From contig CAUJIH010000022.1 of assembly GCA_963205275.1 (NCBI GenBank), forward strand, positions 1 through 64,000: 64,000 nt of DNA, read 5' to 3'. A program made the position numbers and the translations under genes. How positions within the stretch are numbered: position 1 is the stretch's first letter; each line of letters begins with the position of its first letter. Origin of the DNA: Verrucomicrobiota bacterium. Lineage in GTDB: Bacteria > Verrucomicrobiota > Verrucomicrobiia > Verrucomicrobiales > DEV007. Positions 1 to 64,000 of the stretch are shown here, one piece after another. Below the pieces are notes generated by a model, which saw nothing but the letters and a program-made list of their open reading frames with translations, did no database searches and was not told the origin of the DNA.

Positions 1-140
1 ACGGTCTCTTGCAATTAGCGCGCCGCCGGGCCAGGGGATATCGCTGCTTCCGCAACTTTCGCTCAATTGCTTACTGGATTGCTGGAAGGCTTGTTCTAAG
101 GAACAATATTGCCTTTACCCACTAAGTTTCCGACAGAGCC
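1..140 (+). mobile_element. Right end of an ISL3-family-like insertion sequence (window-edge fragment)
   Basis: The first 125 bases encode the C-terminal tail of an ISL3-like transposase. Just after its stop, the sequence 118-140 read on the minus strand begins GGCTCTGTCGG, the kind of terminus ISL3-family elements carry (GGCTCT... or GGTTCT...). I therefore place the right end at 140. The left end lies outside the window, so neither the inverted repeat nor the 8-bp target duplication can be verified. The family assignment comes from recalled motifs and is moderate. Confidence 0.4.
3..125 (+). CDS. ISL3-like transposase, C-terminal fragment
   Basis: Frame 3 is open from the window edge to TAA at 123-125 and encodes 40 residues containing RRRARGYRCFRN followed by IAYWIAGRL. 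ISL3-family transposases typically end with a similar ARGY(R)-N-R...IAGKL segment, so this is most likely the C-terminus of such a transposase whose body lies upstream of the window. The catalytic DDE domain is not visible here, and I cannot tell whether the whole gene is intact. It is the only reading frame in this stretch that resembles a known protein. Confidence 0.42.
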   Translation, partial: GLLQLARRRARGYRCFRNFRSIAYWIAGRLVLRNNIAFTH

Positions 141-310
141 ATTTTTTATTGGGCTAAGAAGTTCTGCATTGAGGATGTGTCGCAATAGATCACTTTGTAA
201 AAACGGTGCAAAGGCATTTTTTCAGAGATGTCCCAAAGTTTGTTGAAATTCAAAAGCTCTTGGCAGCCCCTTTCCATCCATTTTTGGCCTCCTTGCAACC
301 CTTAAATTGA

Positions 311-449
311 GTATTATGGGGTCACATGGTATTATGGGGTCATGGTATTATGGGGTCACATGGTATTATGGGGTCATGCAACATTTTTTGACAAAACTTT
401 CGGTCGTTTCTCGTCCGTGTCCGTGTATAATCAAGAAATGTTGCATGAC
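311..449. repeat. Tandem GTATTATGGGGTCA repeats fused to a 14-bp palindrome (REP/MITE-like)
   Basis: Four copies of GTATTATGGGGTCA(CA)TG follow each other with lengths 18, 16, 18 and 16 (311-328, 329-344, 345-362, 363-378), that is, a 34-bp unit repeated twice. The last copy runs into GTCATGCAACATTT (373-386), whose exact reverse complement lies at 436-449. Allowing one mismatch extends the arms to 19 bases, around a loop of about 49 bases. Such a hairpin with attached short repeats resembles REP sequences mobilised by IS200/RAYT-type Y1 transposases. No transposase gene is present, so any mobility would have to be supplied in trans. Confidence 0.6.
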
Positions 450-491
450 TCCAAGATTCCGCATCTGGCCAGAGTTTTAGGATCATCTCAG

Positions 492-518
492 TTGACAACA
501 GAAACTTTGCGCTATCTT
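492..518 (+). promoter_or_regulatory. Candidate sigma-70 promoter before the small membrane gene
   Basis: A perfect TTGACA (492-497) is followed after 15 bases by TATCTT (513-518). The spacing is short, but a -10 at CTTAAT (516-521) would give 18. Transcription would begin within a few bases of the ATG at 526, so the transcript would be nearly leaderless or the true start would be the ATG at 556. Confidence 0.35.
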
Positions 519-525
519 AATCGGG

Positions 526-1179
526 ATGAGAGAGGAGTTCACGCAGCCAGCGCCGATGATTTTCGGCATCTTCTTCGGACTGGTTCTGATCTTCATCAGC
601 ACCCTCTCGATGCTCTTCGTTCCCGTCTACCTTGCGATCCTCGGCTACCTACTCGCGATCACGGTGCCTCTCCTGATCTTCCTCTTCGCGTCCCGCCAGA
701 CGCTGGTCTGCACCGAGGAGGGGTTCACCCTCGAGAAAAGCAGTCGCAGAAAGGGCAGCGAGACGAAGTTCTTCCCGTGGAGTAGCGTCACCAGCACCCG
801 CTACTACGAGATCGTCCTCAACAAGATGGACAACAGGACATCGACCAGCCCCTACTTCGAAGTCGAGTGCGGGGGAGAGCGAGTGATGAAAATGGGGAGG
901 CTGCGCCGCTTCCCTGAAATGGTCCGAATCTTCAACCAGCGCACTCCCCATCTGCCCTACTCGTGGGAACCCCGGGTCGGGATGACGATCAGCTTCGGCT
1001 CGCGCCGCTCCACCTTCAGCCGCGAAGCCTTCGTGAAGACCGAGCGTGCCGGAGTCCCTCGGTCGGGCGCGACCCCGCCTCCGATGCCCGGTGCTGCGCC
1101 AGTCGTAGAGGAGCAGGCCACCACGCGGACGACGCCCCCGCCCTTTCCCAGCGGTCCGCCTCCGATGCCGGACGCCTGA
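526..1179 (+). CDS. Small membrane protein with PH-like soluble part and Pro-rich tail, function unknown
   Basis: The 217-residue product begins with two hydrophobic segments (about residues 10-32 and 36-56). A polar region of roughly 100 residues follows (VCTEEGFTLEK through the FPWSSVTS stretch), which resembles the membrane-anchored bacterial PH-like fold used by YdbT/YokA-type proteins. The tail from about residue 175 is rich in Pro-Pro-Met/Pro-Pro-Phe (ATPPPMPG, GPPPMPDA). I cannot name a family. ATG 526 lacks a Shine-Dalgarno, and ATG 556 is an alternative that would still keep the first membrane span. The gene sits alone between an IS end with repeats and a group II intron remnant, so it may be recently acquired cargo. 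Confidence 0.6.
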   Translation: MREEFTQPAPMIFGIFFGLVLIFISTLSMLFVPVYLAILGYLLAITVPLLIFLFASRQTLVCTEEGFTLEKSSRRKGSETKFFPWSSVTSTRYYEIVLNKMDNRTSTSPYFEVECGGERVMKMGRLRRFPEMVRIFNQRTPHLPYSWEPRVGMTISFGSRRSTFSREAFVKTERAGVPRSGATPPPMPGAAPVVEEQATTRTTPPPFPSGPPPMPDA

Positions 1180-1199
1180 GCAGAGTCGAAAGATCGGAT

Positions 1200-1268
1200 G
1201 GGGCTACAGGGATTGCGCCCCGTAGCCCTTCCACACCACCGAACATGCGGTTTTTCGCATTCGGCGGT
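1200..1268 (-). mobile_element. Group II intron 3' end remnant (domains V and VI)
   Basis: On the minus strand, 1268 down to 1235 is a 34-nt hairpin with the layout of group II intron domain V. A 9-bp lower helix (ACCGCCGAA with TTCGGTGGT, one G-U pair) is followed by a two-base bulge (TG) on the 3' side only and a 4-bp upper helix (TGCG/CGCA). A second hairpin follows at 1228-1201 (GGGCTAC...GTAGCCC), in the position of domain VI. Downstream (minus) the sequence runs into CCCATCCGAT, like many bacterial intron ends. The usual unpaired branch-point A is not obvious, and no reverse-transcriptase ORF is seen upstream on the minus strand, so this is probably a degenerate fragment. It could also act as a terminator for the plus-strand gene ending at 1179. 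Confidence 0.5.
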
Positions 1269-1531
1269 TGAACAGGGGAAGATCAGTGCGCAGCTTGCTC
1301 CGTCTTTTCACATTCCCATGCGCGGCTTCAAGCAGCTAACACAATCGGAGTTGGAGTAAAACATATGTCATTTGGAATCTGATAATCAGGACATTTTCGA
1401 GGTCTAGAATTCAGTTTGTCTTAGACGGCTTGAACTTCCGCTGACGTGAGGGTTGCAAAATCCGCGTGTTGAAACATCCTCACCTGAAAAGCGAGATCAC
1501 GAGAGAAGATGGGGGATCAGTCCGCTCACTC
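1269..1531. other. Intergenic stretch between intron remnant and SulP gene
   Basis: I see no gene or strong regulatory motif here. If the intron remnant is real, the intron-encoded protein would be expected on the minus strand of this stretch or beyond. No frame gives recognisable maturase or reverse-transcriptase motifs, and the neighbouring SulP gene occupies the sequence from 1532 onward. Confidence 0.4.
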
Positions 1532-3196
1532 TCAGTCGGTATCGAGAAGCATCTTCGCACGTTCCAGCGCCTCGCTGGTATCGATGCAGACATTCTCCGA
1601 TCCGAGCGTGCGAAGAAATCCGCTTTTCTCCAATGCGTGCTGGGGTTGTCCCTGGATTCCGCTGATGATCAGCCCTTGTTTGCGGCTTTGACTCTTGCTA
1701 TAGAGTCCCTTCAGTGCCATCAGGCCGGTCGCATCGATGGCCGTGACCTTTCGCATGCGCAGAATGATGATTTTGGGTTCGTAACTGGTGCGCGTCAGCG
1801 CGGTCTCGAGTTGATTCGAGGCACCGAACAGCAAAGGTCCGAGCATTCGGTACATCTGGATTTCTTTCGGGATGTCCTTCTCCGCTACGAAATTCCGAGG
1901 ACTTTCCATGGGATCATTCTCGCTTACGAGCGAAACCTCCGTAGTGTCAGCGATTCGTTTGATGAAGAGTACGGCGGCTAGAATCACGCCAATCTGTACA
2001 GCGACGACTAGGTCAAAAATTACGGTGAGGAAAAAGGTGCTCAGGAAGACGATGGCATCACTCGCTGGCCAGCGGACGAGCTGTCGAAAATAGTGCCATT
2101 CTCCCATTCGCCAGGCGACGAAGACCAGTACTGCGGAGAGAGCACAAAGAGGGATCGCTTTCGCCAGCGGCGCCGCTAGGAGCATGAGCGCAGCCAGAGT
2201 TGCCGCATGGATGATTCCGGCGATCGGTGTGCTCCCCCCACAGCGGACATTAGTAGCCGTCCGCGCGATCGCTCCGGTGACAGCGATCCCGCCGAAGAGT
2301 GGACACACGATGTTCGCCAGCCCCTGAGCTTTGAGTTCCTGATTCGAGTCGTGCTTTTCATCCACCATGCCGTCGGCAACAACTGCGGAGAGTAGGGATT
2401 CGATTGCGGCCAGTAGCGCAATACTGAGAGCGGGGTGAAGGAGTTGCTTCAGCTCGGAAAAGTGAAATGCAGGCAGAGAAGGGGTGGGGAAACTGCGTGG
2501 AAGATCACCAAAGCGAGAGCCAATGGTCTCTACCGAAAGATTCGCCCAGCGAGCGATCAGTGTTGCAACGACCAGTGCAACAATCGAGCCGGGAACAATG
2601 CGAGACCACTTTTTCGGCCAGAAAGTGATCAGCGCCAATGAGGTGATAGACAAGAGTGTAGTGGAGAGGCTCCAGGTTCCGGCGACTTCCGCGATAACGC
2701 GGCATTTATCGATGAAATGAGATGGTAGATCGCTCGTTTGGAGTCCGAAAAAATCCTTCACCTGCGTGCTGAAAATCATGACAGCGATGCCAGACGTGAA
2801 CCCCATGGTCACAGGAAAAGGAATGAAACGAATCGCCTTTCCCAGACCGGCGAAACCCATCACGAGCAGCATGACTCCGGCCATGATCGTACAGATCGCT
2901 AGATTCGTGGCCCCATATTGCTGAAGGATTCCGTAGAGGATGACGATGAAGGCTCCGGTCGGGCCACCGATCTGAACACTGGATCCACCGAAGGCGGACA
3001 CGATGAAACCACCGATCACAGCGGTGATGATCCCTGCCTGGGGAGGTACGCCAGAAGCGATCGCAAAAGCCATCGCCAGCGGCAGCGCGACGATACCCAC
3101 CGTGATTCCGGCGAGAGTATCTGCACGCAGATGAGATCGATCATACTGTCGCAGGGAGTCGATCAGGCGTGGGCGAAAGGAGAGCGGAGAGGACAT
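1532..3196 (-). CDS. SulP-family inorganic anion transporter with STAS domain
   Basis: The 554-residue inner-membrane protein has the SLC26/SulP plan. A short cytoplasmic N-terminus (RPRLIDSLRQY) leads into the 'DxxAGITVGIVALPLAMAFAIASG' type first span, and further hydrophobic spans run to about residue 410. A C-terminal STAS domain (about 440-550) includes the typical VTAIDATG loop. SulP proteins move sulfate, bicarbonate or other anions, driven by Na+ or H+ or by exchange; the substrate cannot be read from sequence. The length is normal for the family. ATG 3196 has no clear Shine-Dalgarno. It is divergent from the oxidoreductase at 3343, and the short intergenic region contains a repeated 14-mer. 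Confidence 0.93.
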   Translation of the reverse strand: MSSPLSFRPRLIDSLRQYDRSHLRADTLAGITVGIVALPLAMAFAIASGVPPQAGIITAVIGGFIVSAFGGSSVQIGGPTGAFIVILYGILQQYGATNLAICTIMAGVMLLVMGFAGLGKAIRFIPFPVTMGFTSGIAVMIFSTQVKDFFGLQTSDLPSHFIDKCRVIAEVAGTWSLSTTLLSITSLALITFWPKKWSRIVPGSIVALVVATLIARWANLSVETIGSRFGDLPRSFPTPSLPAFHFSELKQLLHPALSIALLAAIESLLSAVVADGMVDEKHDSNQELKAQGLANIVCPLFGGIAVTGAIARTATNVRCGGSTPIAGIIHAATLAALMLLAAPLAKAIPLCALSAVLVFVAWRMGEWHYFRQLVRWPASDAIVFLSTFFLTVIFDLVVAVQIGVILAAVLFIKRIADTTEVSLVSENDPMESPRNFVAEKDIPKEIQMYRMLGPLLFGASNQLETALTRTSYEPKIIILRMRKVTAIDATGLMALKGLYSKSQSRKQGLIISGIQGQPQHALEKSGFLRTLGSENVCIDTSEALERAKMLLDTD

Positions 3197-3231
3197 GGAA
3201 TACGAATGAAGCGAAACATTTCAGCGATGCA

Positions 3232-3264
3232 ATCATAACAGACAAGCTCGATCATAACAGACAA
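3232..3264. repeat. Direct repeat ATCATAACAGACAA (x2) in a divergent promoter region
   Basis: The 14-mer ATCATAACAGACAA occurs at 3232-3245 and again at 3251-3264, a 19-bp period, between two divergently transcribed genes. It could be a pair of operator half-sites on one face of the helix, or a chance small duplication. Confidence 0.55.
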
Positions 3265-3342
3265 CCCTCCCAGGCATGGTAGGTGATCGCGGTAGGAAAA
3301 GAAACTCGCATCTTTGAACTGTCTTCGATACGATGGAGCGAT

Positions 3343-4731
3343 ATGAATCCTGACTCTGCTCCGCTTTCGACCTCTGGCCTCGCGTCTCGTCGTAATTTTC
3401 TCCGCTCCGGTGCTATTCTAGGGGCTGGTGCACTTGCTTCTCGCAGTGCTACCGTGCGTGCTGCGACGAATAAAAATAGTAAGCTGCAGATCTTCCAGAT
3501 CGGAGTGAATGGGATCGGGAATCTTCAGCGAAAGCAACTAGTCGATCATCCGAAAGTCCAGTTCGTCGGCTTTTGCGATGTCGATGCGACAGCCTTCGAT
3601 AAGGTCAAAGACGATCCCTACAAAGGAGCTTGGAAGATCTCTGACTATCGCGAGGCTTTCGCAAACAAGGCGGATCAGTTCGATGCCGTGATCGTCGATA
3701 CGCCGGACTTCAACCACTGTCCGATGATGGTGACGGCTCTGAAGCATGGGAAGCATGTCTATGGACAGAAGCCGCTCGTCCACCAACTCGACGAGTTGCG
3801 GATTCTCCGTGAAGCGCTCAAGGCGCGTCCGGGACTCTACACACAGATGGGGAATCAGCGGGCCTGTTATGCCGGTCGGATGCAGGCGGTAGAGATGCTG
3901 CGATCCGGGCGTTTCGGCAAACCTGTCGAGGCTCATATCTGGACAGGTGGAATCAGTCGTGGCACCTATTTTACCGAGCCGTGGAACTCTTATACCGCTG
4001 CACAGCCTGTTCCAGAGACCATGAACTGGGGACTCTGGCAGGGACCGCTCACCCAGGCTCTACCCTACAGTGAGGATCTTCATCCCCGCCGCTGGCGCAC
4101 GTTCTGGGAAACGGGTGGCGGTATGCTGGCCGACTGGGGCTGCCATCTGATCGACGTGCTCTACTTCGCCTACGACCTCCCCGCTCCGGAGGCAGTGCAG
4201 ACGGATACCATCAAACCATCTGGGGTGGGGCATTCTGGCTACAATCACGCGATCATCACGTATCCTGGCGGGGGCAAGTTCGCTCGGGAAAAGTTCGTCC
4301 TCCACTATGCGGATAGTAGCATTCGTCCGTCTTTTGCCTCTCTGGGACTGCCTGTCTCGAAGATTACGGGCAGTTGCACGATGGTGGTCTGTGAAGACGG
4401 GGCACTGCTTCTCCAACCGGGTGGCGAGTTCGAAATCTATCGCAAGGGCAAGCTGGTGGAGAACGAGCCTCTGCCGGAGGTCGGGCCGCGCGATCACTGG
4501 AAAGACTGGGCCGACTGCTGTCTGGGTGAAGAAAAACCCCTCTGGACGCCTTTTGACATCGGTAGCCGCATCACCGAACCCGCTCTACTAGCGACCAAGG
4601 CCACGCGCTATCCGAATCAGGAACTGCACTGGGACGGGGCGAACTACCGCTTCACGAATCACGAAGAGGCGAATCAGACGCTGCTGTCGCGGACCTATCG
4701 CGAGGGCTTTGCCCCACCGAGTCTCGCGTGA
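3343..4731 (+). CDS. Tat-exported Gfo/Idh/MocA-family oxidoreductase
   Basis: The 462-residue product starts at ATG 3343, which has GGAG four bases upstream; an in-frame GTG at 3283 gives 20 more residues with no support. The N-terminus carries a twin-arginine signal (SRRNFLRSGAILGAGALA), so the enzyme should be folded with NAD(P) in the cytoplasm and then exported. A Rossmann-like segment (IGVNGIGNLQR) and the family's lysine-bearing K-P motif (YGQKPLVHQ) follow, then the C-terminal alpha/beta substrate domain (WETGGGMLADWGCHLIDV). Such exported members are numerous in Verrucomicrobia and Planctomycetes, and some act as glycosidases or sugar dehydrogenases. The substrate is unknown. Confidence 0.9.
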   Translation: MNPDSAPLSTSGLASRRNFLRSGAILGAGALASRSATVRAATNKNSKLQIFQIGVNGIGNLQRKQLVDHPKVQFVGFCDVDATAFDKVKDDPYKGAWKISDYREAFANKADQFDAVIVDTPDFNHCPMMVTALKHGKHVYGQKPLVHQLDELRILREALKARPGLYTQMGNQRACYAGRMQAVEMLRSGRFGKPVEAHIWTGGISRGTYFTEPWNSYTAAQPVPETMNWGLWQGPLTQALPYSEDLHPRRWRTFWETGGGMLADWGCHLIDVLYFAYDLPAPEAVQTDTIKPSGVGHSGYNHAIITYPGGGKFAREKFVLHYADSSIRPSFASLGLPVSKITGSCTMVVCEDGALLLQPGGEFEIYRKGKLVENEPLPEVGPRDHWKDWADCCLGEEKPLWTPFDIGSRITEPALLATKATRYPNQELHWDGANYRFTNHEEANQTLLSRTYREGFAPPSLA

Positions 4732-4899
4732 GCGGACGAGCCAGTCCTGAGTGACTCTCTTTCTTCTGCACTGTCGCTGGAGCAGGGTGGCTGAGCCATT
4801 CTTGCGCATCGGGCACCGGAAAGCCTCTGTATAAACACTGGACTATCTCCGCAATTGCGCTAGAGGTTTTCGTTTCCGAACTCTTTCGGAATTTTCCTT

Positions 4900-6210
4900 A
4901 TGTCGGTCCAGAAACAACAGACTCTCGCCTCGACGGCGGCTCTCACCGGAACCTCGCTCCATACAGGCGAACAGGTCACGCTGGCGATGTCGCCCGCGCC
5001 GGTGAACACCGGGATTAAGTTTCGACGTATCGATCTGCCGGATAAGCCTTTTATCAACGCACACGTCTCGAAGGTGCAGACGGTGGAGCGAGCGACAACC
5101 TTGGCTGAGGGCTCAGTAAAAGTCCATACAGTCGAGCACGTCATCTCCGCTCTGGTAGGGATGGGCGTGGACAATGCCATCATCGAGATGGATGCGAACG
5201 AGCCGCCGATCGGCGATGGATCGGCGCGGCCCTTCGTTGATTGCATTAAGAAGGCTGGAATCGTGACGCAGGAGGCGAATCGTCGAGTCTTCGAAATCCG
5301 CGAAACGATCCATCTGGAAACACCAGGCGGATCGCTACTGACCATCGTGCCCGATAAGAGTTTCCGCATTTCCTGCACGCAGGTGGGACCGGACGGGCGG
5401 ATGACGCAGTATTATTCCACCGAGATCACGCCGGAAACCTACGAGAAGGAGATCGCCCACGCCCGAACCTTCGTTTTCTACGAGGACGTGGCCCCGCTGT
5501 TAGAAAAAGGTCTGATTAAAGGCGGGAGTCTAGAGAACGCGGTGGTAGTGAAAGGCGATTCCGTGATGAGCAAGGAGGCGATGCGCTATCCCGAGGAGTT
5601 CGCTCGACACAAGATTCTCGATCTCATCGGCGATCTGATGCTGAGTGGAAAGCGCATCATGGGACATGTGATCGCGGTGAAGCCGGGGCACGGTCCCAAC
5701 ACGCAGTTGGCGGCCAAGTTAGCGGCCACCTTCGCAGAGACTCTCTCTGCCGTCCCGTCGGTGATGATTCCCACGGGCGAGGGTGTGATGAGCAATATCG
5801 AAGTGCAGAAAGTTCTGCCTCACCGCTATCCTTTCCTGATGGTGGACCGCATCATCGGCTTCGACGGAGAGTTCAAATGCACGGGGCTCAAGCAGGTAAC
5901 GATTAACGAACCCTACTTCCAGGGGCATTTCCCCGGTCATCCCGTGATGCCCGGCGTCCTGCAAGTCGAAGCGATGGCCCAAGTCGCGAGCATTTCCCTG
6001 CTCCGACGCCCGGAAAATCAGGGCAAGATCGGATATTTCATGAGTGCTGACGGGGTGAAGTTTCGGAAGCCGGTCCTGCCGGGAGATACGCTTATCATCG
6101 AAGCCGAGGTTCTGAAAGTACGCCGCAACATCGGGCATGCCATGTGTCGCTGTAGCGTGAATGGTGAAACGACCTCCGAAGCCGAGTTAAAGTTCGCCCT
6201 GTTGGACTGA
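4900..6210 (+). CDS. lpxC-fabZ: Bifunctional UDP-3-O-acyl-GlcNAc deacetylase / 3-hydroxyacyl-ACP dehydratase
   Basis: This 436-residue fusion joins LpxC (about 1-285) to FabZ (about 292-436). LpxC catalyses the committed step of lipid A synthesis, and its zinc ligands are seen in HTVEH (about 76-80) and in the HKILDLIGDL segment (H about 237, D about 241); the catalytic His lies in KPGHGPN (about 264). FabZ dehydrates 3-hydroxyacyl-ACP, with the active His in LPHRYPFLMVDR (about 308) and Glu in GVLQVEAMAQ (about 357). The two enzymes draw on the same acyl-ACP pool, so fusion may balance fatty acid and lipid A synthesis. Such fusions are known in Bacteroidetes and some other Gram-negative phyla. 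lpxA follows 34 bases later, forming an operon. Confidence 0.96.
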   Translation: MSVQKQQTLASTAALTGTSLHTGEQVTLAMSPAPVNTGIKFRRIDLPDKPFINAHVSKVQTVERATTLAEGSVKVHTVEHVISALVGMGVDNAIIEMDANEPPIGDGSARPFVDCIKKAGIVTQEANRRVFEIRETIHLETPGGSLLTIVPDKSFRISCTQVGPDGRMTQYYSTEITPETYEKEIAHARTFVFYEDVAPLLEKGLIKGGSLENAVVVKGDSVMSKEAMRYPEEFARHKILDLIGDLMLSGKRIMGHVIAVKPGHGPNTQLAAKLAATFAETLSAVPSVMIPTGEGVMSNIEVQKVLPHRYPFLMVDRIIGFDGEFKCTGLKQVTINEPYFQGHFPGHPVMPGVLQVEAMAQVASISLLRRPENQGKIGYFMSADGVKFRKPVLPGDTLIIEAEVLKVRRNIGHAMCRCSVNGETTSEAELKFALLD

Positions 6211-6244
6211 TCTCGATCATCGTCGCAAGACAACTTCAATCCCC

Positions 6245-7018
6245 ATGAGCAACGACATTCATCCGACGGCGATCGTCGATTCGCGTGCAGAACTGGCCGG
6301 GGATGTCGTCATCGGCCCCTATTCGATCATCGGAGCAGGAGTGCGACTGGGAAAGGGATGTCAGCTTCACAATCACGTCACACTGGCAGGACCGAGTGAA
6401 ATCGGGGAAAGGAACGAATTTTTTCCCTATGCCTCCATCGGCCAGCGCACGCAAGATCTAAAATACGCAGGCGAACCAACTTATCTGCACATCGGCGACG
6501 ACAATACTTTTCGCGAATTTTGCACAGTCAATCGGGGTACGGCTCCCGAGTCTCGAACGGTAATCGGGAATCACGGAAATTTCTTGGCCTACAGTCACAT
6601 CGCTCACGATTGCATTGTTGGGAATCATGTGATTTTTTCAAATAACGGCACATTGGCGGGGCATGTAGTGGTCGAGGATTACGCCATTTTGGGTGGGCTG
6701 ACGGCCGTGCATCAGTTCTGTCGAATCGGTGCCCATGCGATTACCGGTGGCTGCTCGAAGGTGATTCAGGATGTGCCGCCCTACATGGTGGCCGATGGAA
6801 ATCCGGCAAAGGTGAGAATGGTGAATACCACGGGACTGAGTCGTCGCAATTTTGCTCCTGAGGTGATCTCGCGGATTAAGGAGGCCCACCGTATCCTGTA
6901 TCGAGGTGAACTGAATCGAAGTCAGGCGCTGGAGCGGATTCGTACCTGGACGGATCTCGGTCCGGAGCTGCTCCATCTGCTGGAATTCATCGAAAGCAGC
7001 GAGCGTGGGATCAGTTGA
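6245..7018 (+). CDS. lpxA: Acyl-ACP:UDP-N-acetylglucosamine O-acyltransferase
   Basis: LpxA carries out the first step of lipid A assembly, moving a 3-hydroxyacyl chain from ACP to UDP-GlcNAc in the cytoplasm. The 257 residues match the usual length. The N-terminal two-thirds are left-handed beta-helix hexapeptide repeats (IHPTAIVDS, VVIGPYSIIG, VIGNHGNFLAYSH). The catalytic His is H121 in SHIAHDC, and the C-terminal helical part starts near 190 after the GNPAKVRMVNTTGL segment. It lies directly behind lpxC-fabZ. The stop is only 6 bases from the convergent epimerase stop, leaving no room for a separate terminator. Confidence 0.96.
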   Translation: MSNDIHPTAIVDSRAELAGDVVIGPYSIIGAGVRLGKGCQLHNHVTLAGPSEIGERNEFFPYASIGQRTQDLKYAGEPTYLHIGDDNTFREFCTVNRGTAPESRTVIGNHGNFLAYSHIAHDCIVGNHVIFSNNGTLAGHVVVEDYAILGGLTAVHQFCRIGAHAITGGCSKVIQDVPPYMVADGNPAKVRMVNTTGLSRRNFAPEVISRIKEAHRILYRGELNRSQALERIRTWTDLGPELLHLLEFIESSERGIS

Positions 7019-7024
7019 GTTCGG

Positions 7025-8011
7025 TCAAAGTTGCACTCGCGAGGCCCAGTCGAGGTTTTGCAAATACCATTCCACTGTAGCATCGAGTCCCGCGTCGAGG
7101 TCGATTTCAGGTGACCATCCCAACACTTCCTTCGCCTTCGTTATATCGGCGGCGGTATCCTGCATCTCGGAAGCGCTCATCGGCTTCCAAATAATTTCGG
7201 CCTTCTTTCCGAGTCTCTCCTCAATTTTATAGATAAAATCGAGGAGAGAGATGGGCGTTTTCCCTCCTCCGAGATTGAGCACCGTATAGGCGGGAGAGTT
7301 TTTTCCGATGAAGTTACCTGCGAGAATGGTGCCTCGGGCAATGTCGTCCACGTACGTAAAATCTCGCGTCTGTGATCCGTCCCCGAATACGGTGATCGGA
7401 GTGCCATCGTGAATCCACTTGATGAAGCGAAATGGAGCCATGTCTGGACGACCGGCGGGACCGTAGACGGTGAAATAGCGCAGGACGGCGACACGAATTT
7501 CGTAGAGGTGATGATAGGTGTATGCCAAGGCCTCCGCTGCCTTTTTCGAAGCAGCGTAGGGAGAGAGCGGATGATCGACAGGCTGATCCTCGTGGAAGGG
7601 CATGGGCTGCCCGGCGTAGAGGGACGATGTCGAGGCTAAGACGAGTCGGGAGGTCTCGTGACGACGCATTAGCTCCACTATGTTCAGCAGACCCTGGACG
7701 TTCGAGCGGAAGTAAACATGAGGATCGATGATGCTGTAACGAACTCCTGCCCGCGCCGCGAGATTGAATACTACGTCGAAGGGTTCTCCGTTGAAGATCG
7801 GTTCCAGTTCGTAGAGATTTTCTACATCGGCTTCGACGAAGCGAAAATTGGGAGATGCTTCGAGCGAAGCGAGGCGGTGACGCTTCACCTGTATGTCGTA
7901 AGCGTCGTTCAGATTATCCAACCCTGTGACCGAAACGCCCTGATCGAGTAACATTCGAACGACGCGGGAGGCGATGAAGCCGGCGGCACCAGTAACGAGA
8001 GCGTTTTTCAT
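7025..8011 (-). CDS. NAD-dependent sugar-nucleotide epimerase, UDP-glucuronate 4-epimerase-like
   Basis: This extended short-chain dehydrogenase has 328 residues. The NAD-binding GAAGFIAS lies at the N-terminus, AARAGVRYSI (near 83) is characteristic of UDP-glucuronate epimerases, and the Ser/Tyr/Lys active site is in STSSLYAG and PYAASKKAAE. I start it at ATG 8011 (MKNALVTGAAG). A longer frame reaches 8356 but runs through the neighbouring oxidoreductase gene and adds no homology. No Shine-Dalgarno is visible; the leader is pyrimidine-rich. The likely job is making UDP-galacturonate or a related precursor for surface polysaccharide. Lying 37 bases behind the Gfo/Idh gene, it probably shares a transcript. 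Confidence 0.9.
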   Translation of the reverse strand: MKNALVTGAAGFIASRVVRMLLDQGVSVTGLDNLNDAYDIQVKRHRLASLEASPNFRFVEADVENLYELEPIFNGEPFDVVFNLAARAGVRYSIIDPHVYFRSNVQGLLNIVELMRRHETSRLVLASTSSLYAGQPMPFHEDQPVDHPLSPYAASKKAAEALAYTYHHLYEIRVAVLRYFTVYGPAGRPDMAPFRFIKWIHDGTPITVFGDGSQTRDFTYVDDIARGTILAGNFIGKNSPAYTVLNLGGGKTPISLLDFIYKIEERLGKKAEIIWKPMSASEMQDTAADITKAKEVLGWSPEIDLDAGLDATVEWYLQNLDWASRVQL

Positions 8012-8048
8012 GGAAGGGAGGAGAAAGCGTGAGCTAGAGAGCGCTCCC

Positions 8049-9095
8049 TCAGAGGCTAACTTTCGCCCCACCGTTTCGTGCGCTCTCATAGATCGCACAG
8101 ATGAGAGCGACTGCGCGTCGGGCCTCGTGGCCGTCGACACGGGGCGTGACTCCCGCCTGAATCGCTCGGACGACGTCCTCGAAGTTCCGGGTGTGACTCT
8201 CGAAATTGATCGCCTTCGGATCATTCGCGCCGAGTCCTTTGCCCACAGCACCCTGCATGAGTTCGGCACGTACCACATCGTCTTGCGCGGTGGATTCGGC
8301 GAAGTCCCATACGCGGAATCTTTCATCCGCGAGGAAGGCAGAACCCTTGTCCCCACAGATCTGAATTTCTGCCGGATGCCCCGTTGAAGACCAGCAGGCG
8401 GTGGAACCCTGAATCACGCCCCGAGCACCATTTTTGAATTCGAGAATCGCGACTGCGGTATCTTCTACCTCGATGCCGGTATGCGCTAGGCAAGCGGTGT
8501 AGGCAGAAACAGCCGTTACGTCCCCGGCTAGGTAGAGCAACTGATCGACCAAGTGGATGGACTGATTCATCAGTGCTCCTCCGCCGTCCAGTGCCCAGGT
8601 ACCGCGCCAAGCCCCCGAGTCGTAATAAGCCTGGGTGCGCCACCACTTCACGTAGGCGTCGCACATGGTCAGAGTGCCGAAGCGACCTTCCTTGATCGCC
8701 TGTTTAAAATGCTCCATCGCCGCACAGAAACGGCGGTTAAAAATCCCTGCCAGAGTGACTCCTGCCTGCTCACAGGCAGAGATCATCTGGTCGATGCGTT
8801 CGGGCGTAATCTCGAGAGGTTTCTCACAGATGATATGTTTGCCTGCCTTCGCCGCAGCCAAGGCAGGTTCTAGGTGCGCCCCGCTGGGCGTCGCAATGGT
8901 GACGATCTCGAGTTCTGGATCGGAGAGGAAAGCGTCGAGATCTGTGTAGCCTTTGCCTCCGTGCTCCTTCACTAGAGCCTCCACGGCATCGGCACGACGT
9001 CCGTAAAATGAGTGTAGCTCACCGCCCTCCATCGCTTTGATGGCGCGAGCGTGAAAGTTGGCGATCATGCCGGCTCCGATAATTCCGAATTTCAT
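8049..9095 (-). CDS. Gfo/Idh/MocA-family NAD(P)-dependent oxidoreductase (cytoplasmic)
   Basis: The 348-residue protein begins directly with the dinucleotide fold (KFGIIGAGMIANFHARAI), so unlike the enzyme at 3343 it has no export signal. The conserved ICEKPLEI motif with the catalytic Lys is near residue 94, and the substrate domain includes GGGALMNQSIHLVDQLLYL with the usual His. Substrates in this family are sugars, inositols or UDP-sugars. Its place before a UDP-glucuronate-epimerase-like gene makes a nucleotide-sugar or uronic acid substrate possible, which is inference. The length is typical. Confidence 0.92.
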   Translation of the reverse strand: MKFGIIGAGMIANFHARAIKAMEGGELHSFYGRRADAVEALVKEHGGKGYTDLDAFLSDPELEIVTIATPSGAHLEPALAAAKAGKHIICEKPLEITPERIDQMISACEQAGVTLAGIFNRRFCAAMEHFKQAIKEGRFGTLTMCDAYVKWWRTQAYYDSGAWRGTWALDGGGALMNQSIHLVDQLLYLAGDVTAVSAYTACLAHTGIEVEDTAVAILEFKNGARGVIQGSTACWSSTGHPAEIQICGDKGSAFLADERFRVWDFAESTAQDDVVRAELMQGAVGKGLGANDPKAINFESHTRNFEDVVRAIQAGVTPRVDGHEARRAVALICAIYESARNGGAKVSL

Positions 9096-9213
9096 AGATG
9101 TAATGGGTGTCGAGGATCGAGTGATGGGTGAGTCGCAAGTAATCTAGAAATAGCGAGTCTAGCGTCGGGAACGGATGCGTCAAGATCGTTCCTGATGTTC
9201 CGAGGCGGAGTGC

Positions 9214-10068
9214 TTATCGGGACAAGGCTCGACGCAGTAACCAGAAGAGGAAAAGCAGGAGCACTGCGGCAGAGAAGGTCGAGAGCAGGAGGAGGGAATG
9301 CTGTCTTAGAATTTGCTGCCATTGATTCTCGACTGGAAATCCTGATGAAGGCCAAGCGAGCGTAATGTAAAAATGACGATCAACTCCGAAGGGAGCACTC
9401 GGACGAATGATGAGTTGCCGTCCCGACAGTTTCGCGTCGTAGTCTGCCGGGGAGGGGTGATTCGCTTCGTCCTCTGCTCGAGTAGCACCACTGAGAGACA
9501 CGGAGTGTAGGAGCTGATTTACACCTTTGGGAAAATGGATGATGACTTCCGTCTCGCGAATCGAAAGTGCCGGAAGTGACCCCACGACATCTAGGGTGGT
9601 TGAGAGGCCACTTCCCTCCTGGCGCCAATCGCCTCGCATAGAGCCACGAATTACATACTCGTGAACCCGATGTTCTAGGAGTCGGTCTTTTGACCCGATC
9701 AGGAGCCGAGCGCTTCCTTGCGCTTGCTCGATCAGGAAGGACTCAGCCATCCCATCCCGGATGACTTCATTCACCTGAAAGTCAGAGTCGAGAACCAGTC
9801 CTCCGGTTCCTTGGAAAACTGTCAAATACGTCAGGATCGGACCTCGCTGAATCGAGCCGCCGGTGACGTTCAGCAAAAAGCGCTGCTCGAAGCGGATCGA
9901 TCCATCCGGTGGAAAATCGTAAGTCACTCGCAGGGATCGAATCTCCTCTCCCTTCTCGGAGTCAGTCTGCGCATGATCATGCCCGTCCGCAGCAGAGGAA
10001 AGGCTCCCCAACAGAAGTAGACAAAGGATCGAAAGCTCTCGAAATACGCGCAGAGAAAACGGGATCAC
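9214..10068 (-). CDS. Secreted/membrane DUF2207-like protein, short form
   Basis: The 284-residue protein has a signal peptide (SILCLLLLGSLSSAADG), then an extracytoplasmic beta-rich domain, and one C-terminal membrane span with an Arg tail (LLLLSTFSAAVLLLFLFWLLRRALSR, about 260-284). The N-terminal domain matches the DUF2207/YciQ pattern: a YDFPPDGSIRFEQRFLLNVTGG-like strand pair, then an RGP..TYLTVFQG stretch. Usual DUF2207 proteins run to 500-650 residues with a large C-terminal part, so this is a cut-down version. The function of the family is unknown. It follows mpl by 48 bases on the same strand. Confidence 0.65.
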   Translation of the reverse strand: MIPFSLRVFRELSILCLLLLGSLSSAADGHDHAQTDSEKGEEIRSLRVTYDFPPDGSIRFEQRFLLNVTGGSIQRGPILTYLTVFQGTGGLVLDSDFQVNEVIRDGMAESFLIEQAQGSARLLIGSKDRLLEHRVHEYVIRGSMRGDWRQEGSGLSTTLDVVGSLPALSIRETEVIIHFPKGVNQLLHSVSLSGATRAEDEANHPSPADYDAKLSGRQLIIRPSAPFGVDRHFYITLAWPSSGFPVENQWQQILRQHSLLLLSTFSAAVLLLFLFWLLRRALSR

Positions 10069-10116
10069 CGCGCAAAGCTACCCGTCCTTAAAGAATTTGC
10101 TCGAAAATAATGAAAA

Positions 10117-11517
10117 TTATAGAGTCTTTAGTAGTTTTTCGTGAATTCCTCCGAATCCGCCGTTACTAAAAACGATCACGACGTCACCATCGTGGACTTC
10201 TTCCTTCAGACGAGACACGATGGCGTCCGCATCTGGCTCATAGAAAGCAGGGATTCCTCCTTTCCGTAGAGTTTCCATGAGCAGATCCGTATCGAGTCGC
10301 TCATTCTCTGCCAGCTTATCAGCCCGGGCGACGGCGGCGAGACACACGCCGTCGGCGGTAGCGAGCGCTGCGGGCAGGGCGTCCTGAAACACGCGTCGGC
10401 GAGTCGTATTTGACCGTGGTTCGAAGACTGCCCAGAGTCGTGCCCCAGGGAAGCGTACCCGCATTCCCGCGACCGCTTCACGGATTGCGGTGGGATGGTG
10501 GCCGAAATCATCGACGATCACGACGCCTCTGGCAGTAATTCCGCGCACCTCCTGGCGTCGCTTCACGCTGAGGAAGGTGGCCAGAGCTTCGCGAATCTGT
10601 TCGGGGTGAACTCCGACGAAACGGGCTGCAGTTACCGCCATGGCCGCGTTTCTGACATTGTATTCGCCGTTCATTTTCATTTGATACCGCTCGCCCTCGA
10701 GGGTGAAATCTGTCCCCTGCGGGTGGTAATCAATCTCCGAAATTTTAACGTCGCACTCGTCAGAAATCCCCACGCGCTTCACGGGTGAATGCCCTTCTTT
10801 GGCAAAAACTTCCTTCGCGTTCGCATCATCGCCATTCAGCAGGACCAGCCCGTTCTCCGGAACTAGGCGCAGCAGGTGACCGAAGGTCTTTTTGACTGCT
10901 GCGAGATCATCAAAGATATCCGCGTGATCAAATTCCAGGTTGTTCACAATCACCACTTCGGGCAGGTAGTGGATGAATTTGGAGCGCTTGTCAAAAAAGG
11001 CCGAGTCATACTCATCGCCTTCGAGAACCACGTAGTCTGATCCGGTGAAGCGTGCTCCTTGTCCTAAATTCTCCGGAATCCCGCCGATGACGAAGTTCGG
11101 AGACAGTTCCGCCGATTCTAGGATCCAGGCGAGCAGAGACGAGGTTGTCGTTTTTCCATGCGTGCCGGTGACGACGAGATTCCTTCGCTCCCAGAGAACT
11201 TCTTCTCGCAGGAGCTGTGGTAGAGAGACATAACGCCGCTTTTGGCGCAGCACGGTCTCGACTTCTGCATTGCCACGACTTTGGGCATTACCAATGACAA
11301 ACAGATCCACGTCGTCTGGTAAATTTTCCTCCTTGTAACCGTCGAGGATAGTAATGCCACGACTTTCTAGAAAAGACTTCATCGGATCGTAGATCGAACT
11401 GTCAGAACCTGTCACTCGATAGCCCGCATCGCGGAACGCCGCAGCTACCGAACCCATCGCAGTGCCACAAATGCCCATGAAATAAAGATGTCTCGGTGAG
11501 AGGGACGTTGAATCCAT
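10117..11517 (-). CDS. mpl: UDP-N-acetylmuramate:L-alanyl-gamma-D-glutamyl-meso-diaminopimelate ligase
   Basis: Mpl joins recycled murein tripeptide to UDP-MurNAc. The 466 residues show the Mur ligase three-domain plan: an N-terminal UDP-binding fold (YFMGICGTAMGS), the ATP P-loop VVTGTHGKTTT near 117-127, and a central domain with EGDEYDSAFFDKRSKF, which is the Mpl hallmark against MurC. Other signatures are GNAQSRGN and the DDFGHHP region (about 337). Its presence implies meso-diaminopimelate peptidoglycan with turnover recycling. It is the first gene of a minus-strand run through 7025. A 7-bp inverted repeat (11536-11562) lies in the divergent upstream region. Confidence 0.93.
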   Translation of the reverse strand: MDSTSLSPRHLYFMGICGTAMGSVAAAFRDAGYRVTGSDSSIYDPMKSFLESRGITILDGYKEENLPDDVDLFVIGNAQSRGNAEVETVLRQKRRYVSLPQLLREEVLWERRNLVVTGTHGKTTTSSLLAWILESAELSPNFVIGGIPENLGQGARFTGSDYVVLEGDEYDSAFFDKRSKFIHYLPEVVIVNNLEFDHADIFDDLAAVKKTFGHLLRLVPENGLVLLNGDDANAKEVFAKEGHSPVKRVGISDECDVKISEIDYHPQGTDFTLEGERYQMKMNGEYNVRNAAMAVTAARFVGVHPEQIREALATFLSVKRRQEVRGITARGVVIVDDFGHHPTAIREAVAGMRVRFPGARLWAVFEPRSNTTRRRVFQDALPAALATADGVCLAAVARADKLAENERLDTDLLMETLRKGGIPAFYEPDADAIVSRLKEEVHDGDVVIVFSNGGFGGIHEKLLKTL

Positions 11518-11535
11518 GAAGTAATACTTAGAGAA

Positions 11536-11562
11536 ATACGAATATCAGTGTTTACTTCGTAT
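11536..11562. promoter_or_regulatory. Inverted repeat ATACGAA-N13-TTCGTAT upstream of mpl
   Basis: Arms of 7 bases (11536-11542 and 11556-11562) match exactly in an AT-rich stretch 18 bases upstream of mpl and also upstream of the divergent gene at 11682. This is the right place and shape for a dimeric repressor site, but nothing ties it to a known regulator. Confidence 0.35.
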
Positions 11563-11681
11563 ATCGTAGAATCGCAATGCCTTTTGTCCGCATCCTGATT
11601 CATCCGTGCAAAAGCGTTCCGCTTCTAGAAGGCCATATCATCGAGGGAATAATTCTCTGGTTTTCGCGAGGCACTCAGTTT

Positions 11682-12566
11682 ATGAAGCAGGAGATGAATA
11701 TCGAATTCAGTAAGCACTGGACGCGCAGAGGAGTTCTCGGGATCGGTATGCTGGTAGGCTCTTCTCTTCTTACCGAAGGGTTTTCGGTAGAGGGTGTGGC
11801 TTCTGGTGGAGCGAAAGATAAGAGATTCCTTCGCGTTATCTCTCATAACATCTATTGGGGGCAGGGGAGTAGTTTTCGCACAGATCAGCCTCCGTCTCCG
11901 CGTCGAGAGGTGTTAAAGGGCTTAGCGAAGCTGTATTTAGACTATGGGGCGGATGTCGTCTCTCTGCAGGAAATCCAGTCAGCGGAGGCTGCGGCGGCGA
12001 TGGGGCAGGAGCTGGGAATGGATTTTGTCTATCAAGAGGGAGGTGGCTTTAAGCAATACGGCGGCGCGATTTTTTCGAAATGGCCACTGCGTGCGCTGCC
12101 CATGGATCACGTCGCGCCTGGACGCATCCTGATCAGAATTGAAATATCGATGCCTGAGGCGAAGCCCTTTCAGATCATGGATGTGCACCTACCCTCCGGG
12201 CGGCAATTGGGTCCACAAGAGGGAGCGAGAAAGCGCTTAGAGGATGCTACGGCGGCGGCTGGACGTGCAGATCTGCTGATCGGCGATTTTAATCAGCGCG
12301 TGAATGCATCACACGCCCCCATGTTGGAGGAGAAAGGATACGCGCTCCTTTGGCCCAAGAATATCAACGACAGCGAAGGGACGCCATTGGTTAATCCGGA
12401 GCGCGTCGTTGATCAGGGATGGATTCGGAAGAATTTGACGAAAGATGTGGTCGAATTCATTTACGTTCCGATCTGCGATCCACGGATGCAACTGACTCCC
12501 GATGACGGAGGGGAAGAGCGCCTCAGCGATCATCCAGCGATGATGTTGACTCTGCGCTGGCATTAG
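11682..12566 (+). CDS. Tat-exported endonuclease/exonuclease/phosphatase-family protein
   Basis: The 294-residue protein has a twin-arginine-like leader (WTRRGVLGIGMLVGSSLL), then a complete EEP fold. The fold shows ISHNIYWG (metal-binding Asn), VVSLQEIQ (Glu), DVHLPSG (Asp/His), LIGDFNQRVNA (Asp-x-Asn) and the terminal LSDHPAMML His. Members cleave phosphodiester or phosphomonoester bonds in nucleic acids, inositol phosphates or sphingomyelin. Export suggests scavenging of phosphate or nucleic acid outside the cytoplasm; the substrate is unknown. I use ATG 11682 (GAGG about 12 bases upstream). ATG 11577 would bury the signal, and ATG 11694 is possible. Confidence 0.85.
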   Translation: MKQEMNIEFSKHWTRRGVLGIGMLVGSSLLTEGFSVEGVASGGAKDKRFLRVISHNIYWGQGSSFRTDQPPSPRREVLKGLAKLYLDYGADVVSLQEIQSAEAAAAMGQELGMDFVYQEGGGFKQYGGAIFSKWPLRALPMDHVAPGRILIRIEISMPEAKPFQIMDVHLPSGRQLGPQEGARKRLEDATAAAGRADLLIGDFNQRVNASHAPMLEEKGYALLWPKNINDSEGTPLVNPERVVDQGWIRKNLTKDVVEFIYVPICDPRMQLTPDDGGEERLSDHPAMMLTLRWH

Positions 12567-12674
12567 AGGGCAGATCAGCAGGAGAATCGAGTTTCACCTT
12601 TGAAATTGACTCGTTCGAGACAGCGGAATGATGGGCAATTCGGCGAATCGTCGGGCTGATCATCGGTCCTCTCC

Positions 12675-13178
12675 TCACGATCCGAGAGCCTTTGCTCGGG
12701 GGAATAGGATGTCGTTCTCTAGGTGAATGTGCTCGACGAGGTCTGTGATCAAGGCATCGAGTCGCCCCAGTGTGGGAGTGACTTCCGCGTCGAGATCTTC
12801 CGGAGCCTTCCCGTTCCAAAGAGTCTCCTTCACCTTGCGCAACAGGGACAGTGCATCCGAGTGCGCCTCCTCGTGCATGCCAATGGTATTCAAAAAGGGT
12901 GCAAGCGACTTCTTGCCGTCCTTCTCGTGCGCTCGGATGAGCATGAAACCGGCGGTTTCTTCCTGCATCAGATGTTGCTCAATCCCAGTTTTCGCCTGAT
13001 GAAAGAGGGTGTGTGCCTGGAGAAACTCTGGATGCCGCATCCAGTGACTACGAGTGTGCTCACTCAACAGTGCGCTGATCAGATTCAACTCGCGCACAGT
13101 GTAGGTGTGATGCTTCACCTGGATGTGATCGACGAGTTGGCTAAGAGGCACCTGCGCCCAGCTAGTTTCCGTGTCCAT
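12675..13178 (-). CDS. RIC/YtfE-type hemerythrin-like di-iron protein
   Basis: The 167-residue protein matches the C-terminal domain of the repair-of-iron-centres proteins (YtfE, ScdA, NorA). His/Glu ligands lie in KHHTYTVREL, LSEHTRSHW, EQHLMQEE, MHEEAHSDAL and LVEHIHLENDILFPRA, the last being a strong family signature. The N-terminal ScdA_N domain (about 60 residues with a Cys pair) is absent. These proteins mend nitrosylated or oxidised Fe-S clusters and are usually induced by nitric oxide. An imperfect palindrome (TTCAAGA 13221-13227, TCTGAA 13236-13241) sits about 45 bases upstream, where an NO-responsive repressor might bind; that link is a guess. Confidence 0.82.
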   Translation of the reverse strand: MDTETSWAQVPLSQLVDHIQVKHHTYTVRELNLISALLSEHTRSHWMRHPEFLQAHTLFHQAKTGIEQHLMQEETAGFMLIRAHEKDGKKSLAPFLNTIGMHEEAHSDALSLLRKVKETLWNGKAPEDLDAEVTPTLGRLDALITDLVEHIHLENDILFPRAKALGS

Positions 13179-13332
13179 AATTTCGAATTGTGATCGAAGA
13201 TTGAAGTAAATCGGGATGAATTCAAGAATTAAATATCTGAAATAATCACTTCATCACGCCTGAGCCTTCACGCAAAAATTCTACAATTTTCATCCCCACA
13301 TTCTGTCCGAGTCTGCTAGATAAGAGTCCACG

Positions 13333-14748
13333 ATGAGCGAACTCCCAGCTTCTGCCAATTCTGCCAATTCTACCGATACCCGATCACGAGCCCATCGAAT
13401 CGGGTGTCTAGTCATCGCCGCCATCCTGTTTCTGATCATTCGTCATCCATGGACGCAGGGTGGGGCGACTCCGACGGTGCTGACGGGACTCGCTATTTTC
13501 GTGAGCTGTGGCTTTCTCTGGCTGACGGAAGCTCTGCCTCTCGCGATCACGGCGCTTCTGATTCCGATTCTGGCGGTCGGTACGAGGACGATGACTCCGA
13601 CGGACTCGCTTTCGGCCTTCGCCCATCCACTCATTTTTCTTTATCTCGGCGGCTTCGGCATCGCTGCTGCCTTATCGTATCAGGGGATTGATCGCTGGCT
13701 AGCCCATCGACTGATTCAGCTTGCGGGAGGGCGGTTCTTAACTTCGGCCTGTGCGCTGTGCGTCGCTACTGCGGCGATTTCCATGTGGATTTCCAACACC
13801 GCTACGGCAGCGATGATTTTCCCTGTGGCGCTCGGGATGTTGGGTGAGCTGGAAGATACCTGCCCCCCGGATGTTCGACGGAGAGCAGGACTTTTTCTTC
13901 TTCTGGGACTGGCCTATTCTGCCTCAATCGGTGGAATCGCAACGATTGTCGGAACGCCACCGAGTGCGATCGCCGCGAAGGCGTTGGATCTCGATTTTGC
14001 TGGATGGGCCAAGATCGGCGTTCCGATTACCCTGATCTTTGAACCGTTGTGCCTCGTTGTTCTCTGGATGCTCTTCCCCGTGTCGAAGACGATACAGATG
14101 CGCAGCAGGCAGAGTGATTTCCGATGGACGGCTCCGCGCATTGCGACGCTGGTGATTTTCCTGCTGACGGCCGTCGCTTGGCTGGGGTCGAGCTTCATTG
14201 CTGAGTGGTTGGGAGGGATAAAGGAACTCGATACGATGATCGCACTCTGCGCACTCGTGCTCCTCGCAGTCACTGGACTCGTGGGATGGAAAGAGATTGA
14301 TCGCACGACGGAATGGGGGGTGCTGTTACTCTTCGGCGGCGGCATCACTCTCGGGAATATTTTGGACAAAGCACATACGGGAGCTGGGGAATTCATTGCG
14401 AACGGCCTGGCTACGATTGCTGGTTCCTGGCCTCCGGTTTTTCTAGTGGCCGCCGTGTCGTTTATGGTGATTTTTCTGACAGAGCTGACTAGCAACACTG
14501 CGACGACTTTTCTCTTTGTTCCCTTGTTCTACAGTGTCGCCGAGACGACGGGAATCGATCCAGCGAAGTTGGTCATCCCGGTGGCGATCGCCGCTTCTTG
14601 TGCGTTCATGCTGCCGGTAGCGACGCCACCGAATGCCATTATCTTCGGTTCCGGGCTGGTTCCACAGCGGGAGATGATTCGCGCGGGGCTGAGATTGAAT
14701 CTGCTTTTCGGGACGATTTTGGTCGTGTATGCGATGATTGTTCTGTAG
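13333..14748 (+). CDS. SLC13/DASS-family sodium:anion symporter
   Basis: The 471-residue inner-membrane protein belongs to the divalent anion:Na+ symporters. It shows the two repeat signatures, SNTATAAMIFP near 155 and SNTATTFLFVP near 387, with their Asn-Thr sodium and carboxylate-binding loops. The family hallmark VATPPNAIIFGSG lies near 435. About 11 hydrophobic spans are visible. Known substrates are succinate and other C4 dicarboxylates, citrate, sulfate or phosphate. Nothing nearby decides among them, although the fucose pair downstream ends in pyruvate/lactate-type products. A spacer of 77 bases separates it from fucU. Confidence 0.93.
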   Translation: MSELPASANSANSTDTRSRAHRIGCLVIAAILFLIIRHPWTQGGATPTVLTGLAIFVSCGFLWLTEALPLAITALLIPILAVGTRTMTPTDSLSAFAHPLIFLYLGGFGIAAALSYQGIDRWLAHRLIQLAGGRFLTSACALCVATAAISMWISNTATAAMIFPVALGMLGELEDTCPPDVRRRAGLFLLLGLAYSASIGGIATIVGTPPSAIAAKALDLDFAGWAKIGVPITLIFEPLCLVVLWMLFPVSKTIQMRSRQSDFRWTAPRIATLVIFLLTAVAWLGSSFIAEWLGGIKELDTMIALCALVLLAVTGLVGWKEIDRTTEWGVLLLFGGGITLGNILDKAHTGAGEFIANGLATIAGSWPPVFLVAAVSFMVIFLTELTSNTATTFLFVPLFYSVAETTGIDPAKLVIPVAIAASCAFMLPVATPPNAIIFGSGLVPQREMIRAGLRLNLLFGTILVVYAMIVL

Positions 14749-14825
14749 GAGTTCTGAATGGAGCGGTGCAGTGCGGATGGAACTTTCACGTATCGTTTTC
14801 CATGGAATTGCGTTAGTCTGCCCCT

Positions 14826-15260
14826 ATGCTCAAGGGTATTTCTCCGCTACTTTCTCCTGATCTGCTCGCAGCGTTGGCTCGCATGGGACATGGTGATGTG
14901 ATCATCCTCGCGGATGCGCATTTTCCTGGAGAATCACTGCATGGAGACGTGATTCGGGCCGACGGCTTACGCATCGCTCCTCTGCTGGAGGCGATTTTGC
15001 CACTGTTTGAACTCGATTCGTATGTTCCCCATCCCGTCGCGATGATGGCCCCCGTCGATGGTGACGCACTCGATCCTGAGGTCGAAAGACGCTATCTCGA
15101 CGCGATCTGTCCTCATGTAGCGACTCCGCCGGTAATCGAGCGGATCGAGCGCCACGCCTTCTACGAGCGAGCGGAGCAGGCTTTCGCTATCGTGATGACG
15201 GGAGAAACGGCGAAATACGGAAACATTCTCCTGACGAAGGGAGTCACTCCCATCTCCTGA
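14826..15260 (+). CDS. fucU: L-fucose mutarotase (RbsD/FucU family)
   Basis: FucU interconverts alpha and beta anomers of L-fucose so that the next enzyme gets the right form. The 144 residues are typical for the family. The catalytic His sits in ILADAHFPG (near residue 39), and the C-terminal signature [13 protein letters not shown] (near 127) favours FucU over RbsD. Its TGA overlaps the ATG of the aldose dehydrogenase by one base (TGATG at 15258-15262), so the two are translationally coupled. The pairing points to oxidative use of fucose or a related aldose. Confidence 0.88.
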
Positions 15261-16255
15261 TGAAAATGGATTGGCCGCGAATTGTTTTCGGTTCGACTCC
15301 GCTGGGTAATATCTATCGCGTCGTTCCGGACGAAACTAAGCACGACCTGATCGCTGCCTGGTTGCGAGAGGCGAAACGTCCGGTTTTTATTGACACAGCG
15401 GGCAAGTACGGTGCGGGGCTGGCGCTCGAATGTCTAGGACGACACCTGAACGCTCTGGGAGTCGCCCCGAGAGATGTGGTGATCAGCAATAAACTGGGGT
15501 GGAAGCGCACGCCGCTGGTGACTCCTGAACCAACCTTCGAGCCTGGGGCTTGGTTCGGTCTCGAATATGATGCGGTCCAGAAAATTGGCTACGACGGAAT
15601 TCTGGAATGTTATGAGGAAGGGAACTCGTTGCTCGGACCTTACGAGACAAGTTTCGTCTCCGTCCATGATCCGGATGAATATCTAGCGGCTGCGGAGTCC
15701 AAAGTAGATGATGAAAAGCGCTTTCAGGACATCCTGGAGGCCTATCGGGCACTTCAGGAGCTAAAGTCTGACGGAAAGGTCGAAGCCGTGGGCGTGGGGG
15801 CGAAGAACTGGCGTGCGATTCAGCGACTGCACGAGGCTGGAGTCGTGCTGGATTGGGTTATGTTCGCGAATTCCTGGACGATCATGCGGCATCCGATGGA
15901 ACTGTGCCGTTTGATGAAGACGCTGGCAGATCAGGGCGTCGCGATTCTTAACTCGGCGATCTTTCACGGCGGCTTCCTGACGGGAGGAGAGTTTTTTGAT
16001 TATCGCCAAGTAACTCGCTCATCCGATTCCGAACTCTTCGAATGGCGGGATCGGTTCACTGCTCTCTGTGATCGCTTCGCGATTTCTCCTGCGGAAGCGG
16101 CTGCTGCCTATGCACGAACTGGTCCTGGAGTGGTCGCCCTGGCGCTGAGTACCAGCCAGCCAGCCCGCGTCGCAGACATGGTCCACTTGGCAGAAGCCGA
16201 AAACAGCCCAGAGTTTCTCGCGGCGATGAGGCAAGAGGGTCTGCTCAGTGACTGA
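15260..16255 (+). CDS. Aldo/keto reductase, D-threo-aldose (L-fucose/galactose) 1-dehydrogenase-like
   Basis: The 331-residue enzyme has the AKR TIM barrel and tetrad: Asp and Tyr in FIDTAGKYGAG (near 45-52), Lys in VISNKLGW (near 78) and His in SVHDPDEY (near 137). The GWKRTPL loop after the Lys is typical of D-threo-aldose/L-fucose dehydrogenases, which oxidise the sugar at C1 to the lactone using NAD(P)+. The overlap with fucU supports fucose. Lactonase, dehydratase and aldolase genes for the rest of the pathway are not in this window. The last 11 bases overlap the convergent esterase gene. Confidence 0.88.
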   Translation: MKMDWPRIVFGSTPLGNIYRVVPDETKHDLIAAWLREAKRPVFIDTAGKYGAGLALECLGRHLNALGVAPRDVVISNKLGWKRTPLVTPEPTFEPGAWFGLEYDAVQKIGYDGILECYEEGNSLLGPYETSFVSVHDPDEYLAAAESKVDDEKRFQDILEAYRALQELKSDGKVEAVGVGAKNWRAIQRLHEAGVVLDWVMFANSWTIMRHPMELCRLMKTLADQGVAILNSAIFHGGFLTGGEFFDYRQVTRSSDSELFEWRDRFTALCDRFAISPAEAAAAYARTGPGVVALALSTSQPARVADMVHLAEAENSPEFLAAMRQEGLLSD

Positions 16256-17981
16256 ACACGGTCACGCGACTTTCTAATTTCGACTCGATCTTTCCTCCGT
16301 TTTTGAGCGCAAAACGCCAAGCAGCTGAGAGGGTATTTGGCTCCAGTAGTGTTTCGTTGAGTTTTCCGAAATAATCTCCGAGGTGCAGCGTGTCGTCGCG
16401 GCGGATTTGTGAGGAATTGCAAACAACGCGATAGCTGCGTTCGGGATTGATGTCTGACTCGATGACGCGACTTCCTATCGGCAGGCTGCGGTCGAAACGA
16501 TAGCGAAATCCGGCGGGCTGAATGAGGAAGCGCTCTTCTTTTGCTCCGTCGAGGAGATTTTTTTCGAGGATTTCTAGCAATGCAGAACCTTTGATCGTAA
16601 AGACAGCCAGTGCCGAATCTAAAGGACGCAGCCAACTGATGAATTCCATGAGCCGCACGGGCTTTCCGGCTTCGATCGGTCGACCGCGCATCTTGCTATT
16701 GAATTGGTAGTGTCCTTTCGTCGAAATGGCGATGTCGGCTCCGCTGATATCGAGCATGGAATCATTCAGCCAGTTTCCCAAGGTCGTTTCCGCTTCGCCT
16801 TCCCAAGTGGGAGGGGTGCCAGCAGTGCCGATGATATCGCTCTTCCAATCGGTGCGAGAGGGAACGATTCGAGGGCGTGTTGCCGCAGACCAGGTATCGC
16901 TTTCGAGAGAGAGAATCAGTTCCGTCTCCGGTGAACAGAGGCCGTGAAACAGCTCTTTTCCTGCGACGCTGATTTCGAGGGCCTGAACGGGATCATAAAG
17001 AGTGGGATCTGGACGTAGGATGACTTGTGAGGCATTCTTCACCGCAAGCTCGATTCGGTTTCCATCAAGCGCGTGGGCGTCGATCTCGGCATACCAGCCC
17101 GGGTTTTCGATTTCGGTGATTTGCGTCCACCAAGCCTTGCCATGGCCGGGAAAGTAGGCGCGATGCAGGATTCTGCGCGGATGGGCGACGCGCTTTTGTT
17201 TCAATGCCCATTCGACGACTCGCGGTGTGCTGAATGCGAAGGTATTGTGTTCTGCTCCCTCGATCATCCACAGCTCGCCGCGATATCCGAGACGCTTCAT
17301 TTCCTTCGTGATCGGGATGGGACCTGTGGCGGCATAGATGGGCCAGTCCTTCGCTCCCTGGATGTAGAGCATGGGCACGTCGCGCAGGTTCGCCACCAGA
17401 CTGACATGCCCGTATGTCGAGGCGAGCGGGATTCCCGCTGCGAAGATATCCGGGTAGCGGCAGCAGAGGTAAGTCGTCCCAGTCCCTCCCATCGACTGCC
17501 CGGTGCAGACGATGCGGTCGCTGTCGATGCGAAAGCGCTGCTGAACGTCCTCAATCGCTGCTAATACATTGATTTCAGCTTCGCCTCGCCATTCAGTCGG
17601 ACACCCGGCTCCATCGGTGCCCAGTGGGCAAAGGATCACGATTCCTTGTTTCTCCGCTTCGATTTTATAAATTCCGGAGTGATACGTCTCGTGGTCGAAG
17701 TATTTGTTCTCATCTCCGCCAGTTCCGTGCAGTGCGACGAGCATGGGCATCGCTTTTTTCCCATCGTAGGAGGAAGGTAGATACAGCCGATAGGGCTGTT
17801 GGATGCCGTCGAAGGGGGAAGCAAAATGTAGGGCTAGGTCAGCAGGTCCTTGCGTGAGATCGTCAGCCCGAAGATAGGGGAATAAAAGAACTGCCAAGGC
17901 GGCGAGGGCGAGAATCGAAGTACGGTGAATCGAGTGCTTCATGCGGGGGAAGAGAGGGGCGTGAGCAACTATGAGTTTCAT
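16245..17981 (-). CDS. Secreted esterase fused to a 5'-nucleotidase C-terminal domain
   Basis: The 578-residue exported protein has a signal peptide (SILALAALAVLLFPYLRA) and then a PHB-depolymerase/feruloyl-esterase-like alpha/beta hydrolase: LVALHGTGG oxyanion loop, nucleophile in CTGQSMGGTG (near 164) and His in EGAEHNTF (near 247). From about 395 it becomes a 5'-nucleotidase C-terminal domain (LGNWLNDSMLDISGADIAI, then a GRPIEAGKPVRLMEFISWLRP segment). The N-terminal metallophosphatase domain that normally precedes this is missing, with the esterase in its place. The start at 17981 overlaps the upstream stop (ATGA), implying coupling; ATG 17942 would give a tighter signal peptide. The substrate is unknown. 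Confidence 0.85.
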   Translation of the reverse strand: MKLIVAHAPLFPRMKHSIHRTSILALAALAVLLFPYLRADDLTQGPADLALHFASPFDGIQQPYRLYLPSSYDGKKAMPMLVALHGTGGDENKYFDHETYHSGIYKIEAEKQGIVILCPLGTDGAGCPTEWRGEAEINVLAAIEDVQQRFRIDSDRIVCTGQSMGGTGTTYLCCRYPDIFAAGIPLASTYGHVSLVANLRDVPMLYIQGAKDWPIYAATGPIPITKEMKRLGYRGELWMIEGAEHNTFAFSTPRVVEWALKQKRVAHPRRILHRAYFPGHGKAWWTQITEIENPGWYAEIDAHALDGNRIELAVKNASQVILRPDPTLYDPVQALEISVAGKELFHGLCSPETELILSLESDTWSAATRPRIVPSRTDWKSDIIGTAGTPPTWEGEAETTLGNWLNDSMLDISGADIAISTKGHYQFNSKMRGRPIEAGKPVRLMEFISWLRPLDSALAVFTIKGSALLEILEKNLLDGAKEERFLIQPAGFRYRFDRSLPIGSRVIESDINPERSYRVVCNSSQIRRDDTLHLGDYFGKLNETLLEPNTLSAAWRFALKNGGKIESKLESRVTVFSH

Positions 17982-19123
17982 TCGTTGAGCAGGTGAGTCG
18001 CGGTAACCTCCGCTGGTTTCAAATGAGCATCGAGAAAGCCGTAAATCAGCTCTCTGGACTCGTGCGGGACGGAATGTCCGCGCCCGTGGATGAAGAAGGC
18101 GAAGTTTTCAGGTGCTCCGAGAATGTCGTACACGTCTGCGATTTTCATTAGCATCAGTGCTCGCTGACGCTGCACCAGAGGGAGACCGTCGTTGAGAGCC
18201 GAGATGTCGAGATAGGCACGGGGAGCGATCAGCGATATGATCTCGTGAATGTCGATGTCGGGCAATTCGCCTCGGAGCAGGGTGGGGCGAAGATGCTTGT
18301 AATACACATACCAGCTTTCACGAGACAGTTTTTCCACGTCCGGATTATGGCGCATGAAGGAGGCCCCACAGTTGCAGACGCAGGCCTTGATGCGGTCGTC
18401 GTAGGCGGCTAGGTAATAGGATCCGTGACCACCGAGGGAATGTCCCATCACTCCGAGATTCTCCGGATCGACCTCCTGATAGGTGAGAAGGACGTCGATG
18501 GCGATGCTGTGCTCATAGTTGAATTTTCCGACCGCCGTCCACTCGGGGTGTTTCTCGTAGAATGCCGTCGTATCGTAGGCTCCTTTCGCCGGAATACGCT
18601 CACCGGAGACGAAATGCTCGGGAGCGATGCAGATATAGCCGCGTCGGCAAAGCTGGTCGAGGAAAGCTTTATCGGGATTCCCGTCGATCCCTATCGTCTG
18701 TTTCGTACCCTGAGCCGTCGTTCCGTGTAGCGCGACGACGGCGGGAGCCGTCCCTTTCAGCCCGAGTGGGATGCCGAGGTAGGCGTGGGCACGCTCATCG
18801 GCCTCAACCTGATAGCTGATATAAAGACGCCGATAGATCCCGTCGATCACAGTTTCCTCATGCACCTTCATATCTAGCGGCACTCGCTCGGGCTTGAACT
18901 GATCGCGAATCAGATTCAGGTAGCGCTGCTTGAGGTCGGCCCGATGCTTTTCCCAGTCTTCCTTCGTCGTGACTCCTTCGAGCAGATCATCCCAGGAGGA
19001 GACGATCACGGGTGGATCTGATCGCAGCCGAGGCTTCTTTTCCTCCTGTGCCGAAAGTCGAGCAGCGATGGGTAGGAGAAGCGAAAGCGAGATCAGTACA
19101 AGTGTGGCGCGGAGTGTAGGCAT
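17978..19123 (-). CDS. Secreted dienelactone-hydrolase/acetyl-xylan-esterase-like alpha/beta hydrolase
   Basis: I start this 381-residue protein at ATG 19123, which opens with a clear signal peptide (ATLVLISLSLLLPIAARLSAQ). A longer frame to 19483 runs inside the neighbouring VWA gene. The hydrolase domain has AVVALHGTTAQG, the nucleophile elbow GVMGHSLGGHG (near 254), a late acid near ALNDG and His in GRGHSVPHES (near 357). Such exported hydrolases in polysaccharide-eating PVC bacteria usually remove acyl groups from glycans. It is coupled to the next esterase by a 4-base overlap and follows the VWA gene by 91 bases. Confidence 0.87.
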   Translation of the reverse strand: MPTLRATLVLISLSLLLPIAARLSAQEEKKPRLRSDPPVIVSSWDDLLEGVTTKEDWEKHRADLKQRYLNLIRDQFKPERVPLDMKVHEETVIDGIYRRLYISYQVEADERAHAYLGIPLGLKGTAPAVVALHGTTAQGTKQTIGIDGNPDKAFLDQLCRRGYICIAPEHFVSGERIPAKGAYDTTAFYEKHPEWTAVGKFNYEHSIAIDVLLTYQEVDPENLGVMGHSLGGHGSYYLAAYDDRIKACVCNCGASFMRHNPDVEKLSRESWYVYYKHLRPTLLRGELPDIDIHEIISLIAPRAYLDISALNDGLPLVQRQRALMLMKIADVYDILGAPENFAFFIHGRGHSVPHESRELIYGFLDAHLKPAEVTATHLLNE

Positions 19124-19214
19124 GAGGTAAATGGGAAAGAAGTCTTCCTTTTTACAGGATGTTCTGTCAGTTTGGCAAGGACGCCAATACGCTCCTTTTT
19201 TCGGACGGGCTTCC

Positions 19215-21968
19215 TCAACGTCCGTCTTTCGCCCGACGGAATCGTCTCTTACGTGCCTCGGCAGCGCTGGATTCCGGAGTCTGCTCTTCTGATTTTTTCT
19301 CGCTCGGAACAGCCTCAGGCTGATTTGTGGTTTCATTCGAACTTGTTGAAACCATTTCCCCAGGGGATTCAGAGCGAAGGAAGCGAGACCTTCTCGGACG
19401 CCTTTTTCGGATCCGTCGTCGTGCGATCCATTGAGGGATTCGGAATTGTGGCAAATTCCATCCCGTCTGCGTCGCCAGCGCATCGAGGAGGAGTAGTCCG
19501 AACAGAGAGATCACGAGAGGACGGCGAATCGGCTGAAGCCCGGAAACGGGAGAAGCTCGCCAAGCCTTGTTCAAATCGAGTAGTTCTTCTCCTCCACTGG
19601 CGCGGGCAGTGTCTTTCAACTCGGTAATGCGTGCTGGATCAAACTCCCATTCACGATCTGAGCCAGCGACGACGGGGCCTAAAGCGACTGCCGAATCTCC
19701 CATTTGCAGAGCTGCTCGGACCGGGGTTCCATCGGCGAGAGGCAATGCTACCGAATAGTGTCCAGGGGCAACGCGTTCCCAGCTCGGTTCACTACGCTTC
19801 CCGTTTTGTAGTCCGGTCTGAAGAACAAGGTGGGGCGGAGTCGCTGAGAGACGGCCTTCCCAAATGGCCGGATCGTAATAGAGATCAAGTAACCATTGGC
19901 TGCCGATCAGTCGATGTCGCACACTGACTCCGGTGGGAAATTCGCTCCCCATCGTCCATCGGGTCAGTGTCTGGGCGAAATCTCCGTAGCGCGGCCACTG
20001 TCGAGCGAGTGCGGAGAAATCCCCGCCGAGAGGGAATGTAACGGCGGCGGTGCGCCCGATTCCTCGACGCCCGAAGGCGATCAGCGGGGCGTCATACTCA
20101 TCCGTGGTGAGGAGCGCTCCTTCGTCGCCATCGCGCAGATAGTTCAGATTATATCCGTCGATCTGCTTCATCCAGTCCTCATCACGTGGAGCCAGAGCCT
20201 GCCAGCGACCAGTCGTCTTCGTTCCTGTCGTTTCCGTGATAAAGGACGAGCGGGAGACGGTTACGGTTTCTTGCGCGAAGATGTTCGGCAGATCATTGGG
20301 ATTATCGGAAAAGAAGATTCTGCCGCCCCCTTTCTCCGCGATATCTTCGAGCAGTTTCGCGTCCGAATCACCGCGAGTGCCCATTCCGATCACGGAGATC
20401 GTCACCCCTCCGGCTCGCATTTCCTTGATCAGATTGACATAGTCTCCCGGTTCCTCAGAGTCTGAGGCATCGCTGAAGAGAATCACGTGTCGAAGCCCCA
20501 AAGGAGCTTCTTTGAGAACATTCCACGCTGCCTTTAAGCCCTCATACACATAGATTCCGCCTCCCATTGACTCGATTCGGCGAATCCGACTGACCAGCTC
20601 TGTTCGATTCTGCCCGACGTTTAACAGAGGAGCGACCTGGTGGGGCGTTGTATCGACAGCGAAGACACTGACAGCGTCAAATTCTCCTAGCAATTCGACA
20701 GAGCGAGCGGCTCCTTCATCAGCCAATTGCATTTTCGTATGTCCACTGGGAGTCACCAGCGACATGGAACCCGAGCGATCCATCACGATCACCATCGCCA
20801 CCGCGAGCTTTCGATGCTCGTTTTTCAACTCCATCGAAACCGGCAGTAGGGGATCGACCACCGACTCTGCATAGCCACCGAGACCGAAACTATTCTTTCC
20901 CCCCACCATCAGGAGCCCACCCCCTTGGTCGCTTACGTAAAAAGGCAAGGCATCTAGGAAACTACTGGAAAACCGATGCACCGGGACATTGTTTAGGATC
21001 ACCGCTTTGGTTCCCGTCAATGCGCCGACTCCGACAGTTAGTGGATCGTTCACGATGACAACTTCGAGTCCTTGGCTCTGCAGGCTTTTCGCTAAAGGGT
21101 CGTCCGGGTAGGCGGTGATCAGGAGGACTCGAGGCCCCGAACTGATCTCGATCCAGCGCTCCCGTTGATTATTCCCGGAATATCGATCGGTCTCAGGATG
21201 GATTCCCACCCGATAGCGAAGCGATCCCGGAATCGGACTCCGATCTGAGAGCCGTAGGAATCCCTCTCCCGACTTCACCGTTACGGTCTCAGAGAAAAGG
21301 CGGGAGTCTCCGCGATACAATTCGACAGGGACGCTTCCGTCGCTGTCTCCCAGTATGTGGATATCGATGGGAAAGGGTTCTCCGATCCGGGCATGGTCGG
21401 GCATGTCAATCGATCCGATCCGATAGTCCACCGTTCGAGGAGCACGCAGGAGCCGATAATCTAGAGAGACCCCAGCAGTGGATAATTTCGCAGCGAGTCC
21501 AGTGAGAGGCTCGGTGCTATAGCCATCGGAAAAGAGGAGAATACGATTGTGGCGACGAGTATCCATCCGGGCGAGCACCTCATGGAGAGCCATCGCGGTA
21601 TTCGTGCGAGATCGGTCGCCGAGAAAGGTCACCTCACTTCTCGCCTCCGCTTCCATCTCCATCGTGTCAGCCGCGTAATCAATGAATCGCAAATGATGGT
21701 CTCCACCGGGACGCGACTTCTCTAGGATAGAACTCCACTCAGCCATCCCTGGGGCGACCATTTCCTCAGCAGAGAGAGAGCGGTCAAAGAGAACCCAGAG
21801 ATCCATGTCACCGGATTTTGTACGAATCCGAGGATCGCAAAGGAGCAGAGTCAAAGCCAGAAAGAGTCCAGCCCGCAGAGGACGCCATAGCCCCAGTTGA
21901 GGAATCTTCCATGCGAGAAGCAGCCACATTGGCAGCAGGAGCAGGAATTGCGGAGAGGTGAGAATCAT
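19215..21968 (-). CDS. Large VWA / GATase-like membrane protein
   Basis: The 917-residue protein starts with two hydrophobic spans (about 7-20 and 33-45). A degenerate first VWA domain follows (LFDRSLSAEE near 60, LLFSDGYS near 150), then a class-I glutamine-amidotransferase-like segment (LLITAYPDDPLAKSLQSQG through YVSDQGGGLLMVGG, about 285-360). A second VWA domain has an intact MIDAS (VMDRSGSM near 393 and VILFSDASD near 496). A final span near 845 precedes an Arg-rich tail (RRIRKRRPRRSRF). This architecture is common in Planctomycetes and Verrucomicrobia, without a settled role; related BatA-type proteins go with MoxR chaperones, which are absent here. It is the first gene of a run with two esterases. 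Confidence 0.82.
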   Translation of the reverse strand: MILTSPQFLLLLPMWLLLAWKIPQLGLWRPLRAGLFLALTLLLCDPRIRTKSGDMDLWVLFDRSLSAEEMVAPGMAEWSSILEKSRPGGDHHLRFIDYAADTMEMEAEARSEVTFLGDRSRTNTAMALHEVLARMDTRRHNRILLFSDGYSTEPLTGLAAKLSTAGVSLDYRLLRAPRTVDYRIGSIDMPDHARIGEPFPIDIHILGDSDGSVPVELYRGDSRLFSETVTVKSGEGFLRLSDRSPIPGSLRYRVGIHPETDRYSGNNQRERWIEISSGPRVLLITAYPDDPLAKSLQSQGLEVVIVNDPLTVGVGALTGTKAVILNNVPVHRFSSSFLDALPFYVSDQGGGLLMVGGKNSFGLGGYAESVVDPLLPVSMELKNEHRKLAVAMVIVMDRSGSMSLVTPSGHTKMQLADEGAARSVELLGEFDAVSVFAVDTTPHQVAPLLNVGQNRTELVSRIRRIESMGGGIYVYEGLKAAWNVLKEAPLGLRHVILFSDASDSEEPGDYVNLIKEMRAGGVTISVIGMGTRGDSDAKLLEDIAEKGGGRIFFSDNPNDLPNIFAQETVTVSRSSFITETTGTKTTGRWQALAPRDEDWMKQIDGYNLNYLRDGDEGALLTTDEYDAPLIAFGRRGIGRTAAVTFPLGGDFSALARQWPRYGDFAQTLTRWTMGSEFPTGVSVRHRLIGSQWLLDLYYDPAIWEGRLSATPPHLVLQTGLQNGKRSEPSWERVAPGHYSVALPLADGTPVRAALQMGDSAVALGPVVAGSDREWEFDPARITELKDTARASGGEELLDLNKAWRASPVSGLQPIRRPLVISLFGLLLLDALATQTGWNLPQFRIPQWIARRRIRKRRPRRSRFLRSESPGEMVSTSSNETTNQPEAVPSEKKSEEQTPESSAAEARKRRFRRAKDGR

Positions 21969-22087
21969 TGCAGTGACATTCGGTCATAGTAGAAGAGGTG
22001 CAGACGATTCGGCAACGGGAAAAAGACAGAGTGATCCTGTGAGAAGAGGATTTAGTAAAAATAAAATAACCATAATAAATAAAATTG

Positions 22088-22115
22088 TTGCAAATTTCAT
22101 AAACGGAATTATAGA
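22088..22115 (+). promoter_or_regulatory. Candidate promoter of the twin secreted proteins
   Basis: TTGCAA (22088-22093) and TATAGA (22110-22115) are separated by 16 bases in a very AT-rich region, giving a start near 22122 and only about 12 bases of leader before ATG 22134. The flanking AT content stands out from the surrounding genes. Confidence 0.45.
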
Positions 22116-22133
22116 TCGTAAAATACTATCGCT

Positions 22134-22853
22134 ATGAATCGAACATTCATTCCCAGTCTTCTTGCAGTTTCTGCGATATCTGTGGTCTCAGCCGCCTCAG
22201 TGGCGACGGCTCAGATTCGTGCAACGGAAGCTTCTGTGACGGCTCTGGCTGTTCAGTGTGCGGTCAGTTCCGGGTATTCGACGGCATCATATTATGACTA
22301 TGAGAGCTACGCACGAAGCCTAGCCAAGACTCTGGGAATGCTTTCCAGCGGTCAACAGGTCAAAGTGTTCGGATATCTCCCCGCGCCATCAGGAGGAGGA
22401 TTCGTGGATGCGGACAAGCCACAGACATCGACTCCTGCCGGATTTCCGCCTGAGGGATCAGACCCCATCAGTTCGCCTATGGTTTCGCAAGATCCGAGCA
22501 CGCCTGACAGTGCATCAAGCGGGGGAGGATTTATGGCAGGCCTTTTGGGAGGAATGTCAGAGCCACCCTCGGTGCCAGCTCCGATTATTGCTGGCACGAT
22601 GCCGGGAACTCCCTCGACTGCAGAGGCTAGCACTGGAGGCGAAGTGAGTGTCGCAGATCAAACCGTTTCGGAAATTGCGAATTCTGGTTCTGATGGGTCG
22701 AAGTCGAACGCTAGTTCGAAAAGTGTCGAGAATTATGACACCCCAGATGAGGCTCTGGCTGCTGGCTTATCGGAGCAAGACGTAGAGAAATCATTCACAC
22801 GCAGAGGATGGCACTACCGTTCGGGAAAATGGGGGCGTACCTCTGCTAGATAA
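22134..22853 (+). CDS. Secreted low-complexity protein, first of a tandem pair
   Basis: The 239-residue product has a signal peptide ending near ASVATA-QI, then a conserved head of about 70 residues (VTALAVQCAVSSGYSTASY, YESYARSLAKTLGMLSSG, GQQVKVFGYLP). From about residue 85 to 195 it is Ser/Gly/Pro-rich and disordered. The last 40 residues form a charged module (NYDTPDEALAAGLSEQDV, then an RRGWHYRSGKWG end). I do not recognise the family. The head is nearly identical, also in DNA, to the next gene, so one is a recent copy of the other. Export plus low complexity suggests a cell-surface or matrix protein. Confidence 0.75.
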   Translation: MNRTFIPSLLAVSAISVVSAASVATAQIRATEASVTALAVQCAVSSGYSTASYYDYESYARSLAKTLGMLSSGQQVKVFGYLPAPSGGGFVDADKPQTSTPAGFPPEGSDPISSPMVSQDPSTPDSASSGGGFMAGLLGGMSEPPSVPAPIIAGTMPGTPSTAEASTGGEVSVADQTVSEIANSGSDGSKSNASSKSVENYDTPDEALAAGLSEQDVEKSFTRRGWHYRSGKWGRTSAR

Positions 22854-22865
22854 ATACTGATGATT

Positions 22866-23639
22866 ATGAATCGCAAATTCACGCCAAATCTGCTTGGGAT
22901 TTCTATAGCATCTCTGGCCTCAGTTGCCTCTGTGGCGACGGCCCAGATTCGTGAAACCGAAGCGTCTGTGACGGCTCTGGCTGTTCAGTGTGCGGTCAGT
23001 TCCGGGTATTCGACCGCATCGTATTCTGACTATGAGAGTTACGCACGAAGCCTAGCCAAGACTCTGGGAATGCTTTCCAGCGGTCAACAGGTCAAAGTAT
23101 TCGGCTATCTCCCCACGCCGTCCGGAGGGGGATTTGTGGATGTGAGAATACCCTCAACGCCTAGCGATATTCCTACTGGAGAGGAAATCAGTCAGGACCC
23201 AGGAGCATCGTCTGCTTCCGAAGCGGTGAGTAAGCCAACCACAGGCGAAAGTTTTGCGGGAGGCAGTGCTGGAGCGAAAGCGAGTAATGGTGGAGAAACT
23301 GCTCCATATAGAACCGACGAAAATAGAGCTGGTAATAACTCCGCTACTGCACAAGAAGCCATGCAAAATTCAGATGGCTCTCCGGGTGAGGGATTTTCCC
23401 CGTATACACAGTCCGGGAATGGAGAAGTATCTGCTTCCGGCACCACTTCATCTGGTGCAGGATCGAAGGCGGCAAACGACACTAACGACAGCTCGAGCAA
23501 AAGTTCTGGAAATAGCGGCAAGAAGGGGATCGATGACTACAGTTCCCCCGAGGAAGCGTATCGGGCTGGCTACTCTTGGGAGGAAATTCAGGCATGGCTG
23601 AAAAAGCTGGAGGAAGCTTATAAAAACGGCAAGCTCTGA
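22866..23639 (+). CDS. Secreted low-complexity protein, second of a tandem pair
   Basis: This 257-residue protein is a paralogue of the gene 12 bases upstream. I use ATG 22866 because the product then begins MNRKF like its twin's MNRTF; ATG 22860 is also possible. The signal peptide and the 70-residue head match almost residue for residue (one visible change is SYSDYESY for SYYDYESY). The middle (about 95-215) is a different Ser/Gly/Asn/Thr-rich sequence, and the end (DDYSSPEEAYRAGYSWEEIQ) is a diverged form of the twin's Pro-Glu-Ala motif. Constant head, variable middle, related tail is unusual and suggests selection for variation. Function unknown. Confidence 0.75.
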   Translation: MNRKFTPNLLGISIASLASVASVATAQIRETEASVTALAVQCAVSSGYSTASYSDYESYARSLAKTLGMLSSGQQVKVFGYLPTPSGGGFVDVRIPSTPSDIPTGEEISQDPGASSASEAVSKPTTGESFAGGSAGAKASNGGETAPYRTDENRAGNNSATAQEAMQNSDGSPGEGFSPYTQSGNGEVSASGTTSSGAGSKAANDTNDSSSKSSGNSGKKGIDDYSSPEEAYRAGYSWEEIQAWLKKLEEAYKNGKL

Positions 23640-23691
23640 CTCGAGGATCTCGAGAGCTGCTGAACCCTCGAAGAACCTTGGTTTGCCATGA

Positions 23692-26600
23692 TCAGGGATT
23701 TCCTTCTCCAGTCCGTCCCATGCTGAATAGGAATTTCAAATCCTCGAGTTCCAGATTTCGTGTGAATCCTTCCTCCCCGAGAACACTCGTCATCATCTCG
23801 CTCTTTTGACGTTGAAGAAGGCGAATCTTTTCCTCGACAGAATCCCGAACGAGTAAGCGGTAGGCATTGACTCGGCTCGTTTGTCCAATTCGATGGCAGC
23901 GATCGATGGCTTGACTCTCGACGGCGGGATTCCACCAAGGATCGTAGAGGATGACGTAGCTCGCCGCCGTCAGGTTGAGTCCACTTCCGCCCGCCTTGAG
24001 GGAGAGAAGGAAGGTCTTCGGATCCTTTGATTCTTGGAAATCGCTGATCACTTCGTGACGATTTTTCGTCTGCCCGGTGAGATAGCTGAAGGGACGGTCT
24101 CGTTCTTCCAACTCCTCTTTGATGATATCGAGCATGGAAACGAATTGGCTGAATACCAAGACCTTGTGCCCCTCTTCGTGAAGTTGATCGAGTAGATAAA
24201 AGAGAGTGTGGAGCTTCGCACTCTCCTCGAATCGAAGCTTTGGATCGAGCAATCCTGGATGACAGCAAATCTGGCGCAGTCGCATCAGGCCTTGGAGAAT
24301 GACGAAGCTGTTTTTTCGCAGACTTTCGTCGCTCTCGATTCCGAGCAGAATTTTCTGAATGCGTTCGAGTTCAGCCTGATAGCTGGCGATTTGGACGCCT
24401 TCCATCTGGCTAAAGACATCTTCTTCGATTTTTGCCGGGAGATCGAGAGCCACCTCACCCTTCGTCCGACGGAGAAGGAAGGGGCGAAGTCGAGCCGTCA
24501 GGCGCGTTTGTGAAAGATTGTCCTTTCGTCGATCAAATTGGTCTCGAAAGTATTTTTTATCCCCGAGGATTCCCGGCATTGCAAAGCTCATCAAGCTCCA
24601 GACGTCGAGAAGGCGATTCTCGATGGGGGTCCCGGTTAGGACGAGCCGGTTTTCACCTTGCAGTGAACGAGCGGCCTTAGCCGCTTTTGAGTCGGGATTT
24701 TTGATCTGCTGTCCTTCATCGAGGATGATGCCCAGCCAGTGAATCCCTTTTAGCTCGTCAGCACATGTGCGGAGCTGGCTGTAATTGACCACTAGTAAGT
24801 CGATGTCTTTTCCAAGTCGCTCGACCTCAAGTTCGACTTTATTCCGCAGAACTTGGACACGAATCGACGGAGCGGCTTTCTTAACCTCATCTCCCCAGAC
24901 ATCCAGAACCGACTTCGGACAGACGACGAGGCTAGGTTGATTACGGTTTCCTCCACCATTCTCACGCATCCAGAGTAGCCAAGTGAGGGCTTGGATCGTT
25001 TTCCCCAATCCCATGTCGTCGGCGAGAATCCCACCGAAACGATTCACTGAAAGGTAGGAGAGGAAGTGAAAACCCTCGATCTGATAGGGGCGCAAATGCA
25101 CATTCAGCTCCGAGGGGATTTCTGGCCGAACTTGCAGCGTCACATTCATCGCTTGGGTTGAAATTTTCTCCCATGCGGACGAATCGAAAATCTCCTTCGC
25201 TCCACCTTCGGCCAACTGTAGGGCGTGCAGGCGATGCGTATCCCCCGTGAGATCGAAAGGATCGAGGCCGATTCGGGCGATCGCCTCTTTCTGCTCATCA
25301 CTGAGGCTCATTTTTAACCGCAGCCAGCCACCCCGCTCCATGCGTACGAATTCTCCGCGAGCCTGAACTAAAGAGCGAATCTCTGCCTGACTCAAATCCA
25401 TCCCCTCCACCTTCAGGACCACCTTCAGATCGAACCAGTCGATTTCCTGTCCGGTGATTTCAAAGCTGACGTGCGCTTCGACCGGATCGGCCTGCAGCGT
25501 GGCAAGATCGGCATCGGCGATGATCTGGATTTCTTCTGGCAGTGTGGAAAGCCACTCGGCGTAGCGCTCTGGAAAATTCTTGGTCACCCGAGCGCGATAG
25601 CAGCCGAGATTTCCATCGAAAACCGGCTGCATCGGTGCGATTAGGCGCAGGACGCGACGCTGTAGGCTGCGATCATAGCGGACGATCTGATCAGAACTGG
25701 CCTTCTCGTGATGCACAATTTCCCACCCCGCTCTGCCGAGCACTTCCTCGTGGGCACCGCTCTCATTGGAGGCGGTGATTTTCAGCAATATGTGATCGGT
25801 GCTGGTCGCTGTCGCAGAGGAGGATATGCCGAGATTGAAGGTAATCTGCAGTGCCTCTTCGCGGATCTTTTCTGAAAGAGTCGCGGGGATCGCGGCTCCT
25901 ATACGAGTGAGAAAGGCAACCCCGGATTCGCTTTCGATCACGCTGCGTGGAATGAGAAGCTGGGGATTGATCAGCGCCTCGTCACTTCGCCAGTATTCGG
26001 GACCTCGGAGTACCCACTCATCGCTAAGATAAAGGATTTCTTCGCCCGGTAGGATATGGAGCGTATGAGAAATTTCCTGATTGATTCCCATCATGAGCTG
26101 CAGAGAGTAGTCACCTGATGCAATCGGATCCACTCGACAGGTCCAGTGTAAACTCTCGGAGGCGAAGCGAATGACCTGATCGTCGAGATTCACGATCTGG
26201 CCGAGGAGTTCATTCTGGTGGAAAAAGCGATTGAGAAGGCGGCAGTTATCGATGTGGTCGAGGCTCATCGAACCGTCACGAGGATTATCTGCGAGCGAGG
26301 ACAGATGCCGGAATTCACCCCATAAGATCTCAGAAGCCGCTGACAGGCGGAATCCACCTCTGTCGTAGATTGTCTCTAGCTGACGGAACTGATCCGCATC
26401 TGCGATCTTCTCGAAGTAGGTCGAATTGGCGCGTCGGATGAGTAGTCGAGCCTCGCGGGTGCCGATGCGCAGTCGGCATTCTAGGTTCTCGACGGGATCT
26501 TCGAGAGGTCTTTTTTCGAAAGTCTCGATCTGGTAGCGCCATTCACTCTCTTCGCGTCGTCGTTCCCACTGGGCCATCTTCTGCTGCGTGCCTTCACGGT

Positions 26601-27192
26601 CGGTGATGGCCTCCAGAAAGGCTGGGATGGGATAGTTTTCACGTTCGAAAACATGCGCGATATAGTTCCAAAATTCGATGAGATCCTTCGGAGGTGTCGG
26701 CCAAATCGTCAGTGGATCAAAGGACTGCACGGGCCAGCGTGGATTGAGTCGGACGAGATCGGAATCAAAGATTTCGCGTTCGATTTCGAAACGGCGAAAG
26801 CGGCGTTCGATCTTGCTGAGATACTCATCTTCCTCTCCGGTGAGTCCGCGACCGAGTCTCTCCTCGATGATCTCGGTCAGCGTTTTCTCCTCGTGACTAT
26901 TCTGGGGAGTTTCAGGGAGATTCCCGTTCCGTGCGATGCGCTCCAGCATGGTCGCATACAGGGCGGCTCGACCAGAGTCGCTCTTATCGTCTGCCTGGCC
27001 GACCCAGTCATTCCCCTGAAGGCGAATGCGGGCGCGACAGGTCCAGTCGTCGTCTTTGACGAGACCTTCGAAGAAGATGTGATTCCCGTGAATCTGGGTG
27101 ACAGCTCCTTCTCGCTGAAGTTTCTGGCCCTCGTTTTTTTCATCATCAGAGAAAGAGTTTAGGAAATCGAGGGTCGAACGATCAAGCTTCAT
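23692..27192 (-). CDS. SNF2-family DNA helicase/translocase with long N-terminal region
   Basis: The 1166-residue protein carries a full SNF2 ATPase in its last 480 residues: ILADDMGLGKTIQAL (motif I, near 724), ILDEGQQIKNP (motif II, DEGQ rather than the common DEAQ/DEAH), LTGTPIENRL (motif III), then LSLKAGGSGLNLT and AIDRCHRIGQT (motifs V and VI). The first 690 residues are alpha/beta and charged, with no zinc-finger SWIM motif and no homology that I can name. Bacterial SNF2 proteins of this size remodel protein-DNA or RNA polymerase complexes, and some belong to phage defence. No defence partner genes flank it, so a general role in transcription or repair is more likely. Confidence 0.88.
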   Translation of the reverse strand: MKLDRSTLDFLNSFSDDEKNEGQKLQREGAVTQIHGNHIFFEGLVKDDDWTCRARIRLQGNDWVGQADDKSDSGRAALYATMLERIARNGNLPETPQNSHEEKTLTEIIEERLGRGLTGEEDEYLSKIERRFRRFEIEREIFDSDLVRLNPRWPVQSFDPLTIWPTPPKDLIEFWNYIAHVFERENYPIPAFLEAITDREGTQQKMAQWERRREESEWRYQIETFEKRPLEDPVENLECRLRIGTREARLLIRRANSTYFEKIADADQFRQLETIYDRGGFRLSAASEILWGEFRHLSSLADNPRDGSMSLDHIDNCRLLNRFFHQNELLGQIVNLDDQVIRFASESLHWTCRVDPIASGDYSLQLMMGINQEISHTLHILPGEEILYLSDEWVLRGPEYWRSDEALINPQLLIPRSVIESESGVAFLTRIGAAIPATLSEKIREEALQITFNLGISSSATATSTDHILLKITASNESGAHEEVLGRAGWEIVHHEKASSDQIVRYDRSLQRRVLRLIAPMQPVFDGNLGCYRARVTKNFPERYAEWLSTLPEEIQIIADADLATLQADPVEAHVSFEITGQEIDWFDLKVVLKVEGMDLSQAEIRSLVQARGEFVRMERGGWLRLKMSLSDEQKEAIARIGLDPFDLTGDTHRLHALQLAEGGAKEIFDSSAWEKISTQAMNVTLQVRPEIPSELNVHLRPYQIEGFHFLSYLSVNRFGGILADDMGLGKTIQALTWLLWMRENGGGNRNQPSLVVCPKSVLDVWGDEVKKAAPSIRVQVLRNKVELEVERLGKDIDLLVVNYSQLRTCADELKGIHWLGIILDEGQQIKNPDSKAAKAARSLQGENRLVLTGTPIENRLLDVWSLMSFAMPGILGDKKYFRDQFDRRKDNLSQTRLTARLRPFLLRRTKGEVALDLPAKIEEDVFSQMEGVQIASYQAELERIQKILLGIESDESLRKNSFVILQGLMRLRQICCHPGLLDPKLRFEESAKLHTLFYLLDQLHEEGHKVLVFSQFVSMLDIIKEELEERDRPFSYLTGQTKNRHEVISDFQESKDPKTFLLSLKAGGSGLNLTAASYVILYDPWWNPAVESQAIDRCHRIGQTSRVNAYRLLVRDSVEEKIRLLQRQKSEMMTSVLGEEGFTRNLELEDLKFLFSMGRTGEGNP

Positions 27193-27355
27193 ACGAAGGA
27201 GAGAGGGGAAAGGCAGGAGAACAGCGCGAAGCCGGTGAAGATGTGAAATACGAAGTCAGGAGATAATAAGAAGAGATGATACGCCGGGAAAAAGGCGGTC
27301 GGTAAGGTGGCGCAGGCGAGGGAAAGAGTCAACCTGTGGGGCAAAAGATCATCGT

Positions 27356-27379
27356 GAGATCACCGTTGAGATCACCGTT
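27356..27379. repeat. Two tandem copies of GAGATCACCGTT
   Basis: The 12-mer is repeated head to tail at 27356-27367 and 27368-27379 within the 300-base spacer between the divergent SNF2 and cytochrome genes. It may be a simple replication-slippage duplication or a paired binding site. The rest of this spacer holds nothing clear. Confidence 0.5.
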
Positions 27380-27492
27380 GAGCATTGGGTCTGTGTCGAA
27401 GGCGTGATCGATTCAGTGGGAAGGTAACTCCATTCCATGAACAGAAAAACGATGGGCAGGCGATTCGATCAGGGCTATCATTTCGACTGCCT

Positions 27493-29892
27493 GTGAAGTT
27501 TCGTATCCCCCATCTCTTGCTCCTAGTCGCGCTGCTCCTGTGCTCCTGCCGCCGCGAAGAAGATCGTGAAGTTCACGGATCGACGGCGGGACCGGATCTT
27601 CCGCCCGTCGGGGTCTATCATGAGAACCCAAAAGCGACTTTCATCGGACACGAGAGTTGCAAGAGCTGTCACGAGCCAGAGTATCGCGACTGGCTGCTCA
27701 GCGATCACCATCGTGCGATGGCAGCAGCGACTCCGGAAAATGTTCTGGGCGATTTCAACGACGTGGAGTTCGAGCACTTCGGTCAGAAATTTCGCTTTTT
27801 TAGAAAGGGAGAAGAATACTGGATCAATGCGTTGGATGCGGAGGGGAACCCGCAGGATATGAAGGTCGAATACACCTTCGGTCACTACCCCTTGCAGCAG
27901 TATCTGATTCCTTTCCCCGGTGGTCGTCTTCAGGCTCTGCAAGTGTGCTGGGACAGCCGTCCGAAGGAGGAAGGCGGGCAGAGATGGTATCACCTGTATC
28001 CAGAGGAAGCGGTTCCGCCGGAGGATCCCCTGCATTGGACTCGTCGCCATTTCAATTGGAACTATATGTGCGCTGATTGTCATTCGACGCACTTGGACAA
28101 GGGCTTCGATGAAAATACGATGAGTTATCACACCCTCTGGTCGGAGATCAATGTGAGCTGTGAGGCCTGTCACGGCCCGGCTTCTGAGCATGTGAAGTGG
28201 GCGAAAGCGATGACTGCTCGATCCGGAAAGGCTACAGATCCGAATCAGGGTGATTTCGCTGAACTGAAAGACTACCTCTCGTCAAAGGGCTTGGTTGTCA
28301 GTCTGAAAGAACCGGATGAAGACGGCTCGTGGATGTGGACGAGGAATGAAACGACAGGACAGCCAGAACGTCGGCGGCAGCTACATTCGAATGTGCAGGT
28401 GGAGACCTGTGCCCCCTGCCATTCTCACCGTGAATTGCTGGAACCAGTCTTGAAACAAGGACAGCCCTATGCCGATACACATATCCCGTCGATTCTGAGA
28501 GAGCAGCTCTACCATGCCGATGGGCAATTGAAGGAAGAAACTTACGTCTATGGTTCCTTCGAGCAGAGTAAGATGTATCATTCCGGAGTCCGCTGCAGCG
28601 ATTGTCACAATCCGCACTCCATGAAGCTGGTAGCTCCGGGCAATGCGCTCTGCATCCGCTGTCACCTGCCAGATCGTTACGATACGCCGAAACACCACTT
28701 TCATCCCATCGGGAGTACGGGGGCGAGTTGCGTGGAATGTCACATGCCAACGCACACGTATATGGGGGTAGATGCACGCCGCGATCACAGCATTCGCATT
28801 CCCCGGCCAGACATCTCAGAGAAGATCGGTTCTCCGGACGCCTGTACGAAGTGCCATACAGAGAAGAATCAGGAGTGGGCCACAGAAAATTTCTTTCAAT
28901 GGTGGGGGCGTGGTCCTCGCAATGCTCACTATGGTGAAATTCTTGCTGCAGCACGACGAGGAGAGGCTGATTCCTTCGCTCCTCTCGCCGCCTTGGCTGC
29001 AGACTTGGAACGTCCGGCTCTCGCCAGAGCTGCTGCAGTCGAGACGGCTGCCCATCGCGGACCTTCACCGGAACTGACTCTGGTGATTCAGGGACGGCTT
29101 TCCGATCCCAATGCACGCGTGCGCGTCGAGGCGCTGACGGCTCTGCTCGACTATCCGGCGCATCAGAGGCTGGAGATGGCGGGGACTCTTCTGTCCGATC
29201 CGATGCGATCCGTTCGGACAGAAGCGGCTCGCGTTCTGGCGGCAGCTCATGCCGAGTTGAATCAAGCGCAGAGAGAGGCTTTTGAAAAAGCCTCAGCGGA
29301 GTTTCTTGCAAGAGAGACTGCGATTGCAGATCGCGGGGCAGGGCATCTCATGCGGGCAAATTTTTATCTCGATCTGGGGGAGAGGGAGAAAGCAGAGAGC
29401 GAGTTTCATATCGCCCAGAAGGTCGAGCCTGAGTTCCTCCCTGCCCGGATTCGCTACGCCGAAACTCTCGAGAGAGAAAATCGGATCAAAGAAGCCGAGG
29501 AGCAGTTCCGGGCAGCAATTCCCGCGATGATGACAGACAGTGATCGCGGAATCGCTCACGAGAGTTTATCGCGATTTCTCATTCGGCTGAAACGGTATGA
29601 TGAGGGACTCTCCGAGATGGAAATAGCGACGAAGCTCCAGCCTGAAAGTGCTCAGACGCAGTTTTTTTATGGAGTCGCGCTGAATTCGATGGGACGCTTC
29701 CCCGAGGCCCTGCCCTATCTGGAAAGGGCGCATCAGTTGGAGCCGCGCAGTCTGGAATATCTCACCGGACTCGCGACTATTTGTCGTGATGCGGGAAAAA
29801 TCGACTTGGCCTTGAAGTATGCGCGAGAGGCGCTGGCTCTCGTGCCTAGCGATCCGCAGTTGCGGGAGCTCGTGCGGAGCCTCGGTGAATAA
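27493..29892 (+). CDS. Octahaem cytochrome c lipoprotein with HEAT and TPR repeats
   Basis: The 799-residue protein is read from GTG 27493, which gives a lipoprotein signal (LLLVALLLCSC); a TTG at 27385 would add 36 residues without a signal. Eight CxxCH haem sites follow: CKSCH, CADCH, CEACH, CAPCH, CSDCH, CIRCH, CVECH and CTKCH (about 56 to 452). HEAT-like helices come next (about 495-585), then four to five TPR repeats to the end. The haem part resembles cytochrome c554/NrfB-type electron carriers. The repeats may dock it to partner enzymes on the membrane. No partner oxidoreductase is adjacent; a SNF2 gene is divergent. Confidence 0.88.
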   Translation: MKFRIPHLLLLVALLLCSCRREEDREVHGSTAGPDLPPVGVYHENPKATFIGHESCKSCHEPEYRDWLLSDHHRAMAAATPENVLGDFNDVEFEHFGQKFRFFRKGEEYWINALDAEGNPQDMKVEYTFGHYPLQQYLIPFPGGRLQALQVCWDSRPKEEGGQRWYHLYPEEAVPPEDPLHWTRRHFNWNYMCADCHSTHLDKGFDENTMSYHTLWSEINVSCEACHGPASEHVKWAKAMTARSGKATDPNQGDFAELKDYLSSKGLVVSLKEPDEDGSWMWTRNETTGQPERRRQLHSNVQVETCAPCHSHRELLEPVLKQGQPYADTHIPSILREQLYHADGQLKEETYVYGSFEQSKMYHSGVRCSDCHNPHSMKLVAPGNALCIRCHLPDRYDTPKHHFHPIGSTGASCVECHMPTHTYMGVDARRDHSIRIPRPDISEKIGSPDACTKCHTEKNQEWATENFFQWWGRGPRNAHYGEILAAARRGEADSFAPLAALAADLERPALARAAAVETAAHRGPSPELTLVIQGRLSDPNARVRVEALTALLDYPAHQRLEMAGTLLSDPMRSVRTEAARVLAAAHAELNQAQREAFEKASAEFLARETAIADRGAGHLMRANFYLDLGEREKAESEFHIAQKVEPEFLPARIRYAETLERENRIKEAEEQFRAAIPAMMTDSDRGIAHESLSRFLIRLKRYDEGLSEMEIATKLQPESAQTQFFYGVALNSMGRFPEALPYLERAHQLEPRSLEYLTGLATICRDAGKIDLALKYAREALALVPSDPQLRELVRSLGE

Positions 29893-30003
29893 GTGGATGA
29901 CATCGACTCGGAAGATTCGTTTTCTGTTTTCGGGACCGACGGAGGAAGAGGAAACAGACGAGGCTTTGAAGAGCTCATGAAGGCTTCGAAATAGGAGCCG
30001 GGG

Positions 30004-30033
30004 GAGTTCTCGTCGCGATGAAAAGGAGAACTC
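30004..30033. terminator. Inverted repeat between convergent genes
   Basis: GAGTTCTC (30004-30011) and GAGAACTC (30026-30033) form a perfect 8-bp stem in the 158-base gap between the octahaem cytochrome gene (plus) and folA (minus). There is no T-run after it on either side, so it is a weak bidirectional terminator or simply an RNA end structure. Confidence 0.4.
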
Positions 30034-30051
30034 TAGCGTCTCGACTCTGCC

Positions 30052-30528
30052 TCAGTGTTTAGCTTTCAGCCGCCTCAACTCGAAATCGTCGTCGCGGTAT
30101 AAAATCTCGATGAGCTCGAAGTCTGCTTCAAATTCCGGCAGAATCGTATCGCCAGCGTAGGGATGAAAGACATAGCTCAGCAACACTTCGTCACAGCGAG
30201 GTAATAACTCACGATAGATCTGTGCTCCGCCGATGATCGAGACCTCTGTCTCCTCCGTGACGAGGGCGAGGGCAGCGTCGCAGGTCGGAGTCAATTCAAA
30301 GCCATCGGGAGCGGTGGTTAGACTCGATGAAATCACGATATTCCTCCGTCCTGGCAAGGGACGGCCGAGCGACTCCATCGTTTTCCGCCCCATGATCACC
30401 GGATGCCCGATCGTTAGCTTTTTAAACCAGCGCAGATCGGCAGATAGCTGCCAGGGAAGTCCTCCGTCCTTCCCGATGACGCGGTTCGAGGCCATCGCCA
30501 CGACGGCTTTCAGTTTCGGTATGCTCAT
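30052..30528 (-). CDS. folA: Dihydrofolate reductase
   Basis: This enzyme reduces dihydrofolate to tetrahydrofolate with NADPH, replacing what ThyA consumes. The 158 residues are typical. Visible motifs are [22 protein letters not shown] (substrate and cofactor loop; Asp/Glu-bearing helix follows), the [23 protein letters not shown] site, and [24 protein letters not shown]. It overlaps the end of thyA by 4 bases, so the two are coupled and their products form the thymidylate cycle. Confidence 0.95.
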
Positions 30529-31325
30529 ACCGCGATGGGGGCCTTGATGGCGGGCCAGGGATCATAGTCGATCAGATCGAAGTCCTCGTAACGGAAGGCG
30601 TCGATCTCGGTCACGTCGGGATTGATGCGCATCGTTGGCAGTGGTCGTGGAGTACGCGTGAGCTGTTCGCGAGCCTGATCGAGATGATTTTTATACAGAT
30701 GCAGATCGCCGAAGGTGTGAACGAATTCTCCGGCTTTCAATCCGCAGACTTGAGCCACCATCATGGTGAGCAAGGCGTAGGAGGCGATGTTAAAAGGGAC
30801 TCCGAGAAAGAGGTCGGCGCTGCGCTGATAGAGCTGGCAGCTCAGCTCTCTGGTGCTGGTGTTCACGTAGAACTGGAACAGAGCATGACAGGGTGGCAGT
30901 GCCATCTTTTCCACGTCGGCGGGATTCCACGCACTGACGATCAGGCGTCGGCTCTCGGGTTGGGTGCGAATGGCGTCAATCACGCGAGCGATCTGGTCGA
31001 TGGCTTCGCCCGATGGAGTAGGCCAGGATCTCCATTGCTGGCCATACACGGGACCGAGGTCTCCGTTTTCATCCGCCCACTCATCCCAGATCGTGACGCC
31101 GTTTTCGTGAAGATACGCGATATTCGTGTCAGCTTTTAGAAACCAGAGCAGCTCGTGGATAATGGAGCGTAGGTGGAGCTTTTTTGTGGTGAGACAGGGA
31201 AAGCCTTCTCGGAGATCAAAGCGAGCCTGCGCCCCAAAGACGCCGATCGTACCGACGCCGGTGCGATCTTCGCGCTCCGAACCATGGTCTAGGACATGTT
31301 GCAGCAGATCGAGATAGGTTTTCAT
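30525..31325 (-). CDS. thyA: Thymidylate synthase
   Basis: The enzyme makes dTMP from dUMP with methylene-tetrahydrofolate. The 266 residues match the short (E. coli-like) form. Landmarks are EDRTGVGT (phosphate Arg), [15 protein letters not shown], the catalytic Cys in [12 protein letters not shown] (near 148), [20 protein letters not shown] and the C-terminal IKAPIAV that closes the active site. It lies between a LOG-family gene (12 bases upstream) and folA (4-base overlap) in one operon. Confidence 0.97.
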
Positions 31326-31337
31326 ATCAGGAGCGTG

Positions 31338-31934
31338 TCAGGAGGGATGGGTATGTTGCCGAGAGTCGGTTGAAGCGGTGCGCTCCAGTTGATCCAACAG
31401 ATCGGGGATGCTGTCCGATACGAGAAAATCGGGACAGGCTCCGTCCACGGGGCGACCATAGTTTCCCTCCAGTTGGAGTCGGCGACAGAAGGAAATCAGA
31501 TCGTCATAGAAGCCATTCACGTTGAGCAATCCTATCGGTTTTGCCTGAATGTGCAGTCGATTCCAAGCGATCATCTCGAAGATTTCATCGAGAGTTCCGA
31601 ATCCACCGGGAAGAGCGATGAAGGCATCACTGAGGTCGGCCATTTTCTGCTTTCGGGTCGCCATATCGGGAACGAGTTCCAGCCGAGCGATCCCTCGGTG
31701 GCCGAGTTCGCGATTCATCAGGAGTTCCGGAATTACGCCGATTACTTCACCGTCCTTCTCGAGGCAGGCATCGGCCACGGCTCCCATCATTCCCAGGCTG
31801 CCGCCACCGTATACGAGACGAATCTTCTCCTCTGCAAGCTTGCGCCCCAGAGCGCGAGCGACGGCGATAAACGCAGGATCAGGACCGTCGTGAGCACCGC
31901 AAAAAATACAGAGAGAATGCAGGGTGAAAGGCAT
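31338..31934 (-). CDS. LOG-family (TIGR00730) nucleotide phosphoribohydrolase-like protein
   Basis: The 198-residue protein is read from ATG 31934 (MPFTLHSLCIFCGAHDG). The frame extends to 32048 but the extra residues look unlike the family. It has the LOG signatures GGGSLGMMGAVADA, a DM-xRK-xM helix and PGGFGTLDEIFE (near 110). Plant LOG homologues release free cytokinin bases from their riboside monophosphates, and bacterial ones hydrolyse AMP or IMP-type nucleotides. A place at the head of the thyA-folA operon suggests nucleotide housekeeping. Confidence 0.88.
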   Translation of the reverse strand: MPFTLHSLCIFCGAHDGPDPAFIAVARALGRKLAEEKIRLVYGGGSLGMMGAVADACLEKDGEVIGVIPELLMNRELGHRGIARLELVPDMATRKQKMADLSDAFIALPGGFGTLDEIFEMIAWNRLHIQAKPIGLLNVNGFYDDLISFCRRLQLEGNYGRPVDGACPDFLVSDSIPDLLDQLERTASTDSRQHTHPS

Positions 31935-32204
31935 ATGACAGGGTAGAGTGGAAAAGTCAACAGGGTCAAATCGAGTCGAGGTCAATGCAAGCTCTTCTTC
32001 GGGTGTCTCGCGGATCTCTTCCCATGACTGGACTCGATCTTTCCGCAATGCTTCATCCGCGTGTCAGTCGATTCGCTGGGGATGGTCGGCGGGAACAGTA
32101 AATCGCGGGATTCCTTCCATCCTTCATTCCATCCAGCCGATCTGTCATCAGAGGTGCGCACGGATTACGCCCCAGAACGCGTTGCTTTTCCGGAATCGAT
32201 GCGA

Positions 32205-33542
32205 TCACTCGACGGCTTCGCCGAGTAGCAAGATGCCTCCGACATTCCACAGATTTGGGGCGTATTTTTGCGGATTCTTGTCGAAATCAGGACGATTTTT
32301 TTCAAATAGTATCTGTCTCTTGTCCGGCGTGTCTTGATCGAGTGTTACGGTGACGGTATGAACGGTTTCCGGTGCCAGCCTCCGACTGGGGAAGAAACTC
32401 GCGAGCCGCTGATAGGTGCAGTAGCCGTCGATGCGTTTCGTGAGCTTGGATTCGTCTCCGTCGAGAGAGACCAAGAGCTGCCCCGAATCTGGTCCCAACA
32501 GGTCAAAAAATCCAATCACATGGCCGCGAAAGCGAAAAGTGAGGGAGTCTCCCGGTGTCGTGGCTCGCCAGATTTCAGGCAGACGCTCGGCGAAGCGCTT
32601 TTGAGTAGGATCGTCTGTATTGCTCAGATTTTTCCACTGCCCCGAGAGCATTTTTTGCCGAATCGGCACGATTTTCGCTGCCTCCCAGTTGTCGGAGCGC
32701 AGGGGAGCGATGCGTTCATGTTTTATCGGCGTTTTCGAAGCAGGTGTAATCGCTTTGATCACGTCCCATGCCCGAAATAGAGCCTCGGTGTAGAGAACAT
32801 GACCAGTTTCGAGAAAGGGATGGACGCCGTCGCCGGAAAAAATCATCGGATTCGCTTTCGAATGATCTGAATCAGCAGGAGAGTTAGCGGTCTTTCCCTC
32901 GGGCCGAGTTCCTTGGAAAATGAGACTTCCTTCGGTGATTCGACGAGCCACATCTACGCCGAAATCTACGCTCGGGATTCCATAGTGATCGGCCACCGCC
33001 TCCATCGCATCCGCAGAGCGTGAGCACTTCCCTGCTTGTGCATCTGCGAGATGCGGGGCGCTAATGGTATAAACAAAAACGATGTCAGTCTCGGGATTGG
33101 CTGCCCAAGTCTGGCGTACGATTCCCTCCATACAGCGCTGGATTTGCGAGGGATCTGTCGCTCCATCATTCACGGCGAATTCGACAAACAGCAAGTCCGG
33201 CTGATGAGCGAGCACCTGTGCTCCGACGCGGAACACTCCAAGATCCGACCCCGTTCCGCCGATGGCTGCATTGATCTGCGTCCACTTCACACTGGGGTAG
33301 AGTTCCTGAAGCTTCGCCAGTGATTGAACTCGCCAGCCTTCTGCCGCCGTGATGCTGCCGCCCAGATAGCCGACCCGAATCTCTCGACCATCCGCAGCGG
33401 TCGCCTTGCGTAGCACATTCGGCAGTCCTTTGCGTGAGTGGACTTCGACTGCTTTGCGCCGTGGACTTTCGCCGTTTTGGGAAAAGGATGGAACCGCAGG
33501 GAGTAGCACGAGAGCTGTGGCGAGAAGAGAGAGATAGCGCAT
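32205..33542 (-). CDS. Secreted SGNH/GDSL-type hydrolase with C-terminal extra domain
   Basis: The 445-residue protein has a signal peptide (YLSLLATALVLLPAVPSFSQ). It carries SGNH blocks: GYLGGSITAAEGW (block I Ser near 61), NAAIGGTGSD (block II Gly), LLFVEFAVND (block III Asn near 128) and GDGVHPFLETGHVL (block V Asp-x-x-His near 250). About 170 further residues (from LTFRFRGHVIGFFDL) look like a beta-rich domain, perhaps carbohydrate-binding. Exported SGNH enzymes in polysaccharide degraders usually remove acetyl groups from glycans. The gene stands alone. Confidence 0.88.
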   Translation of the reverse strand: MRYLSLLATALVLLPAVPSFSQNGESPRRKAVEVHSRKGLPNVLRKATAADGREIRVGYLGGSITAAEGWRVQSLAKLQELYPSVKWTQINAAIGGTGSDLGVFRVGAQVLAHQPDLLFVEFAVNDGATDPSQIQRCMEGIVRQTWAANPETDIVFVYTISAPHLADAQAGKCSRSADAMEAVADHYGIPSVDFGVDVARRITEGSLIFQGTRPEGKTANSPADSDHSKANPMIFSGDGVHPFLETGHVLYTEALFRAWDVIKAITPASKTPIKHERIAPLRSDNWEAAKIVPIRQKMLSGQWKNLSNTDDPTQKRFAERLPEIWRATTPGDSLTFRFRGHVIGFFDLLGPDSGQLLVSLDGDESKLTKRIDGYCTYQRLASFFPSRRLAPETVHTVTVTLDQDTPDKRQILFEKNRPDFDKNPQKYAPNLWNVGGILLLGEAVE

Positions 33543-33678
33543 GAAGAGATTTGGAATATATTTGCGGCTCTTCGATTTGTCTCAATCTGCGTGATCAGGT
33601 GATGAATTTTTGATGAGATTTTCCGAAATCGCATGACGTTTCATTCCCTTCCGCTTCGCTCGAGACGATGAATCTTCT

Positions 33679-34497
33679 ATGCTGCCAAAGCGTCACAGAA
33701 AATGGACTACGATCCTTCTATTGTTCCTGATCAGCATCGGCTCGATCCGGACTTTGCGTTCGCTTACGATTTGGGCGCACGATGATGGCGGTCGCATTGC
33801 CGGAGAGCTAGTTAACTTTGACCGTGACCAAAAAATCGCTGTTTTTCGCGATCCGATTTCGAAAAAAGTCATGCCCATCTCGCCTCGAGACCTGTCTTTG
33901 GGCAGTCGCCAGAGGCTACTGATCGACTCTGTTGAGTTCCGTCGTGCCAATGACGATAATGCTGACTACGAGGACGAAGACGATGTTTATACACGCGAGG
34001 TCCGCGACCGACGGGCGGCGCTACGGATCGCAGCTTTGATCGGGATAGCAGTGACTTGTGTCGGCTTCTGGCTAGTCGGGGGATTGTTCACTCGAAAATG
34101 GAATCTCCTCTTTGCGGCCGGAGCTTGCCTAGGATCGTGGGTCATGATGGCCATCCTCATGTTCTGCTACGCTTTCCTCCGTGCCCGGATTAATGGGGGT
34201 ATGGAGATTCTTTGGATCGGTGGAGCCGTATCACTCGGCGTCACCCCCATGTTGATTTCAGCAATTTATGCCTGTAGCTACTGGAAAGGGCATCTCATTC
34301 TGCTGACACACCTACTGGCGGCTCTCTGCGTTCTGGGGTTCGCGGAAATCGCCTCCAACGTCGTCATAGGGCAGGATCGTGCCGATGCTTGGTGGAATGA
34401 GACCATCTTTGAGCCAGCGGGAATTATTCAGCCGCTCATGCAGACTGAGCGACTTGTTCCTCCAGCCACTGCAAATGAGGTTCAGCCCCAGAGGTAA
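33679..34497 (+). CDS. Membrane protein with N-terminal SHD1-like domain, function unknown
   Basis: The 272-residue protein has a first hydrophobic segment (ILLLFLISIGSIRTL), then a 60-residue extracytoplasmic part. That part, LTIWAHDDGGRIAGELVNFD...ISPRDLSLGSRQRL, resembles the SHD1-like domain common in Planctomycetes and Verrucomicrobia ('W.d.dG..i.aelv..d...v.l'). Four more membrane spans follow (about 115-230) and a short soluble tail. No catalytic motif is visible. It is monocistronic, with 181 bases to the divergent SGNH gene side and about 100 to the next plus-strand gene. Confidence 0.6.
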   Translation: MLPKRHRKWTTILLLFLISIGSIRTLRSLTIWAHDDGGRIAGELVNFDRDQKIAVFRDPISKKVMPISPRDLSLGSRQRLLIDSVEFRRANDDNADYEDEDDVYTREVRDRRAALRIAALIGIAVTCVGFWLVGGLFTRKWNLLFAAGACLGSWVMMAILMFCYAFLRARINGGMEILWIGGAVSLGVTPMLISAIYACSYWKGHLILLTHLLAALCVLGFAEIASNVVIGQDRADAWWNETIFEPAGIIQPLMQTERLVPPATANEVQPQR

Positions 34498-34595
34498 ATT
34501 CTTCGTGAACCCAGTCAGCGAAGATTTTATCTTCCGAGTCGTAGAGTCATGACAGGCGACTTGCGGCCATGATCGATGGATTCTAGGTTCTGGGA

Positions 34596-34901
34596 ATGAC
34601 ATACCCTGAATTTCTTTCCGGCGCGGCGCAGGGAGACCCTCCCCCAGGAGATTTATCGCCTCAGTTAGCTTCGCTCTGGCATGCCAAAGCCGGAAACTGG
34701 GAGCGGGCGCACGAGATCGCCCAGAGCATTCCCACTGTGATCGGCTCCCGGATCCATGGACTGCTTCACGCCATCGAGGGAGACATGGGGAACTCAGCCT
34801 ATTGGTTTCACCGCGCCGGATGCCCTCCCATCCGTCGTGATCAGATCGAAGAAGAGTGGACTCGTCTCGTGGAGATGCTTCTACCGGAGTCCGAAGAATG
34901 A
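34596..34901 (+). CDS. Small conserved hypothetical protein
   Basis: A 101-residue soluble protein. Its core, LWHAKAGNWERAHEIAQ...RIHGLLHAIEGDMGNSAYWFHRAG, follows a pattern I have seen in short uncharacterised bacterial proteins ('HA.LHr.EGD..NA.YWY..A'), suggesting a pair of TPR-like helices. The function is unknown. It starts at ATG 34596 after CTGGGA and lies 19 bases before the exonuclease gene, so the two may be co-transcribed. Confidence 0.6.
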   Translation: MTYPEFLSGAAQGDPPPGDLSPQLASLWHAKAGNWERAHEIAQSIPTVIGSRIHGLLHAIEGDMGNSAYWFHRAGCPPIRRDQIEEEWTRLVEMLLPESEE

Positions 34902-34920
34902 TCGCCCACTTTATTCTACG

Positions 34921-35502
34921 GTGAAACCAGGAATTCAGTCAGCTTGTCGACTGTCGAGAGCAGAGCTTCAGCAGGAGTTCGTAGTAATCGATCTCGAAAC
35001 GACAGGCGGAAGGCCCAGTGAGAGTCGAATCACTGAAATCGGAGCCGTAAAGGTGCGCGCTGGCAAGATCGAGAGTGAGTGGTCCAGTCTGGTCAATCCG
35101 GGGCAGGGGATTCCACCATTTGTTGCCCGTCTTACCGGCATCACTGATAAAATGGTTCGAAAGGCTCCAGCTTTCGATGAAGCGATACAGCCTCTCCGAG
35201 AATTTCTTGGTGATGCCATCTTGGTCGCTCACCGTGCTCGCATGGATTACGAAGTGCTCCAGGCCGAATCTAGGCGAATCGGTCTGAGCTTCGAAGTTCC
35301 GGTGATCTGTACTTTCGCCGAGGCAAAACGTTTTTTCCCTGGATTGGGAAACTATGGGCTTGCCGCCGTGTGTGAATCTTTTAAAATACCACTCGAAAGT
35401 CATCATCGAGCGCTCTGCGACGCTCGAGCGACAGCGATTCTCTTTCTTCACATTTGGAAGAAAGTCTATGAAGACGAGCATGAACATTCTGAGCCAAGGT
35501 AA
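34921..35502 (+). CDS. DEDDh-family 3'-5' exonuclease (DnaQ/PolC-epsilon-like)
   Basis: The 193-residue protein is read from GTG 34921; the frame extends to 34756 only inside the neighbouring gene. It has the DEDDh exonuclease plan: Asp-x-Glu in FVVIDLETTGG (near 22), Asp in LVAHRARMDYEVL (near 109) and the HHRALCDARATAILF block with His and the last Asp (near 162-167). These nucleases proofread or trim DNA or RNA ends. A polymerase domain is absent. It may serve as an epsilon-like subunit or a stand-alone exonuclease. It overlaps nothing if the next gene starts at 35552. Confidence 0.85.
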   Translation: MKPGIQSACRLSRAELQQEFVVIDLETTGGRPSESRITEIGAVKVRAGKIESEWSSLVNPGQGIPPFVARLTGITDKMVRKAPAFDEAIQPLREFLGDAILVAHRARMDYEVLQAESRRIGLSFEVPVICTFAEAKRFFPGLGNYGLAAVCESFKIPLESHHRALCDARATAILFLHIWKKVYEDEHEHSEPR

Positions 35503-35551
35503 GACAGAGCGTGAAGAAGTGAATTGTCCTCATCGAAAGCCGCGTAGGCTG

Positions 35552-36136
35552 ATGATTCTCGTACGCACGATCCTACTCTGTGGAGCCGCGTGGGCACTGA
35601 GTTCCTGCTACTACGACAACTATCCATACTATGGCGGCGGATATGGTCCGGCGTACTACTCTGGACCTGCCTACTATGGCCCGACTTATTACGACTACGG
35701 CCCGTATTGGGGAGGGTATCCCAGAAGCTCCGTTTATTACAATTATTCCTATTACCCGAGGCACTCTCGCCCGAACTATCACTACAATCATTCAACTTAC
35801 CACGGCAGTCACGACTATCATCACTCGGGGCGTCCTCCTAGAAGAGTTTCGTCACCGCCTTCTCGGGGTGGTGGACATAACGTAGCAGGGCGACCTCATT
35901 CTCTAGGATCTGCCTCTCACAGTGGCAGTCGTCCCGTCGCTACGCCACCGCGTGCCCCTCAGAGGCCGTCTGGTGGTCTCGGCGGCGGAGCTTCGCATTC
36001 CCACGCTTCGCGTCCAGCGAGCTATGGCAGAGGACCATCTCTTACATCTCGACCCGCTTCGCGACCTACCGCATCTCCTCGTCCTTCGGCACCACGTCCG
36101 AGTGCCCCCTCATCGACAGGTCGCCGGCGACGATAG
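35552..36136 (+). CDS. Tyr/Gly/His-rich lipoprotein, function unknown
   Basis: The 194-residue protein starts at ATG 35552 and opens with a lipoprotein signal (ILLCGAAWALSSC). The N-terminal half is extremely rich in Tyr, Gly and Pro (YYGGGYGPAYYSGPAYYGP), then His-rich (HYNHSTYHGSHDYHHS). The C-terminal half is Ser/Arg/Pro-rich (SRPASRPTASPRPSAPRPS). Low-complexity tyrosine-rich lipoproteins are frequent in Gram-negatives, but no role is established; metal binding by His or cross-linking by Tyr is conceivable. An earlier in-frame ATG at 35480 would overlap the exonuclease gene. Confidence 0.65.
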   Translation: MILVRTILLCGAAWALSSCYYDNYPYYGGGYGPAYYSGPAYYGPTYYDYGPYWGGYPRSSVYYNYSYYPRHSRPNYHYNHSTYHGSHDYHHSGRPPRRVSSPPSRGGGHNVAGRPHSLGSASHSGSRPVATPPRAPQRPSGGLGGGASHSHASRPASYGRGPSLTSRPASRPTASPRPSAPRPSAPSSTGRRRR

Positions 36137-36493
36137 TTGACGTAATAACCCTCACAAGATGGGAGGGCGGCATTCGTGACCTACTCCGGGTAGGATTGGC
36201 GTGGCGTTCTGACCTCCTATACAGTGACTCTGGGCGTATCAAGAATACGCACAAGTAAGGGCGTTCATGTGAGGTATCTGTGATGTCAGCGAGACGAGTC
36301 GGGATGCCTACGGATAGAGAATTGGTGTGACGCCTCGCTTTCTAGGCTCCTGTTCATCTAGGGAGATGCAAATCGATCACGAGGATCACGGAAAAAACCA
36401 GTCCCGACTTTCTGAAAGCCGAGGCTGGTTTCGCGGTTTTGAAATGAAGTATCCGCAGCAGCACGAAGCTGCTGATAGAAGCTCTCGAAGGGA
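36137..36493. other. Intergenic region between convergent genes
   Basis: The 357-base gap between the lipoprotein gene and rpsI contains the rpsI terminator (36392-36431) and a second 7-bp hairpin (CAGCAGC 36456-36462, GCTGCTG 36468-36474) just past the rpsI stop. Bases 36137-36390 show no gene. Confidence 0.6.
36392..36431 (-). terminator. Intrinsic terminator of rplM-rpsI
   Basis: Read on the minus strand, AAACCAG...CTGGTTTTTT forms a stem, with inner CTTTC/GAAAG pairs, ending in six T. It lies about 65 bases past the rpsI stop, the expected place for a rho-independent terminator. On the plus strand the hairpin has no T-run, so it acts in one direction. Confidence 0.7.
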
Positions 36494-36883
36494 TCAGCGC
36501 TTGGAGAACTGGAAGCGTTTACGAGCGCCGGGCTGACCAGCTTTCTTCCGCTCCTTCTTCCGAGAATCCCGAGTGAGCAGACCGTTTTCGCGAAGAGCGC
36601 CTTTCAGCTCCGGATCAGACTTCAGCAGAGCACGGGCGATACCGAGTTGAATCGCTCCAATCTGTCCGCTCACCCCGCCGCCGCTCGTACGAATCACGAT
36701 GTCGAACTGATTGACCTGACTCGCCGTATGCAGGGGGTACAGAACTTTATTTTGAAGCGTTAGATTACCGAAGTAATCCTCAAAAGGGCGTTGGTTAATC
36801 GTGATCTGGCCGGTGCCGGGAGTAAGATTGACCCGAGCCGTTGCAGCTTTACGACGTCCAGTTGCGGAATAGGTGGCGCTCAT
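36494..36883 (-). CDS. rpsI: 30S ribosomal protein S9
   Basis: Small-subunit protein S9, 129 residues. It begins YSATGRRKAATARVNLTPGTG, contains RTSGGGVSGQIGAIQLGIARAL and the LLTRDSRKKERKKAG segment, and ends in the invariant basic tail (ARKRFQFSKR) whose last Lys-Arg reaches the P-site tRNA. It follows rplM by 27 bases in the universal L13-S9 operon. Confidence 0.98.
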   Translation of the reverse strand: MSATYSATGRRKAATARVNLTPGTGQITINQRPFEDYFGNLTLQNKVLYPLHTASQVNQFDIVIRTSGGGVSGQIGAIQLGIARALLKSDPELKGALRENGLLTRDSRKKERKKAGQPGARKRFQFSKR

Positions 36884-36910
36884 TTTCGAAAAGTTAGAAA
36901 AAGAATAGAA

Positions 36911-37339
36911 TTAGAGTGTATAGGGAGTCGCCTGTTGAGCCTCGTGAGGGTGCTCTGAACCGGCGTAAACTTTGAGCTTGCGGAAAACCGAACGACCAAG
37001 ACGATTGTGCGGAATCATTCCGCGCACGGCATGCTCAATGAGTCGCTCAGGAGCACGCGACCGCAATTTCGCAGCAGATTCCTGTTTCAGGCCACCCATA
37101 AATCCAGAAAAGCGAGAATAAATCTTCTGTTCTTCTTTAGCTCCAGAGAGACGCACCTTATCGGCGTTTACGATCACGACGAAGTCGCCGCAGTCTACAT
37201 GAGGTGTAAAGATCGGTTTTCCCTTGCCGCGCAGAAGATTGGCAGCAGCGACAGCCACGTCACCCAAAATCTGATCGCTGGCATCAATTATGTGCCACCG
37301 GCGCTCGATTTCTTCAGCTTTAGCAGAAAAAGTCTTCAT
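36911..37339 (-). CDS. rplM: 50S ribosomal protein L13
   Basis: Large-subunit protein L13, 142 residues, first gene of the L13-S9 operon. Signatures are [17 protein letters not shown] near the start, [19 protein letters not shown] and [28 protein letters not shown] at the end. A clean promoter lies 120-150 bases upstream and a hairpin lies within the leader. Confidence 0.98.
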
Positions 37340-37426
37340 AGGTAAATTTTCAAAATAAGATGAATGCTCACGCCTCCTTGACGGTTTGAGAAGTAGAGGC
37401 TAAGCCCGATGAAATCCGGAAACCGA

Positions 37427-37444
37427 GTGATAAAAACTTATCAC
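37427..37444 (-). promoter_or_regulatory. Hairpin in the rplM 5' leader
   Basis: GTGATAA (37427-37433) and TTATCAC (37438-37444) pair perfectly around a 4-base loop, about 90 bases before the rplM start and downstream of the predicted transcription start. In other bacteria L13 represses its own operon through a leader RNA structure; this hairpin is a candidate here, by position only. Confidence 0.4.
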
Positions 37445-37465
37445 AACTCTGGCGCGAGGGAGGGG

Positions 37466-37493
37466 AATGTAGGACGATCATCGCACTTGTCAA
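37466..37493 (-). promoter_or_regulatory. Sigma-70-type promoter of rplM-rpsI
   Basis: On the minus strand a perfect TTGACA (37493-37488) is followed after 16 bases by TACATT (37471-37466). Transcription should start near 37459, leaving a leader of about 120 bases. This is the best consensus promoter in the window and fits a ribosomal operon. Confidence 0.65.
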
Positions 37494-37673
37494 GTCGTCT
37501 TGAATCGGAAATCGCATCTTTAGAGGGCAATTCTCGCATTTTATGGAGATGTCAAGGAAGGAGAGATATGGTCTGAGTCTAAAGGCGGAGAAGGAATCAT
37601 GCACCCAGGTTTGAGGGTTTAAGGAAGACTTGATTCCTTGGGGAAGCTCGATTTTGTAGGGAAGTCTGTTTGA

Positions 37674-37853
37674 AAGGACTTGTTAAGTATCCAACTCTCC
37701 CTAGGAGGAGGAAATGCGGCTGAGATGAATCAGCGCCATCACTTGCCATTGGCAGACGGGATCATTTATGCGATATCTCCAGACGGCTGGGCAGAGTTGC
37801 TGAGCCAAGATTTCGTTTTGGCTGGACTGAAATCATATACATCGGGAAGCTAA
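37674..37853 (+). pseudogene. C-terminal fragment of a VapC-like PIN-domain toxin
   Basis: A frame open from 37674 to TAA 37851-37853 encodes AAEMNQRHHLPLADGIIYA followed by AELLSQDFVLAGLK. This matches the end of VapC-type PIN ribonucleases ('LA..hkLPmADsIIyAtA...a.lwTqDaDF.gL'), including the third conserved Asp (PLAD) and the late Asp (SQD). The N-terminal 80 or so residues, with the first catalytic Asp and Glu, are gone; an in-frame TGA at 37671 and other stops lie upstream. AGGAGGAGG (37703-37711) precedes ATG 37714, but that frame ends after four codons. No antitoxin gene is present. I read it as the decayed remains of a toxin-antitoxin pair. Confidence 0.6.
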
Positions 37854-37885
37854 GCTGAAATCCACGTCCCGAATCCACGCCTCTA

Positions 37886-38896
37886 ATGACTGACACACGG
37901 GAGTTTTTGACTCAATGGTTCGCAGAGCGGAATGGCGTTGCGAGCTTTGAAGATTTCATGGCCGCAGCATTGTATCATCCAAAGCAGGGCTATTATACGG
38001 CTCACGTTTCTGAGGTGGGTGGTGATGTAGGAGATTTCGCGACCTCGGCGACCCTGTCGCAGGCTCTGGGACGGGCGATTGCTCGGTGGATCGAGGATCA
38101 GATACGTATTCGTCACTGGCAGGATGAGATCGCAGTGATCGAAGTCGGCGCGGGGAATGGAGCGCTAGCGAAGGCGGTGCTTGCCTCTCTGTCACAGAAA
38201 ATCGACTCGAGAGTGCGGTATCGCATCGTCGAAGTATCCCCTAGACTGGAACAGATCCAGCGACGTGATCTCGCGGGAGAGGACATCGAGTGGTTTCCCT
38301 CCATGCACGAGGCTCTCTCGACGAGTGAGAGACGTGCATTGATTCTTTCGAACGAATTGATCGACGCCTTTCCCGTCAAATGGCTTCGACGAATGGGGGG
38401 TGAGTGGCGTGAGATATGGGTGCGCTTTGATCCTGAGAAGGGTCTGCGGGAAGAGTTTCATAATTTTCACGACGCGGACGAGTTCGTACATTGGGATTCT
38501 GCGCCCGAGGGACAGCGAGTGGAGATTCGTCCTGCATGGCGCTACTGGTTGAAAGAACTAGTCTTCGCGTGGCGTGAAGGTTCGATGTTGATGATCGATT
38601 ATGGCGCTGGAAGCTGGGAGGATGTTTATGAAAGACGCCCGGGAGGAAGTCTGCGCGGATACTGGAAGCACCAGAGGATCGAGGGCGCAGGTGTCTATGC
38701 TCGATTCGGAAAGCAGGATCTCACGTCAGACGTGGTGTTTTCCCAAATCGCTTCCTGGGGCGAGTCGATGGGGCTGACGACGCAGCGACTGGAGACTCAG
38801 CAGCAGTTTCTGGCTCGCTACGGAGAAGGACGCGACCTCATGGCCGGAACGGGGCCGGGCGAAGCTTTTTGGGTGCTCGAACAAAAGCGCGATTGA
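37886..38896 (+). CDS. MidA/NDUFAF7-family (DUF185) SAM-dependent protein methyltransferase
   Basis: The 336-residue protein has the DUF185 signatures: ALYHPKQGYYTAH, GDFATSATLSQALGRAIA, the SAM-binding VIEVGAGNGALAKAVL (near 90) and ILSNELIDAFPVKWL (near 157). In mitochondria the homologue NDUFAF7 dimethylates an Arg of a complex I subunit; bacterial roles are less clear but are probably also protein-arginine methylation. ATG 37886 lies 32 bases behind the VapC remnant. The next gene is leuA, after a leader region. Confidence 0.9.
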   Translation: MTDTREFLTQWFAERNGVASFEDFMAAALYHPKQGYYTAHVSEVGGDVGDFATSATLSQALGRAIARWIEDQIRIRHWQDEIAVIEVGAGNGALAKAVLASLSQKIDSRVRYRIVEVSPRLEQIQRRDLAGEDIEWFPSMHEALSTSERRALILSNELIDAFPVKWLRRMGGEWREIWVRFDPEKGLREEFHNFHDADEFVHWDSAPEGQRVEIRPAWRYWLKELVFAWREGSMLMIDYGAGSWEDVYERRPGGSLRGYWKHQRIEGAGVYARFGKQDLTSDVVFSQIASWGESMGLTTQRLETQQQFLARYGEGRDLMAGTGPGEAFWVLEQKRD

Positions 38897-38946
38897 TTTG
38901 TAGCTAGACAGCGAGAGGAATCGTCGTAGTATAAAAGCCTCTCGTT

Positions 38947-39006
38947 ATGTCGCTTCCGACACATTTCACCCATCCACTGCTTCTGCTGGTGTTCCTCCTC
39001 GGCTGA
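38947..39006 (+). CDS. Putative leucine-rich leader peptide of leuA
   Basis: ATG 38947 opens a 19-codon ORF (MSLPTHFTHPLLLLVFLLG, then TGA). Seven of the 19 codons are Leu, with four in a row followed by two more near the end. It lies about 100 bases before leuA and is followed by hairpins and a T-run. This is how leucine attenuator peptides look in Enterobacteria and Actinobacteria. No Shine-Dalgarno is visible, and hydrophobic codon runs also occur by chance, so it remains a candidate. Confidence 0.42.
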   Translation: MSLPTHFTHPLLLLVFLLG

Positions 39007-39030
39007 GTGCCGAGAAGAGTGTCGTTTTTT
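38957..39030 (+). terminator. Candidate attenuator structure in the leuA leader
   Basis: A 6-bp hairpin CTCGGC/GCCGAG (38998-39003, 39009-39014) covers the leader-peptide stop codon. CGACAC inside the leader ORF (38957-38962) is the reverse complement of GTGTCG (39019-39024), which directly precedes TTTTTT (39025-39030). Together they could form a terminator that a translating or stalled ribosome would disturb. A further stem ACTCTCC/GGAGAGT (39041-39063) lies between this and leuA. Confidence 0.38.
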
Positions 39031-39104
39031 CATCTCATCGACTCTCCGGATTACGGGAGAGTTGTGTCCGCGAGAAATCTTCTGTTATCCTAACTCAATC
39101 TGAT

Positions 39105-40796
39105 ATGAAACCTGCATCCATCCGCAAATACCGCCCCTTCCCGGCTGTATCTCTGCCGGATCGGCAATGGCCGAACCGGATCATTGATCACGCTCCACGC
39201 TGGTGCAGCGTGGATCTCCGCGACGGAAATCAGGCGCTCCCGCAGCCGATGACGGTGGAAGAGAAGCTAGAGTTCTTCGACGTGCTCGTTCGGGTGGGGT
39301 TCAAGGAGATCGAGGTGGGATTTCCATCGGCTGCTGATACAGAGTTCAACTTTCTGCGCCGTCTGATCGATGAAAATCGTATCCCAGAGGATGTAACGAT
39401 CCAGGTTCTGGTGCAGACCCGCGAGCACTTGATCCGCCGTACCTTCGAAGCCATCGCAGGGGCGCGGCGCGCCATCGTCCACATCTATAATTCCACATCC
39501 CCACTGCAACGGCGAGTCACCTTTGGCAACGCTTCACAAGACGAGATTCGAGAGATTGCAGCGGCGGGCGCTCGCCTTGTGAAAGAACTGGTACCGAGCG
39601 TGCCTCAGACGGAAGTCGTCCTGCAATATTCGCCCGAATCCTTTTCCGATACGGAGCTGGACTTCGCTCTGGAGTGCTGCAATGCGGTGATCGACATCTG
39701 GCAGCCGACGCCAGAGAGGAAGATGATTATCAATCTCCCTGATACCGTGCAGTGGACGACTCCGAACGTCCATGCCGACATGATCGAATGGATGTGTCGG
39801 CACCTGAATCGACGGGATTCGTTGCATGTCTCTCTACACACGCACAATGACCGAGGCACGGGCACTGCGGCGACCGAACTGGGCCTGATGGCCGGAGCTG
39901 ATCGAGTGGAAGGCACCTTGTTCGGGAACGGCGAGCGGACGGGGAATCTCGATATCGTGAATGTGGCGTTGAATCTGAACAGCCACGGCATCGCCACCGG
40001 ACTCGATTTTTCCGATCTCCCGTCTTTGCGTGCGGTGTATGAGCGTGTCACACGTATGAGCATCCCATCCCGTCATCCCTACGTGGGTGAATTGGTGTTC
40101 ACTGCTTTTTCGGGATCGCATCAGGACGCGATCAAGAAGGGCTTCGACCGCCGAGAGCGTGAGTTGCGCGACGATCCGGAAGTTCCCTGGGGCGTGCCGT
40201 ATCTGACCATCGATCCACAGGATGTCGGGCGTTCCTATGAAGCCATCATCCGGATCAATTCGCAGTCGGGTAAGGGCGGGGTCGCCTACGTTCTCGATCA
40301 TGAGCATGGATTCGATCTGCCGAAGACGATGCATCCGCAGGTGGGGCAATACATTTATGGACAAGCCGACGCCTTGTCCCGTGAGTTGACGAATGATGAA
40401 ATCCGAGAGCTGTTTTTGCAGAAATTCGTCAATCTCGAAAGTCCGATGACTCTGATCGATTTCGAGCCGAGTCCAGGCGAGACAAAAGGAGAAGTGGCGT
40501 GTCGAGCGACGGTTCGGATCGGCGATCAGATCTTCGAAGGCGGAGGCCGAGGGAACGGTCCGATTAATGCCTTCGTCCATTTCCTAGCCGAGGTCGGGCA
40601 GAAAAATTTCAATGTCGTCGATTATCGCAGTCACGCCCTGCGTGGTGGTTCAGATGCGGATTCTGCGGCGTATGTGCAGCTTCGTCGTCAGGATGACGGA
40701 CGTCTGATCTGGGGCTGCGGAGTGGATAGCTCGATCGAGATGGCCGGTCTGAGAGCCGTCGTATCGGCCTGGAACTTAATTCACGGAGAGAATTGA
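39105..40796 (+). CDS. leuA: 2-isopropylmalate synthase
   Basis: LeuA condenses 2-oxoisovalerate with acetyl-CoA, the first committed step of leucine synthesis. The 563 residues match the long (LeuA type 2) form. Signatures are CSVDLRDGNQALPQPM (metal and substrate Arg-Asp), EVGFPSAADTEFNF, HIYNSTS, LHTHNDRGTGTA and VEGTLFGNGERTGN. The C-terminal regulatory domain (from about 430) normally binds leucine for feedback inhibition. The leader region with a Leu-rich ORF suggests a second layer of control by attenuation. leuB/C/D are not in the window. The stop lies just before the Gph-like gene. Confidence 0.97.
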   Translation: MKPASIRKYRPFPAVSLPDRQWPNRIIDHAPRWCSVDLRDGNQALPQPMTVEEKLEFFDVLVRVGFKEIEVGFPSAADTEFNFLRRLIDENRIPEDVTIQVLVQTREHLIRRTFEAIAGARRAIVHIYNSTSPLQRRVTFGNASQDEIREIAAAGARLVKELVPSVPQTEVVLQYSPESFSDTELDFALECCNAVIDIWQPTPERKMIINLPDTVQWTTPNVHADMIEWMCRHLNRRDSLHVSLHTHNDRGTGTAATELGLMAGADRVEGTLFGNGERTGNLDIVNVALNLNSHGIATGLDFSDLPSLRAVYERVTRMSIPSRHPYVGELVFTAFSGSHQDAIKKGFDRRERELRDDPEVPWGVPYLTIDPQDVGRSYEAIIRINSQSGKGGVAYVLDHEHGFDLPKTMHPQVGQYIYGQADALSRELTNDEIRELFLQKFVNLESPMTLIDFEPSPGETKGEVACRATVRIGDQIFEGGGRGNGPINAFVHFLAEVGQKNFNVVDYRSHALRGGSDADSAAYVQLRRQDDGRLIWGCGVDSSIEMAGLRAVVSAWNLIHGEN

Positions 40797-40798
40797 TC

Positions 40799-41458
40799 AT
40801 GTCCCCTGCCAAAGCCATCCTTTTTGATCTCGACGGAACACTGCTGGACACTCTGCAGGATCTCACCGACTCGGGAAATGAAGTCCTGAAGGCGCGAGGG
40901 TTCCCGCCGCATTCGCTCTGCGACTATCGTCGATTCGTCGGGAGCGGCATGGCACAACTGGTGCACGATATTTTTCCCGTCGGAAATCAGCCCACGACAG
41001 AGGACGAAGTGCAGACGATTCTGAGGGAATATCGTGACGCCTATGCTCGGAACTGGAAAAACACGACTCGTCCCTATCCCGACATTCCTGAGACGCTCGA
41101 TCAGTTGTTTGCTCGCGGGATTCCCTGTGGCGTGGTTTCCAACAAGCCACACGACTACACCCTGCTTTGTGTCGATGCCTTTCTCGGGCGATGGCCTTGG
41201 GGCATCGTGCTCGGGCACCGAGCCCAGCATCCACGAAAGCCCGATCCGGACGGTGCGCTGGAGGCCGCAGGAAAGCTGGGAGTCGCGCCCGCCGATTGCC
41301 TCTTTGTAGGCGACTCAGATATAGACATGCAGACGGCAGTGAATGCTGGGATGCGAGGAATCGGCGTCACCTGGGGCTTCCGCGATCCGGAGGAACTGCT
41401 CGCCGCCGGAGCAGAGAGAATCGTGAAAACGGGACAGGAATTACTGGAACTGGTCTGA
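40799..41458 (+). CDS. gph: HAD-family phosphatase, phosphoglycolate phosphatase-like
   Basis: The 219-residue protein starts at ATG 40799 with GGAG 11 bases upstream; a TTG at 40793 overlapping the leuA stop is less likely. HAD motifs are ILFDLDGTLLDT (nucleophile Asp near 11), VVSNKPHD (motif II), GHRAQHPRKPDPD (Lys, motif III) and VGDSDIDMQTAVNAGM (motif IV). The helical cap between motifs I and II fits the Gph subgroup, which removes phosphate from 2-phosphoglycolate. Other small phosphates are possible. The gene is in the leuA transcript by position. Confidence 0.85.
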   Translation: MSPAKAILFDLDGTLLDTLQDLTDSGNEVLKARGFPPHSLCDYRRFVGSGMAQLVHDIFPVGNQPTTEDEVQTILREYRDAYARNWKNTTRPYPDIPETLDQLFARGIPCGVVSNKPHDYTLLCVDAFLGRWPWGIVLGHRAQHPRKPDPDGALEAAGKLGVAPADCLFVGDSDIDMQTAVNAGMRGIGVTWGFRDPEELLAAGAERIVKTGQELLELV

Positions 41459-41528
41459 GAGGGAGTTCTCAGGACGCAAATGCCATTTTGTGTTCGCTTT
41501 GCTGCTCGATTCTGTCTCTCTTGCTTGG

Positions 41529-43244
41529 ATGGCGATTTCGATTTTACGTATTTTGATCCTTTTCGCGCTCTCTGTTTCATTGCTCTATTCAAAGGAGACT
41601 GAGGAGCAGCTTCATCCGGATGCGTGTGTCTATGGCGCGTCACCAGCGGGGATTATGGCGGCGGCGGCGCTGGCTCGGGAGGGGTATCAGGTGGCTCTGA
41701 TCGAGCCGATGCACACCATCGGAGGCTTGCTCGCCTTCGGTTTTCGGATGCAGCAGGACGTTCCCGATCCGCAGCATCTGGGCGGAATGACTCGTGAATT
41801 CTATGATCAGGACGTAAGTCTCCACCCCGGCTTGCTACCGCCTGGATTACGGCATTTACAGGCGGCAGGGCCGGATAATGTGCGGCTGTTGCAGAGATTT
41901 CTCGATCGATATGCAGGACGTATTTCGGTCGTGACTCATCACCGGATCGTGTCAGCTCAGGTGGAAAATAAGGCCATTCGAGAGGCGGTTTTTGAGGAAG
42001 CTGTGGCGGATCGCTATGGGGTGCCTCCGGCTCAACGCACCAGTGATCGACTGCTCCGAGTCTCGGCGAAAATCTTCATCGATGCCAGCTATGAAGGAGA
42101 TCTGATGGCTCTGGCGGGAGTGCCCTATCGGATCGGACGAGAGTCACGAGAGGAATATGGGGAATCGCTGGCAGGAGTCGTCGTGAGTCGTCGTTTTCCC
42201 GGAGTGGATCCGTACAAGATTCCTGGAAAACCGGAGAGTGGCTTGCTTTCTCCGATTAGACCCGGGCCCATAGGGAAGGAGGGCGATGCGAGTCCCTTCT
42301 TTATGAGCTGGAACCTGAAAATGGCCTGGGAGATGGCCCCCAGCGAGAAATATCCGGGGGTGCCGATGGGGGCACCGCTGCATCGGGATGAAGATGTCTA
42401 TGAGCTCTTGCGCCGATACGAGAGCGCGGGATTTCGCACGACTTGGCCGGACGAGAATTTTCGACGGACTGAATTGCTGACGGGAGCAATTCCGGGTTTT
42501 CAGACGGAATATCCGGATGGGGATTGGGCGACCCGGAGTCGCATCTGGCAGGGCTTTATCGATCATGTTCGGTCGCTGACCGAGCGCTCGGGGAAGGACG
42601 TGCGGCTGCTGTCTGATTACTGTGTCGAGACGAGTGGATGGCCCTGTCTCTACATGCGTGGAGGACGGAGGATGATTGGAGAATACGTGATGACTCAGCA
42701 GGATCTCCAACTGCAGACGGACATCCCACATTCGATTGGAATGGGTTACTATAAGGTGGATATTTATCCGACACGACTCGGGGTCGATGAGGAGGGAGTG
42801 CTGGTTCAGGAGGGCGAGATCTTCTCTATGGTTTCTCCCGGTCCCTACCAAATCCCCTACGGAGCGATTATTCCAAAGAAGGGGAGCATCTCAAATCTCC
42901 TAGTCCCGATGATGATGTCCGCCACGCATGTCGCCTATTCGTCGATCCGGATGGAAGGGACGTATATGGTGATGGGTGAGGCATCGGGAATCGCCGCAGC
43001 GCTGGCGCTGAAGAGTGAGCAGAGTGTGCAGGGAATCGACCGTGATGCTCTGACGGCACTTCTTGAAAAATATGGAGCCGAACTGAAGTGGGACGGCACT
43101 GGATTCTATACGAAAAGCCTGTGGCGCTCGAATATCTTTGGAAAGCCAAGCAAAACCGTTGGGCGATGGGAGACGAACCCGGAGGAATATACCGTCCATC
43201 CGGTTCAGTCGCTCTGGAAGACGGATGCGAATCCGATGCCATGA
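41529..43244 (+). CDS. Secreted FAD-dependent oxidoreductase (PF12831 type)
   Basis: The 571-residue protein starts at ATG 41529 (a GTG at 41490 is possible) with a signal peptide (ILRILILFALSVSLLYS). The FAD-binding segment VYGASPAGIMAAAALAREGY (near 27-46), an IGGLLAFG stretch, FIDASYEGDLMALAG (near 195) and the late VPMMMSATHVAYSSIRMEGTYMVMGEA segment define the PF12831 family. Similar PVC proteins often sit in polysaccharide-utilisation clusters and are sometimes labelled xanthan-lyase-like, but the reaction is unknown. Here it stands alone between a phosphatase and glgP. Confidence 0.87.
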   Translation: MAISILRILILFALSVSLLYSKETEEQLHPDACVYGASPAGIMAAAALAREGYQVALIEPMHTIGGLLAFGFRMQQDVPDPQHLGGMTREFYDQDVSLHPGLLPPGLRHLQAAGPDNVRLLQRFLDRYAGRISVVTHHRIVSAQVENKAIREAVFEEAVADRYGVPPAQRTSDRLLRVSAKIFIDASYEGDLMALAGVPYRIGRESREEYGESLAGVVVSRRFPGVDPYKIPGKPESGLLSPIRPGPIGKEGDASPFFMSWNLKMAWEMAPSEKYPGVPMGAPLHRDEDVYELLRRYESAGFRTTWPDENFRRTELLTGAIPGFQTEYPDGDWATRSRIWQGFIDHVRSLTERSGKDVRLLSDYCVETSGWPCLYMRGGRRMIGEYVMTQQDLQLQTDIPHSIGMGYYKVDIYPTRLGVDEEGVLVQEGEIFSMVSPGPYQIPYGAIIPKKGSISNLLVPMMMSATHVAYSSIRMEGTYMVMGEASGIAAALALKSEQSVQGIDRDALTALLEKYGAELKWDGTGFYTKSLWRSNIFGKPSKTVGRWETNPEEYTVHPVQSLWKTDANPMP

Positions 43245-43453
43245 GTCGGATGCTGTGAGTCGGAAAGGGATCGACGATTCCCTCGGCTTGGAAGCTTCGG
43301 GACGTTTTTCCGCTTGGCCATAGAGAGGACGCCCCCGTTTTCACCGGTTGAAACTCCTGAGAAATAGCCGGAAGATGTCCCCCGCCTTCTTGTCGTATCG
43401 ATGCGGACTTCGCAAAGGCGGATTTTCTTTTTACTTCCGGTTTTATTTCTCCC

Positions 43454-45982
43454 ATGGAGACTGATCATTCTACCCCAAGCTCTACCCCTATCCCTGACTC
43501 TTCCTCTTCTGGCCCCAACAATTCCAACCAAAAGCGTCTGGAGATTGAAGGATTGAAAGAGGACATTCTCAACCATTTGGTCCGCGATCAGGCCCACTGG
43601 GCGGAGACGGCGACGCGCAGGGACTGGTGGCAGGCTGTATCGCTGACCGTGCGTGGACGGATCGTGGAGCGCGGATGTGATTCCCATCGCTGCCGTGATC
43701 TGTCGCGAGACCCTGGAAACGAACGAGTGAAGAGGGTCTATTACCTCTCTTTAGAGTATCTGATGGGGCGGCTCTTGGTCAATAATCTGGTCAGTCTGGG
43801 GCTTCTCGATTCGTGTCGGATCGCCCTGAAGGAAATGGGTCAGGATCTCGAGGATATCGCTCAGGAAGGACAGGATCTGGGACTGGGAAATGGTGGACTG
43901 GGGCGCTTGGCGGCCTGTTTCATGGACTCCCTCGCTACGCTGAATCTCCCGGCTGTCGGCTATGGGATCAATTATGAGTATGGTCTCTTCCGTCAGAAAT
44001 TCATCGAAGGTCAGCAGGCCGAGTCCCCGGATGAATGGCGGCGCTTCGGCAGTCCTTGGGAAATCTGTCGTCCAGAAAACGCCGTGGAGGTGCCTCTCTA
44101 CGGACGGGTCGAGATGAAGTTCGATGATTGTGGCAATGGCCATGCCGAGTGGGTCGATACGCGCTCGATTCTCGGAGTCCCTTGGCATATTGCGATCGCT
44201 GGATACGGAGACAGTTCGGTGAATTTCCTCTGTCTCTGGGAGAGTAAAGCAGCCCATGATTTTGACCTCGAGACATTCAACCGAGGCGGCTACGTGGAGG
44301 CGGTTCGGGAGAAAGCTCTGAGCGAGACCGTTTCGAAGGTCCTGTATCCGAATGATTCCACGGAGGCGGGGAAAGAACTACGGCTCATCCAGCAGTATTT
44401 CTTCGTGACCTGCTCTTTGCACGACATCATCCGCCGTTTCCGAAATGGAAATGTGGACTGGAATCGCTTCCCGGATGAGGCAGCGATCCAGCTCAATGAT
44501 ACTCACCCCGCGATTGCCGTAGTGGAATTGATGCGAATCTTGGTAGACAAGGAGCATCTTCCTTGGGAGCAGGCTTGGGGAATCTGTCAGAAGACCTTCG
44601 CCTACACCAATCACACTCTCCTGCCTGAAGCGCTGGAGAAATGGAGTGTCCCGCTATTTGAAAAGATTTTGCCTCGTCATCTGCAGATCATTTATGAGAT
44701 CAATCGACGTTTTCTCGAGGAAGTGGTGGAAAAGCGCTGGCCTGGCGATGAGGGGCGCATGAGGGAGCTGTCGATCATCGAGGAAGGCTCTCCGAAAATG
44801 GTTCGGATGGCTTACCTCTCCGTGGTCGGTAGCCACACGACGAATGGGGTCGCTGCTCTCCATACGGAGCTGCTGAAATCGCGTCTGTTTAAAGGATTTC
44901 ATGAGTTGTTCCCTGAACGTTTTCAGAACAAGACGAATGGGATCACTCCTCGCCGCTGGCTGAAGGCATGTAACGAGGGCTTGTCCGCACTGATCGACCG
45001 CTCCATCGGTACGGGGTGGGTCGCGGATCTGGATCAATTGCGCGGTTTGGAGGCTTTTGCCAGTGATGCTTCGTTCCAAGAGGAATTCATGGCAATCAAA
45101 CACGCCAATAAGGAACGTCTCGCGCATCTGATCGACAATAGCTGCGGATTCAAAGTCGATCCTCATGCCCTCTTTGATGTGCAGATCAAGCGACTTCACG
45201 AATACAAGCGCCAACACTTGAACCTGCTGAACATTCTCACGCAGTATCGACGTCTGCTCCAGAATCCCGATCTGGATCTGGTGCCACGCGTCTATGTTTT
45301 CGGGGCGAAGGCGGCTCCTGGCTATGTGCTGGCGAAGCAGATTATCTATGCAATCAACTCCGTGGCAGCAGTCATCAACGCCGACGAGCGCATCCAAGGA
45401 AAGATCAAAGTCGCCTTCATTCCCAATTACAGCGTCTCAGCAGCAGAGGTGATTATCCCTGGATCCGATCTGTCCGAGCAAATTTCGACGGCTGGCAAGG
45501 AGGCTTCCGGAACCGGAAACATGAAGCTAGCTCTGAACGGGGCGCTCACGATAGGTACCCTAGACGGGGCGAATGTGGAAATCCGCGAAGAGGTGGGCGA
45601 GGAGAATATTTTCATCTTTGGACTCACTGTTGAGGAGATCGACGAAGCTCGGGCGAAGGGTTACAATCCCTACGATCTCTATTGGTCCGATTCTGAGTTG
45701 CGCGATGTGATCGACTGGCTCACCTCATCGGCCTTTGCTCCCAAGGACTCATTCCACCTGCTGCTCGACAGTCTGTTGAGCGGGGGCGATCCATTCTTCG
45801 TTTTGGCGGACTATCGAGCCTATCTCGAGGCCCAGAGTCAGGTGGACGTAGCGTTCCGAGATCGTAGTCGATGGGCGAAAATGGCGATTCTGAACACAGC
45901 GAGGATAGGGAAATTCTCCAGCGACCGCACGATTCGCGAATACGCGAAGGAAATCTGGAATCTGACTCCGGTTCGGGGATAA
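43454..45982 (+). CDS. glgP: Glycogen/starch/alpha-glucan phosphorylase
   Basis: The enzyme releases glucose-1-phosphate from glycogen with pyridoxal phosphate as cofactor. The 842 residues match GT35 phosphorylases. Visible landmarks are [59 protein letters not shown] and the cofactor loop [20 protein letters not shown] with the PLP Lys near 690. The first 20 residues are Ser/Pro-rich and differ from other phosphorylases. Other glycogen genes are not adjacent. It implies that this organism stores glycogen. Confidence 0.97.
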
Positions 45983-46061
45983 GAGCTTCTCAGTAATCGG
46001 GGAGATCAGCCGAATCGTCGAGAAATTACGCCAACCGAATCATAGCAAATCTCTCTGAGAC

Positions 46062-46928
46062 ATGAACGACGAGGCCGCTGCGAAATTTGTTCTTCTCGAC
46101 TTCGAGCTTTTGGCGCTCCTCGCGCTCGCGCTCGGGGTGGGAACCTATGCGATCTTGCGACCTCGCCGGATGCAGTGGATGGCACCGACCGGTGCGGCTG
46201 ATTTCGATTTCTTCGATCTCATCCTCATGTTTTTTCCGGCGCTTCTCTTTTTGCTCAATCCCATCGTCGAGGCTTGGGTGGCCATGAGAGCCGCGACGGA
46301 AGGGGCCGAGGCAGCGGGCGCTGACAAGACGGAAGGTGGGATCGGGGCGATCCTGACGAATCTGGGCTATTTTCTCTTCGTCGGAGTGATGACCTACGGC
46401 CTGTTGGAATGGGTGCGGAATCGCCGTGTGTCGGAACTCTTCGGACTGAGTCGCCTGCGACTGGCTCCTATCCTTCTATACTCGATTCTGGGGGGTGTGT
46501 TCTCCGTCTGGATTTGCGGCATGGTGATCGGAGATTTCACCAGTCGATATCTGGAAGGCATTTTTGGGAAGCTCGAATTACAGGAGCCGGTGCGCCTGTT
46601 GCGAGAATCGACATCCCCAGTGTATCTCGGACTCTCGATCTTTCTCGCCTGTGGCGTAGCTCCTCTGGTCGAGGAGATGCTCTTTCGCGGTTACATCTAT
46701 GGAACGGTGCGACGGCTGACGCATCCGATTTTCGCCATCCTAGTCGTGGGGGCTATTTTCGCTGTAGTTCACGGCAACTTGCCTGCTCTCCTACCTCTGT
46801 GGATTTTTTCCATCCTGCTTTGCCTCGCCTATGAGTGGTCCGGCAGCTTGTGGGTGTCGATCGGGATGCATGCCTTTTTCAATGCGACCAATATCGTCAT
46901 GATGATGATTCCCCTACCCGGGGATTGA
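46062..46928 (+). CDS. CPBP-family intramembrane metalloprotease
   Basis: The 288-residue multi-span protein has the CPBP (Abi/CAAX protease) motifs: EEMLFRGYIYGTVRR (Glu-Glu and Arg, near 204), FAVVHGN (His, near 230) and the last ALLPLWIFSILLCLAYEW-SGSLW and HAFFNATN segments (His near 277). At least six spans are seen. In eukaryotes such enzymes cut prenylated proteins; in bacteria they are tied to bacteriocin immunity or processing and often have unknown targets. The next gene (thiL) begins 11 bases after its stop. Confidence 0.9.
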   Translation: MNDEAAAKFVLLDFELLALLALALGVGTYAILRPRRMQWMAPTGAADFDFFDLILMFFPALLFLLNPIVEAWVAMRAATEGAEAAGADKTEGGIGAILTNLGYFLFVGVMTYGLLEWVRNRRVSELFGLSRLRLAPILLYSILGGVFSVWICGMVIGDFTSRYLEGIFGKLELQEPVRLLRESTSPVYLGLSIFLACGVAPLVEEMLFRGYIYGTVRRLTHPIFAILVVGAIFAVVHGNLPALLPLWIFSILLCLAYEWSGSLWVSIGMHAFFNATNIVMMMIPLPGD

Positions 46929-46939
46929 GAGAGAGGGAG

Positions 46940-47851
46940 ATGAGCAGCGATACCACGAGAGAGACCGTGGGCGATCTGGGTGAAGAAGCTCTGATCTCAC
47001 GACTGATCGCACAGATTCCCTCGCATCCTTCTGTCTTGCAAGGGCCGGGAGATGATTGTGCTGTGATCGAGACGGGATGTGAGTTCTGGTCTCTTCTGAA
47101 AACAGACAGCATGGTGGAGGGCATCCATTTTTCTCCGGGCACCGATCCGCAGCGGGTGGGACGAAAGGCGATGAACCGAGCGCTTAGTGATATCGCGGCA
47201 ATGGGTGGCCTGCCGGGTCAGGCCGTGATCGCGATCTCTCTGAATGAGGAGCGTTCTGTCGACGAAGTGGAAGGCTGGTATGTGGGACTGCTCCGCGCCG
47301 CATCTGAGAGCGGAGTGGCAATCGTCGGCGGCGAAACGACTCGCCTGCCTGGCTCGGGTGCTGTGTTGACCGTCTCTTTGTTAGGCACTGTCGAACCGGA
47401 ATGCTGCGTGCCGCGCTCCGGAGCCTCCGCCGGGGACTTGATCGCGGTGACGGGACGCCTCGGCGGCTCCTTCGTCAGTGGGCGTCATCTCGACTTCATC
47501 CCTCGCGTGCGCGAAGCGCGATGGCTGGTAAAAAATGCCTGCCCCACAGCCATGATGGATCTGAGCGACGGACTCGGATCGGACTTGCCACGCCTAGCGG
47601 ATGCGAGTGGGACGGGGTATCGCATTGACCGATCTGCGATTCCCTGTCACGAAGGGGTAAGTGTGGAGCAGGCGATCGCGGAAGGAGAAGATTACGAATT
47701 GCTGCTGTGCATTCATCCTAAGAGATTTCAAAAGATGAGCGGAGCTTGGGAACGGGAATTCCCGGACGTGCCCCTTAGCGTGATCGGCCAGATGACGGAG
47801 AGCGAGCGCGACGAGCTCCCACGCGGATGGGAGCATTATCGGAAGGGATGA
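46940..47851 (+). CDS. thiL: Thiamine-monophosphate kinase
   Basis: ThiL makes thiamine diphosphate from thiamine monophosphate and ATP. I read 303 residues from ATG 46940 (GAGAGGGAG just before); a frame from 46835 runs inside the CPBP gene. Motifs are LQGPGDDCAVIE, LLKTDSMVEGIHF, GRKAMNRALSDIAAMGG, IVGGETTRLPGS and MMDLSDGLGSDL, the metal and ATP sites of the AIR-synthase fold. Its stop overlaps tsaE by 4 bases (ATGA). The thiL-tsaE-tsaB order looks like a translation/cofactor housekeeping operon. Confidence 0.94.
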   Translation: MSSDTTRETVGDLGEEALISRLIAQIPSHPSVLQGPGDDCAVIETGCEFWSLLKTDSMVEGIHFSPGTDPQRVGRKAMNRALSDIAAMGGLPGQAVIAISLNEERSVDEVEGWYVGLLRAASESGVAIVGGETTRLPGSGAVLTVSLLGTVEPECCVPRSGASAGDLIAVTGRLGGSFVSGRHLDFIPRVREARWLVKNACPTAMMDLSDGLGSDLPRLADASGTGYRIDRSAIPCHEGVSVEQAIAEGEDYELLLCIHPKRFQKMSGAWEREFPDVPLSVIGQMTESERDELPRGWEHYRKG

Positions 47852-48270
47852 GAGAAGAATTTCAGATCGACAGCGAGGCGGAGATGATCGAGGCGGGGCA
47901 TCACCTAGCCAGACGTCTTCGCGCGGGGGATTTCGTATCTCTGTGTGGCGATTTGGGAGCGGGAAAAACACATTTTTGCAAGGGGCTCGTCGCCGGACTG
48001 GGCTGTGAGGAGGACGTGGCCAGCCCGACTTTTTCCCTCGTTCGAGAATACCGCTCGAGAGCGATCCCTGTCTTTCACTTCGACTGGTATCGGATCGAAT
48101 CCGCTGCCGAGGTACTGGCCCTCGGCTGGGATGATTATCTCGATGAGGGTGGCATCACACTGGTGGAGTGGGCTGATCTGTTCACCGAACTTCTCCCGAA
48201 AGATGAGTATCGGATCGATATCACAATTTTATCTGAAAACCGTCGCCGGATTACCATTTCACACTCATGA
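47848..48270 (+). CDS. tsaE: tRNA threonylcarbamoyladenosine synthesis ATPase TsaE
   Basis: TsaE is the ATPase that works with TsaB and TsaD in making t6A at position 37 of ANN-decoding tRNAs. The 140 residues contain the Walker A motif LCGDLGAGKTHF (near 30), SPTFSLVREY, HFDWYRIES and LVEWADLF (Walker B-like). ATG 47848 overlaps the thiL stop (ATGA) and is preferred to ATG 47827. Its end overlaps tsaB by 4 bases. Confidence 0.94.
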   Translation: MREEFQIDSEAEMIEAGHHLARRLRAGDFVSLCGDLGAGKTHFCKGLVAGLGCEEDVASPTFSLVREYRSRAIPVFHFDWYRIESAAEVLALGWDDYLDEGGITLVEWADLFTELLPKDEYRIDITILSENRRRITISHS

Positions 48271-48896
48271 TTCTCGCTCTCGAAACATCCACCCGGAGGG
48301 CTTCTCTGGCGATTTATGATCCCTCAACGAGCAGCGTAATCGAGTCTGCCGCCTTTGTCACCGAACGCGCTCACAACACGGCTATTTTTTCTCCTTTGGA
48401 AAAACTTATGGAGCTTCACGGTGCGAGTCTCACTGGCGTTTTAGTAGGCTTAGGACCGGGTTCGTATGGGGGAGTCCGAGTCGGAATCGCCGTTGCGAAT
48501 GGTCTGGCAGTGGCCACAGGGCTGCCTGTCGCGGGAGGAAGTTCGCTCGAAGCTTGGGACGTGGAGGAGGCTTCCTATCTCGTCGTGAGTGACGCTCGAC
48601 GCGGCAGCTATTCCGTAGCGCTCGTGCGGGATCGAATGCTGTGTGGAGAGTTCGTTCTGATGGCTGAGGATGCGGTGCCCCGCTATCTCGCTCCGTTTCT
48701 AGCAGAGGGGCTTCCCGTCTATAGTTCTGAAGAAAAAGTGATCGAGAGTTTTCCAGAGAGCTCACTTGCGGGACCGAGTGCCGAACGTCTCGCTGAAAAC
48801 TTTCTGCGACATGGAGAGGCCATCTGGCAGCGCGATCCGCTCGAACCCATCTACCTTCGCGCTCCCTACATAACACAACCGAAAGCACGGCAATGA
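48267..48896 (+). CDS. tsaB: tRNA threonylcarbamoyladenosine synthesis protein TsaB
   Basis: TsaB is the non-catalytic partner of TsaD in t6A formation. The 209 residues show the ASKHA fold: LALETSTRRASLAIYD at the start, VTERAHNTAIFSPLEKL and GLGPGSYGGVRVGIAVANGLA (near 62-82), the family signature. ATG 48267 overlaps the tsaE stop. TsaD and TsaC are elsewhere in the genome. Confidence 0.93.
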   Translation: MILALETSTRRASLAIYDPSTSSVIESAAFVTERAHNTAIFSPLEKLMELHGASLTGVLVGLGPGSYGGVRVGIAVANGLAVATGLPVAGGSSLEAWDVEEASYLVVSDARRGSYSVALVRDRMLCGEFVLMAEDAVPRYLAPFLAEGLPVYSSEEKVIESFPESSLAGPSAERLAENFLRHGEAIWQRDPLEPIYLRAPYITQPKARQ

Positions 48897-48984
48897 AGAT
48901 GAGGAGAGTCGGGGAGAAATCGGTCTTGCAATGAGTCACAAGCACGCTGAGTTTACCCGTTCTCTTGATTTTACAGGCAGAGCC

Positions 48985-50232
48985 ATGGAACGTCGTGTTG
49001 TCATTACAGGAATGGGAGTCGTCTCTCCGGTCGGAACCGATCTGGAGACGTTTTGGGCTAATTTAATCGCCGGGAAGAGCGGAATTTCTCGGATCGACAA
49101 GCCCGAGCTGGCGGACTATGACTGCAAGATCGCGGGTATCGTGAGAGACTTCGATGTCGTCCCGTATTTTTCGAATCCGAAGGATGCGCGCCGTGCAGAC
49201 CCTTTTACACAGCTCGGGATGGCTGCTTCTGCAATGGCGATTCGCGATTCTGGGATCGATTTTGACAAGGTTGATCGAGACCGCTTTGGATGCATGGTCG
49301 GCAGTGGGATCGGCGGACTGGTGACGCTGGAAACTCAGCACGAGAATCTGCTAACGCGATCTCCCTCACGAGTTTCACCGTTCACGATTCCCATGATGAT
49401 CGCCAATATCCTGAGCGGGATGGTGGCGATGGAATACGACCTGCGCGGACCGAATTTCTGCATTGTGACAGCCTGCGCCACTTCCAATCACAATATCGGG
49501 GAGGCATGGCGGATGATTAAATTCGGAGACGCCGATGCATTCGTTGCGGGTGGATCAGAATCGACGATTTGTCCGATGGGACTGGCCGGATTTGGCAACA
49601 TGAAGGCGCTCTCGATGCGGAACGATGATCCGGAGAGGGCATCGCGTCCGTTCGATGTAGATCGCGACGGATTCGTGATGGGAGAAGGCGCTGGAGTCGT
49701 CGTGTTAGAGGAGCTAGAGCACGCCAAAGCACGCGGTGCCCGGATATACGCAGAATTGATCGGCTACGGAGTCTCCGCTGATGCGTATCATCTCACTTCA
49801 CCCCACCCGGAGGGCGATGGAGCGCGTCGGTGCATGGAAATGGCGCTGAAGCACGCCCAAGTGAATCGCGAGGAAGTGGAGTATGTGAATGCGCACGGCA
49901 CATCGACCGGACTCGGAGATGTCTGCGAGACGAAGGCGATCAAGAATGTGTTCGGCGATTACGCGAAGAACGGACTTCTCGTGAGTTCGACAAAGTCGAT
50001 GACCGGACACCTGTTGGGGGCAGCGGGCGGCGTCGAGCTGGCCGCCTGTGTTCTGGCGATTCGGGATGGAATCGTCCCACCGACGATCAATCTCGATCAG
50101 CCCGATCCTCTCTGTGACTTGGACTACGTCCCGCACGTCGCACGCGAGGCGAAACTGCGCCGCGTGCTCTCGAATTCCTTCGGATTCGGCGGACATAATG
50201 CCTCGCTCCTGATCGAGAAATTCGAGGGGTAA
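48985..50232 (+). CDS. fabF: Beta-ketoacyl-ACP synthase II
   Basis: FabF elongates acyl-ACP in fatty acid synthesis. I start it at ATG 48985 (MERRVVITGMGVVSPVG), giving 415 residues, the normal length; the frame extends to 48931 without homology. The catalytic triad is Cys in TACATSNHNIGEAW (near 164) and two His in NAHGTSTGLGD (near 305) and KSMTGHLLGAAGG (near 341). It is read alone, 88 bases behind tsaB. Confidence 0.96.
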   Translation: MERRVVITGMGVVSPVGTDLETFWANLIAGKSGISRIDKPELADYDCKIAGIVRDFDVVPYFSNPKDARRADPFTQLGMAASAMAIRDSGIDFDKVDRDRFGCMVGSGIGGLVTLETQHENLLTRSPSRVSPFTIPMMIANILSGMVAMEYDLRGPNFCIVTACATSNHNIGEAWRMIKFGDADAFVAGGSESTICPMGLAGFGNMKALSMRNDDPERASRPFDVDRDGFVMGEGAGVVVLEELEHAKARGARIYAELIGYGVSADAYHLTSPHPEGDGARRCMEMALKHAQVNREEVEYVNAHGTSTGLGDVCETKAIKNVFGDYAKNGLLVSSTKSMTGHLLGAAGGVELAACVLAIRDGIVPPTINLDQPDPLCDLDYVPHVAREAKLRRVLSNSFGFGGHNASLLIEKFEG

Positions 50233-50443
50233 AAGTGAGGCAACGTGACGGTGCCGAATCACTGAGTTTGAGACGATATCATTCGATCAGATTTGGTCGA
50301 GCCTTACAGGCACTACCATTTGTTGGATGGTTGCGCTAAGTGTTCGCAGTCCGTTCTGATCCAAGTGGTGTTCACCTCGCGCAAAAAGCTTGCCAGAATT
50401 CTTTCGAGCATCTTGAATTCCATCTGCGGAGTGGTGTTCTCCA

Positions 50444-52042
50444 ATGAATTTTATGCGAACTTTTGGTTTCTCTTTTCTCCTGATTCTGATCTTCTCACCT
50501 CTGATCCCGGCGGAAGAAGTTACTATTCGGGGAGAGCCGTTCACGAAAGATAACTTTGAACGCTGCACTCCTGTTGAGCGGATTTTGACCGATGAAAATA
50601 GGGAGGGAGCTTGGAACTTGCGTTACAAGACATGGGGCGACAATCCCATGCTCTTCAGCAGTTCCGATGCCCCTGATATCACGTACGATCCCCTGCTGAA
50701 GGGGTATTACGATATCGAGGTGGAATCGCGTGCTACGGATCACGCAGGTGGCTTCGGGTTGAAGCTCGCATCGGAGGCGGAGTTCACGACTCTGGATGTT
50801 CCAAACGAGGGAGCAACGAGCACCAAGCACTTCAATGTCTGGCTGCCATTCCGAAAGAAGGTCAGAATGGATGATGAAAAACTCGTGATCCACTACACGG
50901 GGAAGACAGCTTACATTGATTCGTTCCGATTTACCCCAGTCGGCACATTTACCCCCTTTCATCTTCTATCTCCGAATGAGCCTGGGCCTTCTTCTGGAGT
51001 CATATGCAAGCAGATGGGGCGATACATTGGCTGGCCGACGATCACGCGGACTTCTCGAGGTGAATGCCTCGTGGTCTTCTCTGGGGACCGCGATGCACAT
51101 GTATGCCCCTGGGGGAAAACGCAGATGGTTCGCTCTGGCGATAATGGCCAGACATGGTCGGATCCCATCACGATCAACAGCACACCCCTCGACGACCGCG
51201 ACGCAGGGATCATCGAGACGGCGAAAGGCTCTCTGTTGGTCAGTTGGTTTACCTCCGTCTATTTCGAGAAATCTGGCATCATGCGAGATTCATGGCGGCA
51301 ACATGCTGCAAAAATCGCTCCGGAAACGCGCAAAGAATGGCTCGGTGCTTGGGTTCGGCGCTCGGAGGACAACGGCAAAACATGGGGCACTCCCTCCCGC
51401 ACCAAGGCGTGTGCGCCTCACGGCCCCATCCAGTTGAAGGATGGACGACTTCTATTCGTCGGTACAGGCGGCGGCTCCGGCCCTTCCACACGAGTAGTGA
51501 TCGAGGAGTCGAATGATGACGGGATCACATGGAAACAAATCGCCGAGATCCCTTCTAGTCCTTCGTTTTATGCGTCTGAGCCTCACGTTGTGGAGTGTGC
51601 TAGCGGCAAGCTGGTCGCGATGTTTCGCAATGAATTTCCCGACATGTCCCAGCGATTCCTCGGACAGTCGGAGAGCGAGGATGGCGGTCGAACTTGGAGC
51701 GCGATCCATCGCACGGAATTGTGGGGATTCCCGCCGCACCTCACTCGTCTCAGCGATGGGAGATTGCTGCTTGTCTATGGATACCGCCGCGAACCTTTTG
51801 GCCAGCGAGCCTGCCTTTCCAGTGACGAGGGCCGAACCTGGGATCTCAAGAACGAAATCGTGCTCGTGGACAATGCCCCCGATGGAGACCTCGGCTATCC
51901 TGCCTCTGTTCAACTCGCCGACGAAACGATTCTGACCGTTTATTATCAAAAGGATCAGATCTCGGAGAAAACCTGTCTCATGGCCACGCACTGGCGTCTG
52001 CCCGCACCGTCACCCGAACAGATGGCGCGATCAAAGGAGTGA
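50444..52042 (+). CDS. Secreted sialidase-family protein with Asp-boxes
   Basis: The 532-residue protein has a signal peptide (FSFLLILIFSPLIPA) and a ~150-residue N-terminal beta domain. A six-bladed sialidase propeller follows, marked by five Asp-boxes: SGDNGQTW, SEDNGKTW, SNDDGITW, SEDGGRTW and SSDEGRTW (about 230 to 465). A canonical N-terminal FRIP arginine motif is not evident; MGRYIGWPTITR may stand in its place. True sialidases cleave terminal sialic acids, but this BNR family also includes other glycoside hydrolases, so the specificity is open. It leads the secreted cluster to 57328. Confidence 0.83.
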   Translation: MNFMRTFGFSFLLILIFSPLIPAEEVTIRGEPFTKDNFERCTPVERILTDENREGAWNLRYKTWGDNPMLFSSSDAPDITYDPLLKGYYDIEVESRATDHAGGFGLKLASEAEFTTLDVPNEGATSTKHFNVWLPFRKKVRMDDEKLVIHYTGKTAYIDSFRFTPVGTFTPFHLLSPNEPGPSSGVICKQMGRYIGWPTITRTSRGECLVVFSGDRDAHVCPWGKTQMVRSGDNGQTWSDPITINSTPLDDRDAGIIETAKGSLLVSWFTSVYFEKSGIMRDSWRQHAAKIAPETRKEWLGAWVRRSEDNGKTWGTPSRTKACAPHGPIQLKDGRLLFVGTGGGSGPSTRVVIEESNDDGITWKQIAEIPSSPSFYASEPHVVECASGKLVAMFRNEFPDMSQRFLGQSESEDGGRTWSAIHRTELWGFPPHLTRLSDGRLLLVYGYRREPFGQRACLSSDEGRTWDLKNEIVLVDNAPDGDLGYPASVQLADETILTVYYQKDQISEKTCLMATHWRLPAPSPEQMARSKE

Positions 52043-52073
52043 CAAACGCAAAAAAGCCATTCATCTTGCGGTC

Positions 52074-52652
52074 ATGAAGAATTGGATCGGAAAAGCGCTG
52101 ATTGTGGTAGGGGATGCCACGGAAACAGTGGATACTCTCTACCCGCTTTATCGGCTGCAGGAGGCCAATATTCAGCCGGTAGTCATCGCTCCTGAGAAAC
52201 GACTGTATCAGATGGTGCTTCACGAGGTGCGCCCCGGCTGGACGATCACGCGAGAGTGGGAAGGTTACCAGATTCAGGCGGATATGGCCTTCTCTGAGGT
52301 GAATCCAGAGGACTATCTCGGCATTCTGTTCTCCGGGGGACGGGCACCGGAATACATTCGAGAGGACGAGGATCTCATCCGTCTGACACAGTGGTTTTTT
52401 GATCACAACAAGCCCTGTGCGAGCGTGTGTCACGGCGTGGAAATCCCCGCCCGGGCGGATCGCGTGCGAGGTCGCCGGATGGCGACAGTGGCCAAGTGTA
52501 AGTTCGATCTGGAGGTCTGCGGAGGAATTTACGTCAACGAACCCTGCGTGATCGATGGCAATTTGGTCTCTGGCCGCACATTCCACGACAATGGTTACTA
52601 CGTCGGCCCCTGGATCGCGATGTTAGAACAGGAAGCGAAGCTGCGTGCCTGA
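52074..52652 (+). CDS. DJ-1/PfpI-family protein
   Basis: The 192-residue cytoplasmic protein has the class-I glutamine-amidotransferase-like fold of DJ-1/PfpI. It includes LFSGGRAPEYIREDEDL (conserved Glu/Asp) and the nucleophile elbow PCASVCHGVEIPA with Cys-His (near 122). Family members are deglycases, chaperones, peptidases or isonitrile hydratases; the AVCHG-type elbow with RAPEY is near the general-stress PfpI group. It lies 31 bases after the sialidase gene, suggesting one transcript, though it has no export signal. Confidence 0.87.
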   Translation: MKNWIGKALIVVGDATETVDTLYPLYRLQEANIQPVVIAPEKRLYQMVLHEVRPGWTITREWEGYQIQADMAFSEVNPEDYLGILFSGGRAPEYIREDEDLIRLTQWFFDHNKPCASVCHGVEIPARADRVRGRRMATVAKCKFDLEVCGGIYVNEPCVIDGNLVSGRTFHDNGYYVGPWIAMLEQEAKLRA

Positions 52653-52678
52653 TTTGAATCTTAACTTCTCATCCATTC

Positions 52679-53596
52679 ATGAATCGACGCCATTTATTCA
52701 CCGTCCTCGGAGGCTCGCTCTGTGCTTCATCTATCGTTCAGATTGCTCGTGCTCAGGATTTTTCTCTACGTTACGTTCTGGCTTCCGCCCTCTATGGTGA
52801 TCTATCGCTCGATACGGTGCTGGCCGAGGTCGCGAAGTCTGGTGCCGAATCCATCGATATCTGGCGCAAAGTACATGCGACTCAGCGCGAGCAGATCACG
52901 GAGATGGGAGATGAGGCCTTCCAGACGCTGCTGAAAAAGCACGGAGTGAAGATGTCAGTTTCCACCTGCTACCCTTTAGGGGCCTTTGGTCAGGACGATG
53001 AATTGCGCTGGGTCAAAAAGAACGGGGGATCCATGACGGTGGCAGGAGCGGGAAAAGTGGGTTCCCCTGACGCCACAGGAGCGGAGGCGAAGAGCCAGGT
53101 AAAGGCCTTTTTCGAGAAGGTAAAACCACATGTCGCCCTTGCGGAAGAACTCGGGCTGACGATGGCCATCGAGAATCATAAAAACTCGCTTCTTTCCTCG
53201 CCTGATTCGATTCGCTACTTCGTGGATTTGAATCCTTCCCGTGCGATGGGGATCGCCTTTGCTCCTCATCATCTCTACGATGTGGTCGATGAGATCCCCT
53301 CTTTGATCCGACACTGTGGAAAGGAGAATCTTCCGCTGTTCTACTTTCAGGAGTTCCATGAGTCAGCGAAGAAAAAAATGGAGAAATCAGAGGAATTGAA
53401 ACAACTGCCGGGAAAGGGGACTCTCGATTACGTGCCCATCGTAGCGGCGCTGAAGGAAGTGGGCTTTACAGGACTCGGTGAAATTTTTATGCACCCAACG
53501 CCGCGTGGGTTTCCCGTGCTGCCGACTGCTGGAGAAATCACAAATGTCGTTAATGAATCCCGTCACTATCTAGATGGCTGCCTGAAAACGAGATGA
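52679..53596 (+). CDS. Exported TIM-barrel protein (xylose-isomerase-like/EndoIV fold)
   Basis: The 305-residue protein begins with an Arg-Arg leader (NRRHLFTVLGGSLCASSIVQIARA), an export signal that may use Tat. A sugar isomerase/epimerase barrel follows: LASALYGDLSLDTVLAEVAKSGAESIDIW, a GLTMAIENHKNSLLSS segment (Glu/His near 160) and AMGIAFAPHHLYDVVDEI. Cytoplasmic relatives isomerise or epimerise sugars; exported ones are common in PVC bacteria, with unknown chemistry. Its stop overlaps the cytochrome start by 4 bases (ATGA), so they are translationally coupled. Confidence 0.83.
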   Translation: MNRRHLFTVLGGSLCASSIVQIARAQDFSLRYVLASALYGDLSLDTVLAEVAKSGAESIDIWRKVHATQREQITEMGDEAFQTLLKKHGVKMSVSTCYPLGAFGQDDELRWVKKNGGSMTVAGAGKVGSPDATGAEAKSQVKAFFEKVKPHVALAEELGLTMAIENHKNSLLSSPDSIRYFVDLNPSRAMGIAFAPHHLYDVVDEIPSLIRHCGKENLPLFYFQEFHESAKKKMEKSEELKQLPGKGTLDYVPIVAALKEVGFTGLGEIFMHPTPRGFPVLPTAGEITNVVNESRHYLDGCLKTR

Positions 53597-55770
53597 AGGG
53601 TCAAGCGAGATCATTGGGCCATTCTCTGAAAGGTCTGGAAAGAGGGAAATGGATGGGACTGTATGGGTGGGGGATCTGCCTGCTCGTCGCCTTTTCCTGG
53701 ATCGGGGAGGGAATCCAAGCCCGCCCACTCGTGGTGGGATTCGATCGCTTTCATGCGGAAAAACCCGACGAGGAAGGCGGAGCCATACTGTATTCCGAGC
53801 TCGGCTGTGCCAACTGTCACGGTGATTCGCCCGTAGCGATTCCTCGCCGTGGAGCCAGCGTTCTCGATATTTCTCGTCGCCTCAGTCTCGACTGGGTCGA
53901 GGCCTTTCTGGAGGACTCCTCTTCCGGACACGAAGGTTCGACCATGCCGGAAATGCTGCGAGGAGTGGAAAAAGCGGAGCGTGATGCCTTGATCGCCTAT
54001 CTAGGAAGCCGCACGACGAAGGTTTCTCTAGCTCCTTCGCCTCACTCCAATGCTGAACGCGGGAGCGCCCTATTCCACGAGAAAGGATGCGTCGCCTGTC
54101 ATGCACCGACGTCGGATTACGAGGGAGAACAGTCGCTGGATGACATCGGCATTTCTCCCTTCGCCGTGCCACTGCCTGATCTAAAGAAAAAAACAAGCTT
54201 TGCAGCGCTTCAGCAATTTCTTCAGGCGACTTCGCACTATCGAAAGGATGGTCGAATGCCGGAATTCGCTCTCACCAAGCAAGACGCAAACGATATCGCT
54301 GCTCACCTGCTCGACTATCAGGATTCTGATCCTCGGGTTGCTCCGAATATCACTCCCTGGCCGAAAGGGGATGCGAAGCTCATCGAGAAAGGGCGCGAGG
54401 TATTTACCACTAGGAACTGCGCGGCTTGCCACAGCATCGAAGGGATCAAGCCAGCTCCGATCATCAAACTGTCGGGTGCTCCTCAGGGAGAAGGCCACTG
54501 CCTCTCCGCCAATCCTCGGCCTGAACTGCCACGTTATGACCTGGACGATGCTCAGCGGAAGGCCTTAACAATCTATCTGTCTGCGCAGAAACGTCCGAAC
54601 GACGCCAGCGGACACCTGACCCTAGCCGCGCTGAACTGTCTGGCCTGTCACGAGAAAGGTGAAGTGGGTGGCCCCACAGATCATACGAGCCCCTTTTTCA
54701 CTGGGGCGGAGGAACTGGGCGACTCTGGACGCTTGCCTCCACCGCTGGATCAAGTCGGGTGGAAGCTGCAACGCCAATGGTCAGAGGATCTTCTGAATGG
54801 GAAGGAAGGAACTCGCCTTCGTACCTATATCGAGGTGCAAATGCCCAGCTATCCCGTTTACGCGAAGGAACTGGCGGATTGGCTCTCGACGCTCGACGCC
54901 CATCCGAAGGCTCAGGGACTGGTCGCAGATCAAAAGGATGATCTGGAGCCCGGTCGCATACTCCTAGGGACGAATGGAGGCATGGACTGCATTACTTGCC
55001 ACAGTTGGAAGGGGCACGACTCCATCGGGATGCCCGCGCTCGATCTGACCTCCACCGCGCAGCGACTTCAGCCTTCGTGGTATCGGGCCTACCTGATCAA
55101 TCCTTATGCCTATCGAGCCACTACGCTCATGCCCGCCTTCTGGCCGGGTGGTGTCTCCAGCCTGAGCAATATTCTCGACGGGAATACGGATCGCCAAATT
55201 ACCGCTCTCTGGCACTTTCTTCAGGAGGGGACAGCAGTGCCGGAAGGACTGCCAGATCGACAATTTGGAGCGTATGAACTGATTCCCGAGGATCGCCCTC
55301 TGATCCAGCGGACTTTCTTTGAAGGAGTCGGTTCCAAGGCGATTCTCGTAGGCTTTCCCGGAGAAGTCAGTCTGGCCTACGATGGGGAAACTGCCCGGCC
55401 CGTTCTCGCCTGGAAAGGGGCCTTTTTTGATGCATATCACACATGGTTCACTCGTGCTGCGCCCTTTGAAAAACCGCTCGGAGATCAGATTGTGACTTTC
55501 CCTGCACCCGACTCGAAGGAAAAGCACAGGTATCGTGGGTATCAAGTGGATGCAGAGGGCAATCCGACCTTCCTGTTCACGGACGGAAATCGTGAAATCG
55601 CCGATCATTTCTCCTCGGAGGAGGGTAAGCTAGTGCGAACTTTGACTTGGAAGGACGGTCCGCCTCCTATCATCACCCACCCCGCAGGGGTGAAGGTGGA
55701 GGAAAGTCCTTCCAACAAGAAGCTGACCTTTACCTACTCTTGGAAAGATGCAGAAAAGTCTGAAAACTGA
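53593..55770 (+). CDS. Secreted pentahaem cytochrome c with PVC-type C-terminal domain
   Basis: The 725-residue protein has one hydrophobic N-terminal segment (GWGICLLVAFSWIGEG) and five CxxCH sites: CANCH (near 73), CVACH (167), CAACH (276), CLACH (350) and CITCH (466). Each lies in a cytochrome-c class I-like fold with nearby Met ligands. The last 170 residues (FEGVGSKAILVGFPGEVSLAYDGETARPVLAWKG) match a domain found in Planctomycete and Verrucomicrobial secreted proteins, usually beside beta-propeller dehydrogenases. It overlaps the propeller gene by 23 bases. I infer that it takes electrons from that enzyme. Confidence 0.86.
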   Translation: MKGQARSLGHSLKGLERGKWMGLYGWGICLLVAFSWIGEGIQARPLVVGFDRFHAEKPDEEGGAILYSELGCANCHGDSPVAIPRRGASVLDISRRLSLDWVEAFLEDSSSGHEGSTMPEMLRGVEKAERDALIAYLGSRTTKVSLAPSPHSNAERGSALFHEKGCVACHAPTSDYEGEQSLDDIGISPFAVPLPDLKKKTSFAALQQFLQATSHYRKDGRMPEFALTKQDANDIAAHLLDYQDSDPRVAPNITPWPKGDAKLIEKGREVFTTRNCAACHSIEGIKPAPIIKLSGAPQGEGHCLSANPRPELPRYDLDDAQRKALTIYLSAQKRPNDASGHLTLAALNCLACHEKGEVGGPTDHTSPFFTGAEELGDSGRLPPPLDQVGWKLQRQWSEDLLNGKEGTRLRTYIEVQMPSYPVYAKELADWLSTLDAHPKAQGLVADQKDDLEPGRILLGTNGGMDCITCHSWKGHDSIGMPALDLTSTAQRLQPSWYRAYLINPYAYRATTLMPAFWPGGVSSLSNILDGNTDRQITALWHFLQEGTAVPEGLPDRQFGAYELIPEDRPLIQRTFFEGVGSKAILVGFPGEVSLAYDGETARPVLAWKGAFFDAYHTWFTRAAPFEKPLGDQIVTFPAPDSKEKHRYRGYQVDAEGNPTFLFTDGNREIADHFSSEEGKLVRTLTWKDGPPPIITHPAGVKVEESPSNKKLTFTYSWKDAEKSEN

Positions 55771-57328
55771 GAATCACATGCACTCCATGGAGAAAATGCT
55801 CACAAGTTCCCCTACTGCCGTGAGGTCAGGAGTTTGGGTGATCCGATCATGCTTCATCGGACTGACGATTTTCTGCTGGGGTATTCCCCTTGGTCAAGCT
55901 GAAGAGTCCGGCTATGAGAGTGTGGATTTAGTCGTGGCGAGCACGACTGAAGACTCGCGCTCTACGACCTGGACGCCAGGTGACGATACCGTGCTGGAAG
56001 TCAGCGGTCTGGAATGGATGGGAGAGGATCGACTAGCGGTCGCTACACGAAAAGGCGATGTCTGGATCCTTAGCGGAGTGCTCGGTGACGATCCGGATTC
56101 GATTACCTTTACTCTGTTTGCTTCCGGCCTTCACGAACCCTTGGGTCTGCTCCGCGATGGGAAGGATCTGCTGGTCGCCCAGCGTGGAGAGGTGACGCGC
56201 CTGCATGACTCCGACGGCGACGGTGTCGCGGACGAATACCTCACAGAATGCGATGGCTGGGGGGTGACTGGAAATTATCATGAATACGCCTATGGCCCGG
56301 CGCAGGATGGGAAGGGGGATCGCTGGATCACTCTGAATCTCGGACTCGGCCCTCTGTCTACCAACGGCAAAGGCTGGCGCGGCTGGGGTGGGACGATTGG
56401 GAAAGACGGACGCTTTCAGCCGCAGGCCTGTGGGATGCGCTCACCTTCTGGACTGAGTCCGAACAGTGAAGGCGATATGTTTTACACCGAGCAGCAGGGG
56501 AATTGGGTACCCGCGACTCCTATCTATCGCCTACGGTCCGGCGTTTTCTACGGTAATCAGGAATCGGTGCCATCTCTGGACCTGCCCGGTGCCCCCTTCA
56601 CACTAGACCCTGTTCCATCGCCGAACCAACCCTATCCAAAGGCACTTGCGCAGAATTCTCGCTTTGTTCCCCCCGCCGTCTGGCTGCCGTATAACAAGAT
56701 GGGACGGAGTGCCACCGATCTGAAGGTCGTCCCCAAAGACGGAAAATTTGGCCCCTTCGAAAGCCAGTTTATCGTAGGTGAATTCACGAACTCTGCTCTC
56801 AGTCGCGTTTTTCTAGAAAAAGTGGGAGGAGAATATCAGGGGGCTTGTTTCCCCTTCATGTCCGGCTTTCCCTCCGCTGTCGTTAGACTCTGTTTCGCTC
56901 CGGACGGATCGCTCTTCGTGGGCATGACCAATCGTGGATGGTCCTCGTTGGGGAATCGAGCCTACGGGCTCTCTCGGGTGCGCTTCTCTGGCGAAGCTCC
57001 CTTTGCCATCCGTGAAATGCGGGCGAAGAAGGATGGTTTTGATCTGATCTTTACGGAGCCAGTGGACCGAGCTTCGCTCAAAGACGCCTTTGCGATGAGC
57101 AGCTTCACGTTCAACTACTCCTCTGCCTATGGCAGTGACGAAATCGAAACCGAGCAGCACAAAATCGTAGATGTAAAATCTTCAGAAGATGGACTGAGCG
57201 TGCAGTTGGTGGTGGAGGGGCTGCGTCCGCTCTACGTTCATGAACTGAGAACCAAAGGCTTGAGATCCAAATCGGGACGGACTCTTGATCATCCGAATGC
57301 ATGGTACACGCTGAATCGTCTGCCGTGA
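55748..57328 (+). CDS. Secreted beta-propeller dehydrogenase-like protein (sorbosone/PQQ-type)
   Basis: The 526-residue protein has a signal segment (VIRSCFIGLTIFCWGIPLGQA), then a propeller of the glucose/sorbosone dehydrogenase kind: VSGLEWMGEDRLAVATRKGDVW, FASGLHEPLGLL, LHDSDGDGVADEYL (Ca-binding-like Asp loop) and GMRSPSGLSPNSEGDMF. The C-terminal 100 residues (IREMRAKKDGFDLIFTEPVD to the LDHPNAWYTLNRLP end) are a beta-sandwich typical of PVC homologues. ATG 55748 overlaps the cytochrome gene; ATG 55778 or 55787 are also possible. The true substrate is unknown. It ends the 52074-57328 run. Confidence 0.85.
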   Translation: MQKSLKTENHMHSMEKMLTSSPTAVRSGVWVIRSCFIGLTIFCWGIPLGQAEESGYESVDLVVASTTEDSRSTTWTPGDDTVLEVSGLEWMGEDRLAVATRKGDVWILSGVLGDDPDSITFTLFASGLHEPLGLLRDGKDLLVAQRGEVTRLHDSDGDGVADEYLTECDGWGVTGNYHEYAYGPAQDGKGDRWITLNLGLGPLSTNGKGWRGWGGTIGKDGRFQPQACGMRSPSGLSPNSEGDMFYTEQQGNWVPATPIYRLRSGVFYGNQESVPSLDLPGAPFTLDPVPSPNQPYPKALAQNSRFVPPAVWLPYNKMGRSATDLKVVPKDGKFGPFESQFIVGEFTNSALSRVFLEKVGGEYQGACFPFMSGFPSAVVRLCFAPDGSLFVGMTNRGWSSLGNRAYGLSRVRFSGEAPFAIREMRAKKDGFDLIFTEPVDRASLKDAFAMSSFTFNYSSAYGSDEIETEQHKIVDVKSSEDGLSVQLVVEGLRPLYVHELRTKGLRSKSGRTLDHPNAWYTLNRLP

Positions 57329-57390
57329 GAGGGAGATTCAGCACACGCATTCAAGCAGCGAGCGCAATCAAAGGCGAAGAAAAAAATACG

Positions 57391-57795
57391 TCATTCAGAG
57401 TCGGAAGCCGTAGCTGTCCAGAATTGGGCTTCGGACGACGGATGCGCTTTCTTCGTCCTCATGAAGATAGGCATCATACTCGCTGCCGCCCCTGTATCTC
57501 TTTTGATGAGCAGGAGAGGGATAATGCGGGCCAACTGCCCCGCATCCCAGAAGAAGCCTTCCGCCTTCGCCCGCTCGATCAGCCGGGTTCCTTCGACGGC
57601 GATCATTCGGAAGTCAGATTGTTCGGAGTTAGCTGTAATTCTGGACATCCATTGTTTAAGCCGTGCCAAAGATCGCTCATGCTGCCAGTAATATAACTCA
57701 TCCCACTCGGCAGATAGGCCCTCCCAATCCCCGAACTTAAAGAAAGGCGTGTGCACCATACATAGCGGCGCATGGCCTGCTCCTAATCGTTCCAT
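57391..57795 (-). CDS. Hypothetical protein
   Basis: The 134-residue frame has protein-like composition (VHTPFFKFGDWEGLSAEWDELYYWQHERSLARLKQWM) and is not explained by another gene, so it is probably real. It is soluble and mainly helical with several Trp. I do not recognise a family. It is convergent with the propeller gene and divergent from the ABC ATPase. The start at 57795 has no clear Shine-Dalgarno. Confidence 0.5.
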   Translation of the reverse strand: MERLGAGHAPLCMVHTPFFKFGDWEGLSAEWDELYYWQHERSLARLKQWMSRITANSEQSDFRMIAVEGTRLIERAKAEGFFWDAGQLARIIPLLLIKRDTGAAASMMPIFMRTKKAHPSSEAQFWTATASDSE

Positions 57796-57961
57796 CCTCC
57801 GCTGCTTTTGTCTGAGTTAGACCGAATTGTCTTGGGGATCAGCCTTTCCAGATCAGAGAGCGGGTTTCAAGCAGTGAGATCGATGTAGGTTTGCAAAATT
57901 GAATCGAATGAGAGAGAAATTCTGGTTGCAGTCACTTTCGATCCGTCCCTAGCTTTCCCGA

Positions 57962-58801
57962 ATGGGAGAAAAGGTATTGGAAATGCGAGGAATCTCGGTT
58001 CAGCGCGGGCGTCACACGATATTAGGTGGGATCGACTTCGCTGTTGAGCGGGGAGAAAATTGGGTGATTTTGGGCGGCAATGGCTCCGGGAAGACCTCGC
58101 TCCTGAATGTTCTAATGGGTTATCTAGTCCCCACGACGGGTGAGGTGAAAATGCCAGGGCGTGAAGAGGCGGCAAAGTCTCCCTGGCTGAACTGGGACGA
58201 CTGGCGCAAGCGTATCGGCTATGTGAGCAGCTCGCTCGCTCAGCGCATCGAACCGGATGAGTTGGCGTCGGAAATTGTTCTCTCCGGTCGTTTCGCGATG
58301 ATCAATTACTGGAAGCAGGATGAAGAAGCGGACCGATCTCTCGCTCACGAGGTAGATGCAGCCTTGGAAAAGGTCGGCTGCCTAGAGAAGCGCGACCATC
58401 CTTGGTGCGTTCTCTCGCATGGTGAGCGTCAAAGAGTTCTGATCGCTCGCGCTTTAATGGTTCAGGAGCTAGAACTGCTGATTTTGGACGAACCATGCAC
58501 AGGGCTAGACCCGGTCGCCCGTGAGAATTTTTTAGGCTTCATGGAGGGATTGATTCAGCAGCAGGCGTTTCATTCTCTGCTGCTGGTTACACACCATGTA
58601 GAGGAGATCCTGCCCTCGATCACACATGCTCTGATTTTAAAACAGGGTCGAGTCATCGCTCAGGGGGCGAAGGTGGAGACGCTGACTTCTGGGAATCTCT
58701 CGGATGCTTTCAGCGGACCAGTTGATCTCAAATTCAGTCACCAGCGCTATCACCTGAGTTATGGCGAAGGCTTCGCGCCGGAAGACGGAAAGATCGTGTA
58801 A
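57962..58801 (+). CDS. ABC transporter ATP-binding protein
   Basis: The 279-residue ATPase has Walker A LGGNGSGKTSLL (near 38), the signature VLSHGERQRVLIARALM (near 142, LSHGE where LSGGQ is usual), Walker B LLILDEPCTGLDP (near 168) and the switch His in VTHHVEEI (near 203). The QxxE-type loop and the order match YlmA/ModF-like ATPases of the metal/molybdate class. No permease gene is beside it, so its partner is elsewhere or it has a non-transport role. ATG 57962 has no strong ribosome site. The next gene is ychF, 60 bases on. Confidence 0.88.
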   Translation: MGEKVLEMRGISVQRGRHTILGGIDFAVERGENWVILGGNGSGKTSLLNVLMGYLVPTTGEVKMPGREEAAKSPWLNWDDWRKRIGYVSSSLAQRIEPDELASEIVLSGRFAMINYWKQDEEADRSLAHEVDAALEKVGCLEKRDHPWCVLSHGERQRVLIARALMVQELELLILDEPCTGLDPVARENFLGFMEGLIQQQAFHSLLLVTHHVEEILPSITHALILKQGRVIAQGAKVETLTSGNLSDAFSGPVDLKFSHQRYHLSYGEGFAPEDGKIV

Positions 58802-58861
58802 AGGATCTCTCCGAAAACTTTCTCCTGTGTGTCTGGCGTTCCGTGCTACACTCGGAGCATC

Positions 58862-59977
58862 ATGTTACAGGCAGGTATCGTAGGACTCCCGAACGTCGGC
58901 AAATCCACACTTTTCAACGCAGTCACCCGCACTCGCAAGGCGGAGGCGGCGAACTATCCTTTTTGCACCATCGATCCGAATGTGGGAGTCGTCGTGGTTC
59001 CAGACGAGCGACTGGAGGTACTCTCGAAGCTGAGCGGCTCTTCCAAAATCATTCCGGCGGCGATTGAGTTCGTCGATATCGCCGGTCTGGTCGAGGGGGC
59101 TTCGACTGGTGCAGGCTTGGGGAATAAATTCCTCGCCAATATCCGCGAGGTCGATGCCATCGTGCAGGTGGTGCGTTGCTTCGAGGATGGCAATATTATT
59201 CACGAACTCGGATCAGTGGATCCCATCCGCGATATTGAAATCATCAATGCCGAGCTGATCCTCTCCGACATGGCAGTGCTGGAGAAGCGTCGAGCTTCAC
59301 GAGAAAAGAAGGCGAAGACAGGAGATGCCGAGGCGAAAAAGGAAGTCGCTCTGATCGACAAACTAATGCCCCACCTCGATAGCGGTCAGCCCGCCCTGAC
59401 CCTGACCCTTTCCGATGAGGAGAAAAAGACTTTGCGCGAATTTTTCCTACTGACCTCAAAGCGTACGATCTTCGCCTGCAATGTAGCGGAGAATGAGTTG
59501 GGTCGGGCCGTATCCGATCCTGACAGCCATTCCATGGTAAAAAAAGTCCGCGACTATGCGGCTTCTACCTTCGGAGCCGAAGCCGTGGTCATTTCTGCTC
59601 GCATTGAGGAGGAGATGATCGACTTGGCCCCGGAAGAGGCTGCTGAATTCTTAGCAGATCTCGGGACGAAGGATTCCGGCGTTTCCACTCTGATTCGCGC
59701 TGTCTATCACCTACTCGGACTCAGTACTTATCTGACTACGGGAGAAAAGGAAACTCGGGCCTGGACCATTACACAGGGCACGAAGGCCCCCGGAGCTGCT
59801 GGGGTAATTCACGGAGACTTCGAGCGCGGGTTCATCGCAGCCGAAGTCGTTCATTACGATGATCTTGTCGCTCTGGGGTCTCATGCGAAGGCTCGCGAGG
59901 CCGGAAAGTTGCGGATTGAGGGCAAGGAATACGTCATGAAGGATGGCGATGTCGTCGAATTTCGCTTCAACGTCTGA
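58862..59977 (+). CDS. ychF: Redox-regulated ATPase/GTPase YchF
   Basis: YchF is a near-universal Obg-type P-loop NTPase that prefers ATP and associates with ribosomes. The 371 residues start at ATG 58862 ([22 protein letters not shown]); the frame reaches 58829 without homology. Motifs are G1 [23 protein letters not shown] (switch), [20 protein letters not shown] (G3) and, at the end, the TGS domain ([27 protein letters not shown]). The length is normal. Confidence 0.97.
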
Positions 59978-60117
59978 GGTGCATAGAAAATTCCTGCAGA
60001 AGTATTGCTGCATTCTCTGATGACGGGATTTTGGAAAATTCTATAAACAGAAGCGCGTTGACGCATCGCTCTACGGTGGGAACATATTCCTGAATAAAGG
60101 ATTTACCGATTACCCAC

Positions 60118-61692
60118 ATGGTTCGCCTGCTGCTTCACCTCTGCCTGTCGGCTGTCATCATCGCGATTTCTGCCTTAGCTTATTTTCTCATCAGTTCAGT
60201 GCATCTCCCTCTGCTGAGCCGAGGTGATCGCTACAATCTGTTCGATCTGTTGCAGCGAAAGCCTCTATCAATTGCGACGGCCACTCAGCGGCCTGTTTTG
60301 TCACAGGGGGGCGGCAAACCAACGCTGCGCGCCGAACCGGTCAATCTAAACAATGTCGAGATTCTCTCCCAGTTGAATCGGGCAATCTCGGATCTGACGG
60401 ATGCTGTGGTGCCTGCTGTGGTGAGCATTGACACCACGACCAATGTCAATGTTTCCCGCGTGGTGCCGACCGATCCCTTCGGGATGTTCGGATATCGGAA
60501 AAACGAGAGTTATGCCGCAGCGGGACTCGGATCGGGTGTGATCGTCACCGAGCAGGGTCACATCATCACGAATCATCATGTGGTCGCCGGGGTGGACGCG
60601 ATCCGTGTGACTCTGCACGACGGGAGTCAATACGATGCCGAGTGGATCGGCAGCGAGCCGAATGTGGACATCGCGGTGCTGCAGATTAAGGTGCCAAAGG
60701 GAGGGGCTTTGCCTCCTCTTCACCCGCTGTCATTCGGTGACTCCGATGCAGTGCGCGTGGGTGAGATGGTGCTGGCGGTGGGCAATCCCTTCGGGCTGAG
60801 CGAGACCGTCACCCAGGGGATCATTAGCGCCAAGCAGCGAGAGCTGAACGACAGCGCCAACGAGTATTTTCAGGTCGATGCTGTGATTAATCCCGGCAAC
60901 TCTGGAGGGCCTCTCGTGAATGTGCGTGGCGAGATCATCGGAGTGAATGTGGCGATTTTCACCGGGCAGGAAGATGTGCGCGTCTGGCAGGGGATCGGCC
61001 TTGCGATTCCCTCGAAGGATGCGAAGGAAGTCTTCGAAGCCATCGTCCACGGGAAGCCGCTGATTCGGGGCTACATCGGATTAGAGGTGGATAATCTCTC
61101 GCCGAATTACGCCGTCGCTATCGGACATAGTAGCACAGCGGGAGCGGTGATCACCAATGTTGCCAAGGGTTCACCGGCGGAGGAGGCAGGACTGAAACCC
61201 GGCGACGTCGTTTTGCAATTCGACGGGAAACCGATTCGTAATGCGAATGAGGCTCTGTCTCGCATCATGGCGAAGAAGGCGGGTGAGCCTGCGAGGCTGA
61301 CAGTACTGCGCAAAGGTCAGACCACAGACTTCACGGTGAATGTTATCGCTCGTTCCGAGACCAATACGCTGAAGCTGAAATCCGACATCGCTTCGAGTGG
61401 GCAGAACATCGCCGATGCTCTCGGAATCACCGTGGCGAATCTTTCCGACGCTCAACGACAGACACTGCGTCTGCCTGACGGTATCCCTGCGATCATAATC
61501 AGCGATGTGAAAACTGATTCTCAGGCGGCGATTCGCTTTCGCAAAGGCGACCTGATTCATCGGATCAACCAGTCTCCCGTCAATGATGTGACGGGCTTTT
61601 ACGATCTTCTCGGCTCCTTGCCCCAGGATAAGACCTCGGTAATGATTCTCAGTCGTGACGGGCGCCCAATTCGAGCTTTTCTCAATCCCTGA
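60118..61692 (+). CDS. HtrA/Deg-family periplasmic serine protease with two PDZ domains
   Basis: The 524-residue protein has an N-terminal membrane anchor (IIAISALAYFLISSVHLPLL). The chymotrypsin-like protease has His in HIITNHHVV (near 159), Asp in PNVDIAVLQIK (near 184) and Ser in NPGNSGGPLVN (near 262). Two PDZ domains follow (about 320-410 with GSPAEEAGLKPGDVVLQFDG, and 440-520 with DSQAAIRFRKGDLIHRIN). It degrades or refolds misfolded envelope proteins. A possible promoter (TTGACG near 60058) lies upstream. Confidence 0.94.
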   Translation: MVRLLLHLCLSAVIIAISALAYFLISSVHLPLLSRGDRYNLFDLLQRKPLSIATATQRPVLSQGGGKPTLRAEPVNLNNVEILSQLNRAISDLTDAVVPAVVSIDTTTNVNVSRVVPTDPFGMFGYRKNESYAAAGLGSGVIVTEQGHIITNHHVVAGVDAIRVTLHDGSQYDAEWIGSEPNVDIAVLQIKVPKGGALPPLHPLSFGDSDAVRVGEMVLAVGNPFGLSETVTQGIISAKQRELNDSANEYFQVDAVINPGNSGGPLVNVRGEIIGVNVAIFTGQEDVRVWQGIGLAIPSKDAKEVFEAIVHGKPLIRGYIGLEVDNLSPNYAVAIGHSSTAGAVITNVAKGSPAEEAGLKPGDVVLQFDGKPIRNANEALSRIMAKKAGEPARLTVLRKGQTTDFTVNVIARSETNTLKLKSDIASSGQNIADALGITVANLSDAQRQTLRLPDGIPAIIISDVKTDSQAAIRFRKGDLIHRINQSPVNDVTGFYDLLGSLPQDKTSVMILSRDGRPIRAFLNP

Positions 61693-61734
61693 TCCTTTCT
61701 TCGATCTCACTCCTTTCGGTGATATGGCCTGGAC

Positions 61735-62703
61735 ATGAACTGGCTCGATCTCGCTCAGTATAAAGCGCGGATGGATGAGCACGCAGCCGCCGTCGCAGTG
61801 ACTCCGGGAATCTGTCCATTCTGCTCTGACCCGCAATGGCAGCTCGCTGCACTCGAGCATCTGAGCGACTTTACTCCGTCTCGATTTCTGATTGCCGAGC
61901 GTGATGGGGTTTGGCTCGTTCTTACGGAGTTGAGTCAAGGGAAGCTCCAGTCTTTCGAGTCAACTTGGTACTTTGCCTCTCCCATCGCCGGTCCGCCGGA
62001 CAGTGCTGTGGCGCTGAGTTTTGATGCCATGCAGTCGTGGAGGCGAGAAAAGGGAGAACCAATTGCTATTTGCATTAGCGGACTCGTGGCGGGAGGCGAA
62101 ATCGATACCGCTTTGCGTAATCTGATTCCCGATGATATCGCGGCCTATGAAGTGGATACGACTGGTGTCATGATCATAGATCTGACGGATGGACCGGAGG
62201 CATGGCTCAGTCGAAGATCGAAGAAATTTCGTCGCACAATGCACGCTGCTCGGGAAGAAATCCTAGGGCTGGAGATTGTCGATGCCTCTCACGAAGAACC
62301 CGATCAGCTCTGGCATCGTATTCTTGAGATTCAGCAGGCCAGCTACAAGTGGCGGGAAGGAATGGATATTTTTCAGTTCTCGGAATACGCGGAGTTCTAT
62401 CGCGATCTCCTCTATCGCTTACATAGCAGCGGAGCCCTGCGCCTGCTCTTCGCCCAACGGGACGGAGTCGATCTAGCCCATATCTTCGGCGGAGTCCTAG
62501 GTGTCACGTACCGAGGCCTCCAGATGAGCTACCGCGAGGAAGCTCGTGATCTCGCATTGGGGAATCGTCTCCAGTGGGAGAATATCCTTGCCCGAGCGGA
62601 CGAAGGGGTCACTCGCTACGACCTCGGAATGCCTGCTCCCTACAAATATCGCTGGGCAGATCGTGAGGAATTACATCGAGCGGTCGTTTTGCGTTGCGAG
62701 TGA
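61735..62703 (+). CDS. FemAB/BioF2-like (GNAT-fold) acyltransferase
   Basis: The 322-residue protein looks like the PF13480-type 'CelD/BcsL' acetyltransferases. An N-terminal alpha/beta part (ALEHLSDFTPSRFLIAERDG) leads to KKFRRTMHAAREE (the 'R-xxRR' helix), a WHRILEIQQASYKWREGMDIF segment, and ALRLLFAQRDGVDLAHIFGGVLGVTYRGLQMSYREEARDLALGNRLQWENI. Such enzymes modify polysaccharides or peptidoglycan precursors, but the substrate here is unknown. It has no signal and so acts in the cytoplasm. It lies 42 bases after the HtrA gene. Confidence 0.72.
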   Translation: MNWLDLAQYKARMDEHAAAVAVTPGICPFCSDPQWQLAALEHLSDFTPSRFLIAERDGVWLVLTELSQGKLQSFESTWYFASPIAGPPDSAVALSFDAMQSWRREKGEPIAICISGLVAGGEIDTALRNLIPDDIAAYEVDTTGVMIIDLTDGPEAWLSRRSKKFRRTMHAAREEILGLEIVDASHEEPDQLWHRILEIQQASYKWREGMDIFQFSEYAEFYRDLLYRLHSSGALRLLFAQRDGVDLAHIFGGVLGVTYRGLQMSYREEARDLALGNRLQWENILARADEGVTRYDLGMPAPYKYRWADREELHRAVVLRCE

Positions 62704-62746
62704 GTGTATTATACGCTGATTCATCTCTCTCATTCTACCCTGTCTC

Positions 62747-64000
62747 ATGAAGCATCGAACCCTGTCACAAACGTCCATTTTCCTTCGCCTCGGGGGGATT
62801 GCTCTCTTATTGTCGCTTTGTCTCCCTGTGGTTCGAGCGGACAAGGAGCAGATGGATCAACTTGTTCCTGATGTGCCCTATGTGCGGAAAGCGGATCGGA
62901 CCTACATTTTCTCTCGTGCCCAGTGGAAGTATGGACTCCAGCGCAGCGATTACCTGAACAAATGGATCGATCAGCCTCTCTTCGTCGATCCCGAACTGGA
63001 GGATAACAGAGGACACTCCCTTACACTACCGAGTTTTCAGAGCATCCAGAGGACGGTGATCCGCTATGGTCTCGACGGAATGGGATTTTTCCCCCAGACG
63101 AGTCAACGCACCGATGTGTATGAGCGGGTCAAGGAGAGCGGCATACCCGGCTTCCACATCGTGACAGAATTCGTCTCAGAGGGCACAAAAATCAGCTATT
63201 CTGATACGCTGCGATTGGCGCTGGAGAATCCGTATTCTCAGCGAATCAACGGCAAGGTGATCATTCTCTCCTACGGGGCTGAATCTAATCCGCCGCAGTG
63301 GTGGGCGGATGAACTCAAGTCTCTCCGTAGCGAGCACGGAGATACCTTTATTTTCCTGCCCTCTCTCGGACGTTTCCTGGGACGAAATGCGACGGAGTGG
63401 GTGGAAAAATATCACGGCAATGCCGTTACCGCAGACGAGATCAAGCTGATCAAGGAAGAGCTTCGCCACTGGCTCCGAGCGACCGATGGGCTTTATGTTT
63501 CCTCGATCACCTCCTTTCGCTTTTCGGATCGAAAGTTCGATGAGGACTTCTATCGGCATTTCGTGATTCGCCTGTTCAAAAGCGTCCTAGCTGAGCCAGA
63601 GTTTGCCGACAAGTATTTCGGGCTTTCTGCGATGCTAGGGCATGAGAACTGCACTCGTCTGGGGTCCACCTTCAGTTGCGACGCTACCAAAACCCTGCGA
63701 CGATCCCTGCAGACCGCTCTGAATGCCCATCCCGACGTGATCGATATGTCCGAATGGGATGAGCAAAATGAGAACACCAGCGTGCGTCCCACCGTCTATA
63801 ATGGAACATCGACCGAGCGCATCCTTAGGTATTTCACCAGTCAACAAAAAGGCGAAAGGCTGACTCCCGTTCCTAGTGACAATCTCGATCTCCCCAATCT
63901 TATTGTCAGCTACAGGAAGCTACTCGTTCTCGGCGAATCCTTAGACATCGAGCTCCTGGATATCCCGGATTCCGATTCTTCCCTTAGCTATACGGTCGCA
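62747..64000 (+). CDS. Secreted protein, possible GH71/GH99-like glycoside hydrolase (truncated by window end)
   Basis: From ATG 62747 the frame stays open to the last base (418 codons), so the gene continues past the window. It begins with a signal peptide (LGGIALLLSLCLPVVRA). The mature part has barrel-like strands (RYGLDGMGFFPQTSQR, IPGFHIVTEFVSEG, GKVIILSYGAESNPPQWW, TFIFLPSLGRFLG) and then DVIDMSEWDEQNENTSVRP near 340-360. An end-of-barrel 'EWxExNE' motif of this sort recalls GH71/GH99-type endo-glycosidases that act on alpha-glucans or mannans. The assignment is a pattern-level inference. Confidence 0.6.
   Translation, partial: MKHRTLSQTSIFLRLGGIALLLSLCLPVVRADKEQMDQLVPDVPYVRKADRTYIFSRAQWKYGLQRSDYLNKWIDQPLFVDPELEDNRGHSLTLPSFQSIQRTVIRYGLDGMGFFPQTSQRTDVYERVKESGIPGFHIVTEFVSEGTKISYSDTLRLALENPYSQRINGKVIILSYGAESNPPQWWADELKSLRSEHGDTFIFLPSLGRFLGRNATEWVEKYHGNAVTADEIKLIKEELRHWLRATDGLYVSSITSFRFSDRKFDEDFYRHFVIRLFKSVLAEPEFADKYFGLSAMLGHENCTRLGSTFSCDATKTLRRSLQTALNAHPDVIDMSEWDEQNENTSVRPTVYNGTSTERILRYFTSQQKGERLTPVPSDNLDLPNLIVSYRKLLVLGESLDIELLDIPDSDSSLSYTVA

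Follow-up and report, generated by a model that had tools for sequence, protein, structure and literature searches.

A conserved leucine-rich leader and covarying RNA junction upstream of leuA in Verrucomicrobiota, a probable ribosome-mediated attenuator

The window, by which we mean the whole 64,000-nucleotide stretch of Verrucomicrobiota DNA that was analysed, carries on its forward strand a gene for a protein of 563 amino acids, leuA, whose product we take, by recognition of its conserved sequence, to be 2-isopropylmalate synthase, the first enzyme of leucine synthesis. The gene is preceded at a distance of 98 nt by the TGA stop codon (39004-39006) of a short leucine-rich open reading frame encoding MSLPTHFTHPLLLLVFLLG*, in which six of the seven leucine codons (CTT, CTG, CTT, CTG, CTG, CTC and CTC in order) fall within the last nine. 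When the 200 nt before leuA were shuffled 200 times with dinucleotide content preserved, no equally leucine-rich open reading frame arose (p about 0.005). A preliminary description of the locus had reported this 19-codon frame ending in a GC hairpin, a CGACAC segment within it complementary to a GTGTCG placed directly before six T residues, and another stem between that tract and leuA; all of these are present in the sequence as described (Table 1). Upstream regions of ilvB and leuC in the same genome hold no leucine-rich leader.

Table 1. Features of the leuA leader region, in window positions.
Feature	Position	Strand	Basis
Promoter-like site, TAGACA-16-TAGTAT	38905-38932	+	Consensus scan; conserved in aligned upstream regions
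Leader open reading frame, 19 codons, 7 Leu	38947-39006	+	Sequence; homologous 23-codon leaders; shuffle test
H0 5' strand, CGACAC, leader codons 4-6	38957-38962	+	Pairs with 39019-39024; covaries
H1, CACC (38967-38970) with GGTG (38988-38991)	38967-38991	+	Pairing counts; blind helix test
H2, CTCGGC (38998-39003) with GCCGAG (39009-39014), leader stop codon in loop	38998-39014	+	Strongest covariation
H0 3' strand, GTGTCG, then T6 (39025-39030); candidate intrinsic terminator end	39019-39030	+	Sequence; T content in relatives
H3 hairpin, ACTCTCC (39041-39047) with GGAGAGT (39056-39062)	39041-39062	+	Covaries
ATTG[CT]G[TC]CC motif 3' of H3, in most relatives some 40-46 nt ahead of leuA	39062-39069	+	Alignment
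leuA, presumed regulated gene, 563 aa	39105-40796	+	Open reading frame; homologues in 95 of 96 related genomes (whole-genome search; some are distant paralogues only)

The leader ATG is preceded by a promoter-like box at a distance of 15 nt, and in the aligned upstream regions of relatives the same place is occupied by CTGGACAG together with a TACTTT-like box just before the leader ATG. From the position of this site the 5' untranslated region before the leader ATG would be very short. A second promoter before leuA (TTGYGY-N17-TTTAGT) was considered and rejected, as it fits one subclade by eye and the -10 element is absent in others that keep TTGYG. In one subclade the ATTG[CT]G[TC]CC motif resembles a -35 element and lies 17 nt from a TTTAGT box.

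The preliminary description had let the case for a leucine leader hang on its conservation in related genomes. There the leader is kept, and its leucine content is always high with the nucleotides varying. Nearly all genomes of the same genus carry a 23-codon leader before leuA, for example MKITTLSTKILVLPLSLELVLLG*, and all 24 aligned same-genus sequences keep the reading frame intact, at 23 (19, 24) codons and with four to nine leucine positions per leader. The start codon, the stop codon and the frame are retained throughout, gaps within the frame comprise whole codons, and the stop codon alternates between TGA and TAG. The window leader is four codons shorter than the other same-genus copies and more divergent, and the distance from its stop to leuA compares with 92-108 nt in those copies. 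Leucine enrichment exceeds that of shuffled sequence at 21 of 28 same-genus loci. The rare leucine codon CTA makes up 18 of the 169 leucine codons in the leaders, most of them at one position and so not independent events, compared with 19 of 1089 within the leuA genes themselves, an enrichment that fits the expectation for control codons. In two genomes, G016 and G018 (loci L023 and L027), leuA stands without this leader.

The leader codons also enter into three RNA helices, H0, H1 and H2, which covary among relatives, and a further hairpin, H3, follows before leuA. These helices were first spotted by eye on relatives and then tested over all segments in a blind comparison of 105 segment pairs from 24 same-genus sequences, in which each sequence contributed its best helix, to be set against those obtained with partners swapped between sequences. 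The first four ranks of the 105 were H2 (z 5.1), H3 (z 4.7), H1 (z 4.2) and H0 (z 3.2), where the ranks carry more weight than the z values because knowledge of the helices had guided the choice of segment boundaries and relatedness was uncorrected. Compensatory changes in H2 include CTCGGC/GCCGAG, CCGGGC/GCCCGG and CCAGGC/GCCTGG, and also CTGGGC/GCTCAG. H1, which reads AGCACC/GGTGCT in relatives, encloses the start of the leucine run and is paired in 135 of 144 cells across the 24 sequences. H0 occurs as GACAC/GTGTC, GACAAA/TTTGTC, AAAGAA/TTCTTT and GACGAA/TTCGTC, and is unclear in two copies (L007 and L016). Together the three helices form a three-way junction with CGACAC/GTGTCG as its closing helix. 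Pairing of CGACAC with a later GTGTC (39064-39068) was judged to be chance, as the later motif does not co-change with the 5' strand (L019, L005).

On alignment A1, both the number of paired cells and the covariation score of H0, H1 and H2 exceed those of all 500 shuffles and all slid registers. This MAFFT alignment misplaces H2 in L001-L005 and therefore understates it there, and an anchor-based count was used for H2. RNAalifold alone finds only H1. Folded on its own, the window leader does only slightly better than shuffled sequence (z -1.66), and the case for the RNA structure therefore comes from the comparison of relatives. That mild value is what would be expected if a chance reading frame had fallen beside chance stems, but conservation and covariation across the genus refute such a coincidence and leave it virtually no credence.

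A covariance model, R1, was built on the H0-H1-H2 junction with the window copy in its training set. Searched against the window's own genome it returns one copy, the query before leuA, with no second even at E <= 1, and across the family, the Akkermansiaceae, 30 of the 75 genomes yield a single copy each. These comprise 27 of 34 same-genus genomes and three genomes from three other genera (G042, G044 and G054). Six of the copies lie outside the training alignment (those three and G013, G014 and G024), and the copies adjoin the 5' side of leuA wherever leuA could be placed on the contig that holds the copy (G013 not included). Rfam gives no match at gathering score, the only match being a chance one to an lncRNA at E 2.8. 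A riboswitch or protein-binding RNA responding to leucine or a related signal, with the reading frame incidental, could account for the nearly invariant nucleotide stretches found in places, such as GAGCTGGTGCTACTGGGCT in one subclade. This is very improbable given that frame, start, stop and leucine run are kept as the nucleotides vary (in the choice of stop codon, in the CCG, CCA or CTC codons within H2 and through whole-codon indels), that other Verrucomicrobiota have leucine-rich leaders on unrelated RNA, and that Rfam holds no counterpart.

Where transcription might stop can be approached through the T residues that follow the helices. In relatives T accounts for 52% of the 8 nt that follow H0 and for 31% of the remainder of the leader. 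The T6 of the window is the cleanest such tract; some relatives have only scattered T there, and the tract is weak in L003, L004, L006, L008, L009, L017 and L030. A consensus scan of the window picks up no terminator in the interval from leader to leuA. Further downstream, the CCC of the motif 3' of H3 can pair in relatives with the GGG arm of H3 to give an alternative hairpin, H4, with a T-rich stretch after it; in the window H4 is weak. The same leucine leader might then act in textbook style, with H3 as antiterminator and H4 and its T-rich stretch as terminator before leuA, the two sharing the GGG arm. The strong covariation of H3 favours this arrangement, as does the presence, in some members of the genus and family, of good H4 helices with T-runs after them (TGTCGGG/CCCGACG in L010, AGCGGG/CCCGCT then T8 in L025, TTGGG/CCCAA in L035). 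However, covariation of H4 itself is marginal (z 1.7-2.1), the window H4 is reduced to CGG/CCG and lacks a T-tract after it, and no sequence able to mask the 5' arm of H3 was found. Among the constrained folds listed, H3 is the more stable in most sequences regardless of the ribosome and no consistent ribosome-dependent switch between H3 and H4 appears, and H3/H4 was rejected as a clean switch on account of this inconsistency. Termination at H4 is therefore unlikely and is less well supported than termination at H0, and a classical antiterminator and terminator pair is not supported in leaders of the window type.

The preliminary description had seen in the locus the classical attenuation layout. 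The part of this that stands is a leucine leader regulating leuA, which is well supported by the conservation of reading frame, leucine run, promoter and covarying helices. The remainder has to be revised, as CGACAC/GTGTCG is the closing helix of a junction rather than a simple terminator hairpin, the T-tract is weak in several relatives, and H3 and H4, the latter marginal, give no consistent switch in the folds.

Our results support a model in which the leuA leader is probably a leucine-sensing, ribosome-mediated leader-peptide attenuator. Transcription would start just upstream of the leader ATG, as the promoter-like site suggests, and a ribosome would translate the 19-codon leader. When Leu-tRNA is plentiful the ribosome would reach the stop codon and leave, the H0-H1-H2 junction would close before T6, and transcription would end before leuA. 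When Leu-tRNA is scarce the ribosome would stall at the first codons of the leucine run, codons 11-12 in the window leader. With a usual footprint, reaching some 18 nt upstream and 14 nt downstream of the codon in the A site, it would there mask the 5' arm of H1 and extend into the CGACAC of H0, the junction would stay open, and polymerase would enter leuA. Such a device would have the right sign, with leucine shortage turning leuA on, and would need one terminator and no antiterminator, because the stalled ribosome itself blocks the junction.

Several points count against H0 as the terminator. In L020, L024, L025 and L030 the first codon of the leucine run is codon 13, and a ribosome stalled there would touch only H1 and not H0, and in some relatives the T-tract is poor. 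A terminator closed over a multiloop is also unusual, and the model gives no role to H3 or to the conserved ATTGYG motif. Termination at H0 in particular is accordingly put forward as a tentative version of the leuA attenuator, somewhat more apt to fail than to hold. More doubtful again is the broader possibility that part of the Akkermansiaceae has a new architecture, in which the closing helix of a junction drawn largely from leader sequence serves as terminator and the ribosome sits on the junction itself with no separate antiterminator.

The leader might also work without intrinsic termination, either through Rho loading on an untranslated C-rich stretch or through control of leuA translation. 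The stretch from leader stop to leuA is C-rich and G-poor in relatives (C 0.34, G 0.17), several members have weak T-tracts, and the structure described for Actinobacterial leuA leaders is a pseudoknot and not a terminator (PMC1262725). In the window, however, the corresponding stretch has C 0.22 and G 0.23, and no helix sequestering the leuA start emerged when leader segments were compared with the 20 nt before leuA, the best p value among 105 tests being 0.016 and not significant. Control of this kind is quite unlikely.

Leucine-rich reading frames before leuA extend well beyond the genus. At p <= 0.05 against shuffles they occur in 12 of 19 other Akkermansiaceae, in 17 of 21 loci from other families of the order and in 14 of 35 from a broader set, and in more distant Verrucomicrobiota the leucine-rich leuA leaders are accompanied by different RNAs. 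Genomes of Limisphaerales type (L100, L102, L103, L105, L106, L111 and L122) have a strong terminator and then a T-run before leuA, and in at least five examples the last codons of their leaders, of MNRNLNLLLTNALLNGAAVGF type, pair with the 5' arm of the terminator. By their sequences these are textbook leucine attenuators. They share with the window the phylum, the gene and a leucine-rich leader, and differ in having a strong terminator and an antiterminator strand within the last leader codons, neither of which is clear in the window. The occurrence of leucine-rich leaders elsewhere in the phylum supports the window leader as a leucine sensor, with an RNA part that is not conserved between groups.

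A separate motif, CTNCGACTTA, which encodes Leu-Arg-Leu in frame within a leucine-rich leader, recurs upstream of leuA at 25 loci that span more than one phylum. In Verrucomicrobiota it is found at L038, L039, L043, L047, L051, L053-L055, L057-L059, L061-L065, L068, L088, L095, L104, L109 and L112, and elsewhere at L138, L145 and L150, in records titled Sphingomonadales, Sphingomonas and Actinobacteria bacterium. The heptamer CGACTTA occurs at 26 of 145 loci against 1.8 expected, a comparison in which related loci are not discounted. Leaders with CTNCGACTTA look like a second, wider class of leuA leader, perhaps one that relies on peptide- or codon-specific stalling. At four further loci (L093, L094, L096 and L108, in records titled Spirochaeta/Spirochaetaceae and Nitriliruptoraceae), leucine-rich reading frames, GC-rich hairpins and T-runs precede leuA.

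Most of what is known of amino acid attenuation comes from work on Proteobacteria, Firmicutes and Actinobacteria. The leucine leader of the window is real and conserved and, as far as could be searched, ribosome-mediated attenuation would be new for the phylum. This agrees with the preliminary description, which knew of no such case in Verrucomicrobiota; a literature search of open-licence papers, in itself weak evidence, found no such leader peptide. The locus would offer a concrete, single-gene and leucine-specific case in Verrucomicrobiota, in which relatives use other leader RNAs for leuA. As different leader RNAs stand before the same gene, it becomes possible to trace how attenuator architecture turns over around a single enzyme, and the leuA leader is testable with a small reporter.

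Among known systems, the enterobacterial leu operon attenuator (leuL; Leu_leader in Rfam) likewise has a short leader with a run of leucine codons before leuA. The window-type leaders resemble it in a leucine run rich in the rare codon CTA and in stem-loops that overlap the leader; they differ in matching no Rfam family and in having a three-way junction, a stop codon within a hairpin loop and no clearly supported antiterminator and terminator pair. In the Actinobacterial LEU element (Seliverstov et al. 2005), a pseudoknot has a base stem that pairs leucine codons with the Shine-Dalgarno box of leuA (PMC1262725). Both it and the window leader combine a leucine run before leuA with a conserved RNA structure. 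Unlike in the LEU element, the window leader codons pair with one another in H1 and with strands past the stop codon in H0 and H2, and a LEU-type base stem is not significant in window-type leaders when leader segments are compared with the segment before leuA (105 tests). The ilvB leaders of Corynebacterium, which have been studied experimentally, are described as an upstream reading frame with many branched-chain codons and with overlapping stems (PMC10272879; PMC11857589). They concern another gene and another RNA; what they have in common with the window leader is that a biosynthetic gene is preceded by a reading frame of this composition, with stems overlapping the leader.
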